A stretch of DNA of 64,000 bases, taken from Doris montereyensis (taxonomy: Eukaryota > Mollusca > Gastropoda > Nudibranchia > Dorididae). A program made the position numbers and the translations under genes. A model generated the notes under the pieces. It had not been told where the DNA came from. It saw nothing but the letters and a program-made list of their open reading frames with translations, and did no database searches. Positions 1 to 64,000 of the stretch are shown here, in pieces. How positions within the stretch are numbered: the first letter of the stretch is position 1; each line of letters begins with the position of its first letter. The DNA is taken from the NCBI GenBank assembly GCA_037039925.1, contig JAXRKP010000370.1:175001-239000 (forward strand), given 5' to 3'.

Positions 1-790
1 AAGTTAAAAGCTACAAGGAAAGAACCAAGACAGACAGCTACAAGGAAAGAGAACCAAGTTAAAGCTACAAGGAAAGAACCAAGTTAGAAGCTACAAGGAA
101 AGAAACCAAGTTAAAAGAAGATGAAAGAAGAGAGCTACAAGGAAAGAACCAAGTTAAAAGTTACATGAAAGAACCAAGTTGTTACAAGGAAAGAACCAAG
201 TTAAAAGCTAAGAGAAAAGTAAAAGGGGAGGAAAGAATGATTGAAAAATCAATAAGAACTACAAGGAAAGAAAAGTGAATATAACAAAAATGTTAAGAAA
301 TTCAAGGAAAACTCTTTTTTCTTTCTTTAAAGCTACAAGGAAAGTTCCATTCAAGGAAAGTATTAGTTTGGAAAGAACCGAAATTATCAAGGAAAGAACC
401 TTAAAAGCTAAGGAAAGAACCCTGTTCTCTGACAATTTCTATTAGAACCTTCAAGGAAAGAACCTTAATTTCTTTGGAAAGTGCATCTTTTACAAGGAAA
501 TCTTATACAAGGAAATTTTCCTATTCTCCGAGGTCTGCCTTTTGATCTACATACAAAGGGTTAAAAGCACATACAAAGAACAAGTTAAAAGCTATTCTAG
601 AATCATTCATTCTGTTACAAAGAACCAAAAACTATCTCAGTTGAATTAATTTTGTCTTACAAAGGAAAACTACTAAAGAAGATGTAGATATCTCAAAGGA
701 AAAAGTTCAAAAGCTATACAAAGAACCAAGTTAAAGCTACATACAAAGAACCTAAAAGTTTACATAAAGAATCTAGGTTCTCAAAGAAAT
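1..790. repeat. degenerate ~25-bp tandem repeat
   Basis: Many imperfect copies of a unit like ctacaaggaaagaaccaagt, decaying rightwards into tacaaagaacc variants. A few more copies recur at about 1740-1860. Purine-rich on this strand. No gene is seen here. Confidence 0.85.
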
Positions 791-959
791 CATTAAAAAC
801 CATGCACAATTTTCTTGTCTTAGATTTGAAGGGCAAATGACCTGTAAAAAGTCAAACAGTTGCCATATGACTGAGCTAAGATTTGTTGGTTTCTTTTATC
901 TACTTGTTTCTAACAATCCTGGTCTTTGAGGACCCCAAAGGATTCAACTATCGTGATGG

Positions 960-1260
960 CTCAAACTTAGGATATCACTACTATGAGGTCCAAGAAAGAT
1001 GTATGCAAAACGGGATACTAGAAATGAGACTGATTTGATTTGAGGAGTTTTGGATCAGATTGAAGAACATCCATAGCGTGATTCAGACTTGGGAAGAAGT
1101 GTAGAGAAATTCAAAACACGATAGATTAAAATTAGGATATTGAAAAAGAGGAAAAAAGAGAAACATGATATGAATTTAGGGAAGAGAGAGAATGACATTG
1201 AGAGATTAAATGAATTCTGAGAGAGAATGAGAAAATACATCAATGAAATTTCAATAAATT
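960..1260 (+). mobile_element. diverged LINE fragment
   Basis: The order ggatatcactacta, tgtatgc, ctagaaatgagac, ggatcagattgaagaa and gggaagaagtgta parallels the reverse-transcriptase part of the LINE at about 23175-23300. Reading frames are destroyed. The rest of 800-2380 shows purine-rich low-complexity DNA and no gene. Confidence 0.55.
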
Positions 1261-2389
1261 TTGCGAAAGCAGAAAGATTTTCCTAATATGATGTGGAAAG
1301 GGCCTGAGCCACGACCGGTATGACAACAAAATGGTGTTGGCCGTATAAAGGAAGAAAGAGGAGACAATTCAAGGCAGAGAGTTGAAGAGCAATACAGGGG
1401 AATTATTTATTGTTGTCATTTATCTAATTTACTCTTTGAGAATTGGTTTCGCCTTGTGTTTGTGAGAGAGAAAGAGAGTGTGTGTGTGGTGGAGTGTTAG
1501 TGGCTCCTTAGAAAGTGAGAGAAAGGAAACCCCAATATTCATTGATCAGGGAGAAAAAATGGGAGAAAGGGTGAGACTGGAGAGAAAGAGATCCAACAGA
1601 TCTTCTCGTAATTTTATTTCCACCTGTCCATTTGTATTCTTTTGTCTCTCTCTTTCTCGTGACTGAGAGAGATAGCTACAGTTAAAGTTGAATCAAGAAA
1701 AATATAAAGAGAATGTAGAAAAGTATTGAGTCATTTTGGTATAGAATAGCTACATGGAAAAGACCAAGTTAAAGAGACATGGGAAAGAACCAAGTTCAAC
1801 ATGCAAAGAACCAAGTTAAAAGTTACATGGAAAGAACCAGTTAAAAAAGAGGAAGAACAGAGAAAGACAGAGACATAATGTAATATAGAGAAAGAGCTGA
1901 TGCACAATTTTCATTTATTGCAAATACCTTGTAAAAATTGCAAAATTATGCTCGATTGTGAATTGCCATGGTTTCTTTATCTAAAAGTTCTTGACATAGA
2001 TTGGTCTTTGAGAGACTTGGGATTCAGTAAAAGGTGGCGTCTGTAGCAAGTAGTTGATAATGTGAACATCAGCAACTTAATCAAAAGCAACACGCAAGTT
2101 AGTTTTTTTTTAGTGATTTACACGTAAACTTAATATGTATTACTGTTGCAATACCATAAAAACAGGCGACGAAGATGAAAGAGTAATGAGTTTGAAACTT
2201 AGATAAATGACTTTACAATATTCAGTTTTAAGTTGATTTTCATCGACTTAAGTGTTGAGAGGTGACATCGGTGGTCAAAATGCACAATCCAATACGAAAC
2301 AAATGTAACGAAATTAATGTAATTTGAACCCATCCATTCAGTTCTGACATAGATGTAAGCGTTTAGGTCTCGTTGACAATTTAATTGAA

Positions 2390-3012
2390 TCCACTTGTCT
2401 GACACCATATAATAAATTTGAACCCACTTCTGACACCATATAATAATTTGAACCCACTTCTGACACCATGTAATAATTTGAACGACCATTTCTGACACCA
2501 TATAATAATTTGAACCAAGTTCTGACATTTATGCAACAATTGAACCCCATGTAATAATTTGAACCCACTTCTGACACCATATAATAATGAACCCACTTCA
2601 CCGAAGCACCATATAATAATTTGAACCCACTTCTGACACCATAATAATTTGAACCCACTTCTGACACCATATAATAATTTGAACCCACTTTTGGCACCAT
2701 GTAATAATTTGAACCCACTTCTGACACCATATAATAATTTGAACCCACTTCTGACACCATGTAATAATTTGAACCCACTTCTGACACCATATAATAATTT
2801 GAACCACTTCTGACACCATGTAATAATTTGAGCCACTTCTGACACCATGTAATAATTTGAACCCACTTCTGACACCATGTAATAATTTGAACCCACTTCT
2901 GACACCATGTAATAATTTGAACACTTCTGACACCATGTAATAATTTGAACCCACTTCTGACACCATGTAATAATTTGAACCCACTTCTGACACCATGTAA
3001 TAATTTGAACAA
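2390..3012. repeat. 30-bp minisatellite
   Basis: About 20 copies of a 30-bp unit containing cttctgacaccatgtaataa. Thirty is a multiple of three, which explains the long repetitive reading frames on the minus strand here; they are not genes. Two subtypes (catgtaat and catataat) are not mixed at random: catgtaat dominates the right end. Confidence 0.95.
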
Positions 3013-3182
3013 TACATACTTGAATAGATGAGACAAAGAGTTTACAAGTTCAGTTCCAAGATGACATGTGTTTATTTGTGGGGAAAGAAGGAAGTATTTT
3101 TATACATAGTAGTCACAGACATTCCATACACTTAAATGGTAGATATGATATTACTACAATTTATACATTACACAGTGAGTGA

Positions 3183-3488
3183 GGGAAACTCAGTAGTCCA
3201 ATGTGGCTGTTGGCCTCTCAACTAAAGGTAGTGGGTCGATCCCCGCCGATGCTTGAAAAAAAGTTCTCAGTTGTTTTCGAGTAAAATCTAACCCCTGGTC
3301 CAGGCAGGTGGATCGACACCTAGTCCCATCGGAGACGGACGATAAAGGGGTCCCGTGTGCAGATCACAACACTATATGCACGTTAAAGATCCTTTAACTG
3401 TTTACAGGGGCAGTCGGGCAAAATTTGAAATCCTACCAAAAACCCGAGATCACTTTAGTTGTGGATGTGGGTAAATCAAATAAAAAAA
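3183..3488 (+). mobile_element. tRNA-derived SINE, family 1
   Basis: The head aactcagtagtcca and the B-box-like gggtcgatccc resemble a tRNA promoter. The body contains tagtcccatcggagacgga, and the tail is ggatgtgggtaaatcaaata. Same family at 7866-8117, 8118-8402, 8611-8851, 9508-9838, 12915-13250, 58793-59055 and 59536-59836. A 58-bp minisatellite starts about ten bases after the tail. Confidence 0.85.
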
Positions 3489-3497
3489 TTAAAATTT

Positions 3498-4298
3498 AAC
3501 ACAGAGAGTGACCTAGCGTTCATCACAGAGACATGACCAAGGAACTATGGAGAAAAACACAGAGGGTGACCTAGCGTTCATCACTGAGACATGTCCAAGG
3601 AACTATGGAGATAAACACAGAGAGTGACCTAGCGTTCATCACTGGAGACCAAAGGAACTATGGAGATGAACACAGAGGGTGACCTAGCGTTATCACTGAG
3701 ACATGCCCATGAACTATGGAGATAAACACAGAGAGTGACCTAGCGTTCATCACTGAGACAGGCCCAAGGAACTATGGAGATAAACACAGAGGGTGACCTG
3801 GCGTTCATCACTGAGACAGGCCCAAGGAACTATGGAGATAAACACAGAGAGTGACCTAGCGTTCATCACTGAGACAGGCCCAAGGAACTGGCGATAAGCA
3901 CAGAGGGTGACCTAGCGTTCATCACTGAGATATACCCAAGGAACTATGGAGATAAACACAGAGGGTGACCTAGCGTTCATCACTGAGACATGGCCAAGGA
4001 ACTATGGAGATAAACACAGAGAGTGACATAGCGTTCATCACTGAGACATGACCAAGGAACTGGAGATAAACACAGAGGTGACCTTCGCGTTCATCACTCA
4101 GACATGCCCAAGGAACTATGGAGATAAACACAGAGGGTGACCTAGCGTTCATCACTGAGACATGCCCAAGGAACTATGGAGATAAACACAGAGGGTGACC
4201 TAGCGTTCATCACTGAGACATGCCCAAGGAACTATGGAGATAAACACAGAGGGTGACCTAGCGTTCATCACTGAGATATACCCAAGGAACTATGGAGA
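3498..4298. repeat. 58-bp minisatellite
   Basis: About 14 copies of a unit beginning cacagagggtgacctagcgt and including catgcccaaggaactatgg. Variants include cagagagtg and gatatacc. There is no coding content. Confidence 0.95.
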
Positions 4299-4699
4299 GG
4301 AAAAGCATATCATAACGACCAACACCAGACGACATGAAAAAGTTTTCAACCCCCGATTATCGTAAAATAAGCAATGGGATTGCACTTGTTTACAAACAAA
4401 CAATAACATTAACAAACAGCTTATCGGAAATCGTTCATGTCGTTTTAAAGCCTCGGAAGTTCATTGAAATACCCCACACCAGTCAGTTTTAATAAGATAA
4501 TGCTTTCACACTGTATCGTATCACTCTTATGACAATACATACCTCTTTTAATGAAATTTTAAAACCTCATAAATATGTCATTAATCTGTTTCACATTGAA
4601 GTGTCATTTCTACTGTGTTTTTTCCATGTTCAAATGTATTTTTTTGTCTAAAGTATGTAAAGCGCCATGAGATTAATTAAAGGTGAATGGCGCTATAGA

Positions 4700-4700
<1 letters not shown>
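4299..4700. other. unique A/T-rich spacer
   Basis: Non-repetitive AT-rich sequence between a minisatellite and a microsatellite; no open frame, RNA gene or element is recognised. Confidence 0.5.
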
Positions 4701-5578
<878 letters not shown>

Positions 5579-6290
5579 TGTGTATATAGACCGCCTGCAA
5601 TCAGAGAAATAAAACATCTGTAACTTGATTTTCTAATCAGCTAGTCCTCAATGCACTCAGAACAGGAACATTAATCATCCTCAACTATTTTAATTTTCAT
5701 TTTGATATTTTTTAGTTTAATTCTAGAAGCATCACGTAACGAAACCAGCGCAACATCACATAGACTTAATTATCTTCCCGGATATGTTCATTTTGAGGCA
5801 AAACCGTCATATAATAATATTAAGTCGTCGTATGAAAGTAAATTGACACTGTAATAAACAGGAATAACAAATTCTTACTATGAAAGATTTGCTATTTTTC
5901 ACATTGTTTCTCCCATCTCCTCCACTCCACCCCCCTTCCCCCCCCCCCCCCCCTTGGTTCATTTCCAACAGACAAAAAGAACAGACGACAGTCTAAACAA
6001 AAAAGCAAAAGGGAATGCACTGGGCGTCCATTGAACGTGACCATCTGGCATGGCTGTTCTCCCTGCTTCTGACGTCACATGGTTGCAGAAAGTGACCAGA
6101 TTGGCATGGATGGGTAGGTCTAGGATTTAAATCAAACCCACCACATTCCTCAATTTTTGGCATAAGATAATATGCCCCTTGCCTCAATGTTTGTCTTTAT
6201 CTTATGTAAGACAGCATGTATTCTGTTGTCCTCTACTAACGGCCCTTTTAATAAATGTGAACAGGTAGCACCAGGTCTCTAGTGCCGTCC
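5579..6290. other. unique sequence, no gene seen
   Basis: Mixed sequence with a poly-C run near 5930-5953. No splice-bounded frame was recognised. It lies upstream of the first visible carboxypeptidase exon, so an undetected signal-peptide exon or promoter could be here. Confidence 0.4.
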
Positions 6291-6296
6291 TTGGTG

Positions 6297-6940
6297 CTAC
6301 TACCGGTAGTGGTGGTGACTGTGGTAGTAGTGGTGATGATAGTCGTAGTTAAAGTGGTGGTGACTGTGGTAGTAGTGGTGATGACTGTGGTGGTAGTGGT
6401 GGTGACTGTGGTAGTACGGTAGTAGTGGTGGTGATTGTGGTAGCAGTGGTAATGATTGTCGTAGTTAAAGTGATGATGACTGTCGTTGTTAAAGTGGTGG
6501 TGACTGTGGTAATAGTGGTGGTGATTGTGGTAGTAGGGGTGGTGATTGTGGTAGTTAGTTAGTGGTGATGACTGTGGTAGTTGAAGTGATGATGATTGTG
6601 GTAGTAGTGGTGGCGATTGTGGTAGTAGTGGTGGTGATTGAAGTTAGTTAGTGGTGATGACTGTGGTAGTGAGGATGAATGGGGTAGTAGTGGTGGTGAT
6701 TGTGGTAGCAGTGGTAATGATTGTCGTAGTTAAAGTGATGATGACTGTCGTAGTTAAAGTGGTGATGACTGTCGTAGTAGTGGTGGCGATTATGGTAGTA
6801 GTGGTGGCGATGATGGTAGTAGTAGTGGTGGTGATTGTAGTAGTTAGTTAGTGGTGATGACTGTGGTAGTTGAAGTGATGATGACTGTGGTAGTAGTTGT
6901 GGTGACTGTGATAGAAATGGTGGTGATTGTGGCAGTGGAG
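6297..6940. repeat. degenerate GTG/GAT-rich tandem repeat
   Basis: Irregular repeats of gtggtggtgattgtggtagt and related words, with strong G+T bias on this strand. Poly-Val frames here are not genes. Confidence 0.9.
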
Positions 6941-7055
6941 TAACAATGCGCAGTGCACAGAATGGTTATTTCAAGTTCATGTTACATTTCCTTTAAAGAA
7001 AAAGAAAAAAACGTCTTTAAATTTGACCTTATCCCTTTTTTTTAAATAACCCCAG

Positions 7056-7130
7056 GTACAAAGTTTTGAAAGTGTAAAGGGAAACAAGCAAGATGTCAAG
7101 AACATTCGACATGTTAAGAATATCTACAAT
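7056..7130 (+). CDS. carboxypeptidase exon 1 in window (propeptide start)
   Basis: It is bounded by a pyrimidine-rich stretch ending ccccag and by the donor gtaagt. One frame is open throughout and ends GNKQDVKNIRHVKNIYN. A second frame opens with YKVLKV, which is what propeptides of this family usually show here, and then meets a stop. A single missing base after YKVLKV would join the two. Propeptides of this family pack over the active site until cleaved. The signal-peptide exon should lie upstream but was not found. Confidence 0.6.
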
Positions 7131-10100
7131 GTAAGTATCGCGTATTCTTTCATATTAAAGACTTAGTATAATGATATACAATATGTAATAATGAAAGTAT
7201 TGTTTTGCTATGACATAATTGATATCAATACGACAGACTCCCCTCTCCTTTTTCTTCTTTTTTTATTTGGGGGAGGGGAGTTGGTTGGGTTTCCTTTTTC
7301 TATCAGGAGGGGGAGGGGAAGGGGGTGACAATTATTGTAAAAGTTCGATAACGTTTAAAAAACCGGGTTTATTTTTTGTACTCCTCTGTGCCGTGGATAG
7401 TTCATTGTGTAACAACGGTAGTGGACTACTTTTCTAAACACAAAACCAAGGTTCGCCATTGGCTGATCCTCCAGCTTTCTGGCGAATAATTTTCAAAGAC
7501 ATGGATATTATAAACTGAATATAGACTTTAGATTTAGATCTCAAAATTGTATTATTCTGATTTGCATAAAATTATAGATCTACATGTATTATATCTATTA
7601 TCTAAGTTTAGTTTATATTTTAACCACGCTTAAATATTATTAGATCTGACCGAACGATGTCTGTTTGTTTAAAAATACGCATAGTTTGCGAAATCTCTTT
7701 AATCGGGAGTACACTCGGCAGTGTTGCGGTTTTGTAATCACAGAGACACTGGTTCAAACCCTGGCTAGCTGTTGTTGTTGTTCGGGTTGGGGGTTTTTTC
7801 TCGCAACTTTGTACTCTTTTGTTGACAGGTACTTCACTCCCTGTTCTCTCACTAAGGATTTTTAATTATGCCCAAAATGCCCTGTAAACAGCCTAGGGAT
7901 GTTTAACGTGCACAGAGTGCTGTAATCTTCACGCTGGACCTCCTTTTTATTGTCTGTCTCCGATGGGACTAGGTGTTGATTCACCTACCTGGACCAGGAG
8001 GGGGGGGGTAGGTTTTGCTCTCAAAAAAACTCTTTTTCAACCCTCGGCGGGGGGCTCGAACCCACTACTTCTTGGTTGAGAGGCCGACACCTTGCCTCTG
8101 AACTACCGAGTTCCCCTCACTGGTTCAAACCATCGCCCAGAGTACCCTGTAAACAGCCAAGGGGTCATTAACGTGCACAGAGTATTGTGATCTACATACG
8201 GGACCTCTTTTTTAGCGTCCATCTCCGATGGGACTAGTTGTCGATCCACCTTCCTTACCTGGACCAGTTGGGGGGGGGGGGAGGGTGTAGGATTCACTCC
8301 AAAAAGTTCAAGAGGAGTTTTCAAAATGCCGTCCCAGGGCTTGAACCCACGACTGCTTGATTGAGAGCCCGATATCCTGCCTCTGGACTACCGAGTCGCC
8401 AGTTATAGGCGAAAGAAATCATATCGAAATGTTTGCATGAACGATCTAACCAAAAAATGTCTTTGCTGTTGTTCAATCCCCAGTGAGTTAAGAAATACTT
8501 TGAATGAAGTGGTCTCCTTGGGGGGGGGGGTAATTAATCATATTTGCTCACTTGGACAACATATGTGACTCCTGTTGTATCTGGTGATCGTCTATGTTCT
8601 CTCTCTAAAGTGAGGACTCGGTAGTACAGAGACAAGGTATGGGCTTGTCAACCAACAGGTCGGGGGTTCCAACCCCCGGCGGTTGAAAAGTTTTCTCGAG
8701 GTTTGTTTTCGAGTAAAATCTAGCCCTCTCCCCCCCCCCTCCCCCTCTCTCTCTCTCTCGGATCCAGGTAAGTGGAACGACATCTAGTCCCATTGGAGAC
8801 GGATGATAAAAAGGCTGTTTACAAGGCAGTCTGGGCAAAATTTATGCATTATTTCTATAATTTATATATTTATGATCCATGTATGAAATACATCATATTA
8901 TAACTACTACCATAGAAGTACAGAAAAAGATTCCCATGAAAAGAAAGATTGACGGAAAGGAATAGTGAAAGGGGAAAAAGAGCTAAGAATGGAGAGTGAA
9001 AGGGGAAAAGAGCTGTGAATGGAGAATGACAGTAAAAAAAAGTGCTGGAAAGGAATAGTGAAAGGGGAAAAGAGCTGAGAATAAAGAGTGATAGTAAGAA
9101 AAGTGACAGAAAGAAATAATGAAAGGGGAAAAGAGCTGAGAATAAAGAGAGAAAGTAAAAAAAAGGGACGGAAACAAATAGTGAAAGGGGAAAAAAAGCT
9201 GAGAATAAAGAAAGATAGTAAAAAAAATTACTGAAAGAAATAGCGAAAGGGAGAAAAGAGCTGAGAATGAAGAGAGACAGTAAGAAAAGTGACGGAAAGG
9301 AATAGTGCAAGAGAGAAAGAGCTGAGAATAAAGAATGACAGATAAAAAAAAGTAACGGAAAGGAATAGTGAAAGGGTGGAAGGGAAGAGCTGAGAATGAA
9401 GAGTGACAGCAAGATCAAAAAAGGACATAGATATAACACAAGCCAAAGGAGTATGTGAATAGAAAAAAGAAGTTAGGTGACATTGAACAATGGTTTTAAA
9501 AGGGGAGCTTTTTATATTTGATTTTACTCACATCCACAGCTAGCTAAGGTGTTCTCGGGTGTTTTGGTATGACTTTGTATTATGCCAGGACTTCTATAAA
9601 CAGCCACGAGATCTTTAACGTGCACAGCGTGTTGTGATCTGTACACGTGACCTCATTTGAATCGTCCTTCTTCGATGGGACTAGAAGACGATCCACCTAC
9701 CAGGAACGAGGGGGGAGCGGTAGATTTTACTCCATAAAACTTGAGAATACTTTTCAACCATTGGCGGGGCTTGAAACCCCGACCATTGGGGTTGACAGGC
9801 CGACACCTTACCTATGGACTACTGAATCCCCGGTCGAAGGAGGAAGTATATGAAGAGTGATAAGAAAAGTGACGGAAAGAAAAAAATAGTGTAAGGGAGA
9901 CAGAGCTGAGAATGAAGAGTGATATTAAGAAAAGTGACGGAAAGAAAAAAATAGTGTAAGGGAGACAGAGCTGAGAATGAAGAGTGATATTAAGAAAAGT
10001 GACGGAAAGAAAAAAATAGTGTAAGGGAGACAGAGCTGAGAATGAAGAGTGATATTAAGAAAAGTGACGGAAAGAAAAAAATAGTGTAAGGAGACAGAGC

Positions 10101-13100
10101 TGAGAATGAAGAGTGACAGTAAGAAAAGTGACGTAAAGAAAAAATAGCGAAAGGGAGAAAGAACTGAGAAAAGAAAAGTGACAGTAAAAAAAAAGTCACA
10201 CACATAACCCTAACCTCTACTTTGTGATTCATGTCTCTGCAGTTGGATCCATGGAGGAAGCAAGAACGGTAAACTCTACAGGCGATTACCTGGTGTCACC
10301 TGACCACTTTCATGACGTCGTAAACACTCTTCATACGTGGAATCTTAAGCACGAGGAGCTTATAGCGGACGTATCAGGGGTACGCATTTAGAATTACCCC
10401 CGTGATGTCATAGACACATGTTATACGTAGAAACGTCAGCACGAAGCGGTTATAGTAGACGTATCAGGGTACGCATTTAGAATTACCCCCGTGATGTCAT
10501 AGACACATGTTATACGTAGAAACGTCAGCACGAAGCGGTTATAGTAGACGTATCAGGGTATGCATAGTAAATTCTCTTCGTGACGTCAAAGACACACGTC
10601 ATACGTAAAACCTTAGCACGAAGCGCTTAATAGAGGCATCATGATAGGTATTTAAAATTACCCCCGTGACGTCATAGACATATGTCATACATAGAAATTT
10701 CAGCACGAAGTGCCTATAGTACATTTATAATGGTAGGTATTTAAAATTACCTTCATGACATTATCAACATATTTTATACATGAAATCTTAGGCACGAAGG
10801 ATTTATAGTGGACATGACATGTATTATGTATTTAATCTTACCTTGGTGTCATTATAATCACGTTTCATAGGTGCGATCTAAAGAGTTTCTTCTGCTCCCT
10901 TATCCCGAGGTAGGCTTTCTTTGTTTATTTTTTTATTTTTCATCTTAAAAATGTATATTAATGTGTATGTATTTGCAGGTTTCTAAACAACCAAACGTTA
11001 CAGAGAAGTCGGAGACGCAAAAGACAAGCAGTCATTACACACGATTATTTTAGGTATCGATATCTTCATCTTGAAGAGGTAAGCTTACGGTCCACGGAGT
11101 TTTGTATTTTATGAATGAAAAGGACGAATGAAAGTTTTGCAAAGTACATCGATTCATTCAATTATTATTCAGCCATGCATTCATTGATTATGTATACATG
11201 CAGGCATGTGTACATATTTAGACACAACACACGCGCGCGCACATGTGTATACAATATCCATATAATTAAATTGCTGCCTACCTACCTACCTATCTACCTA
11301 CCTACATATCTACAGACATACATACATACATACATAGATACACACATACATACCTACATACGTATTTACGTACACACATACACACACAGATATATACATA
11401 CGTATGTACGTACACACATATACATACATACCTACATACGTACGTACGTACACACATACATACCTACATACATACGTACGTACACACATACATACCTACA
11501 TACGTAGTACGCACACACATACATACCTACATACGTACGTACGTACACACATACATACCTACATACGTACGTACGTACACACATACATACCTACATACGT
11601 GTACGTTCGTACACACATACATACCTACATACGTATGTACGTACACAGATACATACCTACATACATAAGTCACGCACACACATACATACACACATACATA
11701 CACACCTACATTTGTACGTACGTACACACATACATACACATACGTACGTACGTACACACATACACACACACACACACATACCTACATACACACATACGTA
11801 CATACATACATGGAGATACAATGTGTTTATTCTTTTAGGGGTGAATGGTTGTAAAATATAATGCACAGTTAAGATCTAGAAAGAGCGAATAGTCAGTGAA
11901 ATGTAATTGCTAGTCATGACAAATATGAAGGAAATGACGTATTGAATAATAATAGCCCCATTGGGTAAAGACGAGACAAATACAAGTAAATAACATTAAA
12001 TAATATCAAAGTTTAAAAACCCTAGGAACAAAGACGAGACAAATGAAATAACATTAAATAATATCAAAGTTTAAAGACACATAGGAACAAAGAAGAGACA
12101 AATACAATGACATTAAATAATTGACAAATACAAGTAAATAACAAAATAATATCAAAGTTTAAAAGATAGGAAAAGACGAGACAAATACAAGTAAATAACA
12201 TTAAATAATATCAAAGTTTAAAACACATAGGAACAAAGACGAGACAAATACAAGGAAATAACAAAGTAGAGACAAATTAAATAATATCAAAGTTTAAAGA
12301 CACATAGGAACAAAGACGAGACAAATACAAGTAAATAACATTAAATAATATCAAAGTTTAAAGACCCATAGGAACAAAGACGAGACAAATACAAGTAAAT
12401 AACATTAAATAATATCAAAGTTTAAAGACCCATAGGAACAAAGACGAGACAAATACAAGTAAATAACATTAAATAATATCAAAGTTTAAAGACCCATAGG
12501 AACAAAGACGAGACAAATACAAGGAAATAACATTAAATAATATCAAAGTTTAAAAACCCATAGGAACAAAGACGAGACAAATACAAGTAAATAACATTAA
12601 ATAATATCAAAGTTTAAAGACACATAGTAAATAACATTAAAAAGACAAAGAGACAAATACAAGACAAATAAATAACATTAAATAATATCAAAGTTTAAAG
12701 ACCCATAGGAATAAAGACGAGACAAATACAAGTAAATAACATTAAATAATATCAAAGTTTAAAGACACATAGGAACAAAGACGAGACAAATACAAGTAAA
12801 TAACATTAAATAATATCAAAGTTTAAAGACCCATAGGAACAAAGACGAGACAAATACAAGGAAATAACATTAAATAATATCAAAGTTTAAAGACACATAG
12901 GAACAAAGACGTTGTGATGACTCGGTAGTCCAGAAGCAAGGTGTCGGCCTATCAACCAAAAGATAGTGGGTTCGAGTCCCGTCGACTGTTGAAAAAATGT
13001 TCTTTTTGTTCGCACAATCTACCCCCCCCCCCCACCTCCTTTCCCCTGATCCAGATAGGTGGATCGATACCTAGTCCCATCAGAGACGGACGATAAAAAG

Positions 13101-16100
13101 GAGGTCCTGTGTTCAGATCACAACGCTCTGTGCACGTTGAAGATCCCTTGGCTGTTTACAGGGTAGACCTAGCAAATTAAATATCCTACCAAAAAAATAA
13201 ACCGAGATCACCTTATTTGTGGATGTGGTTAAATCAAATCAAATAATTTAAAAAAACAAAATCCATTTGTTGCTGTTGTTACAGTTGTGTGTCTGTCTGT
13301 CTGTCTGCCTGTCTGTCCCTCAGATTGTGCAGTTCCTTCGTCACATTCGGGACAAAGCCAATGATGTCCACATCCAGCTGGGCTCCGCTGGTCGTTCCTT
13401 TGAAGGGAGGAGACCCCCTATGTCAAGGTCAGTCGATAGAAATGCATACCATAATCTTAGTTAGTCTCAACGTTAGTGTCTTATTTACTTACTTACGTTG
13501 ATAGCTAGTTAGTCGGTTAGATACGTAGCTATGTATTAGCTATTTATTGGTGTCGACAAAACGTAAAAGCAGAATGTTAGTTAGTCGGAAAGTTAGTGTT
13601 ATCTATTTATCTTACTTTTACTTTCATACTTTTAGCTAGTTAGTCGGTTAGATACTTAGCTATTATTTATTTACTGTCGACAGAAACTAAAGCAGAATCT
13701 TACTTACTGACTGTGATAGTTAGTTAGTCGGTTAGATACGTAGCTATGTATTTGCTATTTATTGGTGTCGACAGAAACGTAAAGCAAAATCTTAGTTAGT
13801 CCGAACGTTAGTGTGATATCTATTTACTTAATTACTTACTTACTAACTTACTTATTTATTTACTTACTTACTTTGATAGCTAGTTAGTCAGTTAGATACG
13901 TAGCTATTTATTAGCTATTTATTGGTTTCGACAGAAACGTAAAGCAGAATCTTAGTTAGTCGGAACGTTCGTGTCTTATTTACTTAACTTACTTTGATAG
14001 CTAGTTAGTCAGTTTGATACTTAGCTAGCTTAATAATTAGCTATTTATTGGTTTCGACAGAAATAGGTTGTTGGTCTTATTTACTTACTTATATTAGTCA
14101 GTTAGAACGTACTTAGTCAATTAGTCCCCTCCATCCTTCCTTCCTTCCTTCCTTCCTCCTTCCTTCCATCCTTTCTTCCTTCATTCCTTCCTTCCTTTCT
14201 TCCATCCAATACGGCCCTTTAGAGCCGGATGTTATCCCGGTTTTTATAGCGTAAAGTATAAAGGTAAAATTCGTTCGATGCAATTACCACCCATAGAGCC
14301 GGACTTATCTCGGTTTCTATAGCGTGAAGTAAAAAGTAAAAATTCCTTCGATGCCATTACCGCCCCATAAAACGAGCTTATCCCGATTTTTATAGCATCA
14401 AGTAAAAAAGGGAAGCTCCTTCAATGCCATCACGGCTCATAGAACCGGAGTTTATGCCGGTTTCTATAGCATGAAATAAAAAGTAAAGTTTTTTCAAGCA
14501 ATTACGGCCCATAGAGCCGGGACTTATCCTGGTTTCTACAGTGTGAAATAAAAAGTAAAGTTCCTTCAAGGCCATTACGGTCCGTAGAGCTGGAGCTTAT
14601 CCTGATTTCTATAGCATGAAGTAAAAAAAATAAAAATTCCTTCAATTCCATTACGGCCCAAAGAGCCGGAGCTTATCCGGTTTCTAAATTCTATAGCGTG
14701 AAGTTCCATCAATGTCAAAAAATGTAAGTTTCCTTCAATGTCATAACGGCCCATAGAGCCGAAGCTTATCCGGTTTCTAAATTCTATAGCGTGAAGTAAA
14801 AATGTAAGTTCCTTCAATGTCATAACGGCCCATAGAGCCGAAACTTATCACGGTTTCTATAGCCTGAAGTAAAAAAAGTAAATTTCCTTCAATGTCATTA
14901 CAGCCCAAAAGCCTAAGCGTATCCTGGTTTCTATAACGTGAAGTGGAACAGGGGATAATGCCCCCCCTCCCCCCTCTTGACAAGACACTAATCTGACGCA
15001 GGTTTTTACTCCAAAGCTAGTGCTTGTACCCATTTGCACATGTGTAAAGTGGGAAAATTTAGTGTTCATTGTCTTTTCTAATGAACACAACGGCGAGCCT
15101 AGCTTTGCTAGAATTCGAACCTGGGACTTCATTATCCCCAGTCCGACAGCCTAATCACTCGACCATCGACGCCATTATGTCAGCTAGTTCATTAGTAAGT
15201 TAACTAGCTTGCAACATGTTACCTTATTTACTTAGTCAGTTGCTGACTTTCTCAGTGTGTTAGTTAAATAGTTACTTACTTAGTTATAACCTGCTAACTT
15301 ATCTAGTTGGTCATATCTTTACCTACATACTTGATTAACTAGTTACATGTAATTCATCGATATTTACAATAAGCCCTCGTAACTTCAGTATCGAATATTG
15401 ACTCGATCTAACAATCGTACTTGCCCTGACGCGTATCCGGTACTGTGGTGTCTGAGTTTACCGCAGTCAGAAGTTAGAAACCCAGCATTATTATAACAAT
15501 AAATCATAGGCCACGTGTGCATCCGAACATGTTTCTTATTGATATCTCGCATCTCATCATCCATTCAGATTTCAAGTGAGCCCAGCAAGAAGAAACCAAT
15601 TCTATTTATAGACGCTGGAATTCACGGCAGGGAATGGATTTCTCCCGCCATGGCCATTGAAATGATTCACAGAGTAAGTACACGCGTTAATGTTCCACAG
15701 TGGTTTTGGCTTTCAGTGAGCAGCGATGTTTACATTTTGATATATTATGGTTACGTTGGTAAACGTTACACTTAAACGCTTCTCTTGTCATGTTGTGACA
15801 ATATAATCTGTGTGTTCGAATGAAGGGGAATGGAAGATTTTGAATTAAACTCAAAACGCCACACGTGTGTATGACACAATACCATAGTTTGTTGCCAAAT
15901 TGAAATTGAAATAAATAGGAAAGTTGTCGACAGCACCGTCCATGGCAAAACGTTAGGCTTCTTGTAGGTTCATATTCAGATGACTGTTGATAAAGTTTTG
16001 ATAAAAAGCAATAAAACTGCAATTATAGGCCAATAACTAGTAATGACAACTGTTGATAAAATTTTGATAAAAAGCAATAAAACTGCAGTAGGACAATAAC

Positions 16101-19100
16101 TAGTAAAAGAATAATAGTACAAGGGCTTATAAAAAGAAAACGGGACAAAAAAAGAAATGTCCGGGTGGCCCAACGTTCATTAGCACAAAGAAAGGCATAG
16201 AAACAACAATTACGATACAATGCTGAACGAAACTAATGGTGTCGAGGGATGGCCAATGGTGCAACGATCGTTCCCGCAATTTCCTCTCTTATAACTAGAT
16301 CTAGTTCTATTCCGTCTTCTCTCTAGTTATCTTTTTTAAATCTTTTGTCAATCTATTCCATCTTCTTTCTTGTTATCTTTTTTATTATCTTTTGTCAATC
16401 TATTCCATCTTCTTTCTTGTTATCTTTTTATTATCTTTTGTCAATCTATTCCATCTTCTTTCTTGTTATCTTTTTTTTAATTATCTTTTGTCATTATGAG
16501 AGTTGCTCTGTTGATGGAAACTGCGCGATGGGTCTTTGCACGCTTGATCACCTCTGGGCACAAATAACATTCGTTCCATTCAACAGTGTCTCATAGTGTT
16601 TGTTTCTGTGTCTTTAGTTGTGCTGACAAAGGGAAGGTCACCTGAAAATATTTCTGTTCTGTCCCCTTTTCTTTCTATTAGGCCTTTCATTGTTGTTTTC
16701 CATGCAAATCAATTCAATCATCTTTATTAATCCTTTAAAACAGGAAATGATATTTGTGTTATCAAAATTGCCATTATGTTCCTCTCCATAATGTTTTGAA
16801 CACGAGTTGTGAAGAAGGTCCGTATTCAGGCAACTGTTGATAAAGTTTTTAACGCATTTTGTGAAGACGATTTGTATACCGGCAACTGTTGATAAAGTTT
16901 TAACACGTTTAGTAAAGAAGCTTCGTATTCAGGCAACTGTTGATAAAGTTTTAACACGTTTAGTAAAGAAGCTTCATATTCAGGCAACTGTTGATAAAGT
17001 TTTAACACGTTTAGTAAAGAAGCTTCGTATTCAGACAACTGTTGATAAAGTTTTAACACGTTATCAAAGAAGTATTCAGACAACTGTTGATAAAGTTTAA
17101 CACGTTTAGTAAAGAAGCTTCGTATTCAGGCAACTGTTGATAAAGTTTTAACACGTTTAGTAAAGAAGCTTCGTATTCAGGCAACTGTTGATAAAGTTTT
17201 AACACGTTTAGTAAAGAAGCTTCGTATTCAGGCAACTGTTGATAAAGTTTTAACACGTTTAGTAAAGAAGCTTCGTATTCAGGCAACTGTTGATAAAGTT
17301 TTAACACGTTTAGTAAAGAAGCTTCGTATTCAGGCAACTGTTGATAAAGTTTTAACACGTTTAGTAAAGAAGCTTCGTATTCAGACAACTGTTGATAAAG
17401 TTTTAACACGTTTAGTAAAAGCTTCGTATTCAGGCAACTGTTGATAAAGTTTTAACACGTGTATCAAAGAAGGTTCGTATTCAGACAACTGTTGATAAAG
17501 TTTTAACACGTTTAGTAAAGAAGCTTCGTATTCAGGCAACTGTTGATAAAGTTTTAACACGTTTATCAAAGAAGCTTCGTATTCAGGCAACTGTTGATAA
17601 AGTTTTAACACGTTTAGTAAAAGAAGCTTCGTATTCAGGCAACTGTTGATAAAGTTTTAACACGTTTAGTAAAGAAGCTTCGTATTCAGGCAACTGTTGA
17701 TAAAGTTTTAACACGTTTAGTAAAGAAGCTTCGTATTCAGGCAACTGTTGATAAAGTTTTAACACGTTTAGTAAAGAAGCTTCGTATCAGGCAACTGTTG
17801 ATAAAGTTTTAACACGTTTAGTAAAGAAGCTTCGTATTCAGGCAACTGTTGATAAAGTTTTAACACGTTTAGTAAGCTTCGTATTCAGGCAACTGTTGAT
17901 AAAGTTTTAACACGTTTAGTAAAGAAGTTTCGTATTCAGGCAACTGTTGATAAAGTTTTAACACGTTTAGTAAAGAAGCTTCGTATTCAGGCAACTGTTG
18001 ATAAAGTTTTAACACGTTTAGTAAAGAAGCTTCGTATTCAGGCAACTGTTGATAAAGTTTTAACACGTTTAGTAAAGAAGGTTCGTATTCAGACAACTGT
18101 TGATAAAGTTTTAACACGTTTAGTAAAGAAGCTTCGTATTCAGGCAACTGTTGATAAAGTTTTAACACGTTTAGTAAAGAAGCTTCATATTCAGACAACT
18201 GTTGATAAAGTTTTAACACGTTTAGTAAAGAAGATTCGTATTCAGGCAACTGTTGATAAAGTTTTAACACGTTTAGTAAAGAAGCTTCGTATTCAGGCTG
18301 TTGATAAAGTTTTACGTTTAGTAAAGAAGATTCATATTCAGGCTGTTGATCAAGTTTTGAATACGTTTAGTAAAGAAGGTTCGTATTCAGGCTGTTGATC
18401 AAGTTTTGAACACGTTTAGTAAAGAAGGTTCATATTCGTTATTCAAGTTTTGAATACGTTTAGTAAAGAAGATTCATATTCAGGCTGTTGATCAAATTTT
18501 GAATACGTTTAATAAAGAAGGTTCGTATTCAGGCTGTTGATCAAGTTTTGAATACGTTTAGTAAAGAAGATTCATATTCAGGCTGTTGATCAAGTTTTAA
18601 CACGTTTAGTAAAGAAGATTCATATTCAGGCTGTTGATCAAATTTTTAATACGTTTAATAAAGAAGATTCATATTCAGGCTGTTGATAAGGTTTTGAATA
18701 CGTAAAATAAGTGTATTTAGTATTCAGGTTTTTGTTGTTCAAGTTTTAAATCTGTTTTTACGTTGGAAAATAGTTCTTCATAACTGTACTTTTTATTTTA
18801 AATCAAGTTTATCGCGGAGACTAAGAGAAGTTGGAGTCAAAATCTAAATATATAAATCACGAAACCACCTCATTTCCCCAGGATCAAGCGATTTTTAAAA
18901 AATGTATCCTAAATGGGGCTAATTCAAGTTAAATTATCGATTGCATCTGTATCACATCCATAGCAATAATACGTATTACCTTCGTCATGCCAATCTGCCT
19001 AAAAAAAATATATTTACAATAGTACCATGACATCTATTCTGACACAACACGAAATCCAACCAATGCCCAGAAGTTGTGTATTTTTCTTTTCTTTTATAAC

Positions 19101-20082
19101 AATTATTGGCTGCCAAAGTTTCAATCTACTGTATTATGTAACCATATGCTTATCTTTGATAATCATTCCAGTTGGCACTAAACCAAGAGAGTGACCCCGT
19201 TGTGAGCAGCCTTCTAGACAAGTTCGACTGGCTTATCGTTCCTGTTGTTAACCCTGATGGATACGAGTTCACGTTCAAACCTGAGGTAACCACGCTGTTT
19301 ATGATCCAGTGTTTATACGTAGCTCTGCCCGTCTGCCTGTTTGTTCATAATGTTTGTGTCTTCTGTGTGTCTTTCTGTAAGAGGTTTTTTTGCTGTCTGT
19401 CTGTCTGTATCTGTCTTTGTCCCTTTATACATTATACACACAGAATCAATTCTATTCAGGCTCTGATCAAATTCTTGAATGTTTGTTCATTTAATGTGAT
19501 TGTTTTTAAACGTAAAATAAGTGTATTTAGTAAGGGGGTTTTTGCTGTCTTCATTCTGTAAATCTGTCTTTTCCGTTGGAAAATATGAATATCTTTATGG
19601 GCTAACTCCGTAAACAAATTTTTATTTTCAATCAGGTTTATCTCAGGATCACTCCTAGCAGTACCAAAAGTGAAAAACCAAAAGCTAAAAAAATCAATCA
19701 TAATACATATCTATCCTTTGATTTGCCATCATAAATGACGTGGCATGTTTACTTTTTATATTAATTGTTTGACACGTTGTTGTAGGTGGTCAATCGACTG
19801 TGGCGTAAATCCAGAAACCCTCATTACAGCAAAGAACAAAGATGCTATCGGTGTGGACCTCAACAGGAATTTTGGCTTTGCATGGAATGACAATCCTTGT
19901 AAGAAAACGTTTCAAAATATAATTTTCATAATTTTCCCTGCATACAAAAATGTTGAGTTATGACTTATTCCATCTGAAAAAAGATGCGCGGTAAGATTAT
20001 TTGTTTGCACTCTTTCCATTTTCTCATAATTTGGCTCTGCTCTCTTTCTCTCTCTTTCTCTCTCTTTCTCTCTTTCTCTCTT

Positions 20083-20152
<70 letters not shown>

Positions 20153-23100
20153 TCTCGAAATCCAACTCAATCTCTCTCTCTCTCTCTCTCTTGTGTCTCT
20201 CTTTCTCTCTTCTCTTTTATAACAATCTATTCTCTCCCTCCCTCTCTCCCTCCCTCCCTCCTGTATCTATGTCTCTCTCTCTCTCTTATCTCCCTTGATA
20301 ATCATCCTCCCTCCCTCCCTCCTCTCTCTCCTCTCTCTTCTCTCTCTCAGTCTCCCTCCCTCCTTTGTGAGCTCTCTCTTCTCTCTCAAGTTCTCTCTCT
20401 CTCTCTCTCTCTCTCTCTGTTGTTAACCCTGATGGATAGGGAGTTCACGTTCAAACTAACTCTTTAAGACCTGTTTCTGATCCACCTCTCTCATATTTAT
20501 TATTATATCTCAGAACTCTCTCTGCCTGTTTGTTCATCTCTGTTTGTCTTTCGGTCTCGGCTGTCTGTGTGTCTTTCTGTAAGAGGTTTTTTTTCTGTCT
20601 GTCTGTCTGTATCTGTCTTTGTCCCTTTATATCAAGGATATTTATCACACAGAAGTACTTTGTCAAATAACACTTTAAGACCGTTCAGCTGATACCACCT
20701 CATCCATAAACAATATAGAACTCGAGAAAACATTGGACAACTTTTACTGGGGTTTCTGTTGACTCGGCTGAAACAATGTGCAGTCAGTTAAAATTGAAAT
20801 CAGACGTCACGGTGAAGATTCTGTGAAATTGGTGTAAAAAACGATTAGTTTTGCCACAATGTGTACAGCCTGTTGTTGTCATTTACTTTACAATATTACG
20901 ACAGGTAAAAAAATCAATCATAATGGCAATGCCGGTGACATACATATGCAAATCGTCCAGTGTTGACTATTTACCATTCATAAATGAAAAAAAACTGAGA
21001 AAAGACTGTTAGTAGACTTTTGAATACCTATGGCAAAGCCTTTAATTTGTCTTGTAACCACGAAGCGTTGTAAATCAATTGAATAAGATTAAATTTATGG
21101 GAAAATACAACAAGGAAATCAAATTCCTTGAAGGCCCATACAGCCCTTACAGCCGGAATCTATCCCGGTTTCTATAGCGTGAAGCGGAACAGGCCGGGCA
21201 GTGGACAGGTAATCACCTGTACGGGGAGTAGATGATCCCGCCCTCCACGAGTCTCTTGCTGCCTTGCAGGTACGTCTTGGCTGACCAAAGGCTTAGGAGT
21301 TAACACTGAAAGAAGACAACCTGCTGCCTTGCAGATCGGTCTTGACAGACCAAAGACTAAGGGGAGTTAACCCTGACAGAAAATAACAACATGCTGCCTT
21401 GCAGGCTGGTCTTGAATGACTAAAGGCTAAGGGAGTTAACCCTGACAGAAAATAACAAGGCCCGGTAGGGGCCTCAAGGTGGCAGTCCCACCATCTTCCT
21501 AGGGTACAGTGGGCTAATCCCTGCTTATCCAAAACAACCTGATTCAAAGTAATATATACAATGATATACCCGGCTTGAACTTTCGAAGACGACTCTGGAA
21601 AAGAACACGGACTGTGATTTTTGGAACATGGAATGTTAGGGCAATTAATGGAAAGGAGTTAGAATTAGCTAAAGAAATGGAAAAATTCAAAGTAGACATT
21701 TTGGCCATTACAGAAACAGAGAAAAAAAGGACAAGGAATAGAAAATGTAGGACCAAATCATACTTTAATCTTCTCAGGAATAGATGTCAAAGATAGAGCT
21801 AGAGCAGGAGTAGGACTCTAATGCATAAAAAGGCAAAAAATGCTACTAGAAAGTTCAAAATTTGTAAGCCCACGGCTATTAGAGGTAAATATTAAACCAA
21901 AAGGAAGACAAATTAAATTAGTAATAGCTTATGGGCCAAAGAAAAAAAAGATATCTTCGAAAATGATTTACAAATAGCTGCAGAGAATCTCAAACCCAAA
22001 CAGGAATTAATGGTTTTATGAGATTTAAATGCTAGAGTAGGCAACAATGTAGAAACATCAGGAGGAGTAATAGGTAAAGAAGGAGAGACAACAACTTCTC
22101 CAAATGGAGAGAGACTGATAGATTTTTGCCTAAAGAATAACTTGAAAATAGCTAACACATTTTTCCTCACAAAGATATCCACAAATATACAAGAGTAAAT
22201 GAAGACAAATGTGAAAAGTCAATGATAGACTACATAATAGTTAGCAGCTATTTGATGCTAGAGTAAGCGGAGGAGCAGAAACATTTAGTGATCATCACCT
22301 AGTGATAGCCAAAATGAGATTATTAACTGAAGAAAACAAACAGAAAAGGAAAGAGAAGAAAGCTACTAAACTCAAAGTAGAACTAAATAAACCAATAGTA
22401 AAACAGATATACCAATCCAGGATTAAAAGATATATCAGTGAAAGGCAGATGGATCTGAAGGAAAGCACAATAGAAGAAAAGTGGCAAATATATAAAGAAA
22501 CACTCCTCAGTTGTACTGAAGAGGTCTGTGGTAGGAAACAAATGAAAGGAGATAGGAAAAGAATAGCGTGGTGGAATGAGAATGCCAAGACTAAGATAAT
22601 AAAAAGAAGGATGCCTGAAAGAAATACTTGCGAACAAAGAGACCAGAGGATAGGATAGATTACATGAGTAAAAGAACTATCGCCAAAGAGGAAGTTGGGA
22701 AAGCAAAACAGGTACAGTGGGAAGAGTTTGGACAAAGACTTCAAGAAAGCTATCAAGGAAATCAAAAAGCTGTTATGGGGAGCAATGTAGAGCATGAAAA
22801 AGACCAACGCCAAGGGAAAATAATGGAAACGTGGAGAAAAGCATTTTCAACAATTACATAATCCCTCCAGAACATATGAAAAAGGAGTACAGATAAATTA
22901 TTAAGAATAACAAGTAATCGAGATGAGACAGCTGAAGATGTGGACATCTCTATGGAAGAACTTCAAACAGCTGTAGAAAAGTGAAATTCGAAAAAGCCCC
23001 AGGAGCAGATCAAGTTTATCCAAAAATGATTAAAAACCAAGGGAGAGAGGCAGACAAACTATTACAGGCAATATGTCAACAAGCATGGAAGCCCAAACAG

Positions 23101-26100
23101 GTGCCAGATGACTGGAAAAAGGGAACAGTAGTACCAATACGCAAGAAATTATCAACTATGGAATGCTCTATAGAGGGATATCACTACTTAGCGTACCAGG
23201 AAAAGTGTATGCCAAGACTCTGGAAATGAGACTAAGGAAATGAGTAGAGGATCAGATTAAAGAATACCAGAGCGGATTTAGACAGGGAAGAAGTGTACAA
23301 GATCACATATTTACAATTAGACAAATAATTGAAAAATTCATTGAGAGAAACATTGATTTGCACCTGCGTTTTATTGACTTACAAAAGGCATTTGACACTG
23401 TGATGGGGGACAAACTATGACATTCCTTAAAAGAACACAACGTAGAGCAAAATTGAATAAGAAGCCATTAAAAGATTTTACAATAAACCAACATGTGCAG
23501 TGAGAGTAGCTGGAAATGTATCTGCAGAATTTGATGTAGATACAGGAGTAAGACAGGGTTGTATCCTAAGTCCTCTTTTTGTTTATCACATTTATGGATT
23601 CAGTCGCAAAGTCATCCTCAAAAATGAAGAAAATGAATGTAGGTAGGTGGAAACTCAAACCAGTATCAATGCTTTCATTTGCTGATGATTTAGTTCTGTT
23701 TGGAAAATCAGAAATGGACATCAAGTCAAATATCACCATAATAAATAATGAATTAAATAAAAGAGGAATGAGAGTAAATACAAAGAAAACCAAAACAATG
23801 CTAGCAACTAAGGAATCTTAAAACACAGAATTTAGAACAAGTTCAAAGCTTCAATTACTTAGGAGTAAGGATTAACTCCGGAGGGAAAACTAAGAGAAGA
23901 AATCAGCCAGAGAATCCAAAAGGCAAGTACAATATATAACCATCTAGGAAAAGCATTTGTAGGTAAACAAGAATTGTCAACAAAAACCAAAATGGCAGTA
24001 TACAAAACAGATTATTCTCCTTTTCTCCTCTATGGTAATGAAACCTGGACCTTAGACAGTATGGAATACAGTAGAGTACAAGCAGCCGAAATGAAATATC
24101 TAAGAAGAGTAATAGGGAAAACTAAAAAGAGACAAAATCAGAAACACAACAATAAAAGATCAAACCAAAGGAGATAGCACAAACACTAAGATAGAAATGA
24201 ATCAACTGAAATGGTTTGGGCATGTTAACAGAATGAATGACAATAGCTAAATCAGTATACAGTGCTAAATCTCAAGGTAAAATACCAAAAGGCAGACCTC
24301 GAAGAAAGTGGGAAGAAGCTATATAAAGGCATTAACGCAAAGAAATTTAACTTTCACGGAAGGAAACAGAAAATGCCAGGACAGGGCAGCCTGAAGAAAG
24401 ATCATTTCGGGCATCTAAAACCATACACCGGAAGGTAGAATGGGAACTGATAAAGAAAGAAAGAAAGAAGCGGAACATGTAATAATAATCACATCCTGAA
24501 TAGGACGCTAATCTGTCGCAAGTTTTTACTTCCAAACTGTTGTTGGTATCCATTTGTTTCTGGGTCGAGTGGGGAAAATGCGTGTTAACTGTTTCTCCCA
24601 AGGAACACAATGCCGAACCTAGCTTTGCTATGATTCGAACCCAGGACCTCGCCATCCCAGCAACATACCCACAAGGCCTCCGACGCCACAAATTAAATTT
24701 GACTGAATTCTCATTCATTTATGTCTCTTCCTTCCCCAACCCAACACCCCGTACTTTGGTCACAGTTTTTGGCGGCAGCAGTGACCCTTGCAGTGGCACT
24801 TATTCTGGCCCGTACAGTTTCTCGGAACCGGAAACAAGAAACTTGAGGAATCTGCTGCTAATCAACCGTGACACCATCCTTGGCTACGTTTCCTTACATT
24901 CTTTTGGACAATTCTTCTTGTACCCATGGGGATTCAGTAGTGAAGTTGACTTGGAAGACGAGCGAGATCTGGTGAGTTAGACTCATCTTGAGCATCCTTC
25001 ATGATCCATTTAAATGACACACTCTCTTTGGTCTGTGAATCTTGAAGAACGATAACACATCATGGTAGGTTTGATTGCGAGACCCCAAGAGTAACAAGAA
25101 GGACAGGGAATTTTTGGTCTCTCCATCATTCTCTCTTCAAATCTCCAGTATAGTAACAAAGCAAGAAGCGTGCACAGCCCAACAATGTCAAGGCAGTCCT
25201 GTCTCGTGCCTGTTACGGCGTGTTTTTTGTTATTACATGATGTACATATACTTCGATTTGTTTCTGTTCTTCCTGATTAACTCTAAGCCTAGAGCACCAT
25301 GATTCCTTTTCAGTTATAAATCTTGATATAGTTTTATTCAGATACTGGGTTTTTTTTTCTCTGGTGGATATGAATCTCTGCCTCTAAGTGGAATCGTTAG
25401 GAATGTAATCTTTATGACGGTTCATTAATGTAAACTCTTTGATGGCCCATGTCATGAACTTAGCCTTTATCACGGCCCATGTATCTAGCCTTTATAACAG
25501 CATGTTAGAAGTGTACTTTTCAGGAAACATAATAATGTAGCCTTTATGACAGCCTGTGAATGCAGTCTCTGTGACAGCCTACTGACGTAGCCCTTATGAC
25601 GGCCTATAAATGCAATCAATAAAACAGCCTACTTTAAATGTAGTCTCTATGAGAGCCTATGAATGCAGTGTCTATAACAGATTACTAATGTAGCCTCTAT
25701 GACAGCCTATAAATGCAGTCTCTATAACAGCCTACTAATGTAGCCTTTATGACAGCCTATCAATGCAGTCTCTATAACAGTCTACTATAGTAATGTAGCC
25801 TATATGACGGCATATCAATGCAGTCTCTATAACACCCTACTAATGTAGCCTGTAGGACAGCCTATAAATGCAGTCTCTATAACAGCCTACTAATGTAGCC
25901 TTTATGACAGCCTATAAATGCAATCTCTTTAACAGCATACTAATGTAGCCTTTATGACAGCTTATGCATGCAGTTTCTATAACATCCTACTAATGTAGCC
26001 TTTATGACAGCCTATGAATGTAGCCTTTACGACAGCATATGAATGCAGTCTCTATAACAGTCTACTATAGTAATGTAGCCATTATGACAGCATATGAATG

Positions 26101-28334
26101 TAGCCTCTATAACAGCCTACTAATGTAGCCATTATGACAACTTATAAATGCAGTCTCTACAACAGCCTAGTAATGTAGTCTCTATAACAATCTACTAAAA
26201 TAATGTAGCTTTTATGACAGCCTATGAATGTTGTCTCAATGATAGCTTGTGAATGCAGTCTCTATGACATGATAGCCTATGAATGTAGTCTTTATGACAG
26301 GCTATGAATGTAGCCTTTATGACAGTCTATAAATGTTATCTCTATGACAGCCTGTGAATGTAGTCTTCATAACAGCCTATGAATGTAGTCTTTATGACAG
26401 GCTTTATGAATATAGTCTTTATGACAGCCTATGAATGTAGTCTTTGAATGTAGTCTTTATGACAGGCTATGAATGTAGTCTTTATGACAGGCTATGAATG
26501 TAGTCTTTATGACAGCCTATGAATATAGTCTTTATGACAGCCTAGTCTTTGAATATAGTCTTTATGACAGCCTATGAATGTAGTCTTTATGACAGCCTAT
26601 GAATATAGTCTTTATGACAGCCTATGAATGAATATAGTCTTTATAACATAATGTAGCCTATGAATATAGTCTTTATGACAGCCTATGAATGTAGTCTTTA
26701 TGACAGCCTTTATGAGGCTTTATGAAGCCTAAGTCTATAACACCCTATGAATGTAGCCTGTATGAATGAATGTCTTTATGACAGCCTATGAATGTAGTCT
26801 TTATGACAGCCTATGAATGTAGTTTTGACAGCCTATAATGTAGTCTTTATGACAGCCTATGAAGTCTTTATGACATCCTAGTGGAATGTAGTCTTTATGA
26901 CAGCCTATGAATGTAGTCTTTATGACAGGCTATGAATGTAGTCTTTATGACAGCCTATGAATGTAGTCTTTATGACAGCCTATGAATGTAGTCTTTATGA
27001 CAGCCTATGAATGTAGTTTTTATGACAACTTATGAATGTAGTCTTTATGACCTTCTGAATACTTAACCTTTATGACAACTAAGAATGTAACCTTTATGAC
27101 AACCCTAAGAATGTAATATATATATATGAGCCTATGTAATGTAGTCTATTATAACTATGAATGTAGTCTTTATGACAGCCTATGAATGTAGTCTTTATGA
27201 CAGGCTATGATGTAACCTTTATGACAGTCTCTTATGACAGCCTATGACAGCCTATGAATGTAGTCTTTATGACAGCCTATGAATGTAGTCTTTATGACAG
27301 CCTATGAATGTAGTCTTTATGACGACCTATGAATGTAGTCTTTATGACAGCCTAATGTAGTCTTTATGACAACCTATGAATGTAGTCTTTATTTGAATGT
27401 AGTCTTTATGACAGCCTATGAATATAGTCTTTATAACAGCCTATGAATGTAGTCTTTATGACAGGCTATGAATATAGTCTTTATGCTAGTCTTTTAGCCT
27501 ATGAATGCGTGAATGTAGTTTTTATTATATGAATATGACGTCTTTATGAAAGAAATGTGCATGAATGACTGCCTAAAAATTATTATGACAGCCTATGATG
27601 TCAGTTCCTGACAGCCTGAAAGTCTTTATGACGACCTTTCTTCAGAAAACCATGAATGGAACAAACTAAACCTATATTTAGAATCCTGGCTGTGGGTAGA
27701 TTATATGTGGAAAGTAGGCTTTATGACGACCATGAATGTAACCTTTATGACAGCCTAAGAATGTAACCTTTATGGGTCTAAGAAAAATACCAGAATGTAA
27801 CCTTTATCTAGTGTCTTGTAAGGGGATCAAAACAAACAAACAAACAAACAAACAAACAAACAAACCAGTGTGAAACGCTAGGCCTTGAATTTCTCTCTTT
27901 TGAATGATTCTTCTCGAACAGTGTAAAGAAAAATCATTCATGAATTTATTTCTTTAGACTTGATACAATCCTCATTTCTATTTTTGGTGAGGAATTCCTT
28001 TTTCAGTTCATTTTTTATTTCCATTGCTTGGAATGTCCTTTATAAACAGCCTATTGAATGTATCTTTAACAGCCTAAAATGTATTGCACTGTGTGTTTTG
28101 ATAGTTTGTGTGCTTGTCTTATTGGCCTACGAATTACCTCCGTTTCTGTCATTCGTCTCCGATGGGCCCTTCTGACGACTATGTCCGTGGAACCAAGTAT
28201 CTCTAGAACTCGAAACGTCCATGTATGGTTTCCTCTTGCCTGAGAACAATGTCAAGGACATCGTGACAGACACATGGGCGGGGCTTCGAACTCTCCCTCC
28301 CCAAATTGCGTTCAAAAAATCGTACAGGCCATAG
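7056..28334 (+). CDS. M14A zinc procarboxypeptidase gene (multi-exon, span)
   Basis: Metallocarboxypeptidases of family M14A are secreted zymogens that remove C-terminal residues from peptides, using one zinc ion. The gene is assembled from exons at 7056-7130, 10243-10379, 10979-11078, 13324-13427, 15569-15673, 19172-19285, 19786-19898, 24766-24971 and 28165-28334, plus a weak candidate at 25149-25240. Visible in order are the propeptide, a run of basic residues ending RRKRQ, zinc ligands His and Glu in IHGREW, NPDGYE, the substrate-binding Asn-Arg in LNRNF, the third ligand His in SLHSFGQ, SDDY and a YGFLLPE C-terminus. The Asp pair in SDDY corresponds to the pocket position that favours basic residues in B-type enzymes, so a B-like preference is possible but inferred. 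Exons 1, 2, 4, 7 and the last each need a one-base correction to stay in frame. No signal-peptide exon or promoter was recognised upstream. Family assignment is secure; substrate and activity are not. Confidence 0.9.
7135..7700. other. intron sequence, no element recognised
   Basis: First part of the intron after carboxypeptidase exon 1. Apart from T- and G-rich runs at 7250-7330, nothing is recognised. At about 7740-7765 a tRNA B-box-like ggttcaaaccc precedes the SINE pair. Confidence 0.4.
7866..8117 (-). mobile_element. SINE family 1, minus copy
   Basis: Contains tgtctccgatgggactagg and, at its right end, the reverse-oriented tRNA-like head with gggctcgaacccac. It lies head to tail with another copy at 8118. 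Confidence 0.85.
8118..8402 (-). mobile_element. SINE family 1, minus copy
   Basis: Starts again at a truncated body (taccctgtaaacagccaagg) and ends in actaccgagtcgcca. With the preceding copy it forms a direct tandem of SINEs, with no intervening unique DNA. Confidence 0.85.
8611..8851 (+). mobile_element. SINE family 1, plus copy
   Basis: Head gaggactcggtagtacaga, B-box-like region gggttccaaccccc, body up to gataaaaagg. The 3' tail is truncated. Confidence 0.8.
8940..10195. repeat. ~61-bp purine-rich minisatellite interrupted by a SINE
   Basis: Units contain aaaggggaaaagagctgaga and gacggaaaggaatagtg. The array runs 8940-9420 and 9846-10195. The gap holds a minus-strand SINE of family 1 (9508-9838). 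It ends shortly before carboxypeptidase exon 2. Confidence 0.9.
9508..9838 (-). mobile_element. SINE family 1, minus copy inside minisatellite
   Basis: Runs from tgattttactcacatccaca (reverse of the tail) to ggactactgaatccccggtc (reverse of the head). Repeat units of the ~61-bp array lie on both sides. Confidence 0.85.
10243..10379 (+). CDS. carboxypeptidase exon 2 (propeptide)
   Basis: The acceptor is ctctgcag. The first codons read LDPW and the rest reads EARTVNSTGDYLVSPDHF, then a stretch containing LHTWNLKHEELIADVS. This matches the family's propeptide layout (L-D-F-W-x-E-P ... V-x-P-x-x ... N-x-K-x-E-x-L-I). The two parts lie in different frames, one base apart, near 10255. The 3' end has GGGG, whereas tandem copies just downstream have GGG. 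With GGG the donor would be GG|gtacgc and the phase would fit exon 3, so one G may be surplus. The 3' half of this exon is the first unit of an 89-bp tandem array. Confidence 0.7.
10300..10870 (+). repeat. 89-bp tandem array seeded by carboxypeptidase exon 2
   Basis: The 3' half of exon 2 from catgacgtcgtaaac to gtatcagggg is followed by copies at 89-bp spacing: cgtgatgtcatagacac at 10401 and again at 10490, then increasingly diverged copies to about 10870. Each copy retains the exon words, including the gtatcaggg/gtacgc donor region in the first two. Later copies carry stops and are noncoding. Confidence 0.92.
10979..11078 (+). CDS. carboxypeptidase exon 3 (propeptide end, activation site)
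   Basis: Acceptor atttgcag, donor gtaagc; after one leftover base, 33 codons are open. The sequence starts FLNNQTLQ, then RSRRRKRQ, then AVITHDYFRYRYLHLEE. In this family the mature enzyme begins just before the first conserved helix (here Y-L-H-L-E-E). The basic run is therefore the activation site. R-R-K-R fits a furin/proprotein-convertase recognition pattern rather than a single tryptic residue, so activation in the secretory pathway is plausible (inference). Confidence 0.88.
11270..11820. repeat. ACAT/CCTA/CGTA tetranucleotide array
   Basis: Compound repeat built from cacacatacatacctacata and cgtacgtacg blocks. Frames on both strands (His/Thr-rich and Val/Cys-rich) are repeat artefacts. 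Confidence 0.95.
11935..12912. repeat. 64-bp minisatellite related to the tRNA-Met SINE tail
   Basis: About 14 units containing cataggaacaaagacgagac and aataacattaaataatatca. The word order (cccrtaggaacaaagacKagacacatacaa) matches the arm of the SINE at 48,705-48,750. A family 1 SINE starts directly at its right end. Confidence 0.9.
12915..13250 (+). mobile_element. SINE family 1, full-length plus copy
   Basis: Best copy of the family. The head is gatgactcggtagtccagaa with a canonical B box gggttcgagtccc; the body has tagtcccatcagagacgga and tgtgcacgttgaagatccc; the tail is ggatgtggttaaatcaaatc. Length about 335 bp. Confidence 0.9.
13324..13427 (+). CDS. carboxypeptidase exon 4 (start of catalytic domain)
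   Basis: Acceptor ccctcag, donor AAG|gtcagt. It reads IVQFLRHIRDKANDVHIQL and then GSAGRSFEGR, the usual G-R-S-x-E-G-R segment before the substrate strand. The length is 104 nt, although both neighbouring junctions require phase 0. Past GRSFEGR the expected ...TPYVK appears only after shifting by one base, so one base is missing around 13408-13412. A degenerate tandem array begins directly after the donor. Confidence 0.88.
13428..14110. repeat. ~120-bp degenerate tandem array starting at the exon 4 donor
   Basis: Units contain ttagttagtcggaacgttag, tagctatttattggtgtcga and cagaaacgtaaagcagaat. The first unit overlaps the exon 4/intron boundary (gtcgatagaaatgcatacc...cttagttagt). CCTT and CTTC runs follow to about 14210. 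Confidence 0.85.
14212..14960 (-). repeat. 74-bp tandem array of a SINE family 2 tail
   Basis: About ten units with catagagccggacttatc, cggtttctatagcgtgaagt and ttccttcaatgccattacgg. These words form the 3' end of SINE family 2, and the array passes directly into one such SINE on the minus strand. Confidence 0.93.
14900..15175 (-). mobile_element. SINE family 2, minus copy
   Basis: Read on the minus strand: a head with gatggtcgagtgattaggct, a B box ggttcgaattc, then agcaaagctaggctcg, a body with cacatgtgcaaatgggtaca and the tail ctatagaaaccaggatacg. The head resembles a class II tRNA (Ser/Leu-like gtcgagtgg-ttaaggc). Other copies: 21128-24690 (interrupted), 46000-46310 and 54673-54973. Confidence 0.88.
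15569..15673 (+). CDS. carboxypeptidase exon 5 (zinc motif HxxE)
   Basis: Acceptor ccattcag, donor gtaagt; 35 codons with an intact frame. After ISSEPSKKKPILFIDAG comes IHGREWISPA, the M14 signature. The His and Glu three residues apart are the first two zinc ligands (His69 and Glu72 in bovine CPA numbering). Bovine-type enzymes have Ala where this has Gly, a common substitution. This exon alone fixes the family. Confidence 0.95.
15960..16110. repeat. two diverged direct copies related to the 51-bp satellite
   Basis: gactgttgataaagttttga and caactgttgataaaattttg, each followed by taaaaagcaataaaactgca. They share the core of the satellite at 16,810. Confidence 0.75.
16300..16500. repeat. ~47-bp pyrimidine-rich tandem repeat
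   Basis: About four copies of tctattccatcttctttctt with ttatcttttgtcaa. Confidence 0.9.
16810..18690. repeat. 51-bp satellite in carboxypeptidase intron 5
   Basis: More than 30 copies of gtattcaggcaactgttgat-aaagttttaacacg-tttagtaaagaagcttc. The unit is a multiple of three, so 17-residue repeat frames appear on both strands; they are not genes. Copies right of 18,290 are diverged and shorter (ctgttgatcaagttttgaat). Confidence 0.97.
18690..18840. repeat. direct duplicate of 19,456-19,645
   Basis: cgtaaaataagtgtatttag, then cgttggaaaat and aatcaagtttatc recur, slightly changed, around 19,509, 19,575 and 19,632. The satellite array runs into this copy, so 19,456-19,535 may be its founder. 18,840-19,170 is otherwise unremarkable intron. 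Confidence 0.7.
19172..19285 (+). CDS. carboxypeptidase exon 6 (NPDGYE segment)
   Basis: Acceptor cattccag, donor GAG|gtaacc; 38 codons with an intact frame. It contains LLDKFDWLIVPVVNPDGYEF, where V-x-N-P-D-G-Y-E is a hallmark of M14A enzymes. The 3' half of this exon together with about 150 bp of the following intron is duplicated, in damaged form, at about 20418-20640. Confidence 0.95.
19786..19898 (+). CDS. carboxypeptidase exon 7 (substrate-binding arginine)
   Basis: Acceptor gttgtag, donor T|gtaaga. It starts VVNRLWRKSRNPHYSKEQRC and continues, one base shifted, as IGVDLNRNFGFAWNDNP. The W-R-K-x-R and L-N-R-N motifs carry the arginines that bind substrate and polarise the carbonyl (Arg127 and Asn144/Arg145 in bovine numbering). 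The 113-nt length is one more than the phase allows, and removing one T after AGATGC restores the expected R-C-I-G-V-D-L-N-R-N-F. Confidence 0.92.
20040..20420. repeat. CT microsatellite with CCTCC variants
   Basis: Long CT tracts interrupted by TTT, CCCTCC and short unique words. It leads directly into the damaged copy of exon 6. Confidence 0.95.
20418..20640 (+). pseudogene. damaged duplicate of carboxypeptidase exon 6 and its donor flank
   Basis: The stretch gttgttaaccctgatgga repeats exon 6 but then reads TAG instead of TAC, giving a stop. The following intron sequence of exon 6 (gtctgcctgtttgttcat, gtgtctttctgtaagagg and ctgtctgtctgtatctgt) recurs in the same order, with CT-rich bits and other short segments in between. 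The donor gtaacc is lost. It sits directly after a CT microsatellite and is not expected to be spliced in. Confidence 0.8.
20645..21120. other. intron, no element recognised
   Basis: AT-rich sequence between the exon 6 duplicate and the SINE/LINE nest. A short stretch aaaaaatcaatcataat also occurs at about 19,688, so part of it belongs to the same duplication. Confidence 0.4.
21128..24690 (-). mobile_element. SINE family 2 split by a LINE
   Basis: The tail part (acagccggaatctatcccgg ... gcgtgaagcggaaca) lies at 21128-21191. The body and head (acgctaatctgtcgcaagtt ... atgattcgaacccagg) lie at 24478-24690. Joined, they form one SINE in the same orientation as that at 14,900. Confidence 0.88.
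21192..24466 (+). mobile_element. APE-type non-LTR retrotransposon, near full length, frames broken
   Basis: It is flanked by the duplication gaagcggaaca (21181-21191 and 24467-24477). The 5' region (21,194-21,540) has about three ~65-bp repeats containing ggctaagggagttaaccctg. The endonuclease shows GTWNVR (about 21,620), DLNARVGNN (about 22,023) and SDHHLV (about 22,287). The reverse transcriptase shows APGADQVYPKM (about 22,998), SGFRQGRSVQDH, RQGCILSPL and FADD (23,678-23,689). A C-terminal part has LLYGNETWTL and LKWFGHVNRMN. The 3' end has (GAAA)n. Many frameshifts and stops interrupt the coding region, so this copy is dead or the sequence carries indel errors. Clade not assigned. Confidence 0.92.
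24766..24971 (+). CDS. carboxypeptidase exon 8 (third zinc ligand)
   Basis: Acceptor ggtcacag, donor CTG|gtgagt; after two leftover bases 68 codons are open. It reads FGGSSDPCSGTYSGPYSFSE, then PETRNLRNLL, then GYVSLHSFGQFFLYPWGF. G-x-S-x-x-P-C-S-x-x-Y-x-G-P is diagnostic, and the His of S-L-H-S is the third zinc ligand (His196). The position after H-S is Phe where vertebrate enzymes have Tyr198. The exon lies just after the SINE and LINE insertions of the preceding intron. Confidence 0.95.
25149..25240 (+). CDS. possible carboxypeptidase penultimate exon (weak)
   Basis: One exon of roughly 30-40 codons is expected between the preceding exon and the C-terminal one. After the acceptor-like atctccag the sequence reads YSNKARSVHS in phase. 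A shifted frame gives NNVKAVLSRACYGV, vaguely like the helix and Y-G-x-x-Y segment expected here. There is no clear donor, and the catalytic-site tyrosine region is not recognisable. This is a candidate only, and the true exon may have been lost or overrun by the adjoining 25-bp satellite. Confidence 0.25.
25420..27830. repeat. 25-bp satellite with 50-bp dimers at its left side
   Basis: The unit is tgaatgtagtctttatgaca + gccta. At 25,550-26,230 two monomer types alternate (aatgcagtctctataacagc and aatgtagcctttatgacagc), giving a dimer of about 50 bp; to the right mainly one type remains. Past 27,500 unrelated words appear between monomers. Confidence 0.95.
28165..28334 (+). CDS. carboxypeptidase last exon (C-terminus, stop)
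   Basis: The frame reads GPSDDYVRGTKY and then, one base shifted at 28200/28201, LELETSMYGFLLPENNVKD, ending in a segment with DTWAGLRTLPPQIAF and a TAG at 28332-28334. S-D-D-[WY] ... E-L ... Y-G-F-L-L-P-E is the classic C-terminal layout, and the Glu of the E-L pair would be the catalytic base (Glu270). The usual E-L-R-D-T reads E-L-E-T here, one codon shorter, so this site is either altered or damaged by sequence error. The 5' boundary is uncertain because no convincing AG acceptor lies just upstream. The 25-bp satellite ends a few hundred bases before it. Confidence 0.8.
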
Positions 28335-28439
28335 GGAATTTCTCCAATCATTTTCTCTTCTCTTATTTTCTTTCTTTTCTTAATGAATGAGAACGAACGA
28401 AATTACCTCTTTCGTTTGAGTTAAGTCTACGGCGTACGT

Positions 28440-28700
28440 ATTATATTATGACGTCAGAAATGTGCTGACTGCCTTATTGGATGTCGGTTCACTGTGAAAA
28501 TAAGCTTTCTTCCGAAAACATCAGACAAACTAAACCTATATTTAGAATCCTGGCTGTGGGTAGATTGTGGAAAGAGGGGGGTCAAATACCAGATCTAGTG
28601 TCTTGTAAGGGGACTAGATCTGGTCTTTCTATTTCCATTGCTTGGAATGTCCTGTCCAATGTATCTTTAACTGCACTCACCTCCGTTCGTCACTACTAGA
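28440..28700. repeat. unique-looking segment also present, interleaved, at 27,530-28,080
   Basis: Words in order: tatgacgtca, gaaatgtgc, gactgcct, cagaaaac/cgaaaac, caaactaaacctatatttag, aatcctggctgtgggtagat, taccaga, ctagtgtcttgtaagggga and ttccattgcttggaatgtcc. All occur also at 27,530-28,080, separated there by satellite words. No gene is recognised. Confidence 0.8.
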
Positions 28701-28704
28701 TCTG

Positions 28705-29690
28705 GTGTAGCCTTTATTTAAGCCTATTCATGGTTGATTTTTTCTATACGGCGAATCTACCTGGACCAAAGGGAAGTGGGCTTATTTTACTCGGGGGGAG
28801 GGGTATCAAGTTACTTATCCATCGTCTTACTATTGATCTGTGTATGTGCGTGTACTTGAGTTATTGGTTCATTGTTCTTTCCAGTAGCGGCCATTTCACT
28901 TTTCAACCTGTCGGGCATAAACCTACGACCTTTTTGGCTGAGACTGAGAGGATGCGTATATCTCTCTCTTTTCCCTGAAGATATTATACTGTTTAACCCA
29001 GCTACGGAAATTCCTAAACTGTCGTTATTTGTTGAAATTCACGAAATTATGCAAAGCTTGCATGCCTAGTGTCTTGCAGAACAAACAAAACAAACAAACA
29101 AACCCCCCCTTTTCTCCTCCACCCACCCACCCCCCCATACATCTAAAAATATATCCAGTTGTTGGAGTTTTCTGGATTCTGACTATTAACAGAATAGAAC
29201 CAAAGCCTAAGGTACAACAGTGAGTAAAACAACCAACAAGGGTCATATGCCACACTATTGCATTCACATAGTATGGTCTTTGATGGAACAACACAACGAG
29301 ATGTGTACATGATTTACTAATTTATGTGCATTTTAATTTATTAAGCGAGTCCGTAGATGCAAATACTGGTGATTCATACATTGTATACATGTTCATACAC
29401 TGAGATACATTCCAAATACGTACCCAAAACAATACGTAGATGTATGAAATGTTGATGCAAATTGTATACATGTTTTTTTTTCTCAAATTGAAAGTTACTG
29501 ATTTTGGATATTTATGCTAGGAATCACAAAGCATCAACTTTTAATTGTTGTAAAACTTCAAACTTGATATTATATCATAGTTGTTACACTACCATATCGC
29601 TTTGTATCTGATCAAAGTACAGTGTTCAAATCGGAATGATTATTTATTCTGTAACACATGCCTCGGATAGTTCTTTTGTTAGCTTGGGGT
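28705..29690. other. no gene recognised
   Basis: Downstream of the carboxypeptidase stop. It holds a short AAAC/poly-C patch at 29,080-29,130 and ordinary AT-rich sequence. Short frames here lack family motifs. Confidence 0.4.
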
Positions 29691-30450
29691 TTTTTGTTGT
29701 TTTGTTTTGTTTGTTTTATTGTTTTTGTTAGGGTTTTTGTAGTTCATTGTTTGTTTTTTGTTGAGGGTTGTTTTGGGGGTTTTTTTTATTGGGGGTGTTG
29801 TTTGTTGGGTTTTTTTTTGTTGTGAGGTGTTTTTGTGTTTTTTGTTGAGGTTTGTTTTCGTGTTTTTGTATGTTGTGAGAGAGGGTGTAGGAAGGGGGGG
29901 GTGGGTGTGGTGTGTTTGACTTAGCTTCTTCGTCTTTTGTTTTCGGCAAATGGAGTTAAAGAGGAAGGGGGGGGGCGTGTACTGGACCTTTGTTATGTTA
30001 TGTTTTTTTGTGTTCTAGTTCGGGGATTATTTAATAGCTTGGGATTTTATCTGTGGGATAGGATTTAATGTTGGGGTTTGTTTTGGGGTGTCTTTGTGGA
30101 TTGTGTTATGTTATTGTTTAATGTGTTTAGTTTGTTTGTTATGTTTGATGTTGTGTTTGTGTTGTTGGTTTGTTTGTTGTTGTAGTTGGGGTTGGGTTTG
30201 TTTTGTTTTTTTGTTTTTTTGTTTTTTTTTCTTTGGAGGGATGGTTATCGTTTTATTCTTAATGTTGGTTTTGTTGTTTTATTTGTCTCTTGGGAGAGAG
30301 GGAGGGGATGGGGATGGGAGGGGGGAGGCATATGGCTCATTATCTTCTTTTTTTTTATTATTCGTATATTTTGGGGGAAGGGTGGAGGGGAGTTGTTGCT
30401 GATTTAGTAGGTCTTTTTTGGGGGGTGGGGGGGAATTGAATGGAGGAAAA
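29690..30450 (+). repeat. G+T-only low-complexity tract
   Basis: Long stretches almost devoid of A and C on this strand (ttgttttgtttgttttattg, gggggttttttttattgggg and so on). Runs of three or more G separated by short T-rich loops are frequent. Trp/Phe/Leu-rich frames here are artefacts. Confidence 0.9.
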
Positions 30451-30719
30451 AATTATACAAAACGAGAGTTGAAACGATATGGTATTAGATATTGTTGTGA
30501 TAATTTGATTGTATTGTTGGTGATATTTCCCTACACATTGCTTTCATTGCTGTATGAAGACGGACGAGCTCTATAAATCATGTTTCTCATATTTTCATTG
30601 TAGTTGGGTTGTTTTTTTCTCTCTTCTTGTTACCTATTATAATATCTATTGAAATTTAGCAGTCTCGGGTGCCTCTTCTGCTTTGTGTTTTTGTTTTCTT
30701 ATTTTCTACTATCAAGACT

Positions 30720-31330
30720 TAGATTCTTCCAGGAATCAAGATCTCGATCAAGAAAATATATACGTGTAAATCTGGAATCAGGAATCTAACAGACTGCTAA
30801 ATCTAGATCTATCTAAATTTAGATTCAGTTTCGTTTCGGTTAAATGCAAGATCTAAGATCGACTGCACTAGATGTAGATGCTGTTTTAATGTATATCATT
30901 ATCTAGATTTAGATTATAGATCTAGATTATAGATCGAGAGTTTGAAATGAACAATAAGATCTCTATCTAGGTTACGTCTAGCGTAATGAATGGACTGGTT
31001 ACACTAGAGAATGTTCAAAGCCGCCCTCGGAAACGATTCTAGATGCAAAGGTTGAAATGAACAATAAGATCTCTAGTTCGTAATGAATGGGCTGGTCACA
31101 CTAGTGAATGAATGGATCTAGAGGTTGAAATGTAAGATCTCTATCTAGCGTAATGAATGGGCTGTTCACTAGAGAATGTTCAAAGACGCCCTGGGGAAAG
31201 GTTCTAGATCTAGATGTTGAAATGAACAATAAGATCTCTATCTAGCGTAATGAATGGACTGGTTACACTAGAGAATGTTCAAAGCCGCCCTGGGAAAAGA
31301 TGTAGATCTACATAGCTATAGCCCGTTCGG
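30720..31330. repeat. ~95-105-bp degenerate tandem repeat
   Basis: About four copies containing aacaataagatctctatcta, gcgtaatgaatggactggtt and actagagaatgttcaaagc. It is preceded by a stretch rich in agatctagat. Confidence 0.8.
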
Positions 31331-31676
31331 AAATGTCTGTCCGCGGTTTTTAGTTAATTTCTCCAAAAATTACCTGTTACATCATTATGAATCTTTGCAT
31401 GCAGTCTTATATTGTCAATGACGTAAGAAATATTTTTTCATGAATTCTATCAAGCCAGTCTTTTTTTTTCTAAAGGGGCGAATTCCTTTGATCTTTACAC
31501 CACGATATGAAACAGTTATCAATCTCTGAATTTTAGAATCTATAGTATATAATAGTAATGTAAAAATACACAAGCTTTTAGCAGAATCAGGGGCGACACG
31601 GCCAGTCTTGGGTGTGGGGGGGGGGTATTGGTTTTCTTGTGGTACGCAGAGGTTCATTTTGAGCATATTTCTAATG

Positions 31677-32348
31677 CAGGGGTTCTTAAATTGGGACGGG
31701 GAGGGGGTAAGTGGTTGTGGATGCTTCATAAGGGGGGGGTACGCAAAGGTTGGGCGAGGTAGACCTAACCAAAGACATTCCTCGAACTTGGTCTCGGCAA
31801 GTCTCAATGAGAATAAAATTGCTTAGACTCAAGAACTCCAATGTCAAACCACGACTAGGCAACCCAAACCACAAGAAACGGCAATTCATCGCAAATCTAG
31901 GTCACCGACCAACTGGTCACACGTGCGCTGGCCGAAATAAGAAACTGTCGTAAGGGGGGGGGGGGGCGTGGTGAGAGACAGGAATGGGGTGGACTTGAAG
32001 GTGCGGTGTCGCCAAAAAGTGACTGTTGATGAAATTGGTGATGATGTGGGCTTAGGGCTTAGAATCTAAGTCTTTTAAGAAAAAATGAGGAACGTCGTTG
32101 AGGAAAACTTTCAACAATCGTTATGTGCTGAAGTAGTGGACTGGAAGCATTCTTCGAAAATCGCTCACATGACCGCTAGGGCGAAGAAACGTCACAGTAT
32201 TGGCGAGGCATTGATCAAACCGTGCATGCTAAAAGTAAAAGCAGGTAGTTTTATGTTTGGGGAGCTGAAAAGCAAAAAGCTAGCGAAGGTTCATTTCTTC
32301 AATTCTACGATGAAAACACGCATCGATGAACTCGCAGAGAATATCTAA
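31677..32348 (+). mobile_element. hAT (ZBED/FAM200-like) transposon remnant
   Basis: At 31677 caggggttcttaaattggga resembles the terminal repeat of Charlie-type hAT elements. At 32085-32348 a frame of 87 residues reads ...KIAHMTARAKKRHSIGEALI, KPCMLK and ends STMKTRIDELAENI. This pattern (A-K-x-x-K-x-H-x-I-G-E-x-L-I-x-P ... T-x-x-R-I-D-x-[ML]-[AS]-E-x-I) is that of ZBED5/FAM200-like hAT-derived transposases before the catalytic region. The zinc-finger part and most of the catalytic domain are absent, and no matching right end was found. Confidence 0.65.
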
Positions 32349-32449
32349 GTGCAAGTTATCGAAAAGATATTCTGTGCATCACATTGTTATTCCATTCAAT
32401 GAGACAACTGAATGTTTCCCAATGACAGCCATGAGTGCAGTCTCTATGA

Positions 32450-32585
32450 CCAAGATTCAAATTTGAAGATGCTCCTAATCACCTTGATTCAAATTTGAAG
32501 ATGTTCCTAATCACCTTGAGTCAAATTTGAAGATGTTCCTAATCATCTTGATTCAAATTTGAAGATGCTCCTAATCACCATCTGG
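32450..32585. repeat. 32-bp tandem repeat
   Basis: Four near-identical copies of gattcaaatttgaagatgtt-cctaatcacctt. Confidence 0.93.
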
Positions 32586-32589
32586 ATCC

Positions 32590-34018
32590 AGAAACTTTTT
32601 AAAGGATTGTTTATCATTGTGAGATAGGCCCATTTTGGGTTTTTTTCTTTCTCTTTTTTTTAAATCATGGCTATGTGTTCAACGTGATGCGCAAAAGTGC
32701 GTCCGGTCAATAATTGCACACCCTGCCTGGCCTTTTTGAATTGAAACAAATCCACCACATGTCCTGCAAAATTCATCAGACATTATTGACATTTTTAAAG
32801 GCAAAAACAAAGCGATAAGTAAACAGGCTGTAAGTGATGCAAAATCTTCACAATTAGTATGAAGTAGGCTTGTGGTTACAAAAGAAAGAAAAAATAAAAT
32901 ATGTATGCATTAACACATGATAAAACATTACTACTTTGTAATAAATACACTATACATATATTTTAGAAAGGAACGCAAGACTCCAATGTAGTGTTATACA
33001 AGAATAATAATGCATTTTAATATGGATATGAGTGATACACAGAAATATTGATGCATAATTGTTGACACATGTGTAAGGTACCCTTTATTTGAACATGGCC
33101 AGATGGACACACAGATAATTCTTTCTTCTTTTTAAATTTAAAAAATAAGAAAAGAAAAGTACAACAAAGAAAGAAATAGAAGTATATTCTTAAAAAAGGA
33201 AACAGGCGGCATTGGAGTAAAAAGGACAACTTGTGATCTTTAATGTTCGAATAGTAACAAAGGATTAAGTAATACTAATACTAATTATAAAATGCAGTTG
33301 GTTGAGATTATGATAGCCACTATAGAGGAACATAAAAATACAACATCGACATATAAAGAAAGGACATTAACATACGACTATATAAAAAAGAAACCTTGAC
33401 TGAATGTTACAAAGAACATTGTCTTTCACATACCACAGACTTTGCTAAACATATGAATGAATGAATAAACTACGCACTAAAGTGCACTGAAAAAATAAAT
33501 GGAAATGATTAAAGACTAAACTGACGGACAAAAATGGATACAAACCGAATTAACATGCACATTTACCAGCCACAAAAGAATAGGGGTAAGAAGAATAACT
33601 AATTAAAGATTTTTTTATTTTGTTCAGTCTATAAAGAATATTAGAAAAATGGACAAAAAAACTTTGCGTAAAAAAGAAAACAAAACACTTTTAGAGATAT
33701 ATAGGGGCCATGTCAAATAGAATTATTGCAAAAGTTGATTAATAAAAAGCAGAATATCATATAAGCTGAATGAAGCAGAGGCGCATGATGTGCGCGCCGC
33801 ATGCTAATCTTATTAAAATGACAATGCCTTGGACAAACCTTGCACTACAACACCTGATTTCACTAAAGACAGCTGCAGATAACAATATTATTATATAAAT
33901 TCAATATATATGATAGTATGCACGTTATACAGTATAATGTAAAGACTTACATTTCAGCTCATGAAATTGAAAGAAAAAAGGTTATTGATTAATATTTATT
34001 CTAAAAAAGGAACTGCTT
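32590..34018. other. A-rich DNA, no gene seen
   Basis: Strongly A-rich on this strand (T-rich on the ANO10 strand). No conserved frame, splice-bounded exon or known repeat is recognised. Confidence 0.4.
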
Positions 34019-34019
34019 A

Positions 34020-34162
34020 ATTGAAATTCACCCCATACAACCTTTGCAGTGATCTCAAGGTGAATTACGAAGAAACAGAAAGATTAAAGTGAAAGATAAG
34101 TGCATGAGTGATGGGGAAGAAGTAGGACCTACCAGTAGCACCCGCCAACCGCGCTTAAAAAG
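34020..34162 (-). mobile_element. dispersed repeat family 4
   Basis: ttgaaattcaccccatacaa, gtgatctcaaggtgaatta, agaagtaggacctaccagta and cacccgccaaccgcgctt. The same word order occurs at 47985-48140, 50375-50775, 50838-51080 and 51750-51880, and partly at about 37,985. No clear tRNA promoter, so the class is unknown. Confidence 0.75.
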
Positions 34163-36130
34163 AAAACAATAAAAGTAAATGACAATGAGGAAATTAGAAA
34201 ACAAACCTAGAATCTAAGAAGCAAACAATAATAAACAAAACAAAAAAATTGCAATAAAACAATGTATGGTAATGGTCACTCCAAGACATGGTCTAAAAAC
34301 AGCTAACAAATATAAAAAAAAAATTGATCATTGGTAAATAATGAGTTGTTTTTTTAAATGGTACAAAAGAAAGCCGCAAGAAATATCAACTGAAAGTAAG
34401 TCGTTGTCCAACCATGAGACAGAGAAATTTATATCCTGAGACTGGATGTTTAGCAGCATACACCAGCACAATAACAGATCTTGATTCCACCCTACTTTCC
34501 AATGTCAACAATGGTGAATAATTTAATTCTGGCCACAGCAAAAGTGTCACAAGGAACATTTTGTAGCATGTCTAGTGGATTACCTTCTCGAAAAGAAAGA
34601 AACTTTTTAAAAATTTACTTAAATAATTTTAAGAAATTCCCTTCTTTTTTCTTTTTGAATATTTTTTTTAAACAATATTATAGTTGGTTATAGATTTACC
34701 AACCTTGTATGTTGCATTTTTGACATTAATGCAACATACAAGATTAGTATGTCAACTCTTTGAGCTAGTACTAGCAAACTCCAAAGCCTCAAACAAATCA
34801 ACAGGAGTAAAACTTTGTGGAGCATTGTCAATGATAAAACGTGCAACATGAGTTTCAAAGCAGGTGAAATCAATAGAAAATTTTAATGACAGTAGAATGG
34901 TTTGTCTGTCTCAATGTAATGAAATTCACTTTACGCACTATAACATATGCCGTGATCTCAGTTGGTAAATTTAGAATAAAAAGCAAGACGAACGGCAGAT
35001 AGATGTAAAGAGTATAAGAAAAGAAACCGACTACCCGCTGAACAGAATGTGCACAACACAATGCAAGAATCTGAATCAGCAAATACACACTATGTTGACT
35101 TGAAAACAAGTCCCGTAAAATTTGTGATCAAGTTAACAAAAAAGCTGATAATATTGTCTAAGGCAAAAAACGACAACACAATTTTTTTTCAGGCATGAAA
35201 GAGACATAACAATAGCAATAACAATCGACATGAGGCTTCTTAAATGATTTCCACTTGTAATTTTTCATGCAGCTAACAGAATATAACAGTTCTAAACACA
35301 TTTTATAACGTACAACGGTGCAAAATGAGATTCTGTGCAAGCAGGAGAAGAAAGAAGTTAAAGAAAAAAATACAGATTGCTCAAAAAGAAAGAAAAAGAA
35401 AACATATAGAATTAGAAATTATTGCATGAGAGGTTCCAGGCTGGTTAATATTAGTTAGCAAATTATCACGAACATTATTATATCTTCAAACAGGTGAAGC
35501 AAAACTTGTATTTGCATTAATTGGCAAGAAAAAAAGTGGAAAAATATGATGGTGAAAATTATGATTTATTCATTAAATTAGTTAAATAATAACTTATGCT
35601 TTCGTTTACATATGTATTAATCACTAGATTAATTGATTGATTAATTTATTTACTCATTTATTTAATTAATCTCGGTTTTTTCTTCTATTTCCTTTATTTA
35701 CTCATCTTTTATTAAATTTGCAACAATCCTATATATGTATAAAAATCTATTTTTTTATGTTCATTTATCTATTATGCAACCAATTATTTACTAAATTTAC
35801 TATTTGTTTTTTATGCATGCATTTACAGATATGGTTAGTCTGTTATTCCCTCACTATCAAGACAATTAAGTAGAACCTTTTTCTGCATCAAAACATAACT
35901 TGGAAACATTGACTGACACTACTGACAGAAATTCACAACCAAAAAGAATGAGAGAAAAAGTCCAAAGAGCCAGACCTCATACACAATTATGAGATCACTG
36001 GAAGAGTTGATATGTTGGACTACTATCCTTCCTGCCATGGATCCAAGCACACAATAGTCATGACGCACATCCGTGTTTAAAACCAAGGCCCCTGCAAATT
36101 TCTAAATTTTGGCGAGTGATGGTGCTTGAA
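34163..36130. other. A/T-rich DNA, no gene seen
   Basis: No exon of either gene and no recognisable element; the small frames have no family motifs. Confidence 0.4.
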
Positions 36131-36515
36131 TTTATCTCTATATATATATATATAAAACTGTACATCTCAAACTTTGACCACTCAGGAACCACTGCACCCA
36201 CAACCTTCATATTTCGCATTTAGATTTCAAATAGCCTGCTTTAGGTTCTTAGTCAATAAACTCTTGGGTCAAATTAGTATTTCAATTGATTGGGAAAAGA
36301 TTGTTTTGCCTGTGATCCACAAAACTTTTTATTGTTATTTTTACCCATTCCTTCATTTCCGGTCATTAGATCTGCAATGAAAAGTTCGCTGAACCTAAGT
36401 ATCAAATACTGTACATGGTAACCTATTATATTTTCATCATCATTGAAAAAAACAAAGAATGTGGTAAAAGAGTGGTCATAATCATTATTGTCTATGGGCA
36501 TGCTTGTATAACATA
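36130..36515 (+). mobile_element. TA-microsatellite-bounded dispersed repeat (copy 1)
   Basis: Begins at tatatatatatataaaactg followed by tacatctcaaactttgacca, and contains aaatagcctgctttaggttc, ttagatctgc and ctatgggcatgcttgtat. An inverted relative lies at 62,040-62,455, also bordered by TA repeats. Confidence 0.75.
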
Positions 36516-37004
36516 TGAAAAACAGCTACTTAGATCCAAGAAATTCCACAGAGGAAATAAAAAATGTATTAAATTCACATTGCAGGTTCGTTCGTTAGTG
36601 CGATCAATGCCAATTCATTGCCGTCGTCATGGCATGGAGAATAGATCTAGACTTGGTAACTTCACATTCAAATGCATATCAATTTTATAAATGTAACTTT
36701 AATGAACTTTTGTTGGAATGCAACCTACTTTAAACCATAATATATTCAAAGTTGTAGACAATATGAAGCAAAACAATGTATACAATACAAACATACAGAG
36801 AGGCAAGAAACACCTTGACTGTGACTGAGAGTGTTCATGAGAATGTCACAACATAATAATACAAAAATATGATAAGTCGGCAGAAGGTGAGCCTACCAGA
36901 TACCCCATAAATATCACATGTTAATTGATAAAATAAGTCACTCTTGATTTCTTTAAACTGTATTAAAGGGAATATGAAGAAAGAAACAGAAAAGAGAAAG
37001 ATGA

Positions 37005-37008
37005 GAGA

Positions 37009-37101
<93 letters not shown>

Positions 37102-37245
37102 GAGGGAGGGGGAGCGAGAGGGGGAGAGAGAGACAGACAGACAGACAGGCGGACATACAGAGAGGAAGACAGAGAGACAGAGAGAGAGAGGCAGACAGAC
37201 AGAGAAAGAGAGAGGCAGAGAGAGTGAAAAAGACAGAGACTGAGA
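37005..37245. repeat. GA microsatellite
   Basis: About 95 bp of pure AG followed by GACA/GAGG variants. Ser/Leu-rich and Arg/Glu-rich frames are artefacts. Confidence 0.97.
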
Positions 37246-37259
37246 CAAAGAGAATGTTT

Positions 37260-40200
37260 TGTGCATTTCTTTTTAAAAAACTGATAAAAACAAAATCTTT
37301 CAAAGAAAAACATTAAACGTAATGTCCATTTCATAATGCTAATAAAAAGTGAGAGCAAATAATAGACGTGTTACAAGAAAATCCTACAAATGAAATAAAT
37401 ATATGAAACAACGTAACTAATAGAATATCATTGTAGTAAATACTATTTCTAACATCAAACAGGAGGGTAGAATTCAAAACAACATCTTATACAATAGATG
37501 TAATTGTGTCCCAGCTCATTGAATCGTTGAAGAATAAAACAAAAGGAAGCCTACAAAATACAACATAAAAGCAAGTTTGTTCAAAATAAACTCAGTAAGT
37601 CCCCAGGCTCTTCATCAAACGTTGGACCACATCAAAATGCAACAGCAGTTAAGAGCATAACATATACACCGTCTTTTCTCCATTAGTAGTAAAGTGTGAG
37701 TCAAAAAGATTATAGATTACTTATCTTCTTTTTATCTTGTCATCAGAAGCTTACTTCTGAGACTGATAGGCAAATAATCAGGGAAAAAAAGATATGCTTT
37801 AAGGTATCTATTAACATTGAAGATGCTAATTAAATTTGTTTCATTTTCAAATCCACCTAAATAAGGTTTAAATCTCAGATGATCAGGCTATTTAGTCAAA
37901 GAACATTTTTGTTCCTGTTTGAAATTTGGTATATAAAGATAAAGCAGCTTGAAATATAATGGTCTTATTATTTCACTGGAATTCATCCCATCCACCATAA
38001 TAAGCAGTGGTCTCAGGCAGAAATCTTGGTCATCTCAGTTCGTGTTTCAAGAGAGCAGACAAAACACAAGGACAAATAATATAGAACTTTACAGTAATCC
38101 ATCAAAAGTAGTACATTAACCGGCTCTTCACATTACAATGCTTTATATCTATCTCCTTCAACAAGGTTATTTCCATTTTGAAAGAATGCACATAGATTAA
38201 AAGTTTGAATGACAGCGATTGCATGCGTAGCTTGATCTGTTGCTATATGGTAAGCCCCGTCAATGACCCTGAGCAGTGATGTAGAAAAACTAAGTAAAAT
38301 CAGTAATTTCATGACCGCATTAAGTTGAGAAAGATCATATCAACATTGAGAAAGATTGTATAACAGACGGATGAAACTTAACGAGTGGAAAAGCATGAGA
38401 ACTTAACAGTAGCAACCGTTTATCACCCAAACCAAATCTTGGAAACTATCTTTTTATGAATTGTGATGACTGGGAAGTATGACGACTAAACAAAAGCATA
38501 CAATCATCACCTGCGTCAAGCCAATCGAATGAGGTCTCCCAAAACAAATGCGTATTATGTTCTTAAGGAAACACACACAAAATTCAAAATCGCACTTAAA
38601 AACTGGAAGACTACATTATGTAGCATTTGTTGCTTAAATCACTTTTGACGGTCACACACGGATATCTTCAAATTACATACAGGTGAGAAGTGACATCCAC
38701 AAATGCAAATTTATAAGCTACATGTACTACCTTCTACCTGAGAATAAGAAGTACCATTGACACATTCATGAACAAATCCATCATTACACTTACATCTCTC
38801 TTGGTTGGCTTAGTCTCAGTTGTAAAGTGCTGATTTAATTATATATATTTTTTCCCAGTGTTGTTTCAGTCATAGCTTATTACAACGTTATAAGTGTTAT
38901 AATCTTTCATTTTATTACAAGTAATTTCAATCCTCGACAGATAGTTTAACATTGTTAACGGTCTGAAAAAAAGTGTAGCAGTATCACAGAAATGTCATAA
39001 TATAAGCAGAAATTTATAAATTAAAATAACAAGACCGAAAATGGTTCAAGTAACAGGGAGGAGTGACTTCATGGAGCTATCTGAAATCAAATCAAAGAAG
39101 ACTTTTTGTGCTATTTCGTTTTTATCACAGTCATAATAAGTAGAAAAAGAATGTTTTGGGCCAGCTATTCTTTGTCTCAGTTTCGGTGCATTCTGACCTA
39201 AAACGCAGGACCACAGTTGCTGTCTACAACAAGTCTCGATATAAAGAATACCTCGGTTAAATGTCAGAAATGAAAAAAGGGGTTGATTTTCTCATTTAGT
39301 GACAATTTGAACAGGGGGAGCTTTTTTTTTTTTTTTTTTAAGTTTCCAATGCAATGCAAAAGCAATGTGACTAATATCACAAAATACACTCAGAAATCTG
39401 TTTTTCTACTAATGTTGCTATTACTAGGTAATTACAATTTTTATAGGTTTGCTTGTTATTCCGCTACCGAATACAAAATAAAACAAATGAACCAATGTTC
39501 CTACCTAAAAAACACAAAAGCAGATCAAATTAAGTGCATGTTCAGTTATAATAGCAGTTTGAGTTTCATGACTCCCGCTCTCAGTGAAAAGAAAGGAAAA
39601 ACAAATAATTTTGCAAAATCATCAGTTAAAAAAGAACTCAAACGATATGAAAGCAATGAAGCATTAAACAGTTAGAATATTTTCATTTATAACAACATCT
39701 TTGTTCAGCAGTTGGTCAGAAAACATGAATCTGTTCACATCAATAAAAATTTAGAAAACAAGAATTAAAAAAGAAAAGATTGGCTACGTCATTTCACGTA
39801 ATAGGACATATAATCAATAACGCTAAGCAACCACAGTTTTAATCTATCAGCACATTACCGGAACCCAAAAAAGGATAAATATGAAACATCGAAAATGACG
39901 ACAAAGAGAGACAGTAAGGGAAAAGAAATAATCAAGTGACATTTCTTTTCACACATCTTTCTTTATGAAATAAAAATTTTAAAAAGTGACAATAAAGCTT
40001 TTGATTCTATAAGCTATACTATCACAACTTTCTGTCATCCTTACATATACTAAAGAATGTCACAGTTATCTTTCTCTGACAACAAAAAGACAGTACACTA
40101 CAGACAGGAAAAAAAAACAAATAAAATAGAGTTACTTTTATAAAAAAAATAATTTTTTTAACTTTTATGACCAAAAAAAGTCGACAGAAAAATTTGTTGA

Positions 40201-41475
40201 AACCTTGTAACACGATGAATTTTGTAAGGGAAAGCTTTTAGGCATGACCCCGAAGTAGTTAAAATAAAAATCTGGATAAGGAATTGGATTAGAAAGTAGA
40301 TTTATCAAGCCAAAATTCTTGCGGCTCAAAGTCCAGCCGAGATGACTCCAAGTTGAGAAAGAGTTAAAAATACCACAACTATCTTTCTCCTTAAATATTA
40401 GAAGGGAAAAAAAATAATAACATAAGTACACAATCTGCAGTTTCTGACTGTCTATATATCCATAAGAGTCGTCACAATGCAAACATGTTCAATGTACAAG
40501 AATACTATGATCAAAACACAAGACACAAGGCCTGTGTTCATGTAAGTCTATATTGCACATCTGTCCTTATCGCAAAAGCTTTTTCAAAGCTTTTATTTCA
40601 AAAGTGCAATTCAGTCACCTCTCTCATCATCCCTCCAGCAGGAGCACTTAATTAAAGGCTTTGCTATCAAAAGGCTCAACAATCTAAAAAAAAACAACTC
40701 TCACTTCCATTAAAGCTGTGTGAGTAACCTTGAATCTACCTATCCCCAAAAACTGCACTTCTCTTTCAATATATCATAATCTACCAACCAAAATAATATG
40801 GGGTCTGCTGGAGGTTGAAATCGCGTCTCGTTAAATTTTGGGCAAATTGTCTTAATCCTTGTTCTTACGGAATATAGTTGCCTCATCGCGTCCAAATTTT
40901 TGTTCCATCTGTGACTTTTTGAGGACTAAACAAATACTGACTAAGTTCGATGACCTCTACTGCCCAGGGCTTTATTGTTACAATGTCACTGATCTCCAAG
41001 AACCAGAGGAGACTGCTATTTCAAGAAAGAATAGAAAATGCTTTTTCATTGCTTCAAATATATATTAATACCTGCCGTCAAAGAAACAACCCAAAAAATG
41101 TTTTGGATTTGAATTTTACGACAATTTAAGCGTAGCAATACAAGTGGTCAGAAGTGAGTAATGGGTGGACTAAAGTTACAGAAAAACCTCACCATAATAT
41201 CATTATTACGCTAAGACACATGTGTAACTGTAAATTAAGCAATAGGGCTAAAATACATCAACAAACATGAAAACATACATAATAAAAAATGTTTGATTTT
41301 TAAGAAAAGAAAGAAAGAAAGAAAAAAACACACTAAAATCAAAAACCTCAAAATAAGGAAAAAAGGCTGAGATAAATTTTAAAAATCTCTCCTCCCTTAT
41401 CTGACTGCACATAAAGAATCGATGTCCGGCTAATTCTTGATTAGAGACGGAGTGACCCCTGATTGGTCGTTCAAT
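37260..41475 (-). other. region downstream of ANO10 stop, possible long 3'UTR
   Basis: Poor in tandem repeats compared with the rest of the window, with a consistent T-rich bias on the ANO10 strand and no conserved frames on either strand. It may be a long 3'UTR plus intergenic DNA. AATAAA-type words are too frequent to choose an end. Confidence 0.35.
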
Positions 41476-63767
<22,292 letters not shown>

Positions 63768-64000
63768 CTATGATTGAGATGGAAAATTAAAATCTTGGCA
63801 CATCATTCTCATTCTTTCAGAAGAAGTAAGTCCAATTAAGAACAAACCATCTAAAATCAACAACAAAATTACTAAAAGAAGAAATAAAACAATGAACAGC
63901 CAATTATGTCATGATTAAGTTAATGACAGAACTAAATGTAGTATTTATCTAAAGAGCCCTTTGACTTTTTATCCCAGAATATCACATTTAATTAATTTTT

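Follow-up and report, generated by a model that had tools for sequence, protein, structure and literature searches.

In a carboxypeptidase gene of Doris montereyensis, an 89-bp segment that takes in the end of a propeptide exon, the adjoining splice donor and a short part of the following intron has probably been duplicated in tandem; the copies in the intron most likely do not contribute to splicing and drift as non-coding sequence. Judged from the sequence, we put the probability of this reading at roughly 0.8. The duplication would have arisen by replication slippage or unequal exchange, with the coding exon, here called E1, as the founder rather than a later recipient of the repeat, and the whole array would be removed together with the intron.

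E1 is located at 10243..10379 of the window, i.e. the whole stretch of 64,000 nucleotides that was analysed, between an acceptor CAG at 10240-10242 and a donor GT at 10380-10381, and like all units and exons described here it lies on the forward strand. The last 67-77 bases of E1, the GT donor and a short intron piece recur downstream at a spacing of about 89 bp. TRF reports an 89-bp array at 10313-10751 and an additional 89-bp row at 10641-10809, and when two repeat families are combined, the copy spacings counted from 10313 are 90, 89, 89, 86, 89, and 91 bp. Unit 0 (10303..10402) consists of the 3′ half of E1, the donor and 23 nt of intron and has its left homology edge at about 10303-10313. 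It is followed by unit 1 (10403..10491), unit 2 (10492..10580), unit 3 (10581..10666, 86 bp), unit 4 (10667..10755), unit 5 (10756..10846, 91 bp), and a degenerate, marginal unit 6 (10847..10935). The E1 part 10313-10380 was locally aligned to each unit and the result compared with 2000 dinucleotide shuffles: units 1-5 reach scores of 57, 57, 45, 39, and 40, respectively, with none of the 2000 shuffles as good in each case, unit 6 reaches 23 (2 of 2000 as good), and the 89 bases upstream of unit 0 reach only 13 (870 of 2000 as good). To the left of 10313, 4-7 of 10 positions are identical at -1 to -10 and 0-1 of 10 at -11 to -20. The homology stops inside E1 near 10303-10313, and therefore the unit contains 67-77 exon bases followed by the donor and the first intron bases. 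The earlier note had described E1 as the first unit of an array with the donor inside the unit, followed by at least six copies of the exon end at 89-bp steps, and both the repeat search and the shuffled alignment agree with it: the similarity is far above that of shuffled sequence for five clear copies, and the sixth is marginal. The GGG in units 1 and 2, where E1 has GGGG (10377-10380), was likewise found. The rightward decay of the copies holds roughly, as body identity to the E1 part falls from 0.76 to 0.60 overall, but not as a clean gradient, with values of 0.76, 0.76, 0.75, 0.68, 0.69, and 0.60 for units 1-6, so that unit 3 is still at 0.75 and unit 5 exceeds unit 4. Units 1 and 2 do not differ in their bodies (66/66 positions identical), which together with one-base frame breaks suggesting an imperfect consensus could point to copies that are an artefact of misassembly. 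We regard this as highly improbable, since all unit pairs other than units 1 and 2 differ by 19-53% in their bodies, which misassembly would not produce; the possible error is confined to how many identical units there are.

The assignment of E1 to a carboxypeptidase propeptide, already made in the earlier note, was confirmed by profile search: the conserved frame of E1, combined with E2 (10979..11078; open frame, ends read by eye), which encodes the propeptide end, a basic RRRKR stretch and the start of the mature enzyme, passes the cutoff of Propep_M14 (PF02244) with 26.3 vs. 22.1 bits (E 8.1e-6). The matched stretch of E1 extends across the left edge of the array. In the same kind of search, 10314-10379 alone gave no Propep_M14 match, and the 3′ part of E1 with four residues of E2 alone scored 16.6 bits, below the cutoff. 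In pairwise comparison, E1 has weak matches to two propeptides, that of P0094 (Nucella; E 0.85) and that of P0095 (E 3.5). Among the 34 candidates of a protein search with the propeptide part, none reached an E of 0.001 or lower. The reading frame does not continue from E1 into E2, since, read by eye, the donor of E1 lies at phase 0 of the conserved frame whereas phase 2 is needed for E2, possibly due to a sequence error. A further frame change may be present inside E1 at 10260-10263 (after LDPWRK, 10243-10260), to which a weak match to P0095 and a gain of 1.2 profile bits point.

Since the propeptide profile match spans the array's left edge inside E1, E1 is likely the founder of the array. 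The opposite origin, in which a dispersed satellite that already existed became exonised in the gene, would fit a window that is rich in arrays, but it is hardly credible: E1 is a propeptide exon by profile, even if the part inside the array stays below the cutoff when taken alone, and a search of the assembly (513,438,767 bases in 3500 contigs) with a 676-bp query gave a single match, the locus itself, with one candidate scored and with genome match counts being lower bounds, as very common words were skipped. Within the limits of that search the array is locus-specific, with no sign of the many genomic copies of a dispersed satellite, and the idea was dropped on account of this one match in 513 Mb. 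Units 1 and 2 have in common an exact 94-nt run at offset 89, which starts in the G run of E1 (10378-10471 recurring at +89), and from this run it follows that the array grew recently. In an unrooted tree of the units, E1 has a branch of 0.06-0.09, compared to 0.11-0.81 for the longer branches of units 3-6, and units 1 and 2 pair with a support of 83 for the whole unit and 100 for the body. The tree as a whole is weakly supported, the other nodes having supports of 40-82. Nor does the order of the array follow age simply, unit 3 being as near to E1 as unit 1; both points count against the reading of a founder exon with drifting copies. The differences between E1 and unit 1 are spread evenly over the codon positions (6, 5, and 5), as expected if unit 1 is not coding. 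Taking E1 and its copies together, we read the sequences as those of a founder exon, presumably neutral copies and ongoing local turnover. Each of the units 1-5 has a stop at the position of the Trp codon of E1 (10338-10340); these stops, at 10428-10783, are of three different codons, TAG, TAA, and TGA.

The human interferon-induced gene 6-16 (IFI6) has a minisatellite with a repeat unit of about 12 bp. Turri, Cuin and Porter reportedly described in 1995 that its repeat units provide splice donor sites. Four later articles cite this work (PMC4526556, PMC3618361, PMC2915984, and PMC2572611), and according to the first of these, two downstream repeat units of human IFI6 act as donors and lead to isoforms (PMC4526556). 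The Doris array shares with IFI6 that minisatellite units carry splice donor sites, and its tandem units start in the exon and include the exon's donor. Using a weight matrix that is not fitted to this species, we obtained donor scores of 3.4 for E1 and of 0.4-7.1 for E2-E7. Five GT sites downstream of E1 and up to 10960 score above 2, namely 10469 (3.4), 10558 (3.1), 10733 (3.7), 10871 (2.8), and 10910 (5.4). Units 1, 2, 4, and 6 thus carry GT sites of 3.4, 3.1, 3.7, and 5.4, respectively, compared to 3.4 for the donor of E1, a level that only 1.5% of all GT sites in the window attain; both observations argue against copies with no splicing role. Units 3 and 5 lack a GT in the alignment column of the donor.

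In the conserved frame of E1, the first stop past the donor is a TAG at 10389..10391, and it would be included by all five downstream GT sites above 2. In the alternative frame, which applies if the G run had three Gs, a stop follows in unit 1 (GYAFRITPVMS*). With stops in both possible frames, none of the five donors can therefore lengthen the propeptide, and their use would truncate the product. The suggestion in the earlier note that downstream donors could alter the propeptide did not hold up for this reason, and the idea of a longer propeptide was ruled out. Whereas the human downstream units give isoforms, the better downstream donors in Doris are predicted to bring in a stop, so that in-frame isoforms are not among their possible products; splicing at them is predicted to result in a truncated transcript that is probably targeted by NMD. 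Thus, it is very unlikely that the array supplies the gene with a functional set of alternative donors, after the manner of human IFI6, to tune the length of the propeptide or make unproductive transcripts, despite the donor inside the unit, the sites scoring 3.1-5.4 and the precedent (PMC4526556); unproductive splicing is the form that any such use could still take. Since a stop signal would be added by splicing from the copies, local tandem duplication has likely left the array behind as a harmless by-product. RNA folding of the whole array gave a z of -1.68, with 4 of 100 shuffles as good. A hairpin at the donor of unit 0 (GGGGTA with TACCCC) is a weak one, as 17 of 200 shuffles are equally good, and for units 1-4 the corresponding numbers are 77, 105, 18, and 6 of 200, five of the seven units having been folded including unit 0.

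The gene that harbors the array looks damaged in this assembly, by real decay or by sequence error, which the earlier note had not anticipated. Its exon ends were read by eye. Downstream of E2 it comprises E3 (13324..13427), the 3′ end of which misfits the phase of E4 by eye, E4 (15569..15673) and E5 (19172..19285), both with an open frame, E6 (19786..19898), which has a frame break near 19846 and gives two matches to the Aplysia protein P0001 in different frames, E7 (about 24766..24971), which is open and 80% identical to P0001 over 70 residues, and a fragment of the last exon (28165..28310) with a frame break and an internal loss. E7 passes the Peptidase_M14 cutoff with 55.1 bits (cutoff 21.6). 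Among the best named relatives, a carboxypeptidase B-like protein of Aplysia californica ranks first, with 76% over 48% of the query, and a protein of Biomphalaria glabrata gives 69% over 35%; they point to a heterobranch gastropod as the probable source. For the exon corresponding to residues 245-277 of P0093 there is no match within the window. The interval between E7 and the last-exon fragment, its expected place, contains a 2-kb array with a period of 25 bp (25534-27507). A decayed LINE is located between E6 and E7 at 21518-24177, with 38.7 bits for RVT_1 and 18.6 bits, below the cutoff, for an endonuclease-like part. Concerning upstream exons, there is no convincing match to the start of P0094 or P0095 within the window (best E 0.094), and the 20 kb before the window contain none for these two or for P0093 and one weak match to P0041 (E 0.32). 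Searching the assembly with P0093 gave four matches (nine candidates scored), out of which three are exons of this gene, with 72, 62, and 61% identity, and the fourth is a distant relative on another contig with 32%.

The host gene is either a working gene with consensus errors or a pseudogene that is the only copy found. That the whole gene is a pseudogene, with the exon and its copies as decaying remnants, is a serious prospect, if a somewhat less than even one. The alignment frame breaks in E6 and the last exon, the phase misfits at the donors of E1 and E3 as read by eye, the weakly supported break inside E1 and the lack of a match in the window for the exon of P0093 residues 245-277 are consistent with it. 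However, several of the breaks are one base long, as consensus errors can be, E2, E4, E5, and E7 are open with E7 so similar to its Aplysia counterpart, and with no other close copy among the nine candidates scored in the assembly this is possibly the only one. Moreover, a pseudogene would be a statement about the host gene and not about the array, and is compatible with tandem duplication of the exon end followed by drift of its copies.

Arrays that start inside a conserved exon had been called rare in the earlier note, and for this locus we cannot follow that view. TRF arrays with a period of at least 20 account for 22% of the window; in the region 8000-29000 their share is 37%. Array birth is thus common here. 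When the eight exons are shifted around 8000-29000, a mean of 3.35 have at least 30 nt in arrays, compared to one observed; at least one exon lies in an array in 99% of the shifts, and one or none in 10%, in a test that ignores selection and covers one window. Given the array cover of 37% and the 99% of shifts that touch an exon, the overlap with E1 is not surprising. Overlap of arrays and exons is not commoner here than chance, and the shortfall is not significant. The window as a whole has 112 tandem-repeat rows, with arrays making up 26% of it and 40% of 8000-29000. It also contains inverted copies (21194-21627 and 58440-58005) of a 437-bp element, 93% identical and with an internal tandem repeat of 66-70 bp.

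The coding exons of this gene might repeatedly seed intronic arrays because their ends at the donor side are prone to duplication; selection on the exon would then preserve a single unit as a constant master copy, and arrays would regrow from it. The basis for this is that two of the eight exons (E1 and E5) have duplicated ends and a third (E3) has a repeat at its donor, and we consider it very unlikely. The 3′ end of E5 and the following intron are partly duplicated 1.2 kb downstream, behind E6 (19242-19429 vs. 20417-20631), with 95% identity over 40 nt in the exon part and 76% over 217 for the whole. At E3, a diverged direct repeat (13432-14063) begins at most 5 nt from the donor and includes no exon bases; its segment from 13432/13433 to 13490 is matched at 13767 and 13928.

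The array is real and locus-specific, and its kind is already known through the human 6-16/IFI6 precedent. A partial tandem exon duplication with splice motifs has been described as a route of intron evolution (PMC2891723). Like that route, the Doris locus involves exonic sequence that was locally duplicated along with a donor motif, the copy ending up as intron, but here the duplication was repeated into an array and no new intron position is seen, since the homologues align by eye without insertion (DVSG/FLNN vs. DVQR/LLEN of P0095). With ordinary intronic minisatellites the array has in common its unit length, identical neighboring units and a degenerate far edge; it differs from them in that a coding exon's end serves as its first unit. 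The repeats of a prawn lectin lie within coding regions (PMC7536079). No report of an exon-seeded array in a mollusc was found in the literature searched, which is no proof of absence. No known principle is changed by the array, which is predicted either to leave the protein unaffected or to truncate it. It offers a clear example from nature of how a minisatellite in an intron can be founded by the end of an exon; its units are of several different ages, one duplication being very recent, and in this series of copies their fate as splice sites could be followed.
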